A stretch of 64,000 nt of DNA from assembly GCF_037976325.1 (NCBI RefSeq), contig NZ_CP150265.1, positions 1,855,501-1,919,500 of the forward strand. Reading direction: 5' to 3'. Shown here one piece after another: positions 1 through 64,000 of this stretch. A program made the position numbers and the translations under genes. The stretch comes from Paenibacillus sp. FSL K6-3182. GTDB lineage: Bacteria; Bacillota; Bacilli; Paenibacillales; Paenibacillaceae. The notes beneath the pieces were generated by a model, which was given only the letters and a program-made list of their open reading frames with translations, had not been told where the DNA came from and ran no database searches. Position 1 is the first letter of the stretch; each line of letters begins with the position of its first letter.

Positions 1-375
1 ATGAAGCTCGAGCAAGTGATCGAGCATATCAAAAAAAAACTGGGAATCCGTTATGTGCGTACAGTAGGGGATTTATCCATGAGTTGCAGCCGGATTGGAT
101 TGTTGGCCGGCTACAGAGGTGGAGGGGACAACGCGATTCCTTTATTTGCAAACTATAAGCTGGACTTGATCATATACGGTGAAGGCCCGGAGTGGGAGAC
201 GCCAGAGTATGTAAGGGATGCCGTCCACCTGGGCAGGCACCAAGCACTAGTTGTTCTAGGTCATTCCGAAAGCGAGCAGCCGGGTATGAAACTGCTGGCT
301 GATCGGCTTCGCCATAAATATTCTACTATTCCTGTTCATTACTTGCCTGTAGATCCCGTTTTTAAAGTGGTCTAA
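1..375 (+). CDS. NIF3/DUF34-family protein, C-terminal part (cut by window edge)
   Basis: The frame is open from the first base to a TAA at 373-375. It matches the C-terminal part of the NIF3 (DUF34) family, which are dinuclear metal-centre proteins of uncertain biochemical role. Seen: a YGEGPEWETPEY stretch near residue 60 and a GHSESEQPGMKLLADRL stretch near residue 87, where the His and Glu are the usual metal ligands of the family. Family members are normally 260-370 residues, so about two thirds of the gene lies left of the window. The ATG at base 1 is therefore probably an internal methionine rather than the start. It ends 20 bases before yesN on the same strand and may be co-transcribed, but nothing links it to xylan use. 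Confidence 0.75.
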   Translation: MKLEQVIEHIKKKLGIRYVRTVGDLSMSCSRIGLLAGYRGGGDNAIPLFANYKLDLIIYGEGPEWETPEYVRDAVHLGRHQALVVLGHSESEQPGMKLLADRLRHKYSTIPVHYLPVDPVFKVV

Positions 376-395
376 CCCCCAATAAGAGGAGGAAT

Positions 396-1979
396 ATGAT
401 GCAATTACATCGTGCTATTCTAGTTGATGATGAACCATTTACCCGCAAAGGCTTAATGAAGCTGATCGATTGGGAAACCTGCGGCTTTCAGATCGTAGGG
501 GAAGCTGACAATGGAGAGGATGCGCTTGAGCTGATCAAGCGTGTGCAGCCAGAGCTTGTCATAACGGACATTCGTATGCCGGTCATTGATGGACTTGAGC
601 TGATTCGATGCGTCATGCTGGAAAATATAGCAGTACCTTATTTTATTATCATTAGCGGTTACAATGACTTCAATTATGCCCAGCAAGCGATGCGTTATGG
701 CGTTCATGATTTCGTTGTTAAACCGGTCGATGAGATTGAATTCGCCGCTACGTTAACTAAATTAAAAGATAAATTAATACTGCAGCAAGAGGAACTGGCT
801 AGAAATGAAAGGCTGCTTGGCGGTGAAATGATTAAATCACTCATTCTCGGTGAAGCGAGCGAGGCGTCCATTGCAGAATGGGAGCAGCGTTTGAACCTGA
901 GTAAAGCTGATCGTTTATATTATTTGCTTGCTGAGCTGAACGATAACTACAACTGGCATCCGTATGAGGAGAAAGTTCCCTACACGCGCTTCAAGGAGCT
1001 TGTTCAACAAGAGCTTACGCGTATAACCTCTGCAGATCAGCCTATTTGCTTAAATGAGCATCGCAATCGTATCGGGATTTTGCTGCCTAGTTATTTACTG
1101 GCAAGATGCGGTGGAGATCTCGAGCGATTGTTAACGGCCTTTCGAGATGCGCTGGATGCACATTTGGGAAAAGGTGTATTTCTTTACGCAGGTTCTGCTG
1201 TTCAACATTTGTCGGAGATCCGAGAATCGTACAAGACCGCCAAGGAAGCCAGCTTACACAAATATATATACGAGGACAATCGCATCGTTAGCTTCGATCA
1301 AAAAAAGCTGGAGAGGCTCAATTATATCGGGTTTGATCCTGCTGAATTTAATTTATTTATGGAGCAAATGGAAGAGCTGCAGCTGGAGGCAGTGAAAACA
1401 ATTGTTGATAAATGGTTTATAGATTTTCGCGAGAAACGATATGCTCCAGAAGCGGTTAAGATGAACATCCAGCTATGCTTGATGGGGATTTTGAAAACGA
1501 TCCGCAATATGGAGGGGGATGAAAACTCCTTGCATACACTGGGACCGCTCCTAAACTGGCATGATTCTAATTTATCGCTCGGTGAACTAAAAAAACTGTT
1601 TCATGCATTTATCGAAGAGAGTCAGCAAAGTATTGCAGAGCTTAGGAAGGAACAGCTGAAGAGTGATATTCAAAAAATTAAAAGCTATATTGAAGCTAAT
1701 TATTCGCAAAACATCAGCTTGAAGAGCATTGCTGCGCTATTTTATGTCAATCCGGTCTATCTAGGCCAATTATTTAAAAAGACATACCGCGTATATTTTA
1801 ATGAATTTTTACTCCAGCTTCGAGTGAATGAGGCAAAAAAGCTGCTGAGACAATCGCGCACCATGCGTATATATGAGATTGCAGAGAAAATTGGCTTCAG
1901 CAATGCAGATTATTTTGTAACGCAATTCGAGAAGATCGAGCATATGACTCCTACAGAATACCGAAATAAGCTTTTGTAG
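396..1979 (+). CDS. yesN: Response regulator, AraC-type output (YesN-like)
   Basis: Cytoplasmic response regulator that should activate the adjacent sugar-uptake operon when phosphorylated by the YesM-like kinase. Seen: a receiver domain at residues 5-120 with the acidic pair at 11-12, phospho-acceptor Asp58 in TDIRMP and the conserved Lys in VVKPVDE. A long middle region of the YesN type follows. Two AraC helix-turn-helix motifs occupy about the last 100 residues (SIAALFYVNPVYLGQLFKK, then IAEKIGFSNADYF). Two ATG codons lie in tandem at 396 and 399. The AGGAGG at 387-392 fits the second better, so the true start may be 399. Fewer than 50 bases separate it from yesM. In related Paenibacillus aldouronate clusters this pair flanks the transporter genes in the same way. 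Confidence 0.88.
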   Translation: MMQLHRAILVDDEPFTRKGLMKLIDWETCGFQIVGEADNGEDALELIKRVQPELVITDIRMPVIDGLELIRCVMLENIAVPYFIIISGYNDFNYAQQAMRYGVHDFVVKPVDEIEFAATLTKLKDKLILQQEELARNERLLGGEMIKSLILGEASEASIAEWEQRLNLSKADRLYYLLAELNDNYNWHPYEEKVPYTRFKELVQQELTRITSADQPICLNEHRNRIGILLPSYLLARCGGDLERLLTAFRDALDAHLGKGVFLYAGSAVQHLSEIRESYKTAKEASLHKYIYEDNRIVSFDQKKLERLNYIGFDPAEFNLFMEQMEELQLEAVKTIVDKWFIDFREKRYAPEAVKMNIQLCLMGILKTIRNMEGDENSLHTLGPLLNWHDSNLSLGELKKLFHAFIEESQQSIAELRKEQLKSDIQKIKSYIEANYSQNISLKSIAALFYVNPVYLGQLFKKTYRVYFNEFLLQLRVNEAKKLLRQSRTMRIYEIAEKIGFSNADYFVTQFEKIEHMTPTEYRNKLL

Positions 1980-2026
1980 GCGTAGTTTCTTAAACCATCC
2001 GTTAGCACAAGAAAAGGAGAATATCC

Positions 2027-3802
2027 GTGAAGCTGAGCCTAAGTCTCAACAATGTTCGTCTGCGGAATAAGCTGCTCATCCTTTATATCTTTTCGGTGTT
2101 TCTTCCAATCGTGTTAACCAATGTTATTTTTTATAATGTGACGACGGATAATGTGAGAAATCAGCGGATGAAGGATATTACACGAGCAGTAGAACAGATC
2201 AACAACGAATTCCGCGCCGAAGTCGAGGATGCCGTTACCATTTCCGCTGTGTTTTATACCGATTACAACTTAAACGAAATTTTAGAAACGGACTACCAAG
2301 AGCCTGCTGCTTATGTAGAAGCTTATGATACGTATTTCCGGAGAATTTTGAATAGCTATACTCCTGTTTATGCCTCCATTCAAAGCATAAAAATTTTCGT
2401 AGAAAATCCAACAATGCTGCATTCAGGCGGCGTTGGTTATTTATCAAACGAAATTAAACAGTCTGACTGGTACCAATTGCTCAAAGAAAGAGACAATTCT
2501 TACCCTATTTTCATTCGAACGCAGCAGGAGGATTTGTATCTGAAAAGCGATGGCGCGGATAGGCGGAACACATTCAGCATTATCCGTGAGATGAATTATT
2601 TTGAATCCAAAAATAAATGGCAAAAGTATTTGAAAATCGATTTGAAAACGAGCACGATTGACCAAATATTTCGAAATCAGAACCTGCAGGGCAACATTTA
2701 TTTAATTGATGATAAAGGTCATGTGGAGTATACGACAGACCCTGAGGTGGACTGGAGCGGAAAACCGGTATCGTTTGATGAATTGGTTTTTCCAAAGGAT
2801 TCGATCCAATTTCCTTCAACGAATTCCTATGTGAGTTATTTGGAAAATTGGCGCATTGTAGGGACGATTTCGGAGGAAGAGGTGCTTAAGGATGTTAGAC
2901 AGTCCAGAGAATTTGTTTTCGTGCTGGCTTGTTTAAATATTGTTATACCGACACTGATTATATTATGGATATCACGTTCTTTGCATGAACGGCTTATTCG
3001 TATTTTGAGACATATGAAAAAAGTGAAAAACCAAAACTTTGATACGATAAAGCAAGGGGAATCCTTGGATGAAATTGGACAATTAACGAGTGAATTCAAT
3101 CGAATGACGATACAAGTGAAAAGCTTGATTGATGATGTTTATATTGCGGATATTCAGACAAAAACATTGGAGCTTGAGCGGAGGAAAGCGCAGTTGAATG
3201 CGTTGCAAAGCCAGATCAATCCTCATTTTCTGTTTAATGCGCTGGAAACGATTCGAATGCGAAGCCTTATCAAGGATGAGATGGAGACGGCCAAGATCAT
3301 ACACAATATGGCAAAAATATTTAGAACCTCGCTCACTTGGGGCAAGGACCGCGTTATGGTTAGTGAAGAAATTGAATTTATTTTGTGTTTCCTCGAAATT
3401 CAGAAATATCGATTCGAAGATCGGATGAATTACCATATTCATATCGATCCTTCTGCTAAAGAGTGTAAGGTGCCGAAAATGATGTTTTTGCCGTTTGTAG
3501 AAAATGCAAGCATCCATGGCATTGAGCCGCTAAGGCATGGAGGCAGCATCCAGGTGCAAGTTGAGCGCGAGGAGGACACGTTAATTTTCTCGATCCGAGA
3601 TAATGGGATTGGCATGAATGAACAAAAAGTAAAACAGTTTTATGGCTATTTGGATAGCGACGAAGAGCTGGGTGAAAGAATTGGCGTTCAGAACGTCATT
3701 TATCGCTTGAAGCTAATTTACGGAGACCGTTTTCAACTATTAATTGAGAGTGAGCCTGGACAAGGTACATTTATTCGGGTTGCTGTTCCTGTTGAAATAT
3801 GA
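2027..3802 (+). CDS. yesM: Sensor histidine kinase (YesM-like)
   Basis: Membrane sensor kinase partner of YesN. Seen: a transmembrane helix at about residues 17-37, a large extracellular sensing region of roughly 250 residues (probably a Cache-type fold, inferred from the family), and a second membrane helix near 290-312. A HAMP-like linker follows, then the His-kinase motif SQINPHFLFNALETIR near residue 400, and an ATPase domain with FVENASIHGIEPL (N box), RDNGIGM and GERIGVQNV (G boxes). The start is GTG at 2027 behind AAAAGGAG. The gene stands just before the binding-protein gene, so the ligand is probably an oligosaccharide released from glucuronoxylan. That ligand is inferred from the neighbours only. 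Confidence 0.88.
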   Translation: MKLSLSLNNVRLRNKLLILYIFSVFLPIVLTNVIFYNVTTDNVRNQRMKDITRAVEQINNEFRAEVEDAVTISAVFYTDYNLNEILETDYQEPAAYVEAYDTYFRRILNSYTPVYASIQSIKIFVENPTMLHSGGVGYLSNEIKQSDWYQLLKERDNSYPIFIRTQQEDLYLKSDGADRRNTFSIIREMNYFESKNKWQKYLKIDLKTSTIDQIFRNQNLQGNIYLIDDKGHVEYTTDPEVDWSGKPVSFDELVFPKDSIQFPSTNSYVSYLENWRIVGTISEEEVLKDVRQSREFVFVLACLNIVIPTLIILWISRSLHERLIRILRHMKKVKNQNFDTIKQGESLDEIGQLTSEFNRMTIQVKSLIDDVYIADIQTKTLELERRKAQLNALQSQINPHFLFNALETIRMRSLIKDEMETAKIIHNMAKIFRTSLTWGKDRVMVSEEIEFILCFLEIQKYRFEDRMNYHIHIDPSAKECKVPKMMFLPFVENASIHGIEPLRHGGSIQVQVEREEDTLIFSIRDNGIGMNEQKVKQFYGYLDSDEELGERIGVQNVIYRLKLIYGDRFQLLIESEPGQGTFIRVAVPVEI

Positions 3803-3861
3803 GGTGCTCGTAAAACGAATATCGTATATGTTTTTTAAAGTTTGAACTATAGTTTATTGGG

Positions 3862-3890
3862 TAAACAAAGTATTTTAGATTACTTATAAT
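3862..3890 (+). promoter_or_regulatory. SigA-type promoter of the aldouronate operon
   Basis: TAAACA (3862-3867), a 17-base spacer and a perfect TATAAT (3885-3890) lie 45 bases before the binding-protein gene. The -35 matches four of six consensus positions. Activation by the AraC-type YesN would suit a weak -35. Confidence 0.55.
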
Positions 3891-3903
3891 GAAAGTGCTT
3901 ACA
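3890..3903 (+). promoter_or_regulatory. cre-like operator (CcpA)
   Basis: TGAAAGTGCTTACA differs from the cre consensus TGWAANCGNTNWCA at one position (T for C in the central CG). It starts at the last base of the -10 box and covers the likely transcription start, a classic place for carbon catabolite repression. This is a motif match only. Confidence 0.6.
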
Positions 3904-3934
3904 AAAAAGTTGCACTCGAAAGGGGCTGGGGAAA

Positions 3935-5644
3935 GTGAAAAAGAAAATATTATTGACTTGTATGACTGCCTTTATGATCTTTACTGCTGCATGCTCGAAC
4001 AGCGGCAATGGCGGAGAAACAAAGCCAACAAACAGCACAAACACACCTGCAAATACTGCAAGTGAAGGGAAAGAAACAGATAAGCCGGTTGAAAAAGTTA
4101 CTTTTTCTTATTTCAATGGTGTTGCAGCAGCTAAGGACATTAACAGCAACGAGACGACGATTGGTAAAATTTTGGAGGATCAAACGGGCGTTAACTTTAA
4201 AATCGAGCATTTGGTTGGCGATTTGAACACAAAGGTTGGTACGATGATCGCATCCAACGCTTATCCAGATGTTATGATTCCGGATGCTGCAATCGACAAG
4301 ATTTTAGATGCAGGTGCGTTTATTGCACTGGACGATCTTATTGAGCAATACGGCCCTAATATTAAACGGGTATACGGCAAGTATTTCAATCAAATGAGAG
4401 CCGCGGACGGCAAAATTTACTTCCTGCCATTCTCTAATACAGTTGGCGAGTATATTCCGGATCCGAACATTAACCAAGGTGCATTCTGGGTACAACGCAG
4501 AGTATTAAAAGAAGCGGGTTATCCGAAAGTAACAACGCTTGATGGTTACATGGATCTCATTAAAAATTTCGTAGAGAAGCACAAGGATGAGGATTTGACT
4601 GGTTATGTTTCACTGACACATGACTGGAGATTTTTCGCAACTTCCAACCCTCCAAACCATTTGGCAGGTTACCCGAATGACGGCAACGTCATCGTGGATA
4701 TGAACACCTTCGAAGCAAAAACATACGCTGCGGATGAAAATACGAAGCGCTGGCTTCAAAAGCTAAATGAGATCAATGCTGAAGGCTTGTTCGATAAAGC
4801 TTCCTTCGTAGATAATTTTGATCAATATTTAGCTAAATTGACTTCGCATAAAGTGGTTGGCTTCTTCGATTACGGCTGGCAGTTTGCTAATGCTCAAAAT
4901 GCGCTCAAAGACGCCGCTAAACAAGATCCAACACAGGATGATTTCGTATACTTCCCGCTGCCAGTTACTTTTGACGGCCAAAAGGATCAATACCTGGATC
5001 CTCCAGGCTTTGTTAAAAACCGCGGCATGGGTATTACCGTGAGTGCGAAGGATCCTGCGCGTATTGTTCAATACTTGGATAATCTTCTAACAGACGAGAA
5101 CCAAATTCTTCAGAAATGGGGAATTAAAGGGGAAACGTACGAAGTAAATGAAAATGGCAGAATGTACCGTACAGCGGAACAAATCGCCAAAATCGATGAA
5201 GCTTTCAATGAAAAATTTGGATTTAAATATTATTCTTGGAACTGGCCGCTTTACAACAATGGCTCGTCTCTGCCGGATGGCAACTCCGTATCACCAGGAA
5301 TGCAAGCAGAAGTATTCCAAATGAGCCTAACCAATGAAGACAAGACTATTCTTGAAAAATATGGCGTGAAAACGTATTCCGAACTGTTTGCAGCACCGGA
5401 CGATCGTCCATGGTACCCTGCTTGGGGCATTCCGAAGGAGCAAGGCTCCACGCAGCAAATTTGGGAAACGAAAAAAGATGAGCTTACGAAAAAATACTTC
5501 CCTAAACTTGTCCTTGCGAAACCAGCTGACTTTGAGAAGGTATGGACAGAATATACAGATGCATTCGGCAAGCTGGATACAGCTGCCTACGAGAAATGGA
5601 CAACAGATGAAGTCAAGAAATTGATTGAAGCATCCAAGCAATAA
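3935..5644 (+). CDS. lplA: Extracellular sugar-binding lipoprotein of ABC importer (LplA-like)
   Basis: Solute-binding protein that captures oligosaccharides outside the membrane and hands them to the two permeases encoded next. Seen: a lipoprotein signal peptide of about 20 residues ending in a TAAC lipobox, then a Ser/Thr/Asn-rich linker and a long type-1 extracellular solute-binding domain typical of the 550-570 residue LplA/YtcQ group (569 residues here). The start is GTG at 3935 behind AAAGGGG. The genes that follow encode a GH10 xylanase and a GH67 alpha-glucuronidase, so the substrate is most likely methylglucuronoxylotriose-type aldouronates. This fits known Paenibacillus clusters but is inferred. 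A hairpin directly after the gene should raise its mRNA level over the downstream genes. No ATPase gene is present; this group usually borrows a shared MsmX-type ATPase. Confidence 0.88.
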   Translation: MKKKILLTCMTAFMIFTAACSNSGNGGETKPTNSTNTPANTASEGKETDKPVEKVTFSYFNGVAAAKDINSNETTIGKILEDQTGVNFKIEHLVGDLNTKVGTMIASNAYPDVMIPDAAIDKILDAGAFIALDDLIEQYGPNIKRVYGKYFNQMRAADGKIYFLPFSNTVGEYIPDPNINQGAFWVQRRVLKEAGYPKVTTLDGYMDLIKNFVEKHKDEDLTGYVSLTHDWRFFATSNPPNHLAGYPNDGNVIVDMNTFEAKTYAADENTKRWLQKLNEINAEGLFDKASFVDNFDQYLAKLTSHKVVGFFDYGWQFANAQNALKDAAKQDPTQDDFVYFPLPVTFDGQKDQYLDPPGFVKNRGMGITVSAKDPARIVQYLDNLLTDENQILQKWGIKGETYEVNENGRMYRTAEQIAKIDEAFNEKFGFKYYSWNWPLYNNGSSLPDGNSVSPGMQAEVFQMSLTNEDKTILEKYGVKTYSELFAAPDDRPWYPAWGIPKEQGSTQQIWETKKDELTKKYFPKLVLAKPADFEKVWTEYTDAFGKLDTAAYEKWTTDEVKKLIEASKQ

Positions 5645-5660
5645 AATAGAAGGATCGGTG

Positions 5661-5700
5661 AAAGGCCGGCTTGCGCATGCAATATGCCGGCCTTTCTTCA
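5661..5700 (+). terminator. Attenuating hairpin after the binding-protein gene
   Basis: AAAGGCCGGC (5661-5670) pairs perfectly with GCCGGCCTTT (5686-5695) and is followed by only a short T-rich stretch. Leaky hairpins between binding protein and permease genes are a common way to make more binding protein than permease. A second smaller inverted repeat, CTTCGGCG / CGCCGAAG, lies at 5761-5785. Confidence 0.7.
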
Positions 5701-5836
5701 AATATAAGAATTTATAAGTGTAATAGCTTATAAATGCCTTATATTTCTCCGTCAAAGCTGCTTCGGCGTCCAGAGGTCGCCGAAGACGCTTTTGCTTGCT
5801 ATCCAGCATCATTCAGTCCGGAAGGAGAGATTCAAG

Positions 5837-6811
5837 ATGGAACATAAGCCCGATATGTCATCGTCAAACCTGGTGCTGCCTAAGAAGCCGTCGGGACTGA
5901 AGAATTTTGCGAAAAAGCTCATTGAGCAGCGCGTGCTTGTTCTTATGTCTGTGCCGTTTCTAGCGTGGTTGTTTATTTTTAAATATATGCCTCTATGGGG
6001 GTGGACGATCGCCTTTCAAGCCTATAAGCCAGCGAAAAGCTTTAGTGAGCAGAAATGGGTTGGGTTTGATCATTTTAAATTTTTATTCGAGGACGAAAGG
6101 TTTCTTCGGGTCTTAAGAAATACAGTAGCGATGAGCGGAATCAATCTGGTTCTCGGCTTCGTTACGGCAATCACACTCGCTTTGTTGTTAAATGAGGTCA
6201 GGAAGGTTGCTTTTAAACGCATTGTTCAAACGGTCAGCTATTTGCCCCATTTTATTTCATGGGTAGTTGCGGCAAGCATTATTCAAACAACGTTATCTCC
6301 AGATGGCATTATTAATCAAATGCTGCTTTGGATCGGATGGGTGGAAAAAGGCGAGGAAATATTGTTTCTCGGTATACCTGAACAATTCTGGACCATTTTT
6401 GGAGCAAGCTCTGTATGGAAAGATGTAGGCTGGAATACAATCGTCTACCTAGCGGCAATGACGATGATTGATCCTGCGCAATATGAAGCAGCAGAGATGG
6501 ATGGAGCAGGCCGAATTAAACGGATGTGGTATGTAACGCTTCCGGGTATCAAACCGGTTATTATCGTATTGCTCATTATGAATATCGGGTATTTGCTGGA
6601 ATCGGGCTTCGAGCCGCAGTATTTGCTGGGGAACGGCATGAACGTCGATTTTTCCGAAAACCTTGACATATTTGTTCTTAAATACGGGATTGCGCAAGGC
6701 AATTACTCGCTATCAATTGCAGCGGGTATGTTTAAAACCATTATCAGCTTTATTTTATTGTTCGCAGCGAACAATCTTGCAAAACGTATGGGCGAGTCCA
6801 GACTGTTTTAG
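5837..6811 (+). CDS. lplB: ABC sugar permease (LplB-like)
   Basis: Inner-membrane permease of the aldouronate importer. Seen: about six hydrophobic segments, starting at residues 25-45, and the EAA loop motif (EAAEMDGAGRIKRMWYVTLPG) that docks onto the ATPase. The preferred start is the ATG at 5837, behind GGAAGGAGAGA. An upstream in-frame TTG at 5792 would add 15 residues but has no good ribosome site. It is 324 residues long, normal for the family, and is 15 bases from the next permease gene. Confidence 0.87.
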   Translation: MEHKPDMSSSNLVLPKKPSGLKNFAKKLIEQRVLVLMSVPFLAWLFIFKYMPLWGWTIAFQAYKPAKSFSEQKWVGFDHFKFLFEDERFLRVLRNTVAMSGINLVLGFVTAITLALLLNEVRKVAFKRIVQTVSYLPHFISWVVAASIIQTTLSPDGIINQMLLWIGWVEKGEEILFLGIPEQFWTIFGASSVWKDVGWNTIVYLAAMTMIDPAQYEAAEMDGAGRIKRMWYVTLPGIKPVIIVLLIMNIGYLLESGFEPQYLLGNGMNVDFSENLDIFVLKYGIAQGNYSLSIAAGMFKTIISFILLFAANNLAKRMGESRLF

Positions 6812-6826
6812 AGGGAGGGGTACAAC

Positions 6827-7771
6827 ATGAGTCATTCGGCATCGGAAGCTGTGTCAAACAAACCAAGCCGCATCCGCTCATCACGCGGCGATCTCATATT
6901 TGATATTTGCAATTATATATTTCTTACTTTACTGATGGTTGTGACCTTATATCCTTTCTTGAATACGGCCGCCGTATCACTTAACAATGCGACGGATTCG
7001 ATTAAGGGCGGCATATATTTGCTGCCAAGGATATGGACACTGGACAATTATGCCTATGTGCTAAAAGAAGCAACGATATTCCATGCAACGCTGATTTCAA
7101 TCCTTCGAACGGTTATTGGAACGATTGCTACCGTTTTTTGCTCAGCGATGGTCGCTTACACGATTACTAGGCAAGAATACGTTCTTAGAAAATTCGTAAC
7201 GATTGCGTTCATCTTGACAATGTATTTTAATGGCGGACTTATTCCCAACTTCTTGTTAATCCGTGATTTAGGCTTGATCAACAATTTTTGGGTCTATATT
7301 TTCCCAGGCTTAATCGGCGTATTTAACTTAATCATTATTCGTTCCTTTATTGAAGGGCTGCCAGAGAGTATTTTGGAATCAGCAAGAATAGATGGCGCAG
7401 GCGACTTCAAAATGTTCTACAGCATCGTTCTGCCGCTTTGCGTACCTGTACTTGCAACGGTTGCTTTATTCTCAGCCGTGTATCAGTGGAATCAATGGTT
7501 TGACGTGTTCTTGTACAATTCCTCGAATATCGATCTCAGTACGCTGCAGTATGAGCTGCAAAAAATTCTTCAGAACTCCAATGCATCCTTGACGGCGAAG
7601 ACGGCTGCCGATGCATTCTCGGGCGCGGCCAATTCTGGAGGGAATTCGGTGACACCGCTTGCGGTTCGGGCAACGATGACGATTGTGGCTTCCTTGCCGA
7701 TCATTATGGTATATCCGTTTCTACAGAAATACTTTGTAAAAGGTATGACCGTAGGCGGCGTGAAAGGTTAA
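6827..7771 (+). CDS. ytcP: ABC sugar permease (YtcP/LplC-like)
   Basis: Second inner-membrane permease of the same importer. Seen: six hydrophobic segments, the first at about residues 26-50, and the EAA-loop motif ESILESARIDGAGDFKMF near residue 185. The C-terminus YFVKGMTVGGVKG is characteristic of the LplC/YtcP group. The start ATG at 6827 follows GAGGGAGGGG. The gene overlaps nothing and sits 18 bases before the xylanase gene, so the transporter and intracellular hydrolases form one operon. Confidence 0.87.
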   Translation: MSHSASEAVSNKPSRIRSSRGDLIFDICNYIFLTLLMVVTLYPFLNTAAVSLNNATDSIKGGIYLLPRIWTLDNYAYVLKEATIFHATLISILRTVIGTIATVFCSAMVAYTITRQEYVLRKFVTIAFILTMYFNGGLIPNFLLIRDLGLINNFWVYIFPGLIGVFNLIIIRSFIEGLPESILESARIDGAGDFKMFYSIVLPLCVPVLATVALFSAVYQWNQWFDVFLYNSSNIDLSTLQYELQKILQNSNASLTAKTAADAFSGAANSGGNSVTPLAVRATMTIVASLPIIMVYPFLQKYFVKGMTVGGVKG

Positions 7772-7789
7772 TAGACAGGGGGAAATAAG

Positions 7790-8809
7790 ATGAGCAGCAA
7801 TACAGCGAGTTCTGTTCCTAAGTTATACGAAGCATTTAAAGATTCATTTGATATAGGCGCAGCGGTTAATCCGCGTACCATTGTTCAGGCTCGCGATCTC
7901 ATTGCCACCCATTTTAACAGCTTGACTGCTGAGAATGAAATGAAGTTTGTTAGTTTGCACCCTTCCGAAGATACCTATACGTTCGAAGAAGCAGACAAAA
8001 TCGTCGCATTTGCAAGAGAGCATGGGAAAAGAATGAGAGGGCATACACTGGTCTGGCATAATCAGACATCCGATTGGCTGTTTGAAGAAGCGGATGGTAG
8101 CCCAGTTAGCCGCGAGAAGCTTTTGGATCGATTGAAATCGCATATTCATACCGTTGTTGGCCGTTATAAAGATGATATTTATGCTTGGGACGTCGTAAAT
8201 GAAGTCATTTCTGACGAAGGCGCAGCTATGCTGCGTCCAACCAAATGGCTGGATATCGCCGGAGTGGACTATATTGCCAAAGCGTTTGAATTCACACATG
8301 AAGCAGATCCTAAAGCTCAGCTTTTCTATAATGATTATAATGAGTCGAACCCTATGAAACGCGATAAAATCTATCAATTGGTTAAATCGCTGCTAGAGCA
8401 GGATGTCCCGATTCATGGCGTTGGCCTTCAAGCGCATTGGAGCTTATATCATCCTCATTTAGATGAAATACGGGCTGCTATCGAGAAGTACGCTTCACTT
8501 GGCCTAAGACTGCAATTAACCGAGCTTGATATATCGATGTTCCGCCATGATGATGTACGAACCGACCTAGCAAAGCCTACTGAAGAAATGCTGGAGCTGC
8601 AGGAGAAACGATATGAGGCTGTCTTTCATTTGCTGACGGAATATCGCAATCATATTGATGCTGTTACGTTCTGGGGAGCGGCGGATGATTATACGTGGCT
8701 CAGTGATTTTCCTGTACGTGGACGGAAAAATTGGCCAATGCTATTTGATGAGAACCATGAGCCAAAAGGTTCGTTCTGGCGCATCATGAAGCAGCACTCA
8801 TCTCTCTGA
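7790..8809 (+). CDS. xynA2: Intracellular endo-1,4-beta-xylanase, GH10
   Basis: Glycoside hydrolase family 10 enzyme cleaving beta-1,4-xylosidic bonds of imported xylo-oligosaccharides. Seen: the GH10 barrel signatures LTAENEMKF (residues 46-54), RGHTLVWHNQ (93-102), WDVVNEV with acid/base Glu138, and LQLTELDIS with nucleophile Glu245. At 339 residues it is a bare catalytic domain, with no signal peptide, binding module or surface-anchoring domain. It therefore acts in the cytoplasm after transport. The next gene removes the methylglucuronate side group, so the two enzymes should work in sequence. Start ATG 7790 is behind AGGGGG. Confidence 0.92.
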   Translation: MSSNTASSVPKLYEAFKDSFDIGAAVNPRTIVQARDLIATHFNSLTAENEMKFVSLHPSEDTYTFEEADKIVAFAREHGKRMRGHTLVWHNQTSDWLFEEADGSPVSREKLLDRLKSHIHTVVGRYKDDIYAWDVVNEVISDEGAAMLRPTKWLDIAGVDYIAKAFEFTHEADPKAQLFYNDYNESNPMKRDKIYQLVKSLLEQDVPIHGVGLQAHWSLYHPHLDEIRAAIEKYASLGLRLQLTELDISMFRHDDVRTDLAKPTEEMLELQEKRYEAVFHLLTEYRNHIDAVTFWGAADDYTWLSDFPVRGRKNWPMLFDENHEPKGSFWRIMKQHSSL

Positions 8810-8837
8810 GCCAGCTTACAAGGAGGCACGTTAATAA

Positions 8838-10886
8838 ATGGACAGTCACACGTATAAGGCTTGGCTAAATCCTCAGCGGATAGAGGATTTGCATTTGAAA
8901 AAGGAGTATTTGGCTCTTTTTGGTCAGATCGTCTTTAGTGGCGTGGCGACTGGCGTTTTGGAAACGGCAATCAAAGAGCTGCAGCATGGCATTCATGCCT
9001 TAATCGGCATAATTCCGGCAGTAAAGGAGCGGGCTGAGCCTGCGACGGCTGGTTTCCTTCATATTATGGTGGACTCCGTATTAATGGATTCGGATAGATG
9101 GGAGCCGTCCAAAGCGGGATATATGCTTCGGTACAGCTCTCAGCAGGGCGATGGCAATTTATCTCTTGTCGGCGGATCAGATACAGCCGTATTATATGGT
9201 GTGTTTCATTTGCTGCGTCTATTAGGCGCCGGTAAGCAAGTGAAAGAACTGAATGCCGAGCAATCTCCAGCCATGTCGCTTCGAATGATTAATCAGTGGG
9301 ATAATGCTGACGGTTCGGTAGAGCGAGGGTATGCGGGCCAGTCCATATTTTATCAAAACGGAGAAATAACGAGTGATATTAATCGAATAAACGATTATGC
9401 GAGAATGCTCGCATCCGTTGGCCTCAATGCGATTTCTATCAATAATGTGAATGTCCATGCGATTGAAACGATGTTCATCACAGAGGAAAAGCTTCCTGCT
9501 GTTGCGGTTATTGCAGACATTTTCCGCAGGTACGGAATTACGCTGTTTCTGAGCGTTAACTTTGCTGCCCCTCTGCAAATCGGAGGTCTGGCCACTGCAG
9601 ATCCGCTGGATGCTGGTGTGCAGCAGTGGTGGAAGGAAACGGCTGAACGGATTTACTCGTTTATTCCTGATTTCGGTGGTTTCGTCGTGAAGGCAGATTC
9701 CGAGCATCGGCCGGGGCCATTTGCTTATGGACGTGACCATGCAGATGGAGCGAATATGCTCGCTGAAGCGCTGGAAGCTCACGATGGCATCGTCATTTGG
9801 CGCTGCTTCGTTTATGACTGCATGCAGGATTGGCGTGATCGGAAGATCGATCGAGCGCGTGCGGCATTTGACCATTTCAAACCGCTCGATGGTCGTTTTC
9901 GGAGTAATGTCATTCTACAAATTAAGAATGGACCGATGGACTTTCAGGTTCGCGAGCCCGTATCCCCGTTGTTTGGCGCGATGAAGAAAACGAACCAGAT
10001 GATGGAGTTCCAGATCACTCAAGAATATACCGGTCAACAGAAGCATCTTTGTTATCTCGTCCCGCAGTGGAAGCAGGTAATGGATTTCGATACCTATGCG
10101 GAAGGTGCATCGACTGAAGTTAAGCGAGTGGTGGATGGTACATTGTACGGCATGAAATATAGCGGAATTGCAGCAGTAAGCAATATTGGGAATGAAGAGA
10201 GCTGGACAGGGCATATTCTCGCACAAGCCAATCTTTACGGATATGGCCGGCTGGTCTGGAACCCGGCTTTAACAGCCGAGGAGATTTCGCACGAGTGGAT
10301 AGCCGCAACGTTTGGCAATGATCCTGAGATAGCTTTAGCAATCGGTGACATGCTGATGAAGTCGTGGCTGTTATATGAAAGCTATACGGCACCGCTTGGC
10401 GTAGGCTGGATGATCACACCTAACCATCATTTTGGTCCGGATGTCGATGGCTACGAGTATTCAAGATGGGGAACCTACCATTTTGCAGATCGTGACGGTA
10501 TCGGCGTTGACCGGACGCAGGCGAGCGGAACAGGATATACCGCACAGTATAATGAACCAAACCGTTCGCAGTATGATAGTTTGGACACTTGTCCAGATGA
10601 GCTGCTGTTATTTTTCCATCATGTGCCTTATACCCATGTACTCCATTCTGGCAAGACGGTCATTCAGCATATCTACGATACCCATTTTGCGGGTGCGGAG
10701 GAAGCAGAGCAGATGAAGCGGGATTGGGCTGGTTTGGCCAGCAAAATCGATGAAGCAAGGTTTGCACATGTTGCTGAGCGATTGGCCTTTCAAGCTGATC
10801 ATGCGAAGCACTGGCGCGACGTGATCAATACGTATTTCTACCGCAAATCGGGCATTGCTGATGCGGCTGGTCGGAAAATATTTTAA
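8838..10886 (+). CDS. aguA: Alpha-glucuronidase, GH67
   Basis: Family 67 alpha-glucuronidase, which removes 4-O-methylglucuronic acid from the non-reducing end of aldouronates. Seen: the family block [10 protein letters not shown] with likely acid Glu289, [14 protein letters not shown] with Asp368, and QITQEYTG with Glu396. The spacing of the last two agrees with the paired carboxylates of characterised enzymes. At 682 residues it has the usual family length. There is no signal peptide, so the enzyme is cytoplasmic. It closes the operon and is followed by a strong terminator. No GH43 or other beta-xylosidase is present in the window, so final xylobiose cleavage must be encoded elsewhere. Confidence 0.93.
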
Positions 10887-10898
10887 TGAGTTTGGATG

Positions 10899-10930
10899 CG
10901 AGGTGGAGATTTGTCCACCTCGTTTTTTGT
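10899..10930 (+). terminator. Intrinsic terminator of the aldouronate operon
   Basis: CGAGGTGGA / TCCACCTCG inverted repeat followed by TTTTTT, 13 bases after the aguA stop codon. Confidence 0.88.
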
Positions 10931-11071
10931 TAGGACAAGCACAATATTCAGTCCGCTGCCGCGTTGGTAGAGGGCTGTTTTTGTCTATAGATAAAACCTT
11001 TACAAATGAGGAAAGCTTTGCAATCATAAAGTAATGGGATTTTATTGGGAATTGCGATGAGGAGTGAAGCT

Positions 11072-11557
11072 ATGAAAGTCATGAGAATATCAGATTGGTT
11101 AGCTGCTGCAATGAAGTTAAGTATAATAGCTGCTTTTGTTATATTGTTAAGTGCTTGCAGCAATACAGTCAAGGTCGAGCATGTCGAGGCATTTAGCATA
11201 GAAATTTTTTCAGAGAAAAACAAAGATGGCTTTTATGAACAAGCAGGCTTTAAGAAGGTGAACTCTATTACTGCTTTGGCAGAAAATAAAAATTATACAA
11301 GCTCTGAAACCAAAATGGTCGTGGATTATTATGATCTGGATGGAAAATACGTTAAATCAGAAATCGTACATTCGAAATTCAGCAAGTCCCATATCACGAT
11401 GGTTGAAGATGGAGATGATCGAAAAAAAGAGCTTCAGGAGCCATCAACCATTATCATCCCTGATGACAATTTACAAAATTTTCGACCCAGTGCTCTATCA
11501 GATGACGATAAAAAACAGATTAAACAACATATATTAAATTTAATAGATAAATTATAA
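11072..11557 (+). CDS. Small lipoprotein of unknown function
   Basis: No family recognised. Seen: a hydrophobic signal segment ending in a LLSAC lipobox near residue 29 of the chosen frame, so the mature protein should be lipid-anchored on the outside of the membrane. The rest, about 130 residues, is hydrophilic and rich in Lys, Asp and Glu, with a DYYDLDGKYV stretch. The preferred start is ATG 11072, seven bases behind GAGGAG; upstream in-frame TTG 11045 and ATG 11057 have no suitable ribosome site. It is flanked by the aguA terminator and an SDR gene 32 bases downstream, with which it may be co-transcribed. No function can be inferred from the context. Confidence 0.65.
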   Translation: MKVMRISDWLAAAMKLSIIAAFVILLSACSNTVKVEHVEAFSIEIFSEKNKDGFYEQAGFKKVNSITALAENKNYTSSETKMVVDYYDLDGKYVKSEIVHSKFSKSHITMVEDGDDRKKELQEPSTIIIPDDNLQNFRPSALSDDDKKQIKQHILNLIDKL

Positions 11558-11589
11558 GTTTAGGACAAACGAATATGGAGGAATTGCGA

Positions 11590-12369
11590 ATGATCTCATT
11601 AAAAAATAAAATAGCAATCGTTACAGGAGCGAGCAGATCCACGGGAATTGGAACAGCGATTTGCCGTTCGCTTGCACGCTTAGGTGCAGACATTTTCTTT
11701 ACGCATTGGCATGCCTTTGATGAAGCGGAAGGCAATGGGGGAGAGAAGGACTGGCCTGAGCAGCTGCGTAAGGAATTAGAAGACTTAGGCGTGAGAGCAA
11801 GTCATATGGAAGCGGATTTTACTAATGTGGAAACACCTTCCCTTATTATGGAACAAGTAGAAAGGTCGTTAGGCCACGCGACTATTTTAATTAACAACGC
11901 CACCTATTGCGTACCTTCCAATTACAAAAGCTTGGATATAAATATACTGGACCAACATTATGCGGTGAATAACCGAGGGCCGATATTGTTAAGCACAGAG
12001 TTTGCGAACCGATTCGAAAAAAACCAAATTAAAGGGACATCGGGCAGAATTATTTTTATGGTTTCAAAAGGGCCCGATCCTAATAATTTGGCTTATATAG
12101 CAACTAAAGGCGCATTGATCGGGCTAATTGAGCCGTTATCTGTAGGGTTGGCTCCGCTTCTAATTACAGTGAATGGATTTGATCCAGGCCCCACGGATTC
12201 TGGCTGGATGGATGAGCAGATGAAAGCAGGCTTTTTGCCAATGTTCCCTATGGGACGCATCGGTTTGCCGGAGGATGCAGCTAAAACAATCAGCTTCTTG
12301 GCGAGTGACGAATCACAGTGGATAACCGGGCAAGTCATAAAATCTGAAGGCGGTTTTTTAGGTAAATAG
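11590..12369 (+). CDS. SDR-family oxidoreductase
   Basis: Short-chain dehydrogenase/reductase using NAD(P)H; substrate unknown. Seen: a cofactor-binding TGASRSTGIG near the N-terminus, NNATYC in place of the usual NNAG, and the catalytic YIATK with a preceding Ser in FMVSKGP. The C-terminal VIKSEGGFLG matches the usual dGG ending of the family. Start ATG 11590 follows GGAGGA by seven bases; the in-frame ATG at 11575 lies upstream of that ribosome site and is unlikely. At 259 residues it has the normal size. Similar genes are often annotated as 3-oxoacyl-ACP reductase, but nothing here supports a role in fatty acid synthesis. Confidence 0.8.
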   Translation: MISLKNKIAIVTGASRSTGIGTAICRSLARLGADIFFTHWHAFDEAEGNGGEKDWPEQLRKELEDLGVRASHMEADFTNVETPSLIMEQVERSLGHATILINNATYCVPSNYKSLDINILDQHYAVNNRGPILLSTEFANRFEKNQIKGTSGRIIFMVSKGPDPNNLAYIATKGALIGLIEPLSVGLAPLLITVNGFDPGPTDSGWMDEQMKAGFLPMFPMGRIGLPEDAAKTISFLASDESQWITGQVIKSEGGFLGK

Positions 12370-12492
12370 CTGATTTTGTCCTTTATCATCCTACGTACAC
12401 GTGATAAAAGAAATCTATATAGTTTATAAAATCATTGAAATATAATTTATCGATAGCCATGATACAATGCCGTTAAGTGGGAAAATGGAGGG

Positions 12493-13524
12493 ATGGCATT
12501 GTTGAACAAACCTATTTTGACTGAGCAATTTATGGTGTTCGCGACGAGGGAATGCAAAGGCTCAAGCCGTTTGTATGAACAGCTATCATTAGCCATTGCA
12601 GATGATGATGAAATGCTTCAGATGGCTTCTTATTGCAGAGAAGGCCAGCCAGTACCCAATCTTTTTTTTGCTGTGGTTCAGTACTTGCTGCGCAAAGAGA
12701 GCAGCCACGAACTGCAAAAGTTTTACGGCAGCATAGTTAACGATCCGAGAGAGGCAGCAGAGGCATTCCCTTTTTTCAAACACTTTTGCCATCAGCATAA
12801 AAACGAGATTGTTCATCTTCTCCAAAACAAGCTTGTACAAACGAATGAGGTTAGACGCTGTGCATTCTTGTATCCTGCATTTTGTTACATGTATCAAAAA
12901 ACGAAAAAACCATTAGCAATCATTGAAATCGGAACAAGTGCGGGGCTGCAGCTTTTTTGGGATAAGTATAGTTATCAATATAACGATAGTGAAACCTATG
13001 GAAGTATAGATGCTGAACTGGTACTGCACTCGGAAGTTCGTGGAGACGTTGCCTTGCATCTCCTAAAACAAAGTCCGCCAGTGATTACAAGGATAGGAAT
13101 AGATTTGCATGTTAATAATCTGGAAGAGGCAGACGATTATCTTTGGTTAAAGTCGTTGATATGGCCTGAGCATAATGAGCGGATTGTGAATTTTGGCAAA
13201 GCAGCTTCTTTATTAAAAGGGCAGCAGATGGAGTTGTTTCAGGGGAATGGCGTGAAACGACTTGCAGAAATGGTTGCTAAAATAACGGAGGATTGTGTTA
13301 TTGGTGTGTTTCACACCCATGTAGCTAATCAAATGACTCATGAAGACAAAGTTGAATTAACAGACAGCATTAGGAGAATAGGGCAACAAAGAGATATATT
13401 TCACCTTTACAATAATATGTGGGACCCAAATCTTCATCTTGATTATTATTTGGAGGGCAAGGAGCAAACGGAAACGTTAGCGGAAACAGATGGTCATGGC
13501 CGTTGGTTTCGGTGGATGCTTTGA
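12493..13524 (+). CDS. DUF2332 family protein
   Basis: Matches the DUF2332 family as I remember it; the biochemical role is unknown. Seen: a motif resembling a methyltransferase nucleotide loop, IIEIGTSAGLQL, near residue 143, an N-terminal helical region of about 120 residues and a C-terminal FHTHVANQM stretch. No signal peptide or membrane segment is visible. The start is uncertain. ATG 12493 is directly adjacent to GGAGGG, too close for good initiation, and TTG codons at 12499 or 12502 in the same frame have better spacing. A TACAAT -10-like box lies at 12463-12468. The gene is isolated between the SDR gene and a degenerate stretch. Confidence 0.72.
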   Translation: MALLNKPILTEQFMVFATRECKGSSRLYEQLSLAIADDDEMLQMASYCREGQPVPNLFFAVVQYLLRKESSHELQKFYGSIVNDPREAAEAFPFFKHFCHQHKNEIVHLLQNKLVQTNEVRRCAFLYPAFCYMYQKTKKPLAIIEIGTSAGLQLFWDKYSYQYNDSETYGSIDAELVLHSEVRGDVALHLLKQSPPVITRIGIDLHVNNLEEADDYLWLKSLIWPEHNERIVNFGKAASLLKGQQMELFQGNGVKRLAEMVAKITEDCVIGVFHTHVANQMTHEDKVELTDSIRRIGQQRDIFHLYNNMWDPNLHLDYYLEGKEQTETLAETDGHGRWFRWML

Positions 13525-13562
13525 TCCTAATCGTTCATTGTGGATTTAACGAAAGAGCATAA

Positions 13563-13694
13563 TTTCAGCGCTCAGGGATAGAGGTCGAGAGTTTTATGGA
13601 ATGGGATGCGGGTGCTAACACCATTGCATGGAAAGCACAAAAGATTGTACTGCTTCCGAAGGAATATGCGCTGCTGCATTTAAACAAGAACTGA
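13563..13694 (+). pseudogene. Relic of a winged-helix (OmpR-type) response regulator
   Basis: Between stop codons at 13560-13562 and 13692-13694 one frame reads ...FMEWDAGANTIAW KAQKIVLLPKEYALLHLNKN. This looks like the start of an OmpR/PhoB DNA-binding domain, whose conserved core is xVxLTPKEYxLLxxLxxN. No receiver domain lies upstream and the recognition helix and wing are missing downstream. It is therefore best read as a remnant of a deleted regulator gene. An ATG at 13596 exists but has no convincing ribosome site. The stretch 13525-13794 holds nothing else that I can recognise. Confidence 0.5.
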
Positions 13695-13794
13695 ACGACT
13701 GATCACTGGCGATCTTAAATTTGACACAATGCATTGCTCGTATTTATCATCAATAATGATAAGCTGGAGATATCTACTATTCAGGGGTACAACA

Positions 13795-14403
13795 ATGCTC
13801 AAAAAAACAGGTTTAGCTGCTTTGTATGCCAGTATTGCTTATCTTATTTATCATTATGGCGATGTGATTTTGACGTGGTTTCAGCAAGCGGATAATGTGC
13901 CGCTCGTCGTCATTATGGCAACGCTCGTCGCACTATTTCCTGTCATCCCGTATCCCGTAATCGGCGGGCTCATTGGTGCTGCTCTTGGCCCAGTGTTAGG
14001 CGCGGCAGTGACATGGATTGGCTCAGCGGCAGCATCCATTGTGATGTTTCTGTTTATCCGCTATGGCTACCAAGAGTGGGGGAAGAAGTTTCTCTACCGT
14101 TATCCAAGCATCGGCAAACTAACGGTGATGTTTGAGCAGAATGCTTTTCTAACGATTATGTTTGCTCGGCTCATTCCGTTCATTCCATCCATTGCAGTTA
14201 ATATGTACTCGGCGCTAAGCCGTGTTTCCTTTACCGTTTATGCGATCGCCTCATCGATTGGCAAAATTCCAGCGATGCTGCTGTTCGCCACGATCGGTGA
14301 TACGCTTATGACGGATCCAAGAAACGTATTCGTTACCGTCTTAGTATACGGCATGTTTATGGCGGTATCTCTTTATGTTTATCGAAGGTGGAAGCTTCAT
14401 TAG
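13795..14403 (+). CDS. TVP38/TMEM64 (VTT-domain) membrane protein
   Basis: Integral membrane protein of the DedA-related VTT/SNARE-associated family. Bacterial members are thought to act in lipid or undecaprenyl-phosphate handling, but the role of this one is not known. Seen: hydrophobic segments at about residues 5-22, 35-80 and 80-95, the conserved FARLIPFIPSIAVNMYSA re-entrant motif, and two C-terminal helices ending in YRRWK. Start ATG 13795 is chosen because the protein then begins with MLKKTG and a hydrophobic segment. An upstream in-frame ATG at 13729 would add 22 residues unlike the family. The length is 202 residues. Confidence 0.78.
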   Translation: MLKKTGLAALYASIAYLIYHYGDVILTWFQQADNVPLVVIMATLVALFPVIPYPVIGGLIGAALGPVLGAAVTWIGSAAASIVMFLFIRYGYQEWGKKFLYRYPSIGKLTVMFEQNAFLTIMFARLIPFIPSIAVNMYSALSRVSFTVYAIASSIGKIPAMLLFATIGDTLMTDPRNVFVTVLVYGMFMAVSLYVYRRWKLH

Positions 14404-14417
14404 ATTTCCTCTAAAAC

Positions 14418-14466
14418 AACAAACGGCTTCTTCGCAAATGATGTGCGCGGAGGTCGTTTTTTTTGT
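14418..14466 (+). terminator. Intrinsic terminator
   Basis: AAACGGCTTCTTCGC pairs, with G-U pairs and one mismatch, with GCGCGGAGGTCGTTT, and a run of eight T follows. Confidence 0.8.
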
Positions 14467-14529
14467 TGTACAATCTTCTCGATAATAAAATGTTCATGCT
14501 AATCCAAAATGTTTAAAATGTTCTTTTTA

Positions 14530-14563
14530 TGTTCGTAAATGTGTGTTATTATAAAAACGAACA
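14530..14563 (+). promoter_or_regulatory. kdu promoter and probable DeoR-type operator
   Basis: An extended -10 promoter (TG, one base, TATTAT at 14547-14552) lies between the arms of a perfect inverted repeat, TGTTCGT (14530-14536) and ACGAACA (14557-14563). More TGTTC half sites occur near 14489 and 14517. The arrangement suits repression by the DeoR-family regulator encoded in the same operon. The pairing of operator and regulator is inferred. Confidence 0.5.
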
Positions 14564-14630
14564 ATAACAAACATTAGCGTAGCTTGCGAGGCGAGTCTAA
14601 CGCAAATAACTTTTAGGAGGCTTTTATCCA

Positions 14631-15461
14631 ATGGAAGTACGCCATACTACGAATCCTACTGATGTGAAGCAATATGATACGGAACGTCTGCGCAGCGAGT
14701 TTTTGATCGAAAGCTTGTTTGAGCAAGATCAATTAAAAATGACATATACGCATTATGACAGAATGGTTGTAGGCGGAGCATTGCCTGTGAACGAGACGCT
14801 TGAGCTGGAGGATGCTGCAACGCTAAAAACCGAATATTTCTTGGAGCGCCGCGAGGTTGGCTTCTTGAATATTGGCGGACCTGCTTCGATTTCTGTTGAT
14901 GGGGAAGTATACGAGCTGAATAAGCTCGACGTGCTTTATGTTGGCAAGGGCAAACGTCAAGTGCTGCTGTCAAGTGTCGATAAAGCAAACCCTGCGAAGC
15001 TTTATTTCTGTTCCGCGCTTGCGCATGCTGAAATTGCAACACGCAAGATGACGATGGAGGAAGCGAATCCGACTCATCTTGGTTCGCAGGAGACTTCCAA
15101 TGAACGTATTCTTTATAAATATATCCACGCAGACGGCATCCAAAGCTGCCAGCTTATGCTTGGTGTAACGAGCTTGAAAACGGGAAGCGTCTGGAATACG
15201 ATGCCTTCGCATGTCCATGACCGCCGCATGGAAGCATACTTATACTTCGACATGAATGATGATGCTCGCGTATTCCATATGATGGGCGAGCCTTCGCAGA
15301 CGAGACATCTTGTTGTTGCCAACGACCAAGCGATTCTTTCACCGCCATGGTCGATCCACTCAGGAGTGGGCACAAGCAATTATACATTCTGCTGGTCGAT
15401 GGCTGGAGAGAACTACACATTTACAGATATGGACGCCGTACCTGCAAGCGAGCTAAAATAG
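14631..15461 (+). CDS. kduI: 5-keto-4-deoxyuronate isomerase
   Basis: Interconverts 5-keto-4-deoxyuronate (4-deoxy-L-threo-5-hexosulose uronate) and 3-deoxy-D-glycero-2,5-hexodiulosonate in pectin and other uronate breakdown. Seen: a two-lobed cupin protein of 276 residues, the standard length. Zinc ligands are recognisable as His194, His196 and Glu201 in the block SHVHDRRMEAY and His243 in WSIHSG. Start ATG 14631 lies ten bases after AGGAGG. It heads the operon kduI-deoR-kduD; the partner enzyme KduD carries out the next step. Confidence 0.93.
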   Translation: MEVRHTTNPTDVKQYDTERLRSEFLIESLFEQDQLKMTYTHYDRMVVGGALPVNETLELEDAATLKTEYFLERREVGFLNIGGPASISVDGEVYELNKLDVLYVGKGKRQVLLSSVDKANPAKLYFCSALAHAEIATRKMTMEEANPTHLGSQETSNERILYKYIHADGIQSCQLMLGVTSLKTGSVWNTMPSHVHDRRMEAYLYFDMNDDARVFHMMGEPSQTRHLVVANDQAILSPPWSIHSGVGTSNYTFCWSMAGENYTFTDMDAVPASELK

Positions 15462-15486
15462 AAACATTCGCTACAGGGGGTGCACT

Positions 15487-16281
15487 ATGCTTGCTGCCGA
15501 ACGGCATCGTAAGATTATAGATAAATTGGAGCAGCTTGGCGCGGTTAAAGTTTCCGAGCTAAGCGAGCTGTTTCAAGTCACGGAGAAAACGGTTCGTGAA
15601 GATTTAGAGAAGCTGGAAGAGAAGGGATTGCTGAAACGGACTCATGGCGGAGCTGTGCCCCAGCATAGAGGTGAAGACAGCCTTTATCCGCTGCAATTCC
15701 CAAACAGCAAGCATCAGCGGGAGAAGGCGGCGATTGCGGAGCTTGCTCTTTCCTGCATCGAGCCTAATGATATTATTGCGCTTGATGCTGGCAGTACTAC
15801 GCTCGAAATGGCAAAACGTCTGCCCAACATCCCGGTTACGGTGCTTACGAACGATCTGCTTATCATTCGGGAGCTGACTGCGAAGGACCAAGTAAGGCTT
15901 GTTATTCCCGGGGGCTACCGGCATAACAATTTGCTTATCGGCGCAGAATCGCAGGAATGGATTAAACGACTGAATGTACACAAGCTGTTTCTATCTACAA
16001 CCGGCATTCATATGGAATATGGGCTTACCATATTCACAGAAGAATTGACGAAGCTGAAGAAGCTGTATATGGAAAATGCCAAGGTCGTCTACTGCCTTGC
16101 CGATCATAACAAATTCGATAAGGGTGCACTAATAACGTTTGCCGGTTTGCATGAAATTGACTATATCATCACAGACGAAGGTATAGATGCGGACGTTGTG
16201 GCGAGGTATGAGTCACAAAATATAAAAATGATGAAAGCAGCGCTTTCGGAAAATGGGAAGCGTACTAAAGGTAGGAGCTGA
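15487..16281 (+). CDS. DeoR-family transcriptional regulator
   Basis: Sugar-responsive repressor. Seen: an N-terminal winged helix at residues 1-58 (ERHRKIIDKLEQLG, then VSELSELFQVTEKTVREDLEKLEE and LLKRTHGGAV, the DeoR signature). A DeoR sensor domain follows, with LDAGSTTLEMAKRL and VLTNDL motifs that bind a phosphorylated sugar or related intermediate. It lies between kduI and kduD, 25 bases after the first and 4 bases before the second, so it very likely regulates this operon and itself. The inverted repeat at 14530-14563 is the obvious candidate target. Start ATG 15487 is behind CAGGGGG. Confidence 0.85.
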   Translation: MLAAERHRKIIDKLEQLGAVKVSELSELFQVTEKTVREDLEKLEEKGLLKRTHGGAVPQHRGEDSLYPLQFPNSKHQREKAAIAELALSCIEPNDIIALDAGSTTLEMAKRLPNIPVTVLTNDLLIIRELTAKDQVRLVIPGGYRHNNLLIGAESQEWIKRLNVHKLFLSTTGIHMEYGLTIFTEELTKLKKLYMENAKVVYCLADHNKFDKGALITFAGLHEIDYIITDEGIDADVVARYESQNIKMMKAALSENGKRTKGRS

Positions 16282-16285
16282 GCCG

Positions 16286-17041
16286 ATGAGTTTGTTTGAT
16301 TTGACGGGTAAAACAGCTGTCGTCACAGGTGCAGGGCGCGGGCTTGGGGAAGCAATTGCGCTTGGATTAGCACGAGCGGGTGCGGATATCGCGCTTGTCA
16401 CGAACCAAACGCCTGCTGACAAAACGGCAGCAGCGATAAGAGAGCTTGGACGCAAAGCGATTACAATTCAGACCGATATTGCTGACCGAACGAAGCTTGC
16501 TGGAATTGTTGATCGTACAGTTGAAGAACTGGGACGCATCGATATTTTGGTCAACAACGCGGGTATCATTCGCCGCACGCCCGCTGCAGAGCATAGCTAC
16601 GAGGACTGGCAGGATGTACTCGATGTTAACTTGAATTCTGTATTTCTCCTTTCCCAGCTGGCCGGGAAACATATGATTGAACAGGGCTCAGGGAAAATTA
16701 TTAACATTGCGTCGATGTTAACCTTCCAAGGCGGAATTAATGTTCCGGGTTATACGTCCAGCAAACATGCCGTTGCCGGTCTTACCAAAGCGCTTGCTAG
16801 CGAATGGGCAGCTAAAGGCTTGCAGGTAAATGCGATAGCCCCAGGCTACATGAGTACAGACAACACCGAAGCGCTTCGCGAGGATCCTGTTCGCAGCGCT
16901 CAAATTTTGCAGCGCATACCAGCGGGACGCTGGGGTACATCGCAGGATTTGATTGGACCAGCGGTATTCCTAGCCTCTTCAGCTTCTGATTATATGAACG
17001 GCCATATCTTGGCTGTTGATGGCGGTTGGCTGGTTAGGTAA
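16286..17041 (+). CDS. kduD: 2-deoxy-D-gluconate 3-dehydrogenase (SDR)
   Basis: SDR enzyme that reduces 3-deoxy-D-glycero-2,5-hexodiulosonate to 2-keto-3-deoxygluconate, the step after KduI. Seen: TGAGRGLG cofactor motif, NNAGI, catalytic Ser in NIASM and YTSSK, and the C-terminal VDGGWLVR typical of KduD. Start ATG 16286 follows TAGGAG. A longer in-frame reading from 16253 would overlap the regulator gene and is not supported. The length of 251 residues is standard. It is followed by a strong terminator. Confidence 0.9.
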   Translation: MSLFDLTGKTAVVTGAGRGLGEAIALGLARAGADIALVTNQTPADKTAAAIRELGRKAITIQTDIADRTKLAGIVDRTVEELGRIDILVNNAGIIRRTPAAEHSYEDWQDVLDVNLNSVFLLSQLAGKHMIEQGSGKIINIASMLTFQGGINVPGYTSSKHAVAGLTKALASEWAAKGLQVNAIAPGYMSTDNTEALREDPVRSAQILQRIPAGRWGTSQDLIGPAVFLASSASDYMNGHILAVDGGWLVR

Positions 17042-17057
17042 TTATATAAAAACCAAT

Positions 17058-17106
17058 AAGGCTTTCCTTTTGCAGCGCAGGCTGCTTAGAGGAGAGTCTT
17101 TTTTTG
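17058..17106 (+). terminator. Intrinsic terminator of the kdu operon
   Basis: AAGGCTTTCC pairs with GGAGAGTCTT, with an inner GCAGC / GCTGC stem, and runs into TTTTTTT. Confidence 0.82.
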
Positions 17107-17124
17107 ATATTATAATGATTTCCA

Positions 17125-17153
17125 TTGTATGGTTATTATTTTGCGTGTATAGT
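17125..17153 (+). promoter_or_regulatory. Probable promoter of the metE leader
   Basis: TTGTAT (17125-17130), 17 bases, TATAGT (17148-17153). It would start transcription about 40 bases before the cobalamin aptamer. Confidence 0.45.
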
Positions 17154-17197
17154 TATTCGTGATCCTAAAAAATGCGATCAACAACTGAAATAAGTGG

Positions 17198-17366
17198 AAA
17201 TAGGTGCTCTTGCTGTATAGCTTGAGCTTAAAAGGGAAGTCCGGTGCAAAACCGACGCGGTCCCGCCACTGTAACAGAGGAGTCTAAGCGCTAACGCCAC
17301 TGATCTTAACCGGTTGGGAAGGCAAGCTTACGATGATGATTCTAGAGCCAGGAGACCTGCCTATTT
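17198..17366 (+). ncRNA. Cobalamin (B12) riboswitch
   Basis: The outer stem AAATAGG (17198-17204) pairs with CCTATTT (17360-17366). Inside are the conserved blocks AAAGGGAAGTCCGGTGCAA, GGTCCCGCCACTGTAA and the B12 box GCCAGGAGACCTGCC. It precedes metE, the usual target: when cobalamin is present, the B12-independent methionine synthase is not needed and is switched off. Confidence 0.95.
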
Positions 17367-17437
17367 GAACGACACTGATTTTACCTACGGGAGATAGGGA
17401 GGTGTTAAGACAGAACCGCTGTTTATTAAAACGCCGG

Positions 17438-17482
17438 GCGTCTTTACCTTTGCTTCTTTAAGGTAACGACGCTCTTTTTTGT
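17438..17482 (+). terminator. Riboswitch-controlled terminator
   Basis: GCGTC with TTACCTT pairs with AAGGTAA and GACGC, followed by TTTTTT. It lies between the B12 aptamer and metE, so control is most likely by premature termination. Confidence 0.82.
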
Positions 17483-17521
17483 GCTTTTATTTCATAATAA
17501 TTACATTTATTAGGAGGAAAT

Positions 17522-19834
17522 ATGAACGTGAGCAAGCTGCAAAACAGTGTACTTGGATATCCGCGTATCGGCGAAAATCGGGAATGGAAAAAAGCGCTTG
17601 AAGCTTTTTGGAAAGGTGATTTGGACGAAACGGTATTCCTTCAAACCCTTGAAAGTATTCGTCTTAACAACTTGAAGCTGCAAAAGGATAAAGGAATTTC
17701 TTTAATCCCTGTTAATGATTTTACGTTATATGATCAAATGCTGGATACTGCAGCGATGTTTGGCCTTGTGCCAGATCGTTTTTCCTATGATGGAGGTCCT
17801 GTTCCCGTACAGACCTACTACGCAATGGCGAGAGGGACACAGGAAGCACAAGCCTGCGAGATGACCAAATGGTTTAATACCAACTATCACTATATCGTGC
17901 CAGAACTTGCGGATGCAGCTCCGGTACTGACGGAAAACCGTCCGCTGATTGCGTACCGCGAAGCCAAAGAAAAGCTTGGTATTGAAGGTAAACCTGTCAT
18001 TATCGGTCTATACACCTTCCTCAAGCTGTCGAAGGGCTACGATGCCAAGCAGCTTCCGCAGCTCATTGAGCAGTTTATACCGCTTTATGCTCAGCTGCTT
18101 AAGGAGCTTGAGCAAGAAGGCGTACAATGGGTGCAAATCGATGAGCCCATCCTTGTTACCTCTATTTCTGAGGAAGAGATGCAATGGGTTGAATCGATTT
18201 ATGCAAGGCTGAACCAAGCAGCGCCAGCGCTTAACATAATGCTTCAAACGTATTTTGAGGCAGTTGAGCATTATGAAGCTGTAGTTGCTCTCCCGGTACA
18301 AGCGATCGGTTTGGATTTCGTTCATGGTTTGGAGCAAAACTTGAAGTCGCTTGAGCAATTTGGTTATCCGAAGGATAAGCTCGCTGGTATCGGACTTGTA
18401 GACGGACGCAACATTTGGCGCTCAGACTATAAGCAAAAGCTCGAATTGCTGCAAAGGATTTCGGCATACATTCCAGCTGAGCGCACGATCGTTCAATCGT
18501 CATGCAGCCTGCTGCATGTGCCGGTAACGGCAAAAAACGAAACCAATCTGCCAGTAGAGCTGCGTGAGGCGCTTGCATTCGCGGAAGAAAAGCTGGATGA
18601 AATTGTGTGGCTAAGTGAAACAGCGACAGTAAATGAGGCGGACATCTCAGAACTGCGCAAGCTTGAGCTTAAGCTTAACGGCGAGCGGATTCATCATTTA
18701 TCCATTTCTCCTGCCCGCAATCGTCAAGCTGCTGATGCAGCAGCGGTTGCGGCGCATCCTTCAACGAGGCAGAAGCCATTTGCGGAGAGACAAAAGCTGC
18801 AGCAGAAAAAGTGGAATTTGCCTTTCCTTCCAACAACGACCATCGGCAGCTTCCCGCAAACGCTGGATGTACGTCAAGCAAGGCAAAAATGGAGAAAAAA
18901 TGAGCTCAGCTCACAGGACTACGCTTCATTTATCAACGATAAAATTAAAAACTGGATTGAAATCCAAGAAGAGCTTAACATTGACGTCCTCGTTCACGGT
19001 GAATTTGAGCGTACGGACATGGTCGAATTTTTCGGAGAAAAGCTGGATGGGTTCGCATTTACAAAAGGCGGCTGGGTTCAATCGTATGGTTCCCGCTGCG
19101 TAAAGCCGCCGGTCATTTATGGCGATGTTGTATTTACTGAGCCAATGACAGTAACCGAAAGCGTGTATGCGCAGTCGCTGACAAGTCGTCCGGTAAAAGG
19201 GATGTTGACGGGTCCGATTACGATTTTGAACTGGTCATTTGTCCGCAACGATATCACACGGGAGCAGGTTGCATACCAAATTGCGCTTGCACTTTCAGAG
19301 GAAGTAAAGGCGCTTGAGACTGCAGGCATCGAAATGATTCAGGTTGATGAGCCAGCTTTGCGAGAAGGCTTGCCGCTTAAACGCAGTGATTGGGATGCTT
19401 ATTTAAAATGGGGCGTGCATGCCTTCCGTCTATCGACTTCAGCTGTGCGTGACACAACACAAATTCATACACATATGTGTTATTGTGAGTTCCATGATAT
19501 TATCGATTCCATTCTTGCGCTGGATGCGGATGTCATCTCCATTGAAACCTCGCGCAGCCATGGCGAGCTGATTCATAGCTTTGAGGAGAACACCTATGAC
19601 CAAGGCATCGGCTTAGGCGTTTACGATATTCACAGCCCGCGTGTACCGTCCGTGGAAGAAATGGTCAGCATGATCGAGCGCGCCATTAAAGTGCTCGATC
19701 CTACGCTCTTCTGGATTAATCCGGACTGCGGCTTGAAAACACGCGGAATGGAAGAAACGGTTGCTTCACTGCGCAACATGATGCTGGCTACTTACCAAGT
19801 CAGAGAGCAGCGTGCTGCATTAGCGAAGGTTTAA
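17522..19834 (+). CDS. metE: Cobalamin-independent methionine synthase
   Basis: Transfers a methyl group from 5-methyltetrahydropteroyl-triglutamate to homocysteine, the last step of methionine synthesis. Seen: the N-terminal GYPRIGENREWKKALE, an interdomain region, and a C-terminal barrel with TTTIGSFPQT, IQVDEPALREG and the zinc site (THMCYCEF with His and Cys, and NPDCGLKTR with the second Cys). It is 770 residues long, as expected. The start ATG 17522 follows AGGAGGAAAT. It is expressed behind the B12 riboswitch and terminated by a strong hairpin, so it is a single-gene unit. Confidence 0.96.
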   Translation: MNVSKLQNSVLGYPRIGENREWKKALEAFWKGDLDETVFLQTLESIRLNNLKLQKDKGISLIPVNDFTLYDQMLDTAAMFGLVPDRFSYDGGPVPVQTYYAMARGTQEAQACEMTKWFNTNYHYIVPELADAAPVLTENRPLIAYREAKEKLGIEGKPVIIGLYTFLKLSKGYDAKQLPQLIEQFIPLYAQLLKELEQEGVQWVQIDEPILVTSISEEEMQWVESIYARLNQAAPALNIMLQTYFEAVEHYEAVVALPVQAIGLDFVHGLEQNLKSLEQFGYPKDKLAGIGLVDGRNIWRSDYKQKLELLQRISAYIPAERTIVQSSCSLLHVPVTAKNETNLPVELREALAFAEEKLDEIVWLSETATVNEADISELRKLELKLNGERIHHLSISPARNRQAADAAAVAAHPSTRQKPFAERQKLQQKKWNLPFLPTTTIGSFPQTLDVRQARQKWRKNELSSQDYASFINDKIKNWIEIQEELNIDVLVHGEFERTDMVEFFGEKLDGFAFTKGGWVQSYGSRCVKPPVIYGDVVFTEPMTVTESVYAQSLTSRPVKGMLTGPITILNWSFVRNDITREQVAYQIALALSEEVKALETAGIEMIQVDEPALREGLPLKRSDWDAYLKWGVHAFRLSTSAVRDTTQIHTHMCYCEFHDIIDSILALDADVISIETSRSHGELIHSFEENTYDQGIGLGVYDIHSPRVPSVEEMVSMIERAIKVLDPTLFWINPDCGLKTRGMEETVASLRNMMLATYQVREQRAALAKV

Positions 19835-19848
19835 ATCCTAAATACAAT

Positions 19849-19894
19849 AAGACAGTCCAGAACTAGGTTATCTGTTCTGGACTGTCTTTTTTTT
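19849..19894 (+). terminator. Intrinsic terminator of metE
   Basis: AAGACAGTCCAGAAC pairs with GTTCTGGACTGTCTT, followed by a T run. The matching A-rich 5' flank means it may also serve the convergent minus-strand gene. Confidence 0.9.
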
Positions 19895-19907
19895 CTTATG
19901 AACGAAA

Positions 19908-20333
19908 TTAATCCAAAGAGATGTAGGAGACGGAACGTTGACGCAAAACAGACTCTTCATGGTCGTTGCTGTACGGGGCTGCATCGGCGGATTGTGCTAG
20001 GACATGCTTGACGGCGGAGACGAATAAGTCGAGAACGCGCCCATCCTGATCCGTTTTGTCATAATGATACTGGTTAAGAGGTGGTAGAGGAATGCTGCCG
20101 ATAAAAGACTGAAGCAGGTCGCTCCATCGTTCTAAGTCAAGGGGCTCTTCTGTGTCGCTGGCAAATAGTTCACTCCAGCCGAAGCCTTGATTGCTTGTTA
20201 AACGAAGACATACGCGATGGCCTGCAGAATCGACGGCAAGAGCAGGAATGACGAATAGCTCGATTCGTGTGACAGATAAATAAGGGGTCTGTTCCGTAAA
20301 AAGATGCAGATTTCGTGCACAATTTGTCAACAT
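19908..20333 (-). CDS. Unknown protein (GWSELF family) under a c-di-AMP riboswitch
   Basis: No family recognised with confidence. It is a soluble protein of about 141 residues with no signal peptide or membrane segment. Seen: RIELFVIPAL near residue 22, HRVCLRL, and GWSELF near residue 50. It aligns by eye with the minus-strand neighbour at 20545-20973 over most of its length (RVCLRL, GWSELF, WS.LL.FIG..PL, DLF..A, SYISL), so the two are paralogues. The IEL..IP / CLRL / GWSE pattern recalls the N-terminal capping domain of enolase-superfamily enzymes, but this is a weak impression. The start is placed at the ATG at 20333, eight bases behind AAAGGAG; another ATG at 20339 is too close. A c-di-AMP aptamer directly precedes it, pointing to potassium or osmotic homeostasis. 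Confidence 0.7.
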   Translation of the reverse strand: MLTNCARNLHLFTEQTPYLSVTRIELFVIPALAVDSAGHRVCLRLTSNQGFGWSELFASDTEEPLDLERWSDLLQSFIGSIPLPPLNQYHYDKTDQDGRVLDLFVSAVKHVLAQSADAAPYSNDHEESVLRQRSVSYISLD

Positions 20334-20350
20334 ATACATCTCTCCTTTAT

Positions 20351-20489
20351 TCGCTTACGAGGTTAGCTGTCGGATTCGGGCTAGAGAGAAAGCCCTACCA
20401 GGGTTACAAATCCCTGGATTCACCCCTTGCGAATCGATTTCGGTCGATCGCGATGGTTCCCCCGCTTTTTCATTCGAAAAATTCAGCGT
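20351..20489 (-). ncRNA. c-di-AMP riboswitch (ydaO/yuaA), minus strand
   Basis: Read on the minus strand, the stretch contains the conserved ydaO blocks in order: GCGGGGGAACC, GGGGTGAATC, GTAGGGCT, CCCGAATCCGACAGCTAAC and CTCGTAAGCG. CGCT at the 5' side pairs with AGCG at the 3' side as the closing stem. Only three or four bases separate that stem from the AAAGGAG ribosome site of the following gene, and no terminator lies between. Control at the level of translation is therefore likely. Confidence 0.92.
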
Positions 20490-20505
20490 AAATAGTTTAC
20501 TCTTA

Positions 20506-20534
20506 ATTATACCCTTCATTAGCGCATCTGTAAA
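20506..20534 (-). promoter_or_regulatory. Promoter of the minus-strand riboswitch transcript
   Basis: On the minus strand: TTTACA (20534-20529), 17 bases, perfect TATAAT (20511-20506). Transcription would start about ten bases before the aptamer, so the riboswitch and its gene form a separate unit from the upstream paralogue. Confidence 0.75.
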
Positions 20535-20544
20535 TCAGAAGTGC

Positions 20545-20973
20545 TTAAAATAACGATACATAGGAGATAGCTTGTTTAAATAAAGTATGCTCTTCACGGT
20601 CATATTCACAGTTTGGAAAAGAGTAATGATTGGATTCTATATGCAATGCAGCGGCTGCAAACAAATGATATATACGCTCGTCCTTCATCATTGGATCTGT
20701 TTGAAAAACAAAAGGTGACGCAAGAGGAAGTGTGCCGATGAACCTTAGCAGCATACTGCTCCATCTGATCCAGTCGCGAGGCTTCTCGGATTTTTTAATA
20801 AACAGCTCACTCCAGCCATGACCACCAGCAGTGGAGAGTCTTAGGCAAACACGGTAACCATTCGATTCAAGCATGGAAGCCGGCAGCACAAACATTTGAA
20901 TTCGTTTAATTTCAAACAAGGCAGCAGGATGATTATCCAAGCTTGGTAAGGGTACTTCAACTGGTGTAGACAT
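20545..20973 (-). CDS. Unknown protein, paralogue of the c-di-AMP-riboswitch gene
   Basis: Soluble protein of about 142 residues with no recognised domain. Seen: IKRIQMFVLPASM near residue 20, YRVCLRL, HGWSELF, then WSSMLLRFIGTLPLASP and a C-terminal AISYVSLF. The order and spacing match the gene at 19908-20333. Start ATG 20973 follows GAGGAGAG; a GTG at 21006 in the same frame lies upstream of that ribosome site and a TTG just before the ATG is also possible. Unlike its paralogue it has no recognisable c-di-AMP aptamer upstream. A TATAAT-like element on the minus strand at 21183-21188 might belong to its promoter. Confidence 0.65.
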   Translation of the reverse strand: MSTPVEVPLPSLDNHPAALFEIKRIQMFVLPASMLESNGYRVCLRLSTAGGHGWSELFIKKSEKPRDWIRWSSMLLRFIGTLPLASPFVFQTDPMMKDERIYHLFAAAALHIESNHYSFPNCEYDREEHTLFKQAISYVSLF

Positions 20974-21355
20974 CAATGAGATCTCTCCTCGATTTGAATA
21001 ATTCACCGATAATACTCAGCCATATTGGCTTGCCGTCTATGGTAAACCCGAAATGCAATATTGTAAAACTGTGGTATATCGTGAAAAGGCAGCCATATGC
21101 CATATTAAAAGAAATCCATTCGTTATGGCAGCAAAAAGATATTTATTCTTCGAAATACTCGTTTATTCTCTTCCATTCTCAATTATAGAGAAATCTGATT
21201 ATTCACGCATAAAATCGTTAGAAAGGGAATGAACACTATTTTTGAAAACAAGAGTAAAATTGAGAAATAGTGAGATATCGAGAGATCGAAATGAATGTAA
21301 GCGTTGCGAATCGCTCTGCAAGGCTGAAACTGGCTAAATTAGGTAGCAGGCTGCC
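20974..21355. other. Intergenic stretch without a recognisable gene
   Basis: About 380 bases between divergent units. It holds short inverted repeats (AGCC-N5-GGCT at 21019-21031, and GGCA / TGCC near 21090-21101) and is A/T rich in the middle. No RNA family was recognised and the open frames lack ribosome sites. Confidence 0.5.
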
Positions 21356-21384
21356 TTTACAGTATTTATAGCGAGGAGTAATAT
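21356..21384 (+). promoter_or_regulatory. Promoter of the kdp leader
   Basis: TTTACA (21356-21361), 17 bases, TAATAT (21379-21384). Transcription would begin about 30 bases before the first c-di-AMP aptamer. The -35 is identical to that of the divergent minus-strand riboswitch transcript. Confidence 0.6.
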
Positions 21385-21420
21385 TCGATACAGGATTTAT
21401 AAATAAGTTTCGATTTACTG

Positions 21421-21596
21421 ATCGCTGAGTTTCCGTGAAAGCGGAAGCGGGGGAACCAATAATGACGCGATGCGCCTGTTCGATGTGAGAGTCGAACAAA
21501 CGCAGAGCAGGGGTGAATCTTTGACAGGTGCCATGGATACCGGTCAAAGTAGGGCGACTCTCACCGCCCGAATCCGACAGCTAACCTCGTAAGCGT
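21421..21596 (+). ncRNA. c-di-AMP riboswitch 1 of tandem pair
   Basis: Conserved ydaO blocks in order: ATCGCTGAG, GCGGGGGAACC, GGGGTGAATC, GTAGGGC, CCCGAATCCGACAGCTAAC and CTCGTAAGCG. The variable hairpin in the first half is longer than in the other two copies, with TTCGA-rich arms near 21480-21497. Confidence 0.94.
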
Positions 21597-21639
21597 GGAC
21601 CGAGAGAGGAATGATGAAGCTTGTGATCGATTAACTTCG

Positions 21640-21673
21640 ACCGCAGAGTGTCATAGACCTCTGTGGTTTTTTG
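21640..21673 (+). terminator. Terminator of c-di-AMP riboswitch 1
   Basis: ACCGCAGAG (21640-21648) pairs over nine positions with CTCTGTGGT (21659-21667), followed by six T. The upstream AGAGG at 21605-21609 could pair with CCTCT inside the 3' arm as an alternative antiterminator. Confidence 0.85.
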
Positions 21674-21709
21674 TGCCCAAAAAAGCTTTATTTGCTACAA
21701 AATGTAAGA

Positions 21710-21859
21710 AAACGCTGAGTCCTGCAGCAGCAGGAACGGGGGAACCAACGAACGATTCGTGTGTAATCACGATTTCGCTTCATGGGGTGAATCGCTTGAA
21801 AATGATCAAGCGTAGGGCAACTCTCAAGGCCCGAATCCGACAGCTAACCTCGTAAGTGT
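21710..21859 (+). ncRNA. c-di-AMP riboswitch 2 of tandem pair
   Basis: Conserved ydaO blocks in order: ACGCTGAG, ACGGGGGAACC, GGGGTGAATC, CGTAGGGC, CCCGAATCCGACAGCTAAC and CTCGTAAGTGT. The closing stem ACGCT / AGTGT contains one G-U pair. Confidence 0.94.
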
Positions 21860-21886
21860 ACTCGAGAGAGGCAACAGCCATCGTGC

Positions 21887-21960
21887 TTCCCGCGGCTTAT
21901 TCTGCTGCGGGCAAAGAAGCCGCGGGAAAAGTTCCTCTTATCCCAAGGCTTCTTTTTTGT
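21887..21960 (+). terminator. Expression platform of riboswitch 2: exclusive hairpins
   Basis: TTCCCGCGGCTT (21887-21898) pairs perfectly with AAGCCGCGGGAA (21917-21928). The overlapping AAGAAGCC (21914-21921) pairs with GGCTTCTT (21947-21954), followed by T6. The two pairings exclude each other, as expected of an antiterminator and terminator. A further GGCAACA / TGTTGCC pair (21870-21876 and 21957-21963) could close a larger structure. Confidence 0.8.
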
Positions 21961-21991
21961 TGCCTTTTTTACCATATGGAGGAGAATTCGG

Positions 21992-22390
21992 TTGCAGGAA
22001 GAGCATATTATTGTTGCTGGTCTAAACGAGGCTGGCCAATCATTTATACGAACTTTACAGTTTCATCAATTTAAATTTATCGTTTTGACCAATAGCAAAC
22101 AGGAACAAAAACAGCTTCGCAAGCAGGGCATCAGCAATGTTTTGTATATCAATACGAATGATCGTCAAAGTTGGAATGTTCCTTCGATGAACATTAGCGA
22201 GGTATTTATATTCGAGAGCAGCTTGGCGCTTAGCTGCCGCTTTGTACAGTGCTGCAGAGCTTGGACCTCTAAGTCGATTTACGTCATTACACAGCAGTGG
22301 AATCCAAGGGCTATTTACAAGGGGCTCGGAGCGGATCATATCGTATTCTCTCATACCGGTGAAGTCGGTTTTCTATTAAGCAACAAATAA
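21992..22390 (+). CDS. RCK/TrkA-N-like Rossmann protein, first gene of kdp operon
   Basis: Soluble protein of 132 residues resembling the N-terminal NAD-binding (KTN/RCK) domain of potassium-channel and transporter regulators. Seen: a first beta strand and glycine loop, IIVAGLNEAGQSFI, at residues 6-19, a following strand KFIVLTNS, then alternating strands and helices (VLYIN, VFIFES, SIYVITQQ) as in a Rossmann fold. The glycine pattern is GLNEAG rather than the strict GxGxxG. It starts at TTG 21992, seven bases behind GGAGGAG. It lies downstream of both c-di-AMP riboswitches and upstream of kdpF, so it probably helps regulate the Kdp pump or senses nucleotide. This role is inferred. Confidence 0.6.
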   Translation: MQEEHIIVAGLNEAGQSFIRTLQFHQFKFIVLTNSKQEQKQLRKQGISNVLYINTNDRQSWNVPSMNISEVFIFESSLALSCRFVQCCRAWTSKSIYVITQQWNPRAIYKGLGADHIVFSHTGEVGFLLSNK

Positions 22391-22406
22391 TGCAGGAGGG
22401 GTTTAC

Positions 22407-22517
22407 ATGCAGGATTTTTATATGTTCGGGGCGTTGTTAGCTAGCTTCGGTTTATTTTACGGATTTTTAACTTGGTGCTCCAGTGTTATTGAGAAAACAG
22501 GGGGCGAGGGCCAATGA
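22407..22517 (+). CDS. Small membrane protein upstream of kdpF
   Basis: A 36-residue protein beginning MQDFYMFGALL, with one hydrophobic segment and a WCSSVIEKTGG tail. Start ATG 22407 lies behind GGAGGGG and the stop overlaps the kdpF start (ATGA). Short membrane proteins with a helix and a following Cys are often found just before kdpF in other bacteria. The function is unknown, but the ribosome site and translational coupling argue that it is real. Confidence 0.65.
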   Translation: MQDFYMFGALLASFGLFYGFLTWCSSVIEKTGGEGQ

Positions 22518-22591
22518 CTGTCATAGCGATAGTGGCTGTATTTGTTTTCGTTTATCTGATTTATGCGTTAATTCATCCGGAGAAGTTTTAA
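22514..22591 (+). CDS. kdpF: KdpF, small subunit of K+-transporting ATPase
   Basis: A 25-residue single-helix peptide, start MTVIAIVAVFVF and end LIHPEKF. The LIxPEKF ending is the KdpF hallmark. It stabilises the KdpABC complex in the membrane. It overlaps the preceding small gene by four bases and lies 18 bases before kdpA. Confidence 0.88.
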   Translation: MTVIAIVAVFVFVYLIYALIHPEKF

Positions 22592-22609
22592 TAGAGGGGG
22601 ATTTACAAG

Positions 22610-24289
22610 ATGGATATTTTACAATTGCTTATCGTCATTGCCGTTCTTGTATTGTTAGTTAAGCCGCTTGGTACTTACGTCTATCATGTGTTCTCAAATG
22701 AACACAATCGGTTAGACAAAGTATTCGGAGGGACGGAGCGATTTATATTTAAGCTTATTGGTCTCAAAAAAAGAGAGGGCATGAGCTGGAAGATATACGC
22801 ACTCAGCTTTGTTGCAACCAATTTAATTTTAGTTGCTTTCAGCTATTTGATATTGCGGTTCCAAAATGCACTGCCGTTTAATCCAAATGGCATGGCAGCC
22901 ATGGAGCCTACACTGACTTTCAATACAGTCATCAGCTTTATTACAAATACGAATCTTCAGCATTACAGCGGGGAAAGTGCCTTATCTTATTTCTCCCAAA
23001 TGGCGGTCATCATGATGATGATGTTCACGTCAGCGGCGACGGGCTTCTCGGTTGCCATCGCGTTTGTTCGTGGGATTACGAGTAAAGGAACGACGATCGG
23101 CAACTTTTTCGAGGATTTTGTAAAAGCACACACAAGAATTTTTCTTCCGATTTCCTTTATTATCACGCTAGTGCTTGTCGCTCTTCAGGTGCCGCAAACG
23201 CTTGATCCAACATTTACAATTAAAACGCTTGAGGGAGCCATGCAGCAAATTGCAATTGGTCCTGTAGCTTCGCTTGAATCCATCAAACATTTGGGCACAA
23301 ACGGCGGCGGTTTTTTTGGAGTGAACTCGGCTCATCCATTTGAAAACCCAAATCCATTAACGAATGTGATTCAAATCTTGTCGATGTGGGCGCTGCCGGC
23401 TTCACTGCCTTATGCATTTGGGCTTTTTGCTAAAAACAAAAAGCAGGGCTGGGTTGTATTCTCCGCCATGATGTGTCTGTTTCTAGTGTTTCTCAGCCTT
23501 GCTTACACATCGGAGAAAACAGGCAATCCTGCTATGAGCGCACTAGGAATCGACGCTACTCAAGGAAGCATGGAAGGCAAGGAAGTAAGGTTCGGTATCG
23601 CGCAATCGGCACTGTTCACAACGGTAACAGCCGCTGCGACAACGGGTACCGTCAACAATATGCATGACACGCTTACACCGCTTGGCGGCTTGGTCCCGCT
23701 TGCTGAAATGATGCTTAATGTCGTCTTTGGAGGCAAGGGAGTAGGGCTTATCAATATGCTCATGTACGCCATACTAGCTGTGTTTATATGCGGGCTGATG
23801 GTCGGGCGAACGCCAGAGTTTCTGGGACGAAAAGTAGAGCCGCGAGAAATGAAACTGATAGCGATAGCAATTCTAGTTCATCCCTTCATTATATTAGTGC
23901 CTACCGCCATTGCTTTTATGACGGATTTGGGTCACGGGGCGATAACGAATCCAGGGTTCCACGGCATTAGCCAGGTGCTTTACGAATATACGTCATCGGC
24001 AGCGAATAATGGCTCCGGCTTTGAGGGATTAGGCGACAATACGCCGTTCTGGAATATTAGTACTGGGCTAGTCATGCTGACCGGCCGTTATATTTCGATG
24101 ATTGCGATGCTTGCGGTTGCAGGATCTCTTGTTCGCAAGCAGCCTGTTCCAGAAACAATCGGGACGTTCCGTACAGATAATGGACTTTTCACTATATTAC
24201 TAATTGGTACTGTTCTTTTAATTGGTGCATTAACCTTCTTGCCGGTCATCGTGCTTGGGCCGGTTGCAGAATATTTGACACTCCGCTAA
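22610..24289 (+). CDS. kdpA: KdpA, K+-binding channel-like subunit
   Basis: Potassium-translocating subunit of the high-affinity KdpFABC pump, homologous to superfamily of K+ transporters with four pore repeats. Seen: about ten hydrophobic segments and selectivity-filter-like glycine motifs, including SAATGFSVAIAF, GTNGGGFFGVNSAHPFENP and SSAANNGSGFEGL. At 559 residues it has the standard length. Start ATG 22610 is behind GAGGGGG. It is controlled by the tandem c-di-AMP riboswitches: high c-di-AMP, a signal of ample potassium, should reduce expression. Confidence 0.95.
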   Translation: MDILQLLIVIAVLVLLVKPLGTYVYHVFSNEHNRLDKVFGGTERFIFKLIGLKKREGMSWKIYALSFVATNLILVAFSYLILRFQNALPFNPNGMAAMEPTLTFNTVISFITNTNLQHYSGESALSYFSQMAVIMMMMFTSAATGFSVAIAFVRGITSKGTTIGNFFEDFVKAHTRIFLPISFIITLVLVALQVPQTLDPTFTIKTLEGAMQQIAIGPVASLESIKHLGTNGGGFFGVNSAHPFENPNPLTNVIQILSMWALPASLPYAFGLFAKNKKQGWVVFSAMMCLFLVFLSLAYTSEKTGNPAMSALGIDATQGSMEGKEVRFGIAQSALFTTVTAAATTGTVNNMHDTLTPLGGLVPLAEMMLNVVFGGKGVGLINMLMYAILAVFICGLMVGRTPEFLGRKVEPREMKLIAIAILVHPFIILVPTAIAFMTDLGHGAITNPGFHGISQVLYEYTSSAANNGSGFEGLGDNTPFWNISTGLVMLTGRYISMIAMLAVAGSLVRKQPVPETIGTFRTDNGLFTILLIGTVLLIGALTFLPVIVLGPVAEYLTLR

Positions 24290-24307
24290 CGGATGAGGTG
24301 AACGATA

Positions 24308-26341
24308 ATGAATAAAAATAAGAAGAATAATTTGCTGTCGGGAGATGCGGTTAAACATGCCGTCATAGATAGCTTTGTGAAATTAAATCCAGTTACGATG
24401 ATGAAAAATCCAGTTATGTTTGTTGTCGAGGTAGGGACGGTTATCGTTCTGCTGATGACTATTTTTCCAAATTACTTTAATTCTCAAGAACGCATAGGCT
24501 TTAATATTACCGTGTTTTTCATCCTGCTTTTCACACTGCTGTTCGCAAACTTTGCTGAAGCCATTGCAGAGGGCAGAGGCAAGGCACAGGCCAATTCGCT
24601 CAAAAAATCTAAGCAGGAAATGAGCGCCAATAAGCTCGTCGGCAGCTCTATTGTAGTCGTATCATCAACGGAGCTCCGCAAAGGCGATATTTTCATCGTC
24701 ACGCAAGGTGAGATGATTCCTGGTGATGGCGAGGTCATTGAAGGGCTGGCTTCCGTAGATGAATCAGCGATTACAGGTGAATCGGCGCCAGTTATTAAAG
24801 AAGCTGGAGGAGATTTCAGCTCGGTTACAGGCGGTACAAGGGTTGTGAGTGACAAAATTAAAGTGCGCATGACGAGTGACCCCGGGGAGTCATTCATCGA
24901 TCGGATGATTGCCCTTGTTGAAGGAGCGAAACGTCAGAAGACGCCTAATGAAATTGCGCTCAATACACTTTTGACTAGCTTAACGATTATTTTCGTAATT
25001 GTAGTTGTTACATTGACACCAATCGCTGACTATTTGGGTATCCACTTAGAAATTCCAGTATTAATCGCGCTGCTCGTATGTTTGATTCCGACGACCATCG
25101 GCGGACTATTATCAGCAATCGGCATTGCTGGGATGGATAGAGTAACTCAGTTTAATGTACTGGCTATGTCAGGTAAGGCTGTTGAAGCAGCAGGGGACAT
25201 TAATACGATGATTTTGGATAAAACCGGAACGATCACGTTCGGCAACCGGATGGCAAGCGAGCTTGTGCCTGTCGGTGGCAGCAATCTTCAAACTTTATCG
25301 AGTTGGGCGGCTATTAGCTCGCTTAAGGATGAAACGCCTGAAGGCCGTTCTGTGCTTGAATGGATGAAGAAGCAGGGCTTAAGCTATGATGCTTCACTTG
25401 CAGAAGGCGGCGAATTTATTGAATTCAAAGCAGAGACGCGAATGAGCGGCATTGATCTGGCAAACGGCCGCCGAGTTCGGAAGGGCTCTGTCGATGCGGT
25501 TCGGAAGTGGGTAGCTTCACAGGGGGGGACCATCCCATCCGATTTAGAAAATATTTCGAATACGATTGCTACATTAGGCGGTACACCGCTCGCAGTAGCT
25601 GTTGATAACCAAATCTTTGGTGTTATCTATTTGAAGGATACCGTTAAGCCAGGAATGAAGGAAAGATTCGATCAGCTGCGAGAGATGGGCATCAAAACGA
25701 TTATGTGTACGGGAGACAATCCGCTTACTGCAGCAACCATCGCACATGAAGCGGGAGTCGACGATTTTATTGCGGAGAGCAGGCCGGAAGACAAAATAGC
25801 TGTTATACGCCGTGAACAAGCCGAAGGAAAAATGGTTGCGATGACTGGTGACGGTACAAACGATGCTCCTGCACTTGCCCAAGCGGATGTGGGTCTTGCT
25901 ATGAACAGCGGGACGATTGCTGCAAAAGAAGCTGCCAATATGGTGGACTTGGATTCGGACCCTTCCAAAATTATTGAAGTCATTGCTATCGGCAAGCAGC
26001 TGCTTATGACAAGAGGGGCACTGACTACTTTTAGTATCGCTAATGATATCGCCAAATATTTTGCAATCATTCCAGCGATGTTCATGCTTGCCATTCCCGA
26101 GATGGGCGTTCTAAACATTATGAATTTAGGTTCTCCATTGTCTGCTATTCTGTCGGCGCTTATTTTTAACGCCATTATTATTCCGCTGCTTATCCCGCTT
26201 GCCATTAAAGGCGTAGCGTACAAACCGATGAGCGGAGCCAAATTGCTTAGCCGCAACGTATTCATTTATGGTCTGGGCGGTGTCATTGTTCCGTTCGTTG
26301 GCATTAAACTCATCGACTTTGCAGTGCATTTATGGATTTAA
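24308..26341 (+). CDS. kdpB: KdpB, P-type ATPase subunit
   Basis: Catalytic P-type ATPase subunit that hydrolyses ATP to drive K+ uptake by KdpA. Seen: actuator-domain TGES at residues 156-159, the phosphorylated Asp304 in DKTGT, the hinge [18 protein letters not shown] and several membrane helices at 40-80, 220-280 and the C-terminus. The Ser of TGES, the site of inhibitory phosphorylation in E. coli, is kept. Length 677 residues, normal. It lies 18 bases after kdpA and 31 bases before kdpC. Confidence 0.96.
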
Positions 26342-26372
26342 TATAACCATACACGAAAGAAGGCTTACCTAT

Positions 26373-26981
26373 ATGAATGAACAAGCGAAAAACACTTCAC
26401 GATTCCAGTTGTCATCGTTAATGATACCTTTACGAATCAGCATCATATTTATGATTATTTGCGGCATTATTTACCCGCTTGCAAGCACGGGAGCAGCTCA
26501 GCTGCTGTTCCCTAAGCAAGCGAATGGAAGCCTTATAAAGGATAGCTCTGGCCAAGTGGTTGGTTCAGAGCTGATCGGCCAAAGCTTTGTTGATCCGAAA
26601 TGGTTTCAAGGACGTGTATCAAGCATTGACTATAATGCTGCCGGTTCTGGATCGAACAATTTTGGACCATCCAATCCTGCTCTAATTGAAAGGACCAAAG
26701 CTTCCATTGAGGCTTGGAAGGCACAAAATCCAGATGTACCGGTTTCCCAGCTGCCGATCGCTTTAATTACGAACTCGGGCTCAGGCCTTGATCCGCATAT
26801 TACGCCACAGTCGGCTGATGTACAGATCGCAAGAATCAGCAAGCTGACCGGCGTGTCGCCAGCAGAGCTTGAGCAATTGGTTAAAGCAAATACGGAAGGC
26901 CGCGATTTAGGCGTTTTCGGTGACGAACGGGTTAATGTGTTGAAGCTGAATATCGCATTGTCAAAAATGTTGGGGGAATAG
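26373..26981 (+). CDS. kdpC: KdpC, accessory subunit of K+ ATPase
   Basis: KdpC associates with KdpA and B and increases affinity for ATP. Seen: one N-terminal membrane helix at about residues 18-40, then the family blocks GSELIGQSF, WFQGRVSS, NFGPSNPAL, TNSGSGLDPHITP and NVLKLNIAL. Start ATG 26373 gives 202 residues, normal for the family; a longer frame from 26268 would run into the kdpB coding region and is rejected. The gene ends five bases before the KdpD-like gene. Confidence 0.94.
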   Translation: MNEQAKNTSRFQLSSLMIPLRISIIFMIICGIIYPLASTGAAQLLFPKQANGSLIKDSSGQVVGSELIGQSFVDPKWFQGRVSSIDYNAAGSGSNNFGPSNPALIERTKASIEAWKAQNPDVPVSQLPIALITNSGSGLDPHITPQSADVQIARISKLTGVSPAELEQLVKANTEGRDLGVFGDERVNVLKLNIALSKMLGE

Positions 26982-26985
26982 CCAT

Positions 26986-29307
26986 ATGGCTCCGCTGAAA
27001 AAGAAAACGCCAGAGGAGCTGCTGCTCTCCATCGCAAAGCTGCATCAAGGACGTCTGAAAATACTCATTGGAGCGGTAAGCGGTTCAGGCAAAACGTATC
27101 ATATGCTGCGAGAAGGAACAGAGCTGAAGCGAGATGGCATTGATGTTGTTCTTTGCGCGGTTCCTAGGCCGCAGAGTCCGGAGACGCTCGAATTGATTGA
27201 ACCTTTCGAGCGTGTGCCAAGCATCCATTGGCAGAAGGATGGTGCAGAGCAAAAGGATCTTGATCTGGATGCTTTGGTTAAGAGGGACGCTGAGGTGCTG
27301 CTCATAGATGGGCTAGCCCATCGCAATCGAGAAGATGCAAAGTTTCAAACGCGGCTAGAAGATATTATTTTTTTGCTTGGCAAGGGCATAAGCGTTATTA
27401 CAACAATCAATGTGTATGAGCTCGAGGGTGTAGATCAGGCTGTTCTCAAATGGACGGGGATTCGTCCGAGCTGCACCGTGCCTGCTCATACGCTTGAGCT
27501 TGCTGATGAGGTTAGGCTGATTGATGTATCTCCTGAAACGATGCTTAAGCGGTTTGAGGATGGAACGCTCGGCGTAAAGCCCGATCCTGCAATTTCTCTG
27601 CGGGGAAATCTTGCGGTTCTGCGAGAGCTGTCGCTGCGGCTCGTCGCAGAGGGAGTCAATGAGTCGCTGGAGAAGCATCGGGAGGAGATGGGGCTCACGG
27701 GTCCGTCGGGTGCTTCCGAGCGTATTCTGGTAACCGCACAATATCATTGGAACGGCTCTTTATATGTAAGAAGAGGGCAGCAAATTGCCCGCAGGCTTAA
27801 TGGAGATGTCGTAGTCGTTTCCTTTAAGGAGCCGCAAAAAAAACTGTCCAAGGAAGAGCAGGCTTTTAAAGCTTCAATAAAGAAGCTTACTGTTAAAGTA
27901 GGGGGCACATTTGAGGAGCTGCCGTTGCAAAGCCGCCGTCGTTTGCCGTCCGCTCTAGTAAGGTACGCAGAGGAGCATCAGGTTACTCGCATCGTTATGG
28001 GCCATTCCAAGCAGAGCAGATGGCAGCAGCTGAAACAGGGCTCGATTGTTGACAGCGTGCTGCGCAAGCTCAAGCAGATCGATTTATTTCTTATGGCAGA
28101 CCGCTCAGAGCAAGAAGGCGAGCGGATTTTGCCTGTTAAGCAAAGAAGTGATTCGCGGAAAGCGTTGTTTCGAAGGTTCAGCCCAGATGAGCGCGAGCAG
28201 CAAATGGAATCCATGAGAAGAGGCAGCTTCAATCTATATATCGGGGCTGCGCCAGGCGTCGGGAAAACGTATCGGATGCTTGCTGAAGCGAACATGATGT
28301 ATCAGAAAGGTATAGATGTTGTTATTGGCATCGTGGAAACACATGGGCGCGAGGATACCTTGAAGCAGATTGGAGAGCTGCCGATTATCGCTAGGCAAAC
28401 GATTCAATATCGAGGTACTCAGCTCGAAGAGATGGATGTTGAAGCGATAGTTAGCAGAAATCCCGATGTTGTGCTGGTGGATGAGTTAGCTCATACGAAT
28501 GTGCCGGGCAGCTTGAGGAAGAAGCGTTATGAGGATGTCATTTATTTGCTGCAAAAGGGAATATCGGTTATTTCGACGATGAATGTGCAGCATATTGAAA
28601 GCTTGAATGACGCCATTGAACAGGTTACTGGCGTTCGTGTTAGAGAAACGGTACCCGATGCGATCATAAGGCTGGCAGATCAAGTAGAGCTGATCGACGT
28701 GACACCGCAAATGCTACAGCAGCGTATGAGAGATGGGAAAATATATGCCAAAGCCAAAGTGGAACAAGCGCTCGGTGCTTTTTTTACGACGGGCAATTTA
28801 ATTGCGCTGCGAGAGCTTGCCCTTCGCGAGCTTGCTGATGATGTGGATGAACGGCTTGAAGCATGGGATCGCAATCAGACGCTGCGTGGAACGCTGCGCC
28901 GAAGAGAGGTCATCTTTGTCGGCATCGATATTCTCGCGGACGCAGAGCGGCTTATTCGGCGGGGCTTCCGCATCGCGTATCGGCTGAAGGCGCAGTGGCA
29001 TGTGCATCATGTGCAGGATGGCGCACCTTGGACAGACGAGGCGATCAATAAGCGTGATCTGTTGATGAAGTTGACCGAGAGACTTGGCGGAGTATTTGAA
29101 ATGTCCAAAGCGGAGAGCAGGGAGCATATTGCGGGTACACTTCTAACGGCAGCCAATCGCATCAAAGCAACGCAGCTTATCGTCGGGCAGCCTAGCAGAA
29201 AGGCGTGGTATGCAAGCTTTCGCGGCAATATCGTCCGTGAATTACTGCAAGCCGGCCGTCATATGGATATGCTCATTGTGGCGAACCGGATTACGGATAA
29301 ACATTAA
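26986..29307 (+). CDS. KdpD-like protein: two fused N-terminal sensor modules, no kinase domain
   Basis: 773 residues built from two KdpD N-terminal modules in tandem, each with a KdpD nucleotide domain and a USP-like domain. Module 2 (about 411-770) is canonical: GAAPGVGKT (Walker A, 420-428), ETHGRED, VVLVDELAHTN (495-505), NVQHIESLND. Module 1 (about 20-372) is divergent: the P-loop GAVSGSGKT is kept (29-37), but the HGR motif is replaced by PRP and the Walker B block reads VLLIDGLAHRN, losing the Glu. The USP parts are at about 245-372 and 635-770. There are no membrane helices, histidine kinase or ATPase domain, and no kdpE follows. It cannot act as a classical sensor kinase. USP domains of KdpD bind c-di-AMP in some Firmicutes, so a soluble c-di-AMP-responsive role is plausible. 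Confidence 0.85.
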   Translation: MAPLKKKTPEELLLSIAKLHQGRLKILIGAVSGSGKTYHMLREGTELKRDGIDVVLCAVPRPQSPETLELIEPFERVPSIHWQKDGAEQKDLDLDALVKRDAEVLLIDGLAHRNREDAKFQTRLEDIIFLLGKGISVITTINVYELEGVDQAVLKWTGIRPSCTVPAHTLELADEVRLIDVSPETMLKRFEDGTLGVKPDPAISLRGNLAVLRELSLRLVAEGVNESLEKHREEMGLTGPSGASERILVTAQYHWNGSLYVRRGQQIARRLNGDVVVVSFKEPQKKLSKEEQAFKASIKKLTVKVGGTFEELPLQSRRRLPSALVRYAEEHQVTRIVMGHSKQSRWQQLKQGSIVDSVLRKLKQIDLFLMADRSEQEGERILPVKQRSDSRKALFRRFSPDEREQQMESMRRGSFNLYIGAAPGVGKTYRMLAEANMMYQKGIDVVIGIVETHGREDTLKQIGELPIIARQTIQYRGTQLEEMDVEAIVSRNPDVVLVDELAHTNVPGSLRKKRYEDVIYLLQKGISVISTMNVQHIESLNDAIEQVTGVRVRETVPDAIIRLADQVELIDVTPQMLQQRMRDGKIYAKAKVEQALGAFFTTGNLIALRELALRELADDVDERLEAWDRNQTLRGTLRRREVIFVGIDILADAERLIRRGFRIAYRLKAQWHVHHVQDGAPWTDEAINKRDLLMKLTERLGGVFEMSKAESREHIAGTLLTAANRIKATQLIVGQPSRKAWYASFRGNIVRELLQAGRHMDMLIVANRITDKH

Positions 29308-29309
29308 AA

Positions 29310-29361
29310 AAAGGGATTATCTAGTCAGCGCTTAAACCCCGCTGAGCAGATAATCCCTTTT
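29310..29361. terminator. Bidirectional intrinsic terminator
   Basis: AAAGGGATTATCT pairs with AGATAATCCCTTT with an inner CAGCG / CGCTG stem. A- and T-rich flanks on both sides let it serve kdp on the plus strand and hxlR on the minus strand. Confidence 0.88.
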
Positions 29362-29378
29362 ATGCTGTGTAGGATGGA

Positions 29379-29702
29379 TTAGACTTTGGTTATCGGTTCA
29401 ATCCAGTCTTGAGACCACACTTGTATTTCACGGATAATCGGCTCAAGAGCAAGGCCTTTTTCCGTTAATGAATATTCTATGCGTACAGGTATTTCAGGGT
29501 AAACATGTCTATCGACAATACCTTCATTCTCTAGCTCTTTGAAACGTTCTGACAGCAATCTGCCGCTGATCGGAAGGGCGGACTGAACGGCGCAGAAGCG
29601 CTGCGGGCCGGACAAAAGCTGGAATATGATAAGGCCGGTCCAACGCTTGCTTATAAGTTCCATTCCCTTCTGAAAACGGGGACAAAGGTTAGATTGATCC
29701 AT
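29379..29702 (-). CDS. HxlR-family transcriptional regulator
   Basis: Small winged-helix regulator of about 107 residues. Seen: CPRFQKGMELISKRWTGLII near the N-terminus with the conserved Cys of many HxlR proteins, then LSGPQRFCAVQSALPISGRLLSERFKELENEGIV (recognition helix) and VRIEYSLTEKG (wing). Start ATG 29702 is six bases behind AGAGGTG; earlier GTG/ATG codons are too close to it. It is transcribed divergently from a ring-cleaving dioxygenase gene, the usual arrangement for a local regulator. HxlR proteins often sense electrophiles or aldehydes, quinones in several cases. The signal here is inferred only. Confidence 0.85.
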   Translation of the reverse strand: MDQSNLCPRFQKGMELISKRWTGLIIFQLLSGPQRFCAVQSALPISGRLLSERFKELENEGIVDRHVYPEIPVRIEYSLTEKGLALEPIIREIQVWSQDWIEPITKV

Positions 29703-29782
29703 GCGCATCACCTCTTTTTACTTCTAATAAGTATAACTCCAATATCTTATTTATACAAGCACACTTGGATATTGTTAATTAC

Positions 29783-29811
29783 TTGACTATCTTTAGTTAT
29801 AAAATTATAAT
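29783..29811 (+). promoter_or_regulatory. Promoter of the dioxygenase gene with flanking repeats
   Basis: TTGACT (29783-29788), 17 bases, perfect TATAAT (29806-29811). Direct repeats TAGTTA at 29794-29799 and 29812-29817, 18 bases apart, flank the -10 and are candidate half sites for the divergent HxlR regulator. Confidence 0.7.
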
Positions 29812-29849
29812 TAGTTACAAATAGTAAGTGAATTTAAGGAGGCACCGCA

Positions 29850-30614
29850 ATGAATCCTTTATTTCTAGCGCATGGATCACCGATGCTCGCTGTCGAGCAA
29901 AATGAATATAGCGAATTTCTGAAACAAACAGGTGCGAGTCTAAAGCCGGATGCGATCGTTATTTTCACGGCGCATTGGGAGACGGATATCGTTACGATTT
30001 CATCCAAGGATGATGAATATGAAACGATTTATGACTTTTATGGTTTTCCTGATGAGCTCTACCAGATCAAATATGCTGCTAAAGGCTCAGTAAGAGTCGC
30101 TGAGCATGTTGGCCATTTGCTGAGTGAAAATAATATTCAGGTAGCATATGATAATGAAAGAGGACTGGATCATGGCTCATGGACGATGTTGAAGCATATG
30201 TTCCCGAAGGCGGATATTCCTGTCGTGCAGATTTCTGTAAATCCATATCGTGCTCCAGAGGAGCAGTTCCGAATTGGCGAGGCGCTGCGCAGCTTGAGCT
30301 CACAAAATATTTTGCTCATTGGCAGCGGCGTGACCGTTCATAATCTTCGTGCTGTAAACTGGGGACAGAAGGAGCCGGAGAGCTGGGCTGTCCAGTTTGA
30401 TGATTGGCTAATAGAGAAAATGAATAAGCACGATACAAATTCGCTATTTCAGTATGAACAGCTTGCTCCGCATGCTAAAATGGCAGTACCCCGTGAAGAG
30501 CATTTTGTTCCATTATATATAGCTTTAGGCAGCGGCAGCCCAGAGTCAGCTCCAAAGGTCATTTATCGAAGCTATGAATTTGGTACGCTCAGCTACTTAT
30601 GCATGCAATTTTAA
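29850..30614 (+). CDS. Extradiol ring-cleavage dioxygenase (DODA/YgiD-like, LigB domain)
   Basis: Class III extradiol dioxygenase of the 4,5-DOPA dioxygenase type; opens catechol-like rings using a divalent metal. Seen: LAHGSPML with His near residue 8, IFTAHWETD with His near 44, GLDHGSWTML near 107 and SGVTVHNLR near 168, the metal and active-site histidines of the group. Length 254 residues, typical. Start ATG 29850 follows AAGGAGG. It is divergent from an HxlR regulator and lies 32 bases before ribA. The physiological substrate is unknown; protection against quinones or catechols is a reasonable inference from the regulator type. Confidence 0.83.
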   Translation: MNPLFLAHGSPMLAVEQNEYSEFLKQTGASLKPDAIVIFTAHWETDIVTISSKDDEYETIYDFYGFPDELYQIKYAAKGSVRVAEHVGHLLSENNIQVAYDNERGLDHGSWTMLKHMFPKADIPVVQISVNPYRAPEEQFRIGEALRSLSSQNILLIGSGVTVHNLRAVNWGQKEPESWAVQFDDWLIEKMNKHDTNSLFQYEQLAPHAKMAVPREEHFVPLYIALGSGSPESAPKVIYRSYEFGTLSYLCMQF

Positions 30615-30645
30615 TTGCGTATTCTTTTAGAGAAGGTGAACTAGC

Positions 30646-31392
30646 ATGATTAAACCTAATATAGCAGCACTTATTAAAAATAAACTAAAACGTACGCAAA
30701 GCGGCAATGATGACATTTATGTGATCGGTCCTGTTAAGCTTCCTGTCGACCTTGACGGAGAAACCAAGATTTTTCATTGGTACAGCTGGCTCCGCAAAGA
30801 AGCAGGCGAGGAGCTGTCTCCCGAGCAGCTCGTTGATGATTTAAATCGATTCTCTTATGCGGATCTGCAGCAATCAAGCGTTCTCGTATATGGCGATTTT
30901 GAAAATAATGAAGACGCGCTAATTCGGATGCACAGCATCTGCCATACAGGCGATATCTTCGGAAGCGCAAGATGTGATTGCGGCTTTCAGTTAAAGCAAT
31001 CGATGCGGATCATTATAGAGCATGGCACGGGGGCGCTCTTTTATTTAGCCAATCATGAGGGCCGTGGAATTGGTTTGTTCAGTAAAGCGATTGCCTACTT
31101 GCTTCAAGAGGATGGGTTCGATACGGTTGATGCGAATACAGAGCTTGGTTTCGCAGATGATTCACGCGATTATAGTGATGCAATTGCTGTACTTAAGCTG
31201 CTGAGGAAGCACCCGGTATCGATCATTACCAACAATCCGCGGAAAGTGGATGCACTGCGCAAATCGGGCATGAACGTGGCGGGTAGAGTGCCATTATGGG
31301 GCAATTCCTCTACTTATAATGAAAAATATATCCAAACGAAAATGAAGCGATCGGGTCATTATGGACAAGAGCCTCATACGCTTGTTAAATAA
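30646..31392 (+). CDS. ribA: GTP cyclohydrolase II
   Basis: Opens the imidazole ring of GTP, the first step of riboflavin synthesis, giving 2,5-diamino-6-ribosylamino-4-pyrimidinone 5'-phosphate. Seen: the zinc site ICHTGDIFGSARCDCG with three Cys, LFYLANHEGRGIG, DANTELGFADDSRDY and IITNNPRKVDAL, all standard for the family. At 248 residues it is a stand-alone enzyme without the RibB (DHBP synthase) domain normally fused to it in Bacillota rib operons. It carries an N-terminal extension of about 40 residues. Start ATG 30646 is behind AGAAGGTGA. No FMN riboswitch precedes it, so it is regulated with the dioxygenase gene rather than by flavin. Confidence 0.88.
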   Translation: MIKPNIAALIKNKLKRTQSGNDDIYVIGPVKLPVDLDGETKIFHWYSWLRKEAGEELSPEQLVDDLNRFSYADLQQSSVLVYGDFENNEDALIRMHSICHTGDIFGSARCDCGFQLKQSMRIIIEHGTGALFYLANHEGRGIGLFSKAIAYLLQEDGFDTVDANTELGFADDSRDYSDAIAVLKLLRKHPVSIITNNPRKVDALRKSGMNVAGRVPLWGNSSTYNEKYIQTKMKRSGHYGQEPHTLVK

Positions 31393-31412
31393 TTTATTTG
31401 TGAAAGCAGCCA

Positions 31413-31456
31413 AAGAAGCCGGTTTCTGCGTTAAATCGTTGAGACGGCTTTTTTGT
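31413..31456 (+). terminator. Intrinsic terminator after ribA
   Basis: AAGAAGCCG pairs with CGGCTT, followed by TTTTTT. Confidence 0.65.
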
Positions 31457-31565
31457 CTGGACATTGGTCATAATAGTCAAAGTAGATGTCCTATCGCTGG
31501 CCTAGAAGGTGTTTGCAGAGTAGACAAAACTGCTTCTAAATTAACCATAAAACGACAAAATTATT

Positions 31566-31594
31566 TTGCGTTCCTCTTTCTTTTCAAGTATGAT
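31566..31594 (+). promoter_or_regulatory. Probable promoter of the aldolase-like gene
   Basis: TTGCGT (31566-31571), 17 bases, TATGAT (31589-31594), 44 bases before the start codon. Confidence 0.45.
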
Positions 31595-31637
31595 GAGATA
31601 AAATGAACTCATGTTCACATCAAAGGAGTAACAAAGC

Positions 31638-32600
31638 ATGCAATCAAAAACAAGCCACTGTAAAATTGTTGACTGCACGATCCGTGATGGCGGACTCGTA
31701 AATAATTGGGATTTTAGTGTCGAGTTCGTTCAGCATTTGTATCAAAGCTTGAACGAAGCCGGCGTCGATTATATGGAAATCGGCTACAAAAACTCTCCAA
31801 AACTGCTTAAGGGTGCTGAAAGTGCAGGACCTTGGCGTTTTCTAAATGATGATTTCTTGAAAAAAGTTATCCCTAACAAAGGAAATACGAAGCTTTCCGC
31901 ACTTGTTGATATCGGTCGTGTTGACGAGAACGACATTTTGCCGCGCAGCGAGAGCTTGCTTGATCTGATTCGCGTTGCTTGCTACATCCAAGATGTAGAT
32001 AAAGCGCTTGAACTGGTTAAAGTATTCCATGATCGCGGATACGAAACGACAATTAACATTATGGCTCTCTCTAACGTAATGGAGAACCAGCTTATTGAAG
32101 CTTTCCAGCTTATCAATGAGAGCGTAGTTGACGTTGTTTACGTCGTTGACTCCTATGGCAGCTTGAAGCCAAGCGATATGAGCTACCTCGTTGACAAGTT
32201 CCGTCACCATTTGCCTAACAAACGTCTAGGCGTTCATGCACACAACAATTTGCAGCTTGCATTTGCTAACACACTGCTAGCAGCAGAACAAGGCGTTGAG
32301 CTGCTTGATGCATCTGTTTATGGCATGGGCCGCGCAGCGGGCAACTGCAACACGGAGCTATTGGTATCCGAGCTTCAAAACACGAAATACAACATCCGTC
32401 CTGTCCTTGATATGATCGAGAAGTACATGGTTCCGCTTCGCGAGAAGGAAGAGTGGGGTTACATCATTCCTTACATGATTACAGGTATTTTGGATGAGCA
32501 TCCACGTTCCGCTATGGCGCTTCGTGATTCTGCAGACAAAGATAAAGGCGTAGAGTTTTATGATCGCCTTACAACGCCTGAAATTGCTCACGGCAAATAA
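31638..32600 (+). CDS. HMGL-like (DRE-TIM) aldolase-domain protein
   Basis: TIM-barrel metalloenzyme of the HMG-CoA lyase / isopropylmalate synthase / 4-hydroxy-2-oxovalerate aldolase superfamily. Seen: the metal and proton-transfer motif DCTIRDGG near residue 12 (DRDGG variant of the family's DxTLRDG), YMEIGYKNS, VVDSYGSLKP, the HAHNN metal ligands near residue 203 and DASVYGMGRAAGNCNTE near 225. No CoA- or regulatory C-terminal domain is present in the 320 residues. Start ATG 31638 is behind AAAGGAG. The gene stands alone between two terminators. The substrate is unknown; a pyruvate or oxaloacetate aldol reaction is the family default. Confidence 0.8.
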   Translation: MQSKTSHCKIVDCTIRDGGLVNNWDFSVEFVQHLYQSLNEAGVDYMEIGYKNSPKLLKGAESAGPWRFLNDDFLKKVIPNKGNTKLSALVDIGRVDENDILPRSESLLDLIRVACYIQDVDKALELVKVFHDRGYETTINIMALSNVMENQLIEAFQLINESVVDVVYVVDSYGSLKPSDMSYLVDKFRHHLPNKRLGVHAHNNLQLAFANTLLAAEQGVELLDASVYGMGRAAGNCNTELLVSELQNTKYNIRPVLDMIEKYMVPLREKEEWGYIIPYMITGILDEHPRSAMALRDSADKDKGVEFYDRLTTPEIAHGK

Positions 32601-32610
32601 TAATAAATCA

Positions 32611-32660
32611 AAAGAAGCTAAGGCAAGTCATTAACATGACTTATCTTAGCTTCTTTTTTT
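32611..32660. terminator. Strong intrinsic terminator
   Basis: AAAGAAGCTAAG with AAGTCA pairs with TGACTT and CTTAGCTTCTTT, followed by a T run; it may also serve the convergent gene at 32668. Confidence 0.9.
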
Positions 32661-32667
32661 GTGTGAA

Positions 32668-32970
32668 TTATGTTTCAAGCAGCTCGCCATCGCCCCGAAC
32701 AGCAGCAGCTTGATGAGGCTCATTTGGATGAAAATAGCCTTTGCCTCGGAAGGTTTGCCCACTGCTGGCGACAGCAGTAAGCTCAATTCCGATATCCTCA
32801 TTTCTGCCAAACCATGCTAATAGCTCACGATCGCCAACGCCATTTATATCTACGTACCATAATCGATCCCCATACTCCGTAACTCGAACGAGCTCAGCGG
32901 AAGTAAAGGAAAGCTGAATCGTCTCTTGCTGATAAGTCATTTCAAATGCGATTAATTCGAATGTTTCCAA
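32668..32970 (-). CDS. Small protein of unknown function
   Basis: Hypothetical 100-residue soluble protein with no recognised family. Seen: alternating strands, a WYVDINGVGDRELLAWFG stretch in the middle and FRGKGYFHPNEPH near the C-terminus. Start is TTG at 32970, supported by AGGAGG exactly eight bases upstream. It is monocistronic, between a terminator and a divergent VWA lipoprotein gene. Confidence 0.65.
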   Translation of the reverse strand: METFELIAFEMTYQQETIQLSFTSAELVRVTEYGDRLWYVDINGVGDRELLAWFGRNEDIGIELTAVASSGQTFRGKGYFHPNEPHQAAAVRGDGELLET

Positions 32971-33128
32971 GGTGAAGTCCTCCTGAATAATTGCTTCATG
33001 CAGTCGATCATGGGACTCGCAGCATGTCTGTTAACGATTGTAATGTTACTGGCTTATTAATGCAACATTATACTTCCAATAATCGTCAGATTAGGAAACA
33101 TAAATATAAATAAAAAGGGGCTGAAAGA

Positions 33129-34448
33129 ATGAAAGCGGGTCATTCTCTCAACAAGGATGTTAGACAAAGAAAAAGATTGGGCTGGATTTCCGTTGTTTTG
33201 GTGGCTCTGGTGCTTGTATTAAGCGCGTGCTCTTCCTCTAAGAATGATGCCTCGAACAGTGGTAACCGAGACATGAAATACAAAAGCAGTTCGGAGAGCG
33301 GTGCTCCGAGCAAAGGAGAAGCTACTACAAGTCATGAGGATCGAAAATCCATTAGCGTGGAGCCTCTAAGACAAAAAGAGGGGGGCAAACGCGGGTATTC
33401 GAATCCAGATCAAGTAGAGCAAGCAGGCCAATTAACAGCTGGCGAGTGGGATGATTTAGCTGCTTGGGATCGCTTTGGCAATTTACTCAACTCGCAAGAA
33501 GGGGATAGCAGCAAGCGGGTATGGCAGTTCTGGAATTTTAACCGCCTTGAGGTTATCGTCACAGCTGGAGGCAAAGCAGTGTCTGATGCACAGGTAGAGC
33601 TGTACGCAGGCAAGAAGACGATATGGAAGGCGCGTACAAACACGGAGGGCAGAGCCTATGTGTATGCAGGTTTATTTGAAAGTGATACGGCGAACTTAGG
33701 CCGTTATACTGTTAAAGTGCAATCGGGTCAAGAAAGCAAGACGACGCAGGAGATGGACATCCCACAGCAAGGCAGCATTAAAGTTGATTTAAGTAAAAGT
33801 ACAGCGCTGTCAGATCAGGTAGACATTATGTTTGTTGTGGATACGACTGGCTCCATGGAGGATGAGCTGAATTATTTGGAAGCGGAGCTTAAGGATGTTG
33901 TGAAGCGAGTGTCCGATGAGCATGCAAATCAGCTTGGCATTCGTATTAGCGCAAACTTTTACAAAGATAAGCATGATGATTATATCGTTAAGCCGTATCC
34001 TTTCACTACGGACATAAATAAAGTGATAGATCAATTTAGCAAGCAAAAGGCGGATGGGGGCGGAGATTATCCCGAGGCTGTTGATCAGGCGCTGCGCGAT
34101 GCGCTTCATGAGCATGAGTGGAGCAAGGATGCTAGAGCGCGTCTGCTGTTTCTCGTTCTAGACGCACCGCCTCATGATGAACCACAGGTTATCGACGAGA
34201 TAAAGCAGCTTACAGAGGATGCGGCAGAGCAAGGGGTTAGAATTATACCTGTAGCTTCTAGCGGTGTGAGTGCAGAGACGGAATATTTGATGCGTTTCAT
34301 GGCAACAGCGACGGGCGGCACCTATTTGTTTTTAACCGATGACAGCGGTATCGGCAGTGATCACCTAGAACCAGCAGTAGGCGAATATGAGGTTAAGCTG
34401 CTCAATGATTTGCTTGTTGAAGTCATTAATCGTTATGTTCAGCAGTAG
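33129..34448 (+). CDS. VWA-domain lipoprotein
   Basis: Membrane-anchored extracellular protein with a von Willebrand factor A domain, probably binding a protein partner through a metal. Seen: a signal segment with LVLSAC lipobox near residue 35, a low-complexity Ser/Gly/Lys linker to about residue 95, a middle domain (about 135-215) resembling a carboxypeptidase-regulatory beta sandwich (EVIVTAGGKAVSDAQVELYAG), and a VWA domain from about 230. Its MIDAS motif reads DTTGSM with the later FTTD and LDAPPHDE. The partner or function is unknown. Start ATG 33129 is behind AAAGGGG and it ends before a strong terminator. Confidence 0.82.
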   Translation: MKAGHSLNKDVRQRKRLGWISVVLVALVLVLSACSSSKNDASNSGNRDMKYKSSSESGAPSKGEATTSHEDRKSISVEPLRQKEGGKRGYSNPDQVEQAGQLTAGEWDDLAAWDRFGNLLNSQEGDSSKRVWQFWNFNRLEVIVTAGGKAVSDAQVELYAGKKTIWKARTNTEGRAYVYAGLFESDTANLGRYTVKVQSGQESKTTQEMDIPQQGSIKVDLSKSTALSDQVDIMFVVDTTGSMEDELNYLEAELKDVVKRVSDEHANQLGIRISANFYKDKHDDYIVKPYPFTTDINKVIDQFSKQKADGGGDYPEAVDQALRDALHEHEWSKDARARLLFLVLDAPPHDEPQVIDEIKQLTEDAAEQGVRIIPVASSGVSAETEYLMRFMATATGGTYLFLTDDSGIGSDHLEPAVGEYEVKLLNDLLVEVINRYVQQ

Positions 34449-34462
34449 TTTTCTTCATTATA

Positions 34463-34513
34463 AAAAGGGCAATTCCTCGGCAGCCAAAGCTGGTTGAGGG
34501 ATTGCCCTTTATT
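34463..34513. terminator. Intrinsic terminator
   Basis: AAAGGGCAAT with CCTC pairs with GAGG and ATTGCCCTTT, followed by an AT-rich tail. It lies between convergent genes. Confidence 0.85.
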
Positions 34514-34586
34514 TGAATCTGTAAAGTCACATTTATGACTAAGAAGCTCTTAAAGGAGCATGCAGATACCTAGTCAGGAAGGCATG

Positions 34587-35966
34587 TTAATAAAGCTTGC
34601 CTTGACGATACAGCACGGTTGACAGCTTCATAACCGCGTGATTATAACAATTTTGACGGAGCGGGAAAGGGTCGCCGAAGAAAGCGGGCAGAATGCCGTT
34701 TAATGTTGTTTGCATTTTCTCATACAACATCTTATACACCTGTTCCTCGGTAAAAAATTGGGTTTCTCTCCCTTGCAGCCATTCGAAATAGGAGACGATA
34801 ACACCGCCGGCGTTTGCAAGGATATCGGGAATGATGATGGTGCCCTTTGCAGTCAGCACCTCATCAGCCTCGCCAGTGACAGGGGCATTCGCACCTTCTA
34901 CAATGATGCGGGCTTTTACTTGATCGACATTGTCCTTGCGAACTTGCTCCTCAAGTGCGGCAAGAATAAGCACATCTACATCTAAATAAAGGACCTCTTC
35001 GCGGCCAAGAATTTGGGCTTTCATATCAAGCTCAGACAGTGCGGCTTCGTCCGAAGGCAAATCACCTTGGTGAAGCGATGCGTATTCAAGCAAAGAAGGG
35101 ACAGAGAGACCGTCTGGATTGTACAACGTGACGTTGCGATCACTTACAGCTACTACTTTATTGTTTAAATAAGAGCATTTATATGCTTCCATTGCAGCGA
35201 CTGATCCAACGTTGCCGAAGCCTTGAACGGCGATCGACAGCGGCTTGTCCGCATGCGCTAACGCGGTTTGCACAAACGGGTTTGTGCTGCCGGCGAGCCA
35301 GCTGCTTTGCTCTTTAAGAAAATCATAAAGCATGTAACGGAAAGTGAAATAAACGCCTTTTCCGGTTGCTTCTCTGCGGCCCAAAGATCCGCCGTTAATG
35401 ACGCTTTTGCCGGTGAAGCTGCCGAGGTAAGGATGACCAGGATGAATGCTTTTGTACTCGGCCATCATCCAGTCCATTTCACGCTCGCCGGTTCCCATAT
35501 CAGGTGCCGGAATATCTTTGTCAGGCCCGAGCACGTCACTGAAATATTGCACGTATTTTTTGCAAATGAGATAAAGCTCTCTAGCGGAATAGGAGCGTGG
35601 ATTAATAACGACTCCACCTTTACCTCCGCCGAAAGGCACCTCGTGAAGCGCGTTTTTGAGCGTCATTAGCGCAGCTAGATTGGTTACTTCATCTTCGCTT
35701 ACGGATTCGTGAAACCGAATTCCGCCTTTATAAGGCCCGAGTGTATCGTTATGCTGTATGCGATAGGCCGGAATTCGAACGACATTGCCGTTATCTACCG
35801 TAATGCGCAAAAAAGCTTTATGAACTTTATTTGGCGTGGAAAGAATAGCAGCAAGTGATAAGAAAGCTTGCTCACGTGCTTGAGCTTGTAAATTTGGTAA
35901 AAAAGCAGGGTCTCCCATTAGTGCGTTTAAGGATTGCTGTACGATGGCTCCTGTTTGGCTTGCCAT
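34587..35966 (-). CDS. Glu/Leu/Phe/Val dehydrogenase (glutamate dehydrogenase-like)
   Basis: Catalyses reversible oxidative deamination of an amino acid, most likely glutamate to 2-oxoglutarate, with NAD(P). Seen: GPYKGGIRFH with the substrate Lys, PFGGGKGGV with the catalytic Lys, PAPDMGTGEREMDWM, the cofactor loop VQGFGNVGSVAA and EGANAPVTGEAD. The glutamate-specific Lys pattern favours glutamate over branched-chain amino acids. It is 459 residues long, about 35 more than RocG/GudB, with the extra length at the N-terminus. Start ATG 35966 is behind TAGGAGG. Monocistronic. The 279 bases upstream contain no other gene. Confidence 0.88.
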   Translation of the reverse strand: MASQTGAIVQQSLNALMGDPAFLPNLQAQAREQAFLSLAAILSTPNKVHKAFLRITVDNGNVVRIPAYRIQHNDTLGPYKGGIRFHESVSEDEVTNLAALMTLKNALHEVPFGGGKGGVVINPRSYSARELYLICKKYVQYFSDVLGPDKDIPAPDMGTGEREMDWMMAEYKSIHPGHPYLGSFTGKSVINGGSLGRREATGKGVYFTFRYMLYDFLKEQSSWLAGSTNPFVQTALAHADKPLSIAVQGFGNVGSVAAMEAYKCSYLNNKVVAVSDRNVTLYNPDGLSVPSLLEYASLHQGDLPSDEAALSELDMKAQILGREEVLYLDVDVLILAALEEQVRKDNVDQVKARIIVEGANAPVTGEADEVLTAKGTIIIPDILANAGGVIVSYFEWLQGRETQFFTEEQVYKMLYEKMQTTLNGILPAFFGDPFPLRQNCYNHAVMKLSTVLYRQGKLY

Positions 35967-36245
35967 AACTAAACGACCTCCTATGTATTCAGGAATGAGA
36001 TTTTTTCAAGCTGCAGCGTATTATTGCCAAAGGATATGAGGCAGATACGCTAGCACTTGAACTCTAACTGTAACATATTGGAACGTTATAAGCCAAAACT
36101 AGGGAAAGCTTGATGTGCGAATGGTTATAGGAATTAACGGGAGTTTTTCCATTTCAGCATCTCTGCAGCAGCATTTGAGCGAGTTTAACAGCAGAAATTC
36201 CTGATAGAATAAACAATTGGCGGCCATGCGTGATCATTAAATATG

Positions 36246-37532
36246 CTATGTTAATTTTAGCAATAACGATCCGTGTGGAGGCAGAGAGAATGACAGCTCG
36301 TTCAAGCTGCCGAGATTCTCGCGTGTCCAAAGATTGCGTACGAGCGGTGCATCGGCTAAACCAAGCTGCGCAAGCGTCACGGCAACCGTATCCTCTTGAT
36401 CACTCGCATTAAACAAAGCAACGTACAATGCATCATCGCCCTGTGCTGTCCATGCAATACGGTCCTGCTCTCGATAAAGCTGGCGTGCACCGCGTCCATT
36501 CCGATGAAGGGATAATACTTCCTCATTTGTGAGCAATGACAGCGTCCATTCGTCGTTGTCCCGCATTTCACCGCCAAACATAAGCGGCGATCGGAAAATA
36601 GCCCATAGCGACATCATCGTTACCTGCTCGTCCCGTGTAAATCTTGTCCAGCGATCGCTGCCTCCGCCATCCACAGAACGAATGCCCAAATGCCCGAGCG
36701 GCAGCATATCGCAATCCGGCCATGCTCCATCCCGAGCATGCGGCGCCCACTTCTCGCAGCGCTCAAACATTTCATAAAGCAGGTGCCACAAATCCCAGTA
36801 ATCATCTGTCATTCGCCACATATTCGCATGCTCTGCAAGCGGACCCGCATGTTCAAGAGGAGCAGGACCAGGGGATAGGCTAAGCACCATCGGTCTGCCG
36901 CATTGTTCTATTGCGTGATGAATAAGCTTGATTTCATCCAAATGAATGCCGTAAATTCTAGAAGCGGCAATATCATCCACTTTAACGAAATCGACTCCCC
37001 ATGAAGCGTATAAATCAAATAACGAATTATAATATTGCTGTGCGCCGTCTTTGGAAGCATCAACGCCATACATGTCTGTGTTCCACGGGCAGATCGAATT
37101 CGGATGTGCAATCTGGCGAGCGGTTATGTTTGTTCCAAGCAGGCTGGTGTCTGCATGAACGGCTTGACGAGGAATGCCCCTCATCATATGGATACCGAAT
37201 TTTAGCCCGAGTGAATGAACATAATCAGCTAGAGGTTTGAAGCCTTGACCGTTCGCAGCGGATGGAAATCGGTTAGCTGCGGGCTGCAAGCGGGAATACT
37301 CATCCATCTCAAGCGGAACGAAAGGACGATATTGGGATGAATTTGCCCCTGGCTCATACCACTGAATATCAACAATGACATATTCCCAGCCATAATCTCG
37401 CAGATGTTCGGCCATATATGCCGCATTTCCGCGAACCTCGTCTTCTCTCACACTTGCGCCATAGCAGTCCCAGCTGTTCCAGCCCATAGGCGGAGTTGCT
37501 GCATAGTGATGATGTTTGGAAGTTGTATACAT
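36246..37532 (-). CDS. GH27 alpha-galactosidase-like glycosidase
   Basis: Glycoside hydrolase family 27 (alpha-galactosidase / alpha-N-acetylgalactosaminidase group), retaining, with a TIM barrel and a C-terminal beta domain. Seen: TPPMGWNSWDCYGA near residue 14, VIVDIQWYE, the nucleophile block DFVKVDD with probable nucleophile Asp186, the acid/base in WRMTDDYWD near residue 244, and FGGEMRDND. No signal peptide, so it is probably cytoplasmic. It lies 109 bases downstream of an AraC-family regulator on the same strand; the regulator probably controls it. Galactosides or raffinose-type sugars are the expected substrates, though family 27 also includes beta-L-arabinopyranosidases. Confidence 0.82.
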   Translation of the reverse strand: MYTTSKHHHYAATPPMGWNSWDCYGASVREDEVRGNAAYMAEHLRDYGWEYVIVDIQWYEPGANSSQYRPFVPLEMDEYSRLQPAANRFPSAANGQGFKPLADYVHSLGLKFGIHMMRGIPRQAVHADTSLLGTNITARQIAHPNSICPWNTDMYGVDASKDGAQQYYNSLFDLYASWGVDFVKVDDIAASRIYGIHLDEIKLIHHAIEQCGRPMVLSLSPGPAPLEHAGPLAEHANMWRMTDDYWDLWHLLYEMFERCEKWAPHARDGAWPDCDMLPLGHLGIRSVDGGGSDRWTRFTRDEQVTMMSLWAIFRSPLMFGGEMRDNDEWTLSLLTNEEVLSLHRNGRGARQLYREQDRIAWTAQGDDALYVALFNASDQEDTVAVTLAQLGLADAPLVRNLWTRENLGSLNELSFSLPPHGSLLLKLT

Positions 37533-37641
37533 TTGATTTCGTCCTCTCTTATCGTAATATTGCTCTATACGACAATCGTAAAACGAAACGTTAGTCGATG
37601 ACTAGCGTAATTTATTGCGTTGATATGTAAAATATTGCTCT

Positions 37642-38526
37642 TCAATCGAACTGTAAACGATCGATTGAAGGAAGCTCCTTGGCTAAGCGGAAATCAGCAG
37701 GAGGGAAGCCGACGCGGCTTCGAAATACTTTACTAAAGTAGCTGCCGCTCGAGTAACCAACTGTATGAGCGATTTCTTCGACCGTGAGGCTGCTGCTCCT
37801 AAGCAGCTGAACAGCCTTCTCGATTCGGAGCTTCGTTACAAAGTCCATTGGTGACATGCCTGTCGTCTTCGTGAACATTCGCGTAAAATAATATTTAGAC
37901 AATCCCGCTGCAGCTGCGACATCATCTAAGCTTTGCAAATGATGGAATTCAGCTTCCATATAAGCAGTTGCCTGCTTAATTTGCTGCGGCCAATTCATTT
38001 TCTCCTGCTGCTGCAGCGTGCTTGATTGCAGGAGTTCCATCATAAGACGATAAATAAGAGATGATGCTTGGTAGCTGTTCTGAATACGATTGCTGCGAGC
38101 CTCTGCATATAAATGTTGAAGGCTGCGAACGACAGCGCTTGCAGGCTCAAATGTTGGTGTGGCACCGACGGTATGCAGCAGCTCAGACCACAGCGCTTGC
38201 ATATGCTGCTGGCGGAATAATACAAAATAAAAAGTCCAGTGGTCGCTCGACTGCGGCAAGCAATAGTGATGATCTCCGGGGATTTCTACAAGGAAAGCAT
38301 TGCCTGCATAGAGATCATGCGTTTCATCCCCGAGCCTGAATTGACCGAAGCCGGTGACGGTATATTGGAATAAGTAAAGCGGGCCGTCAATTCGTTTCAT
38401 CCCGTCCCAGTAGTAGTCAGTCTCTGTTACCTCCTGATAGCCGGTTGCAAATAACTGATAGATGGGAAGCTGCGGCGGATCTTGAAATCGATAACCATAT
38501 ACACCATAGGGCTGATTCATCATCAC
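37642..38526 (-). CDS. AraC-family transcriptional regulator with cupin domain
   Basis: Sugar-responsive AraC-type activator, 294 residues. Seen: an N-terminal cupin-like sensing domain (residues about 20-150) with LYAGNAFLVEIPGDHHYCLP and a C-terminal pair of helix-turn-helix motifs: SLDDVAAAAGLSKYYFTRMFTKTTGMSPMDFV then VEEIAHTVGYSSGSYFSKVFRSRVGFPPADF. It lies upstream of the GH27 gene on the same strand and probably regulates it. The start is GTG 38526 or one of two following ATGs; GAGGTG lies about ten bases upstream. Confidence 0.87.
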   Translation of the reverse strand: MMMNQPYGVYGYRFQDPPQLPIYQLFATGYQEVTETDYYWDGMKRIDGPLYLFQYTVTGFGQFRLGDETHDLYAGNAFLVEIPGDHHYCLPQSSDHWTFYFVLFRQQHMQALWSELLHTVGATPTFEPASAVVRSLQHLYAEARSNRIQNSYQASSLIYRLMMELLQSSTLQQQEKMNWPQQIKQATAYMEAEFHHLQSLDDVAAAAGLSKYYFTRMFTKTTGMSPMDFVTKLRIEKAVQLLRSSSLTVEEIAHTVGYSSGSYFSKVFRSRVGFPPADFRLAKELPSIDRLQFD

Positions 38527-38597
38527 TTGGAATAATCACCTCGAAGGAAGACGGATTTTCAATCTATTATTTCATGATGGAAGGTGCTCGAGAAGAG

Positions 38598-39008
38598 ATG
38601 CGGCAAATATCTGTTTTTATTTACGGTTCGTTACTGCCTGGTCAAAGCAATCATCATTTTGTTTCATCCTATGTGCAATCGATTCGACCTGGCAAGATCG
38701 CAGGGAGACTGGTGGATTGTGGAGAGTATCCAGCGGCCGTTCGAGATGCTATTGCTAAAGAGTGCAATAGTATTATAAGCGGTCAATGGATAGTCGTCGA
38801 TAGAGAAGGACTTGCATCCATGGATGCGCTCGAGCAATTTTATGGTCACGAGGAGCAAAATGATTATGAAAGGGTATGGGTTGCTGACGCAAAGGATAAG
38901 CTTGTTTCAGGCTGGGTGTACGTTTGGGAATCCGATAGAGGCTGCCCGGCAATCGCGGATGAATACTGGCCGCGATTTTTCGCTCGCAAAATGAGGGGCA
39001 TTTTATAA
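38598..39008 (+). CDS. Gamma-glutamylcyclotransferase-like (AIG2/GGCT fold) protein
   Basis: Small enzyme-like protein of 136 residues with the GGCT/AIG2 fold. Seen: FIYGSLLPGQSNH near the N-terminus, with the YGSL substrate loop, GRLVDCGEYPA, VVDREGLASMDALEQFYGH with the conserved Glu, and a tail VWVADAKDKLVSGWVYVW. Such proteins cleave gamma-glutamyl amines or act as cyclotransferases; the substrate is unknown. Start ATG 38598 is taken because GGAAGG lies about 13 bases upstream and the protein then begins one strand before the YGSL loop. Upstream in-frame codons overlap the divergent AraC gene. Confidence 0.78.
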   Translation: MRQISVFIYGSLLPGQSNHHFVSSYVQSIRPGKIAGRLVDCGEYPAAVRDAIAKECNSIISGQWIVVDREGLASMDALEQFYGHEEQNDYERVWVADAKDKLVSGWVYVWESDRGCPAIADEYWPRFFARKMRGIL

Positions 39009-39049
39009 AAAAAAGACATAGCCTCTGTGAATTGCACAGGAGCCATGCC
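39007..39049 (-). terminator. Intrinsic terminator on the minus strand
   Basis: Read on the minus strand, GGCTCCTGTG pairs with CACAGAGGCT and is followed by a run of T. It ends the small gene at 39074-39232. Confidence 0.8.
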
Positions 39050-39073
39050 GTTGATTACGCCTTAATATGCTGT

Positions 39074-39232
39074 TTAGGCTTTATCTTTTTCATTATCTGC
39101 GTCTGCGGCATAAGCAATTAATGCGACTTCTGAGCCATAAGTTTTAGTCAATTGCTGCTCCAGCTTGCGAATGGCATCGAGTGCATCGCTTTGGTTATTT
39201 AATTCAGCGAGATGATAGTCCTTGTCCATCAT
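39074..39232 (-). CDS. Small protein of unknown function (52 residues)
   Basis: A 52-residue frame beginning MMDKDYHLAELNN and ending DADNEKDKA. Composition is acidic and helical (ALDAIRKLEQQLTKTYGSEVALIAYAADAD). It has its own terminator downstream on the minus strand, which supports it as a real transcription unit. The ribosome site is weak: AAGGA lies 12-13 bases before the ATG at 39232. No family is recognised. It lies between the GGCT-like gene and the divergent CopD-like operon. Confidence 0.55.
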   Translation of the reverse strand: MMDKDYHLAELNNQSDALDAIRKLEQQLTKTYGSEVALIAYAADADNEKDKA

Positions 39233-39381
39233 TAGGGTTCACGTCCTTAGATTCATGGTTTTAATAGTAGAATGGGCTTAAAAGTAGGTTGCTATACGTA
39301 TTTGCTTAACCGCGCTGCAATTGTTCTTTTTAGAGCGGTCGAGTACACTGAAACAGTATGACATAAAGGGATGTGACATCA

Positions 39382-40791
39382 ATGGAAAAATATCTGCTCC
39401 AACTAAAACAAATGGCGTCCGGCAGATGGGCGAAATATATGGCAATGGTACTATTGTTTCTTCTGATCGCCGCTGCTGCTTCTTTGTGGGTATCGCCGCC
39501 GCAGGCTTTTGCACAGCTGCATTCCGGAATGGAAGAAACAAATTTCGATCCTCACAAGCAGGTTGGCCATGATCATTCGGACGGGACACATTCAGAAGCA
39601 GGAATTACCGTTTCGCAAGCTTTATTTTATACGGTTAGAGCGATTTATTATGCTGCCTTTATGTTCGCTGCTGGTTTAATGCTTTGGTCCATAACGCTGT
39701 CAAAGGATGCGGATTCCAGCCTGAGCAAGCTCGTGCAAAAATGGAGCATTTATTCGCTTAGGGGATTGCTGCTTGCCGTGTTGCTATTCGTATTTGTTCA
39801 TGCGAGTCAATTAATGAAGGGATATGACGGCGGTAATTCGAATGAATGGGTCCGCTTGCTGACGGAGACGTCCACCGGACAATCGTGGCTTGCACTGATC
39901 GTACTTTCGCTGCTTGGATTTACGGTTCTGCGAATGCATGATTCACTCAAAATGATTTGGGCTCTGCTGCTTATTGCGGTTGAAAGCTTTAATGGGCATG
40001 TTAATGCACTTCCAAGCAATACGTTTGCTATTGTGTTCGACTTCATACATATTGTCTGCTCTGCTTTGTGGGCTGGCGGATTAATGCTGCTATTGTTATT
40101 GTGGCGGACAGATCGCAAGGAGGCAGGAAGATTCGCCGAGCGATTTACGAAAGTCGCATGGCTGACAATCGTGCTGCTAACGATTAGTGGAATTGGCATG
40201 ACGGCACTTCTTCTGCCAAGCTGGCGCTATTTGTTTTATACAAGCTGGGGGTTCATGCTGCTTGCCAAATCAGGATTGGTACTGATTGTTGCTTGCGTTG
40301 GATTTCTGCTGCATCGGCGTGCCAAACAGCAAAAGCTGCCTAACGGCAAGCTGCTGAAGCTGGATGGACTTTTGATGGCTTTGGTTCTGATTCTTGCAAG
40401 CATCTTCACTTATGTAAGTCCGGTTCCCGATACAGAGCCGTTATCCTATCATAAAATGGGTGAAACGCTCCACTACACAGTAATCATAACGCCAAATGGA
40501 CCTGGTCCAAATGACGTGAAATTAAAAATTTGGCTGCCTGAGACACTTGGTTCGCCGGCATCTGTACAATTTCTGCTTCGTACGCCAGACAATCCGAAGA
40601 AAGCGGATATCAACGTTCCAGTGCGCGGCGCCAGCGGGGAAAATTATTTAGCTTTCCCAGGATTTTTAGAAACGGATTATGAATCCGATAAGTTCGAGCT
40701 GCCTACACGCGGGGCATGGGAAGCAGAACTGATCATTACGGATCAGACCGGCGCAGTAACAAAGCAGTTGATTCCGTTTCGGAATGACTAA
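39382..40791 (+). CDS. CopD-domain membrane protein
   Basis: Integral membrane protein of the copper-resistance D group. Seen: a first hydrophobic segment ending in a PPQAFAQ cleavage-like site near residue 42, then a His-rich stretch GHDHSDGTHS near residue 60 that might bind metal. About eight further membrane helices make up the CopD domain (residues about 75-335, with the FDFIHIVCSALWAGGLM motif). A C-terminal extracellular YtkA-like beta domain of about 100 residues follows. Start ATG 39382; a GTG at 39373 is too close to AAAGGG. It is followed directly by a NarL-type kinase and regulator. Copper import or sensing is the family inference; no CopC domain is present. Confidence 0.75.
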   Translation: MEKYLLQLKQMASGRWAKYMAMVLLFLLIAAAASLWVSPPQAFAQLHSGMEETNFDPHKQVGHDHSDGTHSEAGITVSQALFYTVRAIYYAAFMFAAGLMLWSITLSKDADSSLSKLVQKWSIYSLRGLLLAVLLFVFVHASQLMKGYDGGNSNEWVRLLTETSTGQSWLALIVLSLLGFTVLRMHDSLKMIWALLLIAVESFNGHVNALPSNTFAIVFDFIHIVCSALWAGGLMLLLLLWRTDRKEAGRFAERFTKVAWLTIVLLTISGIGMTALLLPSWRYLFYTSWGFMLLAKSGLVLIVACVGFLLHRRAKQQKLPNGKLLKLDGLLMALVLILASIFTYVSPVPDTEPLSYHKMGETLHYTVIITPNGPGPNDVKLKIWLPETLGSPASVQFLLRTPDNPKKADINVPVRGASGENYLAFPGFLETDYESDKFELPTRGAWEAELIITDQTGAVTKQLIPFRND

Positions 40792-40814
40792 TGGGGAGAA
40801 AGGGGGCTGAGCAG

Positions 40815-41672
40815 ATGTCATATAAATGGCTGAAATGGCTAATTTTATGGATTCCGACGGTCGCTATCGGGCTATGGGAATATTTGCGCCACGCATTGCT
40901 GCTCCCGTTCATTTCGATGGATCTCGGCAATTTGCTCGCGCCTGTTTTTGTTTTTATTATTTCACTGACGCTGCTCCGTGCGTTATTCGCTAAGCTGGAG
41001 CAAACGCAAGAGACGCTGCAGCGCGAGCGTATTGTCAAGGCGGCTCTTGAGGAACGTGAGCAGCTCGCTCGCGAGCTTCATGATGGCATATCACAATCGT
41101 TGTTTATGCTATCGGTTAAGCTGGACAAGCTGGAGCGGGCGAAGTCCGCTTCTGATGCACAGCAAACGACGGATCAGATTAGAAAAACCGTGAGGCATGT
41201 ATATGATGATGTCAGGCAATCTATTGCCAATTTACACGATGCGCCTTTACCAGCCGATATGTCATGGATGCAAAGCATCCACCATTTAACTGTTGAAATG
41301 GAACAGACTTCCGGCATTCAAACAACAGTGGAATGGCATGTACAGGACGGCTTGTTGTCCTATAAGCAGAAGGTCGAATTACTGGCCATTATGCGTGAGG
41401 CTCTTATGAACGTACAGAAGCATGCGAAAGCAAAACAAATTATTATTCAAGGCGAAGGAGTCGGAAGCTCCGATAAGACGCCAAATACTTTCCGCTGCTC
41501 CATTCTCGATGATGGTATCGGGGCTGAGAAGGAGAAGCTTCACGGCAAAGGCAAGTATGGGGTCAAAATGATGCAGGAGCGAGCAGCTGCGATGGGCTGG
41601 ACGATGACGGTACAGCAGACGAAACCACAGGGTACAAAAGTCGAAATCATCGGAAGGAGTGATGCCAAATGA
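40815..41672 (+). CDS. Sensor histidine kinase, NarL/LiaS-type (HisKA_3)
   Basis: Two-helix membrane kinase of 285 residues. Seen: hydrophobic segments at about residues 5-25 and 40-60, a short linker, then the dimerisation/phospho-acceptor motif EREQLARELHDGISQSLF, and the ATPase core with MREALMNVQKHAKA (N box), LDDGIGA and GKYGVKMMQERAAAMGW (G boxes). There is no large sensor domain, so the signal is probably perceived in the membrane or through the CopD-like neighbour encoded 23 bases upstream. Start ATG 40815 is behind GAAAGGGGGCTGAG. It overlaps the response regulator gene by four bases (ATGA). Confidence 0.9.
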   Translation: MSYKWLKWLILWIPTVAIGLWEYLRHALLLPFISMDLGNLLAPVFVFIISLTLLRALFAKLEQTQETLQRERIVKAALEEREQLARELHDGISQSLFMLSVKLDKLERAKSASDAQQTTDQIRKTVRHVYDDVRQSIANLHDAPLPADMSWMQSIHHLTVEMEQTSGIQTTVEWHVQDGLLSYKQKVELLAIMREALMNVQKHAKAKQIIIQGEGVGSSDKTPNTFRCSILDDGIGAEKEKLHGKGKYGVKMMQERAAAMGWTMTVQQTKPQGTKVEIIGRSDAK

Positions 41673-42373
41673 CGGATAAAACGGCTAAGGTACGCGTTTT
41701 TTTAGTAGATGACCATCCCCACGGCCGGGAAGGCATACGCGATATCGTATTAAGCGATGACTCATTTGAAGTAATAGGGGAAGCGGCAAGCGGCGAGGAG
41801 GCAATCGCTGCAATCGAAGAATTACAGCCCGATTTGGTGCTTATGGACATTAATATGCCTGGCATTGGCGGACTCGAAGCGACGCAGCGGCTCAAGCTGC
41901 TAATGCCCTCATTAAAAATTGTCATGGTAACGGTCTCCGATGACATTACTAATTTATTCGAAGCGATAAAGCGAGGAGCGCAAGGTTATTTGCTCAAAAA
42001 TCTTGCCCCGTCCTCATGGATGGAATATTTGCGAGCGATATCTTTAGATGAAGCACCGATGTCGAAGGAGCTTGCCTTTCGCATGCTGCAGGAATTTTCG
42101 AAAATGAAGCCGCAGGAGACCAAGCATCTTGTGAATAAACCTCAAACGCTGGATAAAAATGCGTCTATTATTACGACTCCGCTGACCGATCGGGAGAAAG
42201 AAGTGCTTGAGCGGGTGGCTACAGGCGCTTCCAATCGTGAGATTGCAGGAGAGCTGTGCTTATCGGAGCATACGGTAAAAAACCATCTAAAAAATATTTT
42301 GCAAAAGCTTCATCTCGCTAATCGCGTACAGTTGACGATTTACGCCTTTGAACAGGGGCTTGTTGAACGTTAA
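41669..42373 (+). CDS. NarL/FixJ-family response regulator
   Basis: DNA-binding response regulator paired with the kinase just upstream, and overlapping it by four bases (ATGA), so translationally coupled. Seen: a receiver domain with the acidic pair VDDHPHG, phospho-acceptor Asp in LVLMDINMPG near residue 58, KIVMVTVSDD and the Lys in LLKN near residue 110, then a LuxR-type helix-turn-helix in the C-terminal third (PLTDREKEVLERVATG, SNREIAGELCLSEHTVKNHLKNILQKLHLANR). It ends 132 bases before the next operon, which begins with a Spo0A-box-like site. Confidence 0.9.
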   Translation: MTDKTAKVRVFLVDDHPHGREGIRDIVLSDDSFEVIGEAASGEEAIAAIEELQPDLVLMDINMPGIGGLEATQRLKLLMPSLKIVMVTVSDDITNLFEAIKRGAQGYLLKNLAPSSWMEYLRAISLDEAPMSKELAFRMLQEFSKMKPQETKHLVNKPQTLDKNASIITTPLTDREKEVLERVATGASNREIAGELCLSEHTVKNHLKNILQKLHLANRVQLTIYAFEQGLVER

Positions 42374-42401
42374 AACTTTTGCTGAAATGCACTTCAAACT
42401 A

Positions 42402-42412
42402 TTCGACAAAAA
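42402..42412 (-). promoter_or_regulatory. Spo0A box-like site upstream of the eCIS regulatory operon
   Basis: On the minus strand the sequence reads TTTTTGTCGAATAG, a near-perfect Spo0A box (core TTGTCGAA). It lies 94-104 bases before the first gene of the partner-switching operon, in the only intergenic gap preceding it. It would link the injection system to stationary phase or sporulation. This is a short motif and could occur by chance. Confidence 0.5.
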
Positions 42413-42505
42413 TAGCAGGATTCCAACAGAATTCGTAGAACTACTAGATTCATATCTTGCTTAGTTTCTGCTCGGATAGGACAGATTCAATTTGGGGGGT
42501 AGTAA

Positions 42506-42985
42506 ATGTCGAACGATTGGCAATTTCCCATCGATCGTGAAATTAAGCTGTACAATCGGCTGGATGAGCTTCAGCGTCTGAATGAAGGGCTTGAACAAAT
42601 CGGTGCCGAGGCGGGCTGGTCTGAACGCGCAGTTCTCGACTTGTCTCTAGCATGCGAGGAGCTTGTCATCAACATTGTAAACTACGGCTTCCCATCTGGG
42701 GGAGAGCATCATATTGACGTCATTATTCAAGCTTCTCCAACCAGCGTTGAAGTGAAAATAGAAGACGGGGGCGTTCCCTTTAATCCGCTGCAGGAGGCTG
42801 ATCCTAGAGCATTATTAGAGCTCGAGCTGGAGGATCGTCCGATTGGCGGCTTGGGTATTTTTTTTGTGAAAAGGTTAATGGATGACATTCATTATGAATA
42901 TGCGGGCGGTTTGAATCGCTTCCGCATGCGCAAGCAATTCGTACTTAATAGCAATGGCGATAAGCGGGAGGAAGCAGACATATGA
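42506..42985 (+). CDS. RsbW/SpoIIAB-like anti-sigma or switch kinase
   Basis: ATP-binding protein of the partner-switching type, 159 residues. Seen: N box ACEELVINIVNYGFP at about residues 50-64, EDGGVPFNP and GGLGIFFVKRLMD (G boxes). It lacks a dimerisation His domain, so it phosphorylates a serine on a STAS antagonist, not a histidine. It overlaps the STAS gene by four bases (ATGA). No sigma factor gene is adjacent, so its target may be a sigma factor encoded elsewhere or another partner. Start ATG 42506 is behind TTGGGGGG. Confidence 0.83.
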   Translation: MSNDWQFPIDREIKLYNRLDELQRLNEGLEQIGAEAGWSERAVLDLSLACEELVINIVNYGFPSGGEHHIDVIIQASPTSVEVKIEDGGVPFNPLQEADPRALLELELEDRPIGGLGIFFVKRLMDDIHYEYAGGLNRFRMRKQFVLNSNGDKREEADI

Positions 42986-43326
42986 ACATTCAAGCAACGG
43001 AGTTAAATGGCATTACGATTATTCCACTAGAGGGAAGATTGGATGGGAATAATGCGACGATAGCGGAGCAAGCTTTCTTGAAGCTATTTGCAGAAGGCAA
43101 GCAGCAATTTATTTTTGATTTTACGAATCTGCAATACATAAGCAGTGCGGGACTGCGCGTTATACTGGTGGCGGCTAAGAAGCTTAGAGCCTCTAAAGGA
43201 CAGATGGTTTGCGCATGTCTCGGCGAGCAAGTCTATGATGTATTTGAAATGTCGGGTTTTACAACCATATTGGATATGGCGAAGACACGGGAAGAAGCGC
43301 TAGTCAAACTGGGAGCAGGGGCTTAA
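42982..43326 (+). CDS. STAS-domain anti-anti-sigma factor (RsbV/SpoIIAA-like)
   Basis: A 114-residue single STAS domain. Seen: LEGRLDGNNA near the N-terminus and the phospho-acceptor loop YISSAGLRV near residue 56, where the Ser is phosphorylated by the RsbW-like kinase and released by the PP2C phosphatase. In known systems the dephosphorylated form binds the kinase and frees its sigma factor or partner. It starts inside the end of the kinase gene (ATGA), so the two should be made in fixed ratio. Confidence 0.87.
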   Translation: MNIQATELNGITIIPLEGRLDGNNATIAEQAFLKLFAEGKQQFIFDFTNLQYISSAGLRVILVAAKKLRASKGQMVCACLGEQVYDVFEMSGFTTILDMAKTREEALVKLGAGA

Positions 43327-43363
43327 TGATGGTTCAGCTGAAGCTAGAGAGGCGGTAACGGTC

Positions 43364-44584
43364 TTGTCAGTACTCTATTTAATATTCGGAGCTGCGGGCC
43401 TTGGCGCTGCGGCATATTTATTCGTTTGCAATCGTCGTCTTACCGCAAAGCTGAGGCGTATGGAAATGCTGTTTGATTTAAGCACGCAGGTTCATTCCTC
43501 GCTGCATCAGCCGGAGCTAATAAATTCGGTAAATGCAGCAGCGAAGCAGCTTATATTCGCAGAAGAGGCAGCGGTTGGTCTGGTCGATGACTGGGATTCG
43601 CAAGATAATGAGCTTACAAAAACCATGGATCATAGCGTCGGCGATAAGGTAAGCGTGCCGATGATGGCGAGAGGCCGCAAGGTGGGTGTTCTGGAAGCAA
43701 CCGCTAAGATCGGCGGAGCTCGATTTAGTAGGGCAGATCATGAGACGCTTACTCAGTTCGCAAGGCCTCTGGCATTGGCACTGGATAATGCTAGACTCTA
43801 TGAAGCGCTTGAGGAGTCGGTGGGGGAGCTGCAAATGGCAACAGCACTCAAGGATCGCCTTGAGAATGAACTGCAAATTGCCGGCAGCATTCAGCTCAGC
43901 TTTCTTCCTACGACAATGCCTTCCTCAAATGAACCTTTTGACGTTTGTGCACTGTTGAAGTCAGCGAAAGAGGTAGGAGGCGACTTCTACAACTTTTTCA
44001 AAATAGACGAGGAGCATCTGTTTTTCACACTAGGTGACGTGTCGGATAAAGGAATACCAGCTGCGCTGTTCATGGCGATGACGCTTTCGTTAATTAAAGG
44101 GAAAATGAATGCGAAGCTGTCGCCAGGCGAGCTGCTGGAAATGGTCAACGATGAGCTTTGTACGGACAATGCGCAGCTATTCGCAACGATCATATGCGGC
44201 GTGCTGAACATTGCGACTGGCGAGGTTGTGCTTAGCGATGGCGGACATTGTACTCCTTACATTGTCAAAGCGGATGGTTCCGTTCTGCCGATTAAGCTCC
44301 CCAAAGGCATCCCGCTTGGTTCTTTCCCTGAATTCACTTATCGGAATCAGACCATCGAGCTTGAGCATGGCGATCGTTTTGTCCTCTACACCGATGGTAT
44401 TACCGAGGCTGAGAACGAACTGCAAGAGCAGTATTCCACTAGTCGTTTACAAAATTTCTTATCTCAAACGTCCGGTTATTCTAGCGCTGAAATCATCGAT
44501 GCGCTGCTGATGGACGTGTTCATGTTCGCGGACGGAGCTCCACAATCCGACGATATTGCGGTACTTTGCCTCATGCGCCGATAA
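43364..44584 (+). CDS. PP2C (SpoIIE/RsbU-type) phosphatase with GAF-like domain
   Basis: Serine phosphatase that should reactivate the STAS antagonist. Seen: one N-terminal membrane helix (about residues 3-22), a GAF-like sensing domain at about 30-150, a short coiled linker, and a SpoIIE phosphatase domain from about 170 with LLKSAKEVGGDFYNF, LGDVSDKGIPAALFMA, DGGHCTPYIV, FVLYTDGITEAEN and DDIAVLCLM, the metal-binding acidic residues of PP2C. It starts at TTG 43364; the GAGAGG 12 bases upstream is a weak support. It sits between the STAS gene and the eCIS ATPase gene with gaps of 37 and 31 bases. Confidence 0.85.
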   Translation: MSVLYLIFGAAGLGAAAYLFVCNRRLTAKLRRMEMLFDLSTQVHSSLHQPELINSVNAAAKQLIFAEEAAVGLVDDWDSQDNELTKTMDHSVGDKVSVPMMARGRKVGVLEATAKIGGARFSRADHETLTQFARPLALALDNARLYEALEESVGELQMATALKDRLENELQIAGSIQLSFLPTTMPSSNEPFDVCALLKSAKEVGGDFYNFFKIDEEHLFFTLGDVSDKGIPAALFMAMTLSLIKGKMNAKLSPGELLEMVNDELCTDNAQLFATIICGVLNIATGEVVLSDGGHCTPYIVKADGSVLPIKLPKGIPLGSFPEFTYRNQTIELEHGDRFVLYTDGITEAENELQEQYSTSRLQNFLSQTSGYSSAEIIDALLMDVFMFADGAPQSDDIAVLCLMRR

Positions 44585-44615
44585 GCGTAATGCATTCATA
44601 TAAGGGTGAACCATC

Positions 44616-46832
44616 ATGCGATTTTATGAAACAGGATTCGATTATTTACGTGACGAGCTCGCTTTGCTGGAACAAGGGCTGCGAGTTCTTCTTGCAGATT
44701 TTGAGAGCAAGGAAATCGATGGTCAAACGCCAATGTCAATGCGCGGCCTCGTCGTTAATGCTATCGATATAGAACGATCGTTTCTAGGAAACGAGTCTTT
44801 ACAGGAAGTAGATGCACTAGCTTCGTTTAGACAATTTCGATTAGAAGCGGAACGACAGTTTTCACAGCAGATCCATGACAGCGTAAGCGAGGGAGCAAGG
44901 CTCCCGTTCGCTTATTTGTCATGGACTCTTCGTCTTTCGACATGGGAAAAACGCTGCGTTATGTTATGCCTTGCAGCTGAGCTTGATTCACGTTATGAAA
45001 GCTGGTTTGGCTATTTGAATGACGACGTTACGCTGCGGGTGCCTACTGCGGAGCTTGCGCTGCGATTGTTAGGAGATTCGAAAGAAGAGTTTTTTCATGC
45101 TCGTTCGCTGCTCGCAGGTTATTCGACCCTTGGCAGATTTGTGCTGAGATCAGGCAGAGCGGCAGTACCTACTGAGAGAAGCATGCTGAAGCAGCCGCTG
45201 CGCATGGACGCCCGTATTATCTCGTTTCTGCTGGATACTGAAAAGCTGGATTCCAGAATTGAAGACGCTTGTACCTTATACGATGGGGCGAGGTCAGCTC
45301 CAGAGCTGGCGTTTAATTTCGAGCTTCAAGACATGCTGCTGCAAATTGTGCAAAGGGAACGATCCTTCAAGGGAGACAAAGCATTCACTCAAGATGATGA
45401 GAATGAGCAGTATGAAATACCGTTTATTCAGTTAAGCGGACCTTCGGGCGCCGGCAAAAAGCTGCATGCCAGACATCTGGCTCAGTCTTTGGAGCAGCCG
45501 CTGCTGCTTGTCAAGCTAGACAAGCTTGCTAAGGATGAAGATGCGATGACGGAGCAGTTGAACAATATTGTACGTGAATCGCTCTTATCTGTAGCTGTTT
45601 TATGCTTCGATGAGGGGGAGGGTGAAAGAAGCGCAGCTGAGGGCTGGCCTCATCAGCAGGAAAGGGTTCGCAAGGCGCTTGCTAACTATATAGAATTAGC
45701 AAGGCTCCCTGTCGTGTTATGGCTGACGCGTGTAGAAAGGCGTGCCTCACAGCTGCCGCTTCCAGCGTTTTCTGCATTAACGAGCCACACTGTGCATGTT
45801 CCTAACGCAGAAGTGCGATTGCAGCTCTGGCAGCGCTGCAGCGATGAAAGAGCGGATCGTAGTCTGCTCAGACATTTAGCCGATAAGTATGCTTTTACAG
45901 CTGGGCAGATCGAGGGAATGAGCAAACAAGCAGATCGCCTAGCTTACCATCACAAGCACGAGTTCCCTACACTTGATGATTATGCCCATGCCTCGCGAAC
46001 ACAGGTTCAGCATCGTTTGTCCGAGCTTGCGGAGAAGCAACGGCTAGTTCGGCGATGGGATGATCTGATATTGCCAGAGGAGCCGATGGAGCTTCTTAAG
46101 GATGCGTGCAGCAGGCATAAGCATAGCGAAACGGTGTTTAATCGATGGGGCTTTGGTCATAAGCTGCCTTATGGGCGAGGCTTAAGCATGTTGTTTGCTG
46201 GGCCTCCTGGCACGGGCAAAACGATGGCAGCTGAGGTCGTTGCGGGAGAGATGGGTCTAGAGCTTTACCGTATTGATCTGTCGCGCGTTGTGAGCAAATA
46301 TATCGGAGAAACGGAAAAAAACTTGAGAGAGCTGTTTGCTGAAGCGGAAAGCAGCGGGGCTGTCCTGTTTTTTGACGAAGGAGACTCCTTGTTCGGCAAA
46401 CGAACGGAAGTAAAAGATTCAAATGATAGATTCGCGAACATGGAGGCATCCTATCTTCTGCAGCGCATTGAAAGTTTCGAGGGTATATCGATTCTAGCAA
46501 CCAATTTACTGCAAAATATGGACGAAGCCTTTTTGCGAAGAATGCAGGTAATCGTTAACTTTCCATTCCCGGATGCAGCCCATCGGGAGCAAATTTTCCG
46601 CTCGCTGCTGCCTAAGGATGCGCCGCTTGATCCTGACCTTGATCTGTCATTTCTAGCAGCGCGCATAGATGCATCAGGCGGTCATATTAAAAATATTGTC
46701 CTGTCTGCCGCGTTTATGGCTGCCTCGGAGCAAGCTCCAATCGGCATGAGGCATATGGTCCGTGCGACACGTCAAGAGCTCCACAAGATGGGGAAAATTG
46801 TCGTGAAAGAATCGTTCGAACCATATAACTAG
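44616..46832 (+). CDS. AAA+ ATPase of contractile injection system (Afp15/PVC15-like)
   Basis: 738-residue cytoplasmic ATPase of the type encoded in nearly all eCIS loci; it is needed for assembly. Seen: N-terminal region of about 200 residues typical of the family, a degenerate AAA module in the middle whose P-loop reads SGPSGAGKKL (lacking the final Thr/Ser), and a complete C-terminal AAA module with FAGPPGTGKTMAAEVVAGE, VLFFDEGDSLFGKR (Walker B) and a sensor/arginine-finger region FLRRMQV. It is the last gene of the regulatory operon, followed by a separate promoter for the structural genes. In many loci this gene stands at the end of the cluster, here it is at the start. Start ATG 44616. 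Confidence 0.85.
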   Translation: MRFYETGFDYLRDELALLEQGLRVLLADFESKEIDGQTPMSMRGLVVNAIDIERSFLGNESLQEVDALASFRQFRLEAERQFSQQIHDSVSEGARLPFAYLSWTLRLSTWEKRCVMLCLAAELDSRYESWFGYLNDDVTLRVPTAELALRLLGDSKEEFFHARSLLAGYSTLGRFVLRSGRAAVPTERSMLKQPLRMDARIISFLLDTEKLDSRIEDACTLYDGARSAPELAFNFELQDMLLQIVQRERSFKGDKAFTQDDENEQYEIPFIQLSGPSGAGKKLHARHLAQSLEQPLLLVKLDKLAKDEDAMTEQLNNIVRESLLSVAVLCFDEGEGERSAAEGWPHQQERVRKALANYIELARLPVVLWLTRVERRASQLPLPAFSALTSHTVHVPNAEVRLQLWQRCSDERADRSLLRHLADKYAFTAGQIEGMSKQADRLAYHHKHEFPTLDDYAHASRTQVQHRLSELAEKQRLVRRWDDLILPEEPMELLKDACSRHKHSETVFNRWGFGHKLPYGRGLSMLFAGPPGTGKTMAAEVVAGEMGLELYRIDLSRVVSKYIGETEKNLRELFAEAESSGAVLFFDEGDSLFGKRTEVKDSNDRFANMEASYLLQRIESFEGISILATNLLQNMDEAFLRRMQVIVNFPFPDAAHREQIFRSLLPKDAPLDPDLDLSFLAARIDASGGHIKNIVLSAAFMAASEQAPIGMRHMVRATRQELHKMGKIVVKESFEPYN

Positions 46833-46927
46833 CAAGTTTTTCTCAATAATTTGTTGTAAAATGTAGTAATTTTACTGAATTTGGTTCGCGAAGTCAGGAA
46901 AATTGACATAAATTGAGTAATTTTGCG

Positions 46928-46956
46928 TAGTCAATTGGTATTAGAGAAGCTATAAT
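46928..46956 (+). promoter_or_regulatory. Promoter of the eCIS structural genes
   Basis: TAGTCA (46928-46933, four of six consensus positions), 17 bases, perfect TATAAT (46951-46956). It lies 44 bases before the DUF4255 gene. The sequence from 46833 to 46927 is AT-rich with no other recognised element. Confidence 0.55.
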
Positions 46957-46999
46957 AGAAATCGAATACCATTTTGATTTTTTTGGGAGTGATAGGCTG

Positions 47000-47578
47000 A
47001 TGGGTGGATATACGGTTATTGCGGATTTGGAAGCCAGCATGCTGCGCTTGCTACGTGATCATCTTACGCCTGACCCAGTGCCGCGTCCCGAGTTGATCGG
47101 AATGGCTTCGCCCCGGGATGCAGGCGATCTAGCTCTTTCCTTGTTTTTGTTCAACGTTAAGGAAAATGGCGAATCTCGCCGGACGGGCATGGTGGATCGT
47201 GGAGGTGTGCTTCAGTACCCGCCGCAAGCGCTTGATTTTTATTTTTTAATGACAGCGCATTCGAGTGCGAATCGATTAACGCGTGCATTGGACGAGCATC
47301 GGATATTAGGTCGTGCTATGCAGGTCTTTTATGATAACGCCGTGCTCAGCGGTACATATCTTGAAGGCACGCTTGCTGAAGGAAACGGTGCGATAAGGAT
47401 GAGTCTAGTCAGCATGGAAGGCGAAGATTTACTGAAGCTTTGGCAGTTCGGTGATACGCCGTACAAGCTTTCTGTCGTCTATCGCGTAGGCCCAGTCATG
47501 CTCGATTCGAATCGTGTGAAGCCGGTTTCGCGAGTTGTCGAGCGTCATATTGTGCTTGAGGAAAAGGACGGTGGCTAA
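47000..47578 (+). CDS. DUF4255 protein (eCIS Afp16/PVC16-like terminator protein)
   Basis: 192 residues, matching the DUF4255 domain that forms the N-terminal part of Pvc16, the tube/sheath terminating cap. Seen: IADLEASMLRLLRDHL at the start, LSLFLFNVKENGESRR, the block LDFYFLMTAHSS near residue 80 and HRILGRAMQVFYD. The length equals that of the domain alone. It begins the structural operon. Start ATG 47000 is behind GGGAGTG. It ends two bases before the next gene. Confidence 0.83.
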   Translation: MGGYTVIADLEASMLRLLRDHLTPDPVPRPELIGMASPRDAGDLALSLFLFNVKENGESRRTGMVDRGGVLQYPPQALDFYFLMTAHSSANRLTRALDEHRILGRAMQVFYDNAVLSGTYLEGTLAEGNGAIRMSLVSMEGEDLLKLWQFGDTPYKLSVVYRVGPVMLDSNRVKPVSRVVERHIVLEEKDGG

Positions 47579-47579
47579 T

Positions 47580-48371
47580 ATGTCACACCATCGTTCAACG
47601 AGGGTAACTCGCTGCTCGCTTGTTGTATCGCCAGTTGACGTATGGACAAGAAGGCTGCTTGCACCTTCCGCGTTATCCGTTTCACTTGAGGGCATTCATA
47701 AGAAACCCATTCGGAAGCCTGACGGGACCTTTCTGTTTCTTGACCTTCCCTCTGGCAGCTATGTGCTCTCCGTTACCTCATCTGTATTTATACCCTACAG
47801 GAAACAGATTGAAACCGCTTCTATTTCAAAATTATACCCAATGATTACAGTACCGCTTTTGCCTAGTCCCAAATATGCTTATCCTGCAGATTCGACAGCT
47901 GTCACCTTTGAGTTATGTAATGCTGCTAGAAGACCTTGTGCTGATGCTGAGGTTTGGGCTTACATATGCGAGGATGCCGCAGCACGAGGTAGAATTATGC
48001 AAGATTCGCTGCTTGCTGGTGCAGATACAGCAGCAGTGGGGCAGTTGCAGGGACAGACGGTTGCAGGCGAGAGCTTGCTGCTTCGCGGTCAAGGCAATGA
48101 GGAGCTTGTGCGTGTAGCTGAGATTTTGCCCGGCAATGGACTGCGATTCGAGCAGCCATTGAAGGAAAACTATCGAAGAGGCGCGCTATTATTGCCTGCT
48201 GTACAAACGAGCAGTGCAAACAATGGTATTGTTATCCTTCCATTCCGCGGCATACTGCCGAAGAGCTTTCCTATTAAAGTGTTTGCAATCAATGAACATG
48301 GCAGCGCTGCGACCGAGTTGACGGCGCAAGCGGGTGAAGTAGTATCAGCGCAGACTTTAGTCCTTCAGTAG
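47580..48371 (+). CDS. eCIS-linked protein with carboxypeptidase-regulatory-like domain
   Basis: Unknown 263-residue protein next to the DUF4255 gene. Seen: an N-terminal beta domain resembling the carboxypeptidase regulatory / prealbumin type (PDGTFLFLDLPSGSYVLSV), and a C-terminal part that is hydrophilic with VAEILPGNGLRFEQPLKENYRRGALLLPA, a motif also seen in several other eCIS-linked proteins as far as I can recall. The start ATG 47580 follows AAAGGACGGTGG; a longer frame from 47535 is only an overlap with the DUF4255 gene. It may be a cap or fibre-attachment accessory. Its function is unknown. Confidence 0.6.
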   Translation: MSHHRSTRVTRCSLVVSPVDVWTRRLLAPSALSVSLEGIHKKPIRKPDGTFLFLDLPSGSYVLSVTSSVFIPYRKQIETASISKLYPMITVPLLPSPKYAYPADSTAVTFELCNAARRPCADAEVWAYICEDAAARGRIMQDSLLAGADTAAVGQLQGQTVAGESLLLRGQGNEELVRVAEILPGNGLRFEQPLKENYRRGALLLPAVQTSSANNGIVILPFRGILPKSFPIKVFAINEHGSAATELTAQAGEVVSAQTLVLQ

Positions 48372-48473
48372 GATTAGCTATTCTGACGCATTCCAATTGG
48401 TCTTGGGGTTGACGCGGGAGAAATATGCCTGCCATTACCTAATACATAAATAGATTCAGAGAGGAGATCACAC

Positions 48474-50186
48474 ATGGCTGAGTATTTATCGCCAGGCGTC
48501 TATGTGGAGGAATTTGAGAGCGGCGCCAAACCACTGGAAGGTGTTAGTACGAGCACAGCGGGCTTTATTGGGCTTGCTGCTCGCGGACCAGTCGAGGGTT
48601 TACCGCAGCTTATTACAAGTCCAGCTGATTTTGGACGTGTATATGGTTCCTATTTATCTGAAAATGCTTTTGGCTCATACCGTTTTCTTGCGCATGCGGT
48701 TAATCAGTTTTTCACAAACGGAGGCTCCCGCTGCTTCATTTCCCGGGTAGCGCCGTCAGATGCCAAAACAGCCTCTAACGAAGCTCAGAAGGATGCGGTT
48801 CTCTCCATTACCGCCAAAAATCCAGGCGCTTGGGGCAATCAAATTCGTGCTGTTGTTGTGCCTGCAAGCAAAGCAAAAACCCCGATCTTTGAAGCAAGCG
48901 AAGGCAATCGTTACCGCGTGAAAAACGCTGCTGGCTTTTATGCTGGAGATGTGGTCGTTTTTACAAATGGTACAGAGAAGCAATACAACCGCATCATTTC
49001 TGTTCATGATCAAGTGATTGAGCTTGCAGAAGCACTTAGCGGCGATGTAGTGGATACGGCTCTAGTTCCAACTAAAGTACTGAGTTCCTCGGAGTTTACG
49101 ATTAACGTGCTTTACGGAACGGAGTCGGAAACCTACGAGAAAGCATCACTAAATCCAGAGGCTCCAAACTATGTGGAGAAGCTGGTATCCCGCTCGAATA
49201 TCGTAAGCGTACAAGTACTAAAGGCATCGGAAGAGAGCATTGCTCCGCTAGAGCAAATTGCTGGTTCTGAGCTTGCCGTATTTGAAATTCTGCTTGCGGG
49301 CGGCAGTGATGGTTCTGCTACAAGCTTGTCGGCTGCTGATTTTATCGGCGAAGACTTTGGTCCAGGCAGAAGAACAGGCATCCAGTCGTTTATCGACAAC
49401 GATGTTGTCAGCATCATGGCGATTCCAGGTGTAACCGATCCTAACGTACAGCTGTCGCTGGTTGCTCATTGCGAAAGCTTGGGAAGCCGCTTTGCGATTC
49501 TTGATCTTCCTCGCGAAGTAACGAAGGTACAGGATGTGCTTGCTCATCGTGATTTGTTCGATTCAAGCTATTGCGCACTGTATAATCCATGGCTGCAAGT
49601 GTTTGACCCGCTTGACAAACGCAATATTTTCATCCCGCCATCTGGTACAATCGCTGGGGTATATGCTCGTTCTGACACGACACGCGGCGTACAAAAGGCG
49701 CCTGCCAACGAAACGCTTCGCGGTGTAGTAGGCCTAGACGTTCAATATAACAATGGCGAGCAGGATATTCTTAACCCAGCAGGCGTCAACTTGATTCGTG
49801 CTTTTACAGGTCAAGGCATTCGCGTATGGGGCGCTCGTACATGTTCATCCAATACACTTTGGAAATATATCAACGTACGCCGCTTATTCATTTTCATCGA
49901 AGGTTCGATCATGAATGGATCAAGCTGGGTTGTATTCGAACCCAATACCGAGCAGCTATGGGCCCGGGTTCAGCGCACGATTGACGCATTCTTAACTCGT
50001 GTATGGCGTGACGGAGCATTGTCCGGTACAAGCCCGTCTGAAGCATTTTATATTGAAATTGGACGTTCAACGATGACACAGGATGACATCGACAATGGAC
50101 GATTGATTTGTGTAATCGGCGTAGCGCCGGTGAAACCAGCTGAATTCGTCGTATTCCGCATCACGCAAAAAACAGGTTCGGAATAG
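48474..50186 (+). CDS. Contractile tail sheath protein (Afp2-like)
   Basis: Main sheath protein of the injection system, 570 residues. Seen: the conserved N-terminus LSPGVYVEEFESGAKPLEG, GVSTSTAGFIGLAARGPVE, SRCFISRVA and a C-terminal FIEGSIMNGSSWVVFEPN, QRTIDAFLTRVWRDGAL and DIDNGRLICVIGVAPVKPAEFVVFRI, all typical of phage/eCIS sheaths. Canonical Afp loci carry two or three sheath genes; only this one lies in the window. Start ATG 48474 is behind GAGAGGAGA. It is followed by the first tube protein 38 bases later. Confidence 0.93.
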   Translation: MAEYLSPGVYVEEFESGAKPLEGVSTSTAGFIGLAARGPVEGLPQLITSPADFGRVYGSYLSENAFGSYRFLAHAVNQFFTNGGSRCFISRVAPSDAKTASNEAQKDAVLSITAKNPGAWGNQIRAVVVPASKAKTPIFEASEGNRYRVKNAAGFYAGDVVVFTNGTEKQYNRIISVHDQVIELAEALSGDVVDTALVPTKVLSSSEFTINVLYGTESETYEKASLNPEAPNYVEKLVSRSNIVSVQVLKASEESIAPLEQIAGSELAVFEILLAGGSDGSATSLSAADFIGEDFGPGRRTGIQSFIDNDVVSIMAIPGVTDPNVQLSLVAHCESLGSRFAILDLPREVTKVQDVLAHRDLFDSSYCALYNPWLQVFDPLDKRNIFIPPSGTIAGVYARSDTTRGVQKAPANETLRGVVGLDVQYNNGEQDILNPAGVNLIRAFTGQGIRVWGARTCSSNTLWKYINVRRLFIFIEGSIMNGSSWVVFEPNTEQLWARVQRTIDAFLTRVWRDGALSGTSPSEAFYIEIGRSTMTQDDIDNGRLICVIGVAPVKPAEFVVFRITQKTGSE

Positions 50187-50224
50187 TCATTAGCTTCCAT
50201 ATCGAATAACGGAAGGGGATCCAC

Positions 50225-50659
50225 ATGCCAGGAGATCGTATTGATCCATATCGCAATTTTAGATTTCGTGTAGAAGTAGAAGGTCTTGAGCAAGCAGGAT
50301 TTAGCGAGGTTTCCGGTTTTGAGGCAACCTTTGATGTGGTCGAATACCGCGAGGGCAACGAGGTTATTACACCTCGCAAGCTTCCAGGCTTAATCAAGTA
50401 CGGCAACATTTCACTGAAATGGGGCACGACTGAATCGATGGAGCTGTATGATTGGCTTCAAGAATGCGCCGAAGGAACGATTGAGCGCAAAACGATTACG
50501 ATCATCGCGCTTGACGAAGAAGGCGAAGACGTGGCTACTTGGCAGGTTATCGAAGCTTGGCCTGTTAAATATACTGCGCCTACCTTCAATGGTACCGGCA
50601 ATGATATTGCGCTAGAGCTGATTGAATTCGCTCATGAGGGTTTAACGCGCACCGCATAG
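50225..50659 (+). CDS. Inner tube protein 1 (Afp1-like)
   Basis: 144-residue tube protein of the T4 gp19-like / Hcp-fold group. Seen: DPYRNFRFRVEVEGLEQAGFSEVSGFEA near the N-terminus (the FRVEV and FSEVSG motifs of the family), VEYREGNEV, KLPGLIKYGNISLKWG and ALELIEFAHEGLTR. Hexameric rings of this protein form the needle inside the sheath. It is placed just after the sheath gene, and a strong hairpin at 50689-50736 separates the pair from the rest, consistent with high need for both. Start ATG 50225 is behind GAAGGGGA. Confidence 0.92.
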   Translation: MPGDRIDPYRNFRFRVEVEGLEQAGFSEVSGFEATFDVVEYREGNEVITPRKLPGLIKYGNISLKWGTTESMELYDWLQECAEGTIERKTITIIALDEEGEDVATWQVIEAWPVKYTAPTFNGTGNDIALELIEFAHEGLTRTA

Positions 50660-50688
50660 AAATGAGTAATTAAAGCTGGTTTATGGCG

Positions 50689-50738
50689 AACAAGGGAGGT
50701 CAGCAGGCGAGAAATCGTTTGCTCCTCTCTTGTTTTCC
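50689..50738 (+). terminator. Attenuating hairpin after the sheath-tube pair
   Basis: AACAAGGGAGG (50689-50699) pairs over 11 positions (one G-U) with CCTCTCTTGTT (50724-50734), with an inner AGCA / TGCT stem, and a short T-rich tail. It stands inside the structural operon and could let only part of the transcripts continue, so that sheath and tube are made in excess over the baseplate parts. Confidence 0.7.
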
Positions 50739-50785
50739 GCTTTTCTAGAAATTGATTCTATTTTACATATTGGAGTGATAACCGG

Positions 50786-51166
50786 ATGGCGTTTCAAACG
50801 GAATATGAATTTGAATTGCCTCGCGGCTACGTGGATGATCAAGGCAATCTCCACCGCCGGGGTGTTATGCGGCTTGCTACAGCAGCTGATGAAATTTTAC
50901 CGATGAAGGACCCGCGCGTACAATCCAACCCTAGTTATTTGACCGTTATTTTGATGGCTAGAGTGGTAACAAAGCTTGGGGACGTTAGGCATATTGATAC
51001 GAAGCTAATCGAGAAGCTGTTTACGGCAGATCTTGCTTATTTGCAAAATCTATATCGTCAGATTAATGACTTAGAGGCGCCTAAGGTGCTTACCGCTTGT
51101 CCGAAATGTGACCAGGAGTTTGAGGTGGCTGTCGATTTTTTGTCCTTAACGGAAGCTCTCTCTTAG
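50786..51166 (+). CDS. Tail assembly protein with Zn-ribbon-like CPKC
   Basis: 126-residue protein of the phage tail assembly type found between tube genes in eCIS loci. Seen: FELPRGYVDDQGNLHRRGVMRLATAADEILPM (typical N-terminal motif), LTVILMARVVTKLGDVRHIDTKLIEKLF and a C-terminal CPKCDQEFE with two Cys that may bind metal. It ends ALS with a TAG at 51164-51166. Its end overlaps in the -1 frame a second open stretch that lacks a start codon, with a slippery heptamer in the overlap. It may thus be made both alone and as a longer fusion, like the G/GT chaperones of phage tails. Confidence 0.78.
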   Translation: MAFQTEYEFELPRGYVDDQGNLHRRGVMRLATAADEILPMKDPRVQSNPSYLTVILMARVVTKLGDVRHIDTKLIEKLFTADLAYLQNLYRQINDLEAPKVLTACPKCDQEFEVAVDFLSLTEALS

Positions 51167-51363
51167 GTTATCCGGTTGACCGGCTGTACGAGGAGGTAGG
51201 CTTCGTCGCGTATTATTTTCATTGGTCGCATGACGAAATTATGAGCATGGAGCATGCAGAACGCAGGCGCTGGTGCGATGAAATTTCCAAAATTAATCGC
51301 AAGATGAACGATGAATCAGATAGCGGTAAGAAAAACATTTTCGACGTTTTTGGAAAGAGGTGA
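51124..51363 (+). CDS. Trans-frame extension of the tail assembly protein (DUF6760-like)
   Basis: Open frame coding YPVDRLYEEVGFVAYYF then HWSHDEIMSMEHAERRRWCDE and ISKINRKMNDESD, ending DVFGKR. The YP.DRLYEEV..VAY.FHW...EI...EH.ERR.W pattern is that of the small DUF6760-type protein found after this gene in other eCIS loci. No ATG, GTG or TTG occurs in frame from the upstream stop at 51121-51123 until ATG 51241, well inside the conserved part. It is thus best read as the 3' part of a -1 frameshift product with the gene at 50786. Initiation at a non-standard codon is the alternative. Confidence 0.65.
   Translation, partial: GGCRFFVLNGSSLLGYPVDRLYEEVGFVAYYFHWSHDEIMSMEHAERRRWCDEISKINRKMNDESDSGKKNIFDVFGKR
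51136..51142 (+). promoter_or_regulatory. Candidate -1 frameshift site (T TTT TTG)
   Basis: In the reading frame of the tail assembly gene the heptamer parses as T TTT TTG, with codons TTT (51137-51139) and TTG (51140-51142). This is the X XXY YYZ type known to promote -1 slippage. The -1 frame is open from 51124 to the TGA at 51361-51363, so slippage here yields a fusion. Confidence 0.65.
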
Positions 51364-51372
51364 CGCGGCGCT

Positions 51373-51834
51373 ATGGCAGTCATGAAGGGGCAAGAGAAAG
51401 GTCGCTTTCACGATGTAGCTACAACATTCAAGTTTTGGGTGGAGCTCGATGACATTTTTGTTGCAGGGTTCTCTGAGGTTTCGGGACTTGAGGCAGAAAC
51501 AGAAATTGAGGAATACCGTGAAGGCGGAGTGAATGGTTATGTTCATAAGCTGCCGATGGGCGTTCGGTTTCCAAATCTCGTGCTGCGCAAGGGAATGACC
51601 AAATCGCCTGCTCTTTGGAGCTGGTACGAAAGCACAATAGATGGAACGATTGACCGCAAAACAGGTGCGATTGTGCTGCAATCTGCTGACGGAACAGAAT
51701 TTGGGCGCTGGAGCTTCTTTGATGCTTATCCGGTGAGGTGGACCGGGCCGCATCTGAATGCGAGCACGAGTGACATTGCGGTTGAAACGATAGAAATTAT
51801 TCATAGCGGTTTATATGGCGATTTTCAGAAGTAG
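51373..51834 (+). CDS. Inner tube protein 2 (Afp5-like)
   Basis: 153-residue second tube protein. Seen: ATTFKFWVELDDIFVAGFSEVSGLEAETEIEEYREGG (the same FSEVSG motif as tube 1), KLPMGVRFPNLVLRKGM, WSWYESTIDGTIDRKTG and SDIAVETIEIIHSGL. In Afp-type systems the corresponding protein connects the needle to the baseplate. Start ATG 51373; a second ATG is at 51382. AGAGGTGA lies about ten bases upstream. It is followed 72 bases later by the 1178-residue gene. Confidence 0.9.
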   Translation: MAVMKGQEKGRFHDVATTFKFWVELDDIFVAGFSEVSGLEAETEIEEYREGGVNGYVHKLPMGVRFPNLVLRKGMTKSPALWSWYESTIDGTIDRKTGAIVLQSADGTEFGRWSFFDAYPVRWTGPHLNASTSDIAVETIEIIHSGLYGDFQK

Positions 51835-51905
51835 GGTTGTGCATTTAGTTGAACGTTAATGAATCATAAATTGCAAGTTGAACGGGAATAGGAGGATGCA
51901 CCGGT

Positions 51906-54900
51906 ATGAAACGAATTTTGGACCGTATGGGCAAAGCTGCGACAAAGCAATCAACGTCGGTTCAGCCGTTTGCCGGAGGCATCTTAAATAAATATAAGAC
52001 AGGGACAGGACGCAAAATATTTGAGCGGGTTGCTATGTCGCATGTGATCAAAAATGAACCGACCATTACTCAGCAAACGCTGCATGTGCAAGTCGTAGCA
52101 CCTAAAGCAGCAGCACCAAATAACGGCAACAATAAAAAAACGCCGCCTAGTCCAGAGCGCAAGCCTGAGCGCATCATGATGCGCGAGCGAGTAACGGTAG
52201 AGCGTGAAACGATCGTATTCAGAGATGTGACACATATTGTCAAAGAACTAAGAACAATAAGAGAAATGGCAATAGCACAGCCAGTTCAAGGGAAAGAAAC
52301 GAATGATGGAGCACTCCACAAAACAGGCATTACGAAGCAGTTAGATGAGATTGTTAACAGCAGTATAATTACGAACAGAGTCAAGCATGACCATTCCAAA
52401 CGAATAATACCGCATGTCTCGCAGCTGCCTACTCAACCATTGAAGGCAGAGCAGCAGGCGGATTACTATAAATGGCTGCAAGCCAAGCTTCAACCCGGTA
52501 TTGTCATTCAATCACTTCGCAAGCTGAATAACCTTAATAAGCCGCTTGCGAAGGATCGAGCTCAGCTTAAGTCTAACCTCAAGCAGGCTAACGATTTTGG
52601 CGCATCATTGAGCAAGGCGCCTTTGCTGCTTACGAATGCACGCAGAGCAGTCGTTTCACAAGAGCAGCGGGAAGCGGAGAAGAGAAGCGCCGCTGCGGGT
52701 AAGGTTATGAGCGAGGCAGGGAAGAGAGCCGAAGCGGTGAAGCTGGAGCAGCGGGAAGCGGAGAAGAGAAGCGCCGCTGCGGACAAGGTTATGAGCGAGG
52801 CAGGGAAAAGAGCCGAAGCGGTGAAGCTGGAGCAGCGGGAAGCGGAGAAGAGAAGCGCCGCTGCGGGCAAGGTTCTAAGCGAGGCAGGGAAGAGAGCCGA
52901 AGCGGTGAAGCTGGAGCAGCGGGAAGCGGAGAAGAGAAGCGCCGCTGCGGGTAAGGTTCTAAGCGAGGTAGGGAAGAGAGCCGAAGCGGTGAAGCTGGAG
53001 CAGCGGGAGGCGGGTAAGCAGAGTGCCGCTGTGGGTAAGGTTCTAAGCGAGGCAGGGAAGAGAGCCGAAGCGGTGAAGCTGGAGCAGCTAGAGACAGCGA
53101 CACACACGTTCCGTACGCTCTCGAGTAGACAGGACGATGATGTGTTACCGCAAGAAGATCGTGCAAAAGGAAAAAAACAGCTAGAGCTAAAGCATCGTAA
53201 TCATCAAAAACATAGCACCGAGCAAACGGAGATGTCGCAAGAAGCAGCACCAAATGGCAAGGAAGCGGATGTACAATCAAATGTCTCCGCGAATAAAACG
53301 AATCAACCGAATCGTTTGGCAATACCAAATGCAGAATCAGAAACAGAAGCTGCAGCTATCCATTCTAGTATCAAGGTAACCGCTAGCAAGATAACAGATG
53401 TTAATCGAAATAGGCTTCAGCTTCTAGTATTGCAGCGGAAGCCGCAGCTGTTGAACGAATTAATTGATCGAAGCAGCCAATCAGCGATTGCTGCCAAACG
53501 TCTCATTCATCGAGCGAATCGTTCACAGTCGGATCAGCCACGAGAGGTCGATAATGATTCAACTGTAAATCTGAATAATAGCAGCATGATTAATCCAGTC
53601 GTGCCTTCCCATAAAAAAGAGATTAAAGCTAATCCAGCTGATATTTCATCGAATGTAAGCAGCCGGAAGCGAAATGAAACAAAAACTTACAATGCTGCTA
53701 CTTCCATTCACGCGGCACAAGCAGGGATATCAGCTGATTTATCTCAAAGATTTATACCTTCAAAAACATTATCAAATGCTCTAGAAGAAGCAGCAAGAAT
53801 AAGGAATCGGAATATGGCTGCGAGGCCTACCCAGATGGTTTTGCGACGTTTTGAACAGAGACAGCCTGCGCAGAGCGTAGAGTCAGTGCTAAGGCAGGAT
53901 GCAAGCAAGGCATCCGAAGCTACCGCCCTGAAGAAGCCGTCAACTCAGCTTAACTATAAGCATAAAGCTGCAACGGATCATAATCCGAAAGGGATTATAC
54001 GTGCTCAAAGCCGCCGTGCTATTTTGCATAAACGAACAATCGTACCAGAATCGCAAACCTTAACGCATGATGTGAATTTCAATCAAGGCGCTTCTGCTAG
54101 TGTCAGTCGAACAGACGCGAGTGCGAGAGCCGAGAATTTGTCTAAAATGGGAGAATTGAAGCCAAGCGAAGAGGCTGGTTTAAATACGCGCTTGGCACCT
54201 GTTACCGTTCGCGGACAATTAATTGCGAGAGCTGCGAATAATAAGACGACGTTATTAAAAAACGGAGCATCACTGTCGCCTAAGCGGCGAATGACAGCGG
54301 CAAATCATGAAGCGAGCATCAGCGCTATACTTCAGAATGCAATACAAGGGAAAAGAAAAGGGACAACAATGCCTAGTCCTTTTTCTTCTGCTAATGCTGG
54401 AGCAAAAGTAGATTCAGCTTCTCCTTTAGTTGGAAGAACGGTTCATCGTTTTGCTGCTGAATGGCTCCCATCTGAAGCGATTAAAACCTCAGCATATGCG
54501 GTTGAAAACAATAATATTAGGCAAGCATCCACTTCATTAGTGCGAAGGCTAGCGGAGCAGCAGACTTCTCCAAACACAAAGCCAAGCGCTAGCGCTGATG
54601 CGAAACAAAAACCGGTCGAATCAAGACTAGTTCAGCGGCAAGTCCGTAAAAATAACAGCACCTCGGTAAATGAATTAGAAAAAACATATGGCGCTGAATC
54701 ATTAAATGATGGGGCGAATAAAGCAACACAAACGTTGGCTAACCGCTTTGAAATGTCAGCCGAAGCAACGGAATCAGCAAAAGCTTCCGCATCCATGCGT
54801 GCGTATCCAACACTAAGCGTGCACAAGCAGACAGAATCAGTCGAAATGAAGCAGTCAGCTCCTGCTCTCCCTATTAGCGAGAGAAATAACCGCAGCGAAC

Positions 54901-55442
54901 AAACCAATCCTGTGCATCGTCAAACGTTAATGTCATCTTTCTTGAATAGCGGATCCAGAGCAGGAGTGACTCCATTCCGAACGATTCAAAGACATTCTGG
55001 CTTCGCCAATCTTGCTGCAAAAGCATCCAAAGAAAACAAGCCGTTGCTTAGCGGACTAACATCGGTTGTAAAAGCCGGTATTGAGCCTAGTTCCGTTCAA
55101 TCTAGCGGCACAATTGGCGATCAAGTAAGGCTTAGTTATACAGCAGCTGCCCGTCATCGAAATACAGCTGGCCAAGCTGCACCTAGCGGAGCAGAGACGA
55201 ACGCTGCTTCATTTGGGGAACGAGGCGAGATGCCCACACTTTCGCATCATAAACCAAGTGGGCCCGCTGCACAGGAGCCGCCGCGTCAGGTGAAGGTGGA
55301 AGCGCCTCGCGAGCTGGACCCTGTGCAGCTGCAGAAGATGATTATGAAAATGCCGCAGCTGCATCCAGAAGCTATTGCGGATCAAGTATATAAGGCGTTG
55401 GAGCGAAAGATGAAGCTGGAGCAGCGAAGAAGAGGCTTCTAG
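51906..55442 (+). CDS. Large low-complexity protein of eCIS locus with 28-residue repeats
   Basis: 1178 residues with no recognised catalytic domain. Seen: a basic N-terminus MKRILDRMGKAATKQS, helical stretch around residues 100-215, then five exact-to-near-exact 28-residue repeats (about 253-392; unit EQREAEKRSAAAGKVLSEAG plus KRAEAVKL), a pattern of four heptads that should form a coiled coil. The next 750 residues are rich in Ala, Ser, Asn, Gln and Arg and likely disordered. The last 45 residues are ordered and helical: ELDPVQLQKMIMKMPQLHPE then IADQVYKALERKMKLEQRRRG. That C-terminal pattern suggests docking to a tail or baseplate part. It may be a tape measure or a cargo carried in the needle, but neither is shown. 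Start ATG 51906 is behind AGGAGG. Confidence 0.75.
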   Translation: MKRILDRMGKAATKQSTSVQPFAGGILNKYKTGTGRKIFERVAMSHVIKNEPTITQQTLHVQVVAPKAAAPNNGNNKKTPPSPERKPERIMMRERVTVERETIVFRDVTHIVKELRTIREMAIAQPVQGKETNDGALHKTGITKQLDEIVNSSIITNRVKHDHSKRIIPHVSQLPTQPLKAEQQADYYKWLQAKLQPGIVIQSLRKLNNLNKPLAKDRAQLKSNLKQANDFGASLSKAPLLLTNARRAVVSQEQREAEKRSAAAGKVMSEAGKRAEAVKLEQREAEKRSAAADKVMSEAGKRAEAVKLEQREAEKRSAAAGKVLSEAGKRAEAVKLEQREAEKRSAAAGKVLSEVGKRAEAVKLEQREAGKQSAAVGKVLSEAGKRAEAVKLEQLETATHTFRTLSSRQDDDVLPQEDRAKGKKQLELKHRNHQKHSTEQTEMSQEAAPNGKEADVQSNVSANKTNQPNRLAIPNAESETEAAAIHSSIKVTASKITDVNRNRLQLLVLQRKPQLLNELIDRSSQSAIAAKRLIHRANRSQSDQPREVDNDSTVNLNNSSMINPVVPSHKKEIKANPADISSNVSSRKRNETKTYNAATSIHAAQAGISADLSQRFIPSKTLSNALEEAARIRNRNMAARPTQMVLRRFEQRQPAQSVESVLRQDASKASEATALKKPSTQLNYKHKAATDHNPKGIIRAQSRRAILHKRTIVPESQTLTHDVNFNQGASASVSRTDASARAENLSKMGELKPSEEAGLNTRLAPVTVRGQLIARAANNKTTLLKNGASLSPKRRMTAANHEASISAILQNAIQGKRKGTTMPSPFSSANAGAKVDSASPLVGRTVHRFAAEWLPSEAIKTSAYAVENNNIRQASTSLVRRLAEQQTSPNTKPSASADAKQKPVESRLVQRQVRKNNSTSVNELEKTYGAESLNDGANKATQTLANRFEMSAEATESAKASASMRAYPTLSVHKQTESVEMKQSAPALPISERNNRSEQTNPVHRQTLMSSFLNSGSRAGVTPFRTIQRHSGFANLAAKASKENKPLLSGLTSVVKAGIEPSSVQSSGTIGDQVRLSYTAAARHRNTAGQAAPSGAETNAASFGERGEMPTLSHHKPSGPAAQEPPRQVKVEAPRELDPVQLQKMIMKMPQLHPEAIADQVYKALERKMKLEQRRRGF
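52662..53081 (+). repeat. Five tandem 84-base coding repeats
   Basis: Unit of 84 bases (28 codons, four heptads), five copies from GAGCAGCGGGAAGCGG onward, very similar to each other. They lie in frame inside the 1178-residue gene and encode coiled-coil units. Units 1 and 2 carry KVM, units 3-5 KVL, suggesting stepwise duplication. The repeat number may vary between strains. Confidence 0.93.
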
Positions 55443-55469
55443 AATGAACAGATTTGGAGGGGACATCGA

Positions 55470-56096
55470 ATGGCATTAAGCAAAGCGCAGTTTTGGATCT
55501 TTCGAGCGAAAGAAACCGAGAAGGTAGACGTGCTTTTTAACCCGACTGATTATGAGATGGAATCCGGAAATCAATATGCGGAGAAGGAGATTGCGGGGCT
55601 GCAAACCCCGCTCTCCCAATTTACGAGCGGTGAGCGGACAACATTGAAACTGAATTTGTTTTTTGATACGTATGAAGCGGGCATTGACGTTCGTACCTAT
55701 ACTTCCAAAATCGTGGGCATTCTCGATGTTGACTCGGATTTGCACACGCCGCCGACCTGTAAATTCATTTGGGGCTCGCTTGATTTTAAAGGAGTTATTA
55801 CGAGCATTACGCAGAAATACACGATGTTTCTGGAAACCGGCGTCCCAGTTAGGGCATCCTTAACAGTCGATATGCTGAGCTCGCAAACGATGAAGGAACA
55901 ATACCAAGAAATACCGCGTCAATCTGCCGACCGTACGAAGCAAAAGACGGTCAAGCAAGGGGATCAGCTGTGGTCAATAGCGGCTGAGGAATATGAGGAT
56001 CCGGGAGCATGGCGCCATATCGCCGAAGCGAATGGGATTGATAACCCCCGTATACTGTTATCCGGAAGAAGCTTGACGATTCCGAGATTGGAGTGA
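55470..56096 (+). CDS. LysM-domain tail protein (Afp7-like)
   Basis: 208-residue protein linking tube and baseplate. Seen: an N-terminal beta domain (FNPTDYEMESGNQYAEKEI, ERTTLKLNLFFDTYEAGIDVR, VDSDLHTPPTCKFIWGSLDFKGVI) typical of CIS tube/gp53-like proteins, and a C-terminal LysM motif at about 155-206 (VKQGDQLWSIAAEEYEDPGAWRHIAEANGI, LLSGRSLTIP). LysM here helps assembly, probably not wall binding. Start ATG 55470 is behind GGAGGGG. It ends four bases before the hub gene. Confidence 0.9.
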   Translation: MALSKAQFWIFRAKETEKVDVLFNPTDYEMESGNQYAEKEIAGLQTPLSQFTSGERTTLKLNLFFDTYEAGIDVRTYTSKIVGILDVDSDLHTPPTCKFIWGSLDFKGVITSITQKYTMFLETGVPVRASLTVDMLSSQTMKEQYQEIPRQSADRTKQKTVKQGDQLWSIAAEEYEDPGAWRHIAEANGIDNPRILLSGRSLTIPRLE

Positions 56097-56100
56097 AAAC

Positions 56101-57186
56101 GTGGCTGCATACTCCTTTGAGGATTTGGAATCCAAATATGGTGATTTTAGCGCACCTGAGGTTGATATTTTAATAGAGGGTCAATTGATAAAGCTTTCGA
56201 ACATGGCCGTAGAATGGGTTGATGTCGAGCAAACGACGGATGCACAGGCGGATATCGCCAGGTTTTCGATTTCTAATGGCTATATATGGAGCGAATCCCG
56301 CATGCAATGGGTAGGCACAACGATTGCGGTAGGCAAGAAGGTGCAAATCAAGCTTGGTTACGCAGATAAAAAATCGCTTGTATTTGATGGAATCATGACA
56401 GGTTATACCATTGATTATCCTTCAAACGGCAGCCCAAGCATTGTCGTAACGGCAATGGACCGCTCTTTTCTCATGATGAAGACGTCACACTCTAAGGTGT
56501 GGAACCAAATGAAGGACAGCGATGTCGTTCGGCAAATTGCCGGAAATTATGGTTTGTCTGTCGATTTGGACGATACGGGCGTCACCAAAAAAACGATTGA
56601 GCAAATCGGGGTGAGCGATTATCATTTTGTCCGCTCGCTCGCGATGGATAACGACAGGCATTTCTATGTAGAAGCATCCAAGCTTATTTTCAAAAAACCG
56701 AAAACATCAGGAGCGCCGCTTATTACGCTGAAATATGGGAAAAACCTCGTTCAGTTCACGCTGACGGTGGATGCTTCCAGCCAGACATCACAAGTTAAAG
56801 TTCGCGGCTATGACGTCGATAAGATGCAAGCGATAGAATCCGTTGCCAGCTCGGTTACGATTATTGGTACGAACACCAAAAGCGGCCCCAGTGTAGCAAG
56901 CATGCTCTCTAATCAAAAGATGGAGGTCGTATACACGCAGGCAGCATCGCAGGACGAGGCGCAATCGCTTGCGAAGGCGATGCTGGATCGTATTTCCCGC
57001 GAGCTCGTGAGCGGACATGGAACTTCGATTGGTTTTCCAGAGATGAAGCCAGGTGAATTAATCAAGATTGAGGGTCTCGGCAGCGACAAGCTAAATCAAC
57101 TGCTGCGATTGACGAAGGTTACGCATAGACTCGACGCAACGGATGGCTACATGATTTATTTTGAGACGGAGGGGAATGCGATATGA
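56101..57186 (+). CDS. Baseplate hub protein (gp27/VgrG N-terminal, phage late control D-like)
   Basis: 361 residues corresponding to the hub half of VgrG/Afp8. Seen: a start FEDLESKYGDFSAPEVDILIEGQLIKL, two barrel-like regions with VQIKLGYADKKSLVFDGIMTGYTIDYPSNGSPSIVVTAMDRSFLMMK (typical of late-control D proteins) and a C-terminal GHGTSIGFPEMKPGELIKIEGLGS. Start GTG 56101 follows GGAGTGAA. The gene overlaps the spike gene by four bases (ATGA). In the Afp/PVC type the hub and spike are one protein; here they are two genes, as in contractile phages. Confidence 0.88.
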   Translation: MAAYSFEDLESKYGDFSAPEVDILIEGQLIKLSNMAVEWVDVEQTTDAQADIARFSISNGYIWSESRMQWVGTTIAVGKKVQIKLGYADKKSLVFDGIMTGYTIDYPSNGSPSIVVTAMDRSFLMMKTSHSKVWNQMKDSDVVRQIAGNYGLSVDLDDTGVTKKTIEQIGVSDYHFVRSLAMDNDRHFYVEASKLIFKKPKTSGAPLITLKYGKNLVQFTLTVDASSQTSQVKVRGYDVDKMQAIESVASSVTIIGTNTKSGPSVASMLSNQKMEVVYTQAASQDEAQSLAKAMLDRISRELVSGHGTSIGFPEMKPGELIKIEGLGSDKLNQLLRLTKVTHRLDATDGYMIYFETEGNAI

Positions 57187-57911
57187 GCACGATGTATCCC
57201 GGTTTTTTTGACCAGCATCAGCGCTCCATGCAATCCGAGCAGCTGTCCGGAGTGTGGAATGCAATCGTTACCGACAACAAGGACCCGGATAAGCTTGGCC
57301 GCGTAAAGGTGAAGTTTCCACTGCGCGAAGGTGAGCTCCAGACTGATTGGGTACGCGTTGCCACTTTAATGGGTGGGAACGACATGGGCTCTCTCTTTTT
57401 GCCGGAGGTGAATGATGAGGTGCTTGTCGCCTTCTTAATGGGGCGGCTGGATCAGCCGATCGTCATTGGCTCTTTGTGGAGCAAGAAACAAAAGCCGCCT
57501 GCGCCGAACGACAAAAACGATATTCGCAAAATCAAGACGAAAACCGGGCATGAGATTACGTTTGATGATACGAGCAGCGCAGGCACGGTTACGATAAAAA
57601 CGTCAAAAGGCCATCATATTACGTTTGCCGATAAGGATAAGACGGTTACGGTTGAAACGCAAGACAAGCAGCAATCGATCAAGCTGGATGAGACGGGAAA
57701 GAAGGTCACCATCAAATGTGGTTCAGCGTCTACGATTGAGATGAGCGCGCAAGGTGATGTAAAAGTGACGGGCTCAAAATCGGTTACCGTAAAAGGCGCT
57801 CAGGTGAAGGTGGAGGCGGATGCAGCGCTCACGCTTCAATCCAATGGCATGCTTGAGGTAAAGGCTAACGGCATTTTGTCGCTGAAGGGCGCGATGGTTA
57901 AGATCAATTGA
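57183..57911 (+). CDS. Baseplate spike protein (gp5/VgrG C-terminal, gpV-like)
   Basis: 242 residues. Seen: an OB-fold domain at about 22-100 (WNAIVTDNKDPDKLGRVKVKFPL, DWVRVATLMGGNDMGSLFLPEVNDEVLVAFLMG, PIVIGSLWSKKQKPP, the gp5 OB motif), then a beta-helix spike made of short repeats of T/K-rich strands (HEITFDD, TVTIKTSKGHHITF, VEVKANGILSLKGAMVKIN). No effector domain is fused to its C-terminus. No PAAR-type tip gene is visible in the window; it may lie further right. Start ATG 57183 overlaps the hub gene. Confidence 0.9.
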   Translation: MSTMYPGFFDQHQRSMQSEQLSGVWNAIVTDNKDPDKLGRVKVKFPLREGELQTDWVRVATLMGGNDMGSLFLPEVNDEVLVAFLMGRLDQPIVIGSLWSKKQKPPAPNDKNDIRKIKTKTGHEITFDDTSSAGTVTIKTSKGHHITFADKDKTVTVETQDKQQSIKLDETGKKVTIKCGSASTIEMSAQGDVKVTGSKSVTVKGAQVKVEADAALTLQSNGMLEVKANGILSLKGAMVKIN

Positions 57912-57933
57912 TGGCTGAGGGAGGCTGCAGCAG

Positions 57934-58335
57934 ATGTCGGCATCGTTTTTGGGGAAAGGATGGAAATTTCCCGTTCAGGTAGACGCAACAACCGGCCGTA
58001 TTCGCATGGCGGAAGGCGAGGATGACATTGAAGAGTCTATCCGAATTATTATTCGAACGTCGAAGGGCGAACGATTAATGCGTCCTGATTTTGGCTGCGG
58101 CTTACGGGATTTTGTATTTGGCACAACGGATGAGACATCGCTTAGACTCATTGCCAGTGATGTGCAGGAAGCCATTCGAATTTGGGAGCCGAGAGTAAAG
58201 GACGTAGAGGTAGAGGTGAAGTCTGATCGGCAAAATAACGGCCGTGTGCTAATGAGCGTCTCCTATGCGGTAAGATCCACAAACAATCTTTTTAATCAGG
58301 TGTTTCCTTTCTATTTAGAGGAAGGAAGCAAATAA
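57934..58335 (+). CDS. Baseplate wedge protein gp25/GPW-like (Afp9)
   Basis: 133 residues. Seen: FPVQVDATTGRIRMAEGEDDIEESIRIIIRTSKGERLMRPDFGCGL, the motif that defines the gp25/GpW family (the ERLMRPDFG..L block), then ETSLRLIASDVQEAI. The protein starts the sheath-baseplate contact in phages. Start ATG 57934 is behind GGGAGGCT. Confidence 0.93.
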   Translation: MSASFLGKGWKFPVQVDATTGRIRMAEGEDDIEESIRIIIRTSKGERLMRPDFGCGLRDFVFGTTDETSLRLIASDVQEAIRIWEPRVKDVEVEVKSDRQNNGRVLMSVSYAVRSTNNLFNQVFPFYLEEGSK

Positions 58336-58349
58336 CGGGAGCGAGCAAC

Positions 58350-61300
58350 GTGATGAAGCACGGGGGAAGAAATGGCGGTGACAACCGTCCGCCAAAAATC
58401 AATCATAATAACTTATCCTCTTTTATGGCTCAGTTAAAGGAGATGGCACCTCATTATACGCCGGAGTGGCGATTCTCGCAGGAGGAGCCTGATGCGGGGA
58501 CGGGACTAGCCTATTTGACCGCTGAGATGCTGGAGGACACGGTTAATCGGCTTAATCAGGCGCCGCTCAATCATTTCCTTGCTTTCCTCGATCTTATCGA
58601 GGTCAAGCTGCAGCCGCCTCGTCCAGCCCGGGCGACCGTTGTGTTTCAACTGAGTGAAGGAACGGTCGACCCCGTTTATTTGCCGGCAGGCATTGCATTG
58701 ACAGCCCCGCATCCTGACGGCGGCGAGCCGCTCGTATTTGAGACGGAGAAGGTGCTGCTCGCTACACCAGCGAAGCTGATGGAGTGGATTAGTGTAAATC
58801 CACAAAAGGATCACATTGCTACTGCAGCACTGGACTATGGAGATCGATTGAAGAGCGGCCTAGCTGAGCCAATCAGCTTATTCGATACCAGCTCTATGCC
58901 AAATGAGCAGGAGCATACGCTATATATTCGGCATGACGATATTTTTCTAGTAGATCGGCCAAGCCGATTTTACATAAATGTTCACCACACCGAAAAACGT
59001 TACTCTGAACCGGAGCTTGCAGCCTCGCTCGCATCCGAGTGGGTGGAATGGACGTATCCATGCAACGGGGAATGGGTGAAATTTGATTCCGCAACGGCAG
59101 CAGGCAGCATGGTCGTTTTATATAAACAGCGAGCTGGAAAGCTGGAGCTCACTGAGCATGAAGGAATAACTGGCCGCTGGATCAGGTGTACCGTGAAACA
59201 GCTGCAAGGCGCTGCCTCCCCTCTGCTTAACAAGCATTTGGAGATGGATAAAATAAGGCTTCGTGCGGCGCATGATGCGGCCGGCGACAATGTTGGCATT
59301 GAGCCAGGCGCATTATATTTTAATGACACGGAGCTCTTGAAGGATGGGTTTTACCCGTTTGGAGAACATTTTGTTCCTTATTCCGTTTTTTATTTATCGT
59401 GTGAAGAGGCGTTTAGCAAGCGTCAAAGCAAAATCAAGCTGACTTTCTCTGCGAGAGCGATACCGAGTAGGCTCAGAATGGCGCAGGATCCCGAAGTAAA
59501 GTGGAAAATGGTCATGCGGACTTCCGATTTTGATGAGAAGGATCCGCCGCGCGTATGCATCAGAAGTGTTCAATGGGAGTATTGGGATGGCAGCAATTGG
59601 GGCAGGCTGCCCGGCAGCGAGCAATTCGGAACATTGTTTGCCGAGCTGCCGGAGCAGAGTGAACGAAGCTTTACATTGACGTTCAACTGTCCAGACGATA
59701 TGGCGGAAACGTTCGTAAACGGTACGTCTGATTATTGGATTCGGGCACGCGTGCTGCAGACTGATCCTATTATCGCGCCTGTCGTGGAATATATGTCACC
59801 TTGGCTCGCACAACCTGTTCTGTCCTATGCCCATGCCTCGCAAAGCTTATTTATGCCAGAGCATGTCTATACAAGAAGCAATATTGACAATCGTGATCGA
59901 ACGCCTTCTGCACAACATGGCGGTCAGTCCTTTAAGCTGTTTGAGCAAATTCCAGCAAGTCATCCTGCGATGTATGCTTCCTTTAATGCTGCGCCGTTAA
60001 AAGGTCCTATTCGTCTGCATATTGAGCTGGAACGCAGGTTTACAGCCAGCAATCAACCGCCGTGGGTGGAGTGGGAAGCGCTTTGCTTGGAAGCAGGCCG
60101 CTACATTTGGCAGCCGCTGAAGGTGGTGGACAACACTGAGGCATTTACGATAAGCGGAGAGCTGCAATTTGTAGGCCCATCTACGATGGCACCGGCTCGC
60201 TTGTTCGGGCATGAGCGTTATTGGATACGCGCAGTCAATCGTGATGGCTCGCTCGGAGATTCCTTTCCGGGCAATCCTGTAGCCTCAAGCATGCATCTGA
60301 ATGCTGTTTCGGTCAGGCAGCAGGTTAGTCAGGAGAAGGAGCTTTCAATTCCTGCGGACGGCTTTGTACAGCTAGCGCCTACGGCATTCATTGAAGAAGA
60401 GGTGTGGGTAGATGAGCTCGCACATTTCACGCCAATGGATCGTGTGAAATGGTCTGACTCCGAGCCTGAATATTATATGTTGCAAAGAGACGGTGACGGT
60501 AATGACCAACGCTTCTGGGTGAGATGGCAGCCGGTCGTTTCGCTTGCAGAGTCTGGCCCAATTGACCGTCATTATTCACCGGACCACGCAGGCGGAATGC
60601 TGCAATTCGGAGATGGCATACGCGGGAAGCTTCCTTCCTCTGAGACGGCGGAAACGGTGCGCGTTCGCTTTAAAACTACCGCGGGCGCAAATGGGCATGT
60701 CGATGCCGGGCAAATAACGGGAATGGTGCTTCCATTTGCATTCGTCAGCAGCATCAGCAATCCGGCTCCTTCAATTGGCGGCGGTGATGCGGAACGGGTA
60801 GAGCAAGTGCTCGTAAGGGGACCGCAGCGGCTTAAGCACCGCGGACGGGCAGTTACCGCAAGCGACGTAGAATGGATTGCTAGAGAGGCATATCCGCAGA
60901 TTGCAAAGGTGAAATGCTTAAGCAATCGAAATGCAAGGCTGGAGCGCACATCTGGCTCCATGGTTGTGGTTGCTTTCCCAGCGGGCGGCTTGGAAAGCGC
61001 TGCTCAGTTTCCAGAGCTGCGCAAAGCAGTGGAGCGTGAGCTCATGCAGACAGCATCCAGTCTGGTTTCCTTGGGCGGTGCCATACGGGTCATCGAGCCG
61101 GCTTATTTGGAAGTGTCCGTGCATGCAACGGTGGCATCCCAGTCCGTGGATGATCTGCTTCCGCTAGAGATGGCTTGTACAGCCAAGCTGAATGCGTTCT
61201 TACATTCGGTAACTGGAAATGTTGACGGCAACGGCTGGAATATTGGAGAAACGCTGCATGTATCTGTGCTTCACTCCCTTTTGCATGCTGTCCACTCGCT

Positions 61301-61448
61301 TTTATATATCGAACGTCTTTATTTACATATTGTCAAAATAGAAAATGGAAATCGTACCGAATGGGATCCCGGCCGGATGAATGAGGTTATTCATGGCATT
61401 GTCGTTAATGGCAGCCATAGCATAACGGCCTTCCCTGGACCGAAATAA
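58350..61448 (+). CDS. Putative baseplate assembly protein (Afp11-like, large)
   Basis: 1032 residues, of the large baseplate wedge type of eCIS (TIGR02243-like). Seen: an N-terminal HYTPEWRFSQEEPDAGTGLAYLTAEMLEDTVNRLNQAPLNHFLAFLDLI, the conserved start of this family, a long central beta-rich region, and a C-terminal baseplate-J part with GMLQFGDGIRGKLPSSETAE and AVTASDVEWIAREAYPQIAKVKC. Start is GTG 58350 or ATG 58353; GGGAG lies 8-11 bases upstream. It is followed 54 bases later by a second protein of the same class. Confidence 0.88.
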   Translation: MMKHGGRNGGDNRPPKINHNNLSSFMAQLKEMAPHYTPEWRFSQEEPDAGTGLAYLTAEMLEDTVNRLNQAPLNHFLAFLDLIEVKLQPPRPARATVVFQLSEGTVDPVYLPAGIALTAPHPDGGEPLVFETEKVLLATPAKLMEWISVNPQKDHIATAALDYGDRLKSGLAEPISLFDTSSMPNEQEHTLYIRHDDIFLVDRPSRFYINVHHTEKRYSEPELAASLASEWVEWTYPCNGEWVKFDSATAAGSMVVLYKQRAGKLELTEHEGITGRWIRCTVKQLQGAASPLLNKHLEMDKIRLRAAHDAAGDNVGIEPGALYFNDTELLKDGFYPFGEHFVPYSVFYLSCEEAFSKRQSKIKLTFSARAIPSRLRMAQDPEVKWKMVMRTSDFDEKDPPRVCIRSVQWEYWDGSNWGRLPGSEQFGTLFAELPEQSERSFTLTFNCPDDMAETFVNGTSDYWIRARVLQTDPIIAPVVEYMSPWLAQPVLSYAHASQSLFMPEHVYTRSNIDNRDRTPSAQHGGQSFKLFEQIPASHPAMYASFNAAPLKGPIRLHIELERRFTASNQPPWVEWEALCLEAGRYIWQPLKVVDNTEAFTISGELQFVGPSTMAPARLFGHERYWIRAVNRDGSLGDSFPGNPVASSMHLNAVSVRQQVSQEKELSIPADGFVQLAPTAFIEEEVWVDELAHFTPMDRVKWSDSEPEYYMLQRDGDGNDQRFWVRWQPVVSLAESGPIDRHYSPDHAGGMLQFGDGIRGKLPSSETAETVRVRFKTTAGANGHVDAGQITGMVLPFAFVSSISNPAPSIGGGDAERVEQVLVRGPQRLKHRGRAVTASDVEWIAREAYPQIAKVKCLSNRNARLERTSGSMVVVAFPAGGLESAAQFPELRKAVERELMQTASSLVSLGGAIRVIEPAYLEVSVHATVASQSVDDLLPLEMACTAKLNAFLHSVTGNVDGNGWNIGETLHVSVLHSLLHAVHSLLYIERLYLHIVKIENGNRTEWDPGRMNEVIHGIVVNGSHSITAFPGPK

Positions 61449-61501
61449 GAGTTCCGAATGAGGGTAGTGCGATCAAAAAAAGAAAAGGAAGGAGAGATCA
61501 A

Positions 61502-63766
61502 ATGCTGCCGAGGCTGCCGCTAGACGACCGCACGTATGCGGAAATCGTTCAACAAGCAAGAAGGCTCATCCCGAAGCGGGTTCCGGAATGGACGGATGAG
61601 AATGCGCATGACCCGGGCATTACGTTTATTGAGTTATTCGCTTGGCTGACAGAGATGCAGCGTTATTTCATTGGCCGTGTCCCGGACAAGAATAGGCGCA
61701 GATTTCTTGATCTGCTTGGTATTCAGCCTGCAGACGCAAGTTCGGCGAGAGCTACTGTACAGTTCTCAAATATTAAAGCTCCAGTGACGCTGCCTCGCGG
61801 AACAAAGCTGATGGCTGAGGATCAGATGTTTGAGACGGAAGCCTCCATTTCCCTTGTGCCGCTTGCGCTGGATAGAATCGTTACGCGAACGGAACGGGAA
61901 GCCAATGACGTCACAGCTACAAATGATCATGCCAATGTTGCCTTTTATGCGTTCGGGAAGGATGCAAGGACAGCCTCGAAGCTTTATCTTTCCTTCGATC
62001 GGGAGCTGAGCGCGCAGGAACAGGTCACGATAAACATCAATCTTTTGGAAGCGGATAAAGGCGTTGGCAATGACGAGCTGCAGCATCTGGTAATCAATCG
62101 CGAAGCCATTTCTCCATCTGCAAGGCTCTCGTGGAAAGCTTATTGCTGGGATGAAGCAGCAGGGACAGCAGGGTGGATGCCCGTTGAAGTGATAGAGGAT
62201 GAGACGCTCCATTTGACGCTTAGCGGTAAAATATCATTTTGCCTAAGAGCGCCGATGCGAACGGTAACTGTGCATCCTGCAAGCGAGCAACCGCGATATT
62301 GGATATGTGCAACAGTTGAGGAGTCTGGTTATGAAATGCCGCCTCGCATTCGTCAGCTTATGCTGCATACGGTCAAAGCTGAGCAGAAGGATACATTAAG
62401 CGAAGTGATTGATTTTACGGTATCGGGAGAGCCCCATGAAGAAATACATATTGCTACCTACTTAGCTGTTTTTGGACAAATACGAGTTCAAGTGCAGGAT
62501 GCTGATGGCGCATGGCGATACTGGCAGGAGATTGCTTCCTTTGAGGAGCTGCCTCACTCTGATCGCCCGCCTGCGTTTTATACCGTTATAAGACATGCTT
62601 CGATGGACCATGTAACGGTACAGTTTAGCGACGGCTCTACCGGAGCTGTTCCGCCGCCTGGACAAACGGTTCGTATCATTGCTAGTGAACCTAGGTTTGA
62701 CCTTTACCGATTTATTGGACGAAGCAATGGGCTGCCGAGCCAAAGCTTTGAGCTGTACAATCTATCCTGCAAGAAACGCGAGGCACTAAAGCTGCAGGTA
62801 GGTGAACAAGAGCCGAATGGCCATTTCAAATGGCAGGATTGGAAGCGTGTAGATGAGTTTGACCGCTCTAAGCCAGGCGATCGTCATTATATTTATGATC
62901 CCGTCAAAAGACTCATTTACTTCGGCAATGGCGAAAAAGGAGCTATTCCGCCAGTCAGTATGGACACCAATATAGTTCTTACCGGTTGCGAATTAGGCGG
63001 TGGTGATCGTGGCAACGTTAAGCCTTATCTCATATCTGAGTGGGTGAACGAAGCACATAAAGCATTGCAAATCGAAGTGAATAATCCAAGTTTTGCAGCT
63101 GGAGGCTCGGAAGCGGAAACGCTGCAGGTAACGCTGCAGCGGGCGCAGTCAGAACTGAAGCATACATTCCGTGCCGTCACCAATGAGGATTACGAAACTT
63201 TGGCTTTAGCAACACCAGGCGCTGCCGTAGCTAGAGTGCATGCAATTCCTCTCTATAAGCCGGGACTTGATGATTATCCGCGAGAGAAGGCAAATGGTCA
63301 AGTTTCTGTTGTAGTCGTACCATACGGTTTAAGCGATACACCAACGCCAAGCGCCGGTTTTCTGCAAACTGTAAAACGTCATTTGGATACAAGAAGATTA
63401 ATAACGACAGAAGTACATGTCATTCCCCCCATTTATATTAAAGTAACCGTCAATGCCGTTGTTGTTGTCGAGCCTCAATTCGTAGATGAAGGACAACGTT
63501 TAGTAGAGCAATTGAAAAAGCTGCTAAGACCGCTTGATGGTGAGCATGAAACCAAAGGCTGGAAATTTGGCCGGTCTGTCTATAAGGGAGACATTTATAA
63601 TGCGCTAAGCAAGGCGAGCGGCGTAGTATACGTACAGGATTTGTGGATTGATGCGGAAGGTGCGCATGTTAGGAAAAGTGCAGGAGGAGACATCATTCTT
63701 CCGCCGCAGGGACTTGTTTACTCGGGGCAGCATGAAATTGAACTCATTAGTCGCACCCATCTATAG
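61502..63766 (+). CDS. Putative baseplate assembly protein (Afp12-like)
   Basis: 754 residues, second large wedge protein. Seen: the shared N-terminal motif PLDDRTYAEIVQQARRLIPKRVPEWTDENAHDPGITFIELFAWLTEMQRYFIGRVPDKNRRRFLDLLGI, split here as short blocks DDRTYAEIV, PEWTDENAHDPGITFIELFA and FLDLLGI; central beta region; C-terminal baseplate-J-like end with FRAVTNEDYETLALATPGAAVARV. Start ATG 61502 follows AGGAAGGAGAGA. It is preceded by no promoter, so is expressed with the upstream genes. Confidence 0.9.
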   Translation: MLPRLPLDDRTYAEIVQQARRLIPKRVPEWTDENAHDPGITFIELFAWLTEMQRYFIGRVPDKNRRRFLDLLGIQPADASSARATVQFSNIKAPVTLPRGTKLMAEDQMFETEASISLVPLALDRIVTRTEREANDVTATNDHANVAFYAFGKDARTASKLYLSFDRELSAQEQVTININLLEADKGVGNDELQHLVINREAISPSARLSWKAYCWDEAAGTAGWMPVEVIEDETLHLTLSGKISFCLRAPMRTVTVHPASEQPRYWICATVEESGYEMPPRIRQLMLHTVKAEQKDTLSEVIDFTVSGEPHEEIHIATYLAVFGQIRVQVQDADGAWRYWQEIASFEELPHSDRPPAFYTVIRHASMDHVTVQFSDGSTGAVPPPGQTVRIIASEPRFDLYRFIGRSNGLPSQSFELYNLSCKKREALKLQVGEQEPNGHFKWQDWKRVDEFDRSKPGDRHYIYDPVKRLIYFGNGEKGAIPPVSMDTNIVLTGCELGGGDRGNVKPYLISEWVNEAHKALQIEVNNPSFAAGGSEAETLQVTLQRAQSELKHTFRAVTNEDYETLALATPGAAVARVHAIPLYKPGLDDYPREKANGQVSVVVVPYGLSDTPTPSAGFLQTVKRHLDTRRLITTEVHVIPPIYIKVTVNAVVVVEPQFVDEGQRLVEQLKKLLRPLDGEHETKGWKFGRSVYKGDIYNALSKASGVVYVQDLWIDAEGAHVRKSAGGDIILPPQGLVYSGQHEIELISRTHL

Positions 63767-63799
63767 CATCGTGGCAATCGGCTGCAAAGGAGGTACAGC

Positions 63800-64000
63800 A
63801 TGAACGGAAAAGACCAGTTTTTCTCGATTAACCGCGAGCAGGATTGGCTGCGCGGCACCGGGTATAATCTTGATTTTCATTTAGCAGGCTTCGGCGTTTG
63901 CCGCGATAACAAATACGGAATAGCGGGAACGATTCAGCTGAGTGACCTCGCAGGTACAGCTGCCATTCAAGAGCTGGCTGTTTCCCAGCATGAGCATATG
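63800..64000 (+). CDS. Partial gene: tail protein domain (cut by window edge)
   Basis: 67 codons are visible, starting MNGKDQFFSINREQDWLRG and TGYNLDFHLAGFGVCRDNKYGI, then AGTIQLSDLAG. Start ATG 63800 is behind AAAGGAGGT. It is probably a tail protein of the NHL-repeat/TIGR02242 type that follows the wedge genes in many eCIS loci. The remaining part is outside the window, so no domain can be confirmed. Confidence 0.5.
   Translation, partial: MNGKDQFFSINREQDWLRGTGYNLDFHLAGFGVCRDNKYGIAGTIQLSDLAGTAAIQELAVSQHEHM

Follow-up and report, generated by a model that had tools for sequence, protein, structure and literature searches.

The window, a stretch of 64,000 nucleotides from Paenibacillus sp. 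FSL K6-3182, carries an eCIS gene cluster. This cluster encodes a Pvc16_N-domain protein, a contractile sheath protein, two gp19 tube proteins, a CIS_tube/LysM protein, a hub and a spike, and it also has gp25, two Baseplate_J proteins and an AAA ATPase. After the first tube gene and before the second lies a small gene for a putative tail assembly chaperone (TAC), and a domain of the DUF6760 family, read in the -1 frame, overlaps the end of this gene. The features of the region are as follows:

47000..47578, + strand: Pvc16_N-domain protein, an eCIS marker (116.4 bits)
48474..50186, + strand: contractile sheath protein (PF04984 and PF17482)
50225..50659, + strand: tube protein 1 (Phage_T4_gp19, 153.9 bits), the upstream neighbour
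50786..51166, + strand: zero-frame TAC, predicted 'G' product, 126 aa, with a C-terminal CPKC pair (ORF checked base by base)
51122..51127, + strand: GAGGTG, a Shine-Dalgarno-like candidate stimulator 8 nt 5' of the heptamer, recognised by anti-SD pairing
51136..51142, + strand: slippery heptamer T_TTT_TTG, zero frame GAT TTT TTG (checked base by base)
51136..51363, + strand: -1 frame extension, predicted 'T' part, DUF6760 (PF20546, 77.4 bits against a cut-off of 27 bits), without a start codon of its own, ending in TGA at 51361-51363
51164..51166, + strand: zero-frame stop TAG, 7 codons past the TTG of the heptamer
51373..51834, + strand: tube protein 2 (Phage_T4_gp19, 135.4 bits), directly downstream

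An ORF of 1178 residues with near-identical EQREAEKRSAAAGKVMSEAGKRAEAVKL-type repeats follows the second tube gene and precedes the LysM gene (window positions 51906-55442). It has no Pfam match at E 0.001 and could be a tape measure or a cargo protein. Upstream of the cluster, genes with HATPase, STAS and SpoIIE domains stand in a row (42506-44584), possibly as a regulator of the eCIS genes.

Reading frames around the slip site

A preliminary description of this DNA had read the overlap as a probable programmed -1 frameshift, and the frame anatomy it relied on holds when checked base by base. The DUF6760 stretch does overlap the TAC gene in the -1 frame, which is open from 51124, just past a TGA at 51121-51123, to the terminal TGA. 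The claim that this frame lacks ATG, GTG and TTG for 39 codons is exact; the first of these is an ATG at 51241, behind the conserved FHW motif and inside the domain. The heptamer lies where it had been placed, in phase, and is the sole in-phase X_XXY_YYZ heptamer in the TAC gene; as a bare string, TTTTTT[AG] has 29 occurrences on the window's + strand. From the slip to the GYP motif the window reads TTT TTT GTC CTT AAC GGA AGC TCT CTC TTA GGT TAT, and no table-11 start codon, standard or rare, is found along it.

A slip back by one base at the heptamer would give a TAC–DUF6760 fusion of 192 residues rather than the roughly 210 first estimated. Its predicted junction is VDFL-VLNGSS if both tRNAs slip and VDFF-VLNGSS if the P-site tRNA slips alone.

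Conservation in the genus and beyond

DUF6760 was found in 21 of the 51 genus genomes searched. All 21 loci place it in the TAC gene's -1 frame, with a heptamer in the corresponding place, either T_TTT_TTG (18) or T_TTT_TTA (3). L003, another genome of this species, has the same arrangement as the window. A one-base sequencing error, which the preliminary description had named as a possible undoing of its reading, is excluded because this second genome and all 21 genus loci share the arrangement. The loss of the heptamer in relatives, named there as well, does not occur within the genus; farther out the heptamer is replaced by other slippery-type sites.

Codon usage around the site is conserved among these same 21 loci, which were picked without regard to the motif. 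GAT, TTT and TCC around the slip, like GAG in the Shine-Dalgarno-like element, show no synonymous variation at all, a conservation partly forced by double coding in the overlap. For the gene body, the most frequent synonymous codon averages a share of 0.62, and fixation is seen in about 2% of 86 columns.

More distant relatives were drawn from the family (66 of 295 genomes), the order (72 of 246) and the phylum (9 of 348), with part of the matched genomes included, and from public genome contigs (80 of 546 loci), viral contigs (11) and plasmids (14 of 34 records). With the genus, the 199 loci reduce to 168 that are distinct over 105 nt around the TAC stop; L002, L187 and L188, along with 31 loci identical to another over those 105 nt, were left out before counting. 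The named bacterial sources include Cohnella, Brevibacillus, Desulfosporosinus, rumen Clostridia, a deltaproteobacterial symbiont, Nitrospirota, Aminicenantes, Rhizobium, Paraburkholderia, Nostoc and Streptomyces, and the archaeal ones include Methanoperedens and Haloferax. In 62 distinct loci from the public genome and viral contigs, relatives of the window's tube proteins flank the gene upstream in 54 and downstream in 50; 45 loci have one on both sides, 3 have none, and 55 hold a sheath relative.

DUF6760 lies in the -1 frame of the TAC gene in 166 of the 168 distinct loci. The exceptions are L165, from a Methanosarcina MAG (+1 frame), and L201, from Kovacikia (frame 0), which are perhaps indels or assembly errors. 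These two look like what would be expected if the whole arrangement came from a frameshift mutation or a sequencing error in a dead gene, but an accident of that kind is hard to square with the same arrangement in the second genome of the species and in 166 loci across phyla, and its chances of being the explanation are vanishingly small.

An in-phase slippery-type site near the TAC stop was found in 165 of the 166 loci with the -1 arrangement, and a canonical X_XXY_YYZ heptamer in 118. When motifs are ranked, T_TTT_TTR accounts for 97 loci, G_GGG_GAR for 37, A_AAT_TTT for 14, T_TTT followed by a nonmatching codon for 10, G_GGG_GGN for 4, T_TTT_TTY for 2 and G_GGA_AAC for 1, leaving 1 with none. 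G_GGG_GAR is not a canonical heptamer because only the P-site tRNA can re-pair fully. If the first motif from the 5' side is taken instead, there are 105 T-class, 41 G-class and 19 A-class loci; the two schemes differ because 22 loci carry more than one type of motif. The locus with a nonslippery site, L183, reads AAT TTC TTG. It belongs to a group of distant DUF6760 relatives on IMG/VR contigs (L179-L186), seven of the eight having NTT TTR near the TAC stop. DUF6760 relatives are carried by the IMG/VR contigs L176-L186, and a tblastn search for DUF6760 in phage records gave no match.

The site is concentrated at the end of the gene. In 166 TAC genes, the listed slippery motifs occupy 162 of 1494 in-phase positions near gene ends and 21 of 16,589 in gene bodies; by locus, a listed motif is present at the gene end in 155 of 166 and in a control window 150 nt upstream in 3 of 166. 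The -1 frame is open from the slip onward, with no stop through the next 19 codons in 165 of 165 loci, and it often closes shortly before, with a stop within 10 codons ahead of the slip in 115 of 165. Across the linker, none of 2663 codons of the -1 frame is a stop; the +1 frame holds 201 stops. When the TAC tree leaves out the overlap (the last 12 residues), the motif class still changes at least 10 times, and the residues at the site alter (FL/FF, GE/GG, NF/KF) while a slippery-type site persists. None of these counts is a probability because the loci are related, and phylogeny enters only the tree of motif changes. A statistic on the codon preceding the slip (Ser as TCT in 46 of 46, against 18 of 220 in the body) was set aside as conditional on the T motif and partly circular.

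Where the frame closes just ahead of the slip, the position of the shift can be narrowed. L018 and L175 have a stop immediately before the slip; in L018 it is a TGA directly 5' of the slip, and therefore the shift must happen at or past that point.

The T6 tract itself suggests another route to the second frame, slippage of RNA polymerase during transcription. A homopolymer, T6 or G5, is indeed present in most loci (97 with T_TTT_TTR and 37 with G_GGG_GAR, of 166). However, T6 is short for polymerase slippage, 14 loci with A_AAT_TTT have no T6, the one with G_GGA_AAC has no long homopolymer, and the slip motif keeps codon phase. Polymerase slippage is thus a highly improbable source of the second frame.

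DUF6760 might also be made as a separate small protein, by translational coupling at a start that overlaps the TAC stop (ATGA or GTGA) or at a nonstandard codon. Existing annotations do treat DUF6760 as a separate CDS with an overlap of 4 nt or 7 nt, and in Nostoc its start would by coordinates be an ATA. An ATG, GTG or TTG lies between the slip and the domain in 23 of 165 loci, at the stop overlap in 16 of them. Examples are ATGA in L103, L104, L115, L142, L190 and L199 and GTGA in the Streptomyces-group loci L196, L197, L200 and L202. Of the ten weak T_TTT loci, four (L103, L104, L126 and L142) have an ATG or a TTG overlapping the stop, which looks as though the slip had given way to a coupled start. 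Yet an NTG in the -1 frame arises automatically from a TGA stop, the TAC stop is TAA or TAG in 138 of 165 loci, and ATG, GTG and TTG are all absent between slip and domain in 142 of 165. All 23 start-bearing loci keep a slip-type motif, 4 of them as T_TTT only, and a coupled start leaves unexplained why the -1 frame is free of stops from the slip, ahead of any such start. Initiation at a nonstandard codon, the remaining outcome that the preliminary description had set against its reading, is unlikely because stops are kept out of the -1 frame precisely from the slip onward and the window has no table-11 start there. Overall a coupled start is improbable as the explanation of the family. In Streptomyces, Brevibacillus and some others, frameshifting and coupled initiation are not separable because a start codon is present. 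In L199, a Haloferax larsenii plasmid, the in-phase G_GGA_AAC stands together with an ATGA start-stop overlap.

Candidate stimulators

The candidate stimulator lies upstream of the slip. An anti-SD duplex of -4.4 kcal/mol or lower is found in up to 74 of the 105 loci in the T class, 28 of the 41 in the G class and 4 of the 19 in the A class, and the position of the Shine-Dalgarno-like element peaks at 5-10 nt upstream of the slip. In EV pairs near the slip, Glu is encoded by GAG in 90 of 112 cases and Val by GTG in 73 of 112, compared with 493 of 1071 and 406 of 1113 in gene bodies. The same G-rich or GAGGTG stretch would, if the start were coupled, act as a ribosome-binding site for DUF6760, a reading as improbable as the coupled start it would serve.

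No downstream stimulatory RNA structure was detected in the T class (mean z -0.15 over 50 nt and -0.88 over 80 nt), and none was seen in the window itself, with z between 0.16 and -0.65. The G class is more stable than its shuffles (mean z -2.22 over 50 nt, with z below -2 in a share of 0.54 of the 41 loci), which may be caused by the GGCTACC of the GYP codons rather than by a conserved stem. In the account of P2 given in passages of PMC3091744, the frameshift there has no downstream structure either. As for the motif, U_UUU_UUA and U_UUU_UUU are described in a part of PMC5009743 as far less shifty than A_AAA_AAG in E. coli constructs.

Kinship with phage tail chaperones and the frameshift model

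The closest parallel is found in phage P2, where a -1 frameshift at TTTTTTG yields E (91 aa) and E+E' (142 aa), according to passages of PMC3091744. The frameshift site is marked in the P2 record AF063097, and a script found an in-phase T_TTT_TTN site in 10 of 12 P2-like records. For L286 and L291 the script did not find the correct zero frame, yet both records annotate the joined form; L286 was excluded from the set for hhalign. In the P2-like set, 11 annotated phage records replaced 80 viral-contig copies that were 100% identical to the query.

In a profile comparison with hhalign, DUF6760 matches P2 E' with a score of 37.4 (Prob 86.3; E 5.4e-7, taken as a single comparison), and none of 50 column shuffles exceeded 17.05. 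The alignment starts with the slip's FF and ends with the FHW motif; it is the FHW region that carries the homology because the FF is partly given by the common slip site. Judged from the sequence profiles, the DUF6760 extension and E', which P2 makes by frameshifting, are homologues. This homology is claimed from hhalign and not from membership in PF06528 (Phage_P2_GpE), for which the window stays below the cut-off of 23 with 12.8 bits (E 0.089); in set A4, 22 of 44 members match PF06528 at E<=1, the best at E 0.0038.

P2 gpE/gpE+E' and the eCIS gene share the heptamer, the direction of the shift, nearness to the zero-frame stop, the homologous C-terminal extension and a contractile tail. They differ in neighbourhood: P2 E lies between the tube gene FII and the tape measure gene T, and here the gene lies between two eCIS tube genes. 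P2 is also a phage and an eCIS is not; the direct comparison of the two proteins was of their extensions. In the case of lambda, the short gpG and the rare -1 extended gpGT (passages of PMC5009743) correspond to the same predicted two-product plan. The parallel with the phage G/GT chaperones drawn in the preliminary description is made specific by the profile match to P2 E', by the shared heptamer and by structural matches of the zero-frame product.

These structural matches come from a model of the TAC (pLDDT 82.7), whose best solved matches in a second-look alignment are YqbN (3klu) and the HK97 chaperone (2ob9), at 10-11% identity. With Foldseek by itself, all matches stayed above E 0.3, YqbN coming first at E 0.32. 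The modelled fold is TAC-like, and on this basis the zero-frame product is assigned as a tail assembly chaperone. Among phages, the chaperone cluster of an HK97-like phage frameshifts at 6-7% (in passages of PMC3711429), and Mu gp41 may be a tail assembly chaperone (in a part of PMC11915804). In BFVD, the TAC model also has matches among long T4-like proteins of hub assembly and the baseplate. By the title of their 2022 paper, Vladimirov et al. reportedly find that T4-like TACs are made without frameshifting and suggest another mechanism.

Other small proteins of contractile injection clusters were compared as well. The plug Alg6/Cis6/Afp6 is one such protein, and within the spike Alg6 reportedly consists of one strand and a helix at the C-terminus (both from passages of PMC8894135 and PMC8894136). 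The DUF6760 model (pLDDT 72.2), unlike Alg6, has three main helices, and Foldseek gave no useful match for it. Sequence searches of the PDB gave no relevant match; in particular, the DUF6760 profile found no relevant chain at E<=1, in a searched set for which the presence of plug chains is unconfirmed.

Taken as a whole, phase, conservation and the homology to P2 E' support the programmed -1 frameshift first proposed, and the eCIS TAC gene very probably makes its second product by such ribosomal frameshifting. The gene shows marks of the G/GT type, a TAC-like zero-frame product, a -1 ORF that lacks its own start in the window and a conserved in-phase slippery site. Most ribosomes would produce the 126-residue TAC, comparable to lambda gpG and P2 gpE. 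A minority would slip back one base on T_TTT_TTG, probably aided by pairing of the upstream GAGGTG with 16S rRNA, and make the 192-residue fusion, comparable to gpGT and gpE+E'. By analogy with lambda, the TAC part may coat the length-determining protein and the DUF6760 part may recruit tube subunits. Given such split roles, a set ratio of the two products would be needed for assembly. A natural in-frame TAC–DUF6760 fusion was not found among just 3 candidates sharing words.

A broader reading can be offered more tentatively. It is quite possible that TAC frameshifting is ancestral and near-universal in DUF6760-type systems of bacteria and archaea, with the motif repeatedly swapped (T_TTT_TTR, A_AAT_TTT, G_GGA_AAC, G_GGG_GAR). 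In some lineages, those of high GC above all, the site would be in transition between signalling a frameshift and binding ribosomes for a coupled start. DUF6760 would then not be a gene of its own but the seldom-made tail of a chaperone with two forms, one that contributes to setting particle assembly or length.

The preliminary description had also supposed that such frameshifting was undescribed in eCIS. In agreement with this, the open-access literature searched gave no report of such frameshifting in contractile injection systems or for DUF6760. No such description appears in the passages of PMC13222765, PMC8894135, PMC8894136, PMC13277306, PMC11126660, PMC8718954, PMC9022992, PMC11915804 and PMC10269795.

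If frameshifting does take place, the G/GT rule of phage tail assembly extends to injection machines owned by cells, and DUF6760, a family of unknown function, gains a mechanism. Expression constructs for these systems must then retain the slip site because recoding or splitting the genes would alter the ratio of the chaperone forms. The dependence of eCIS assembly or length on that ratio becomes a testable question. Public records list DUF6760 as a separate protein, and its length differs with the start chosen, being 40, 42, 58 and 84 residues in four close relatives. In the records P0081, P0091, P0004 and P0001, DUF6760 is made to start at differing internal or upstream codons.
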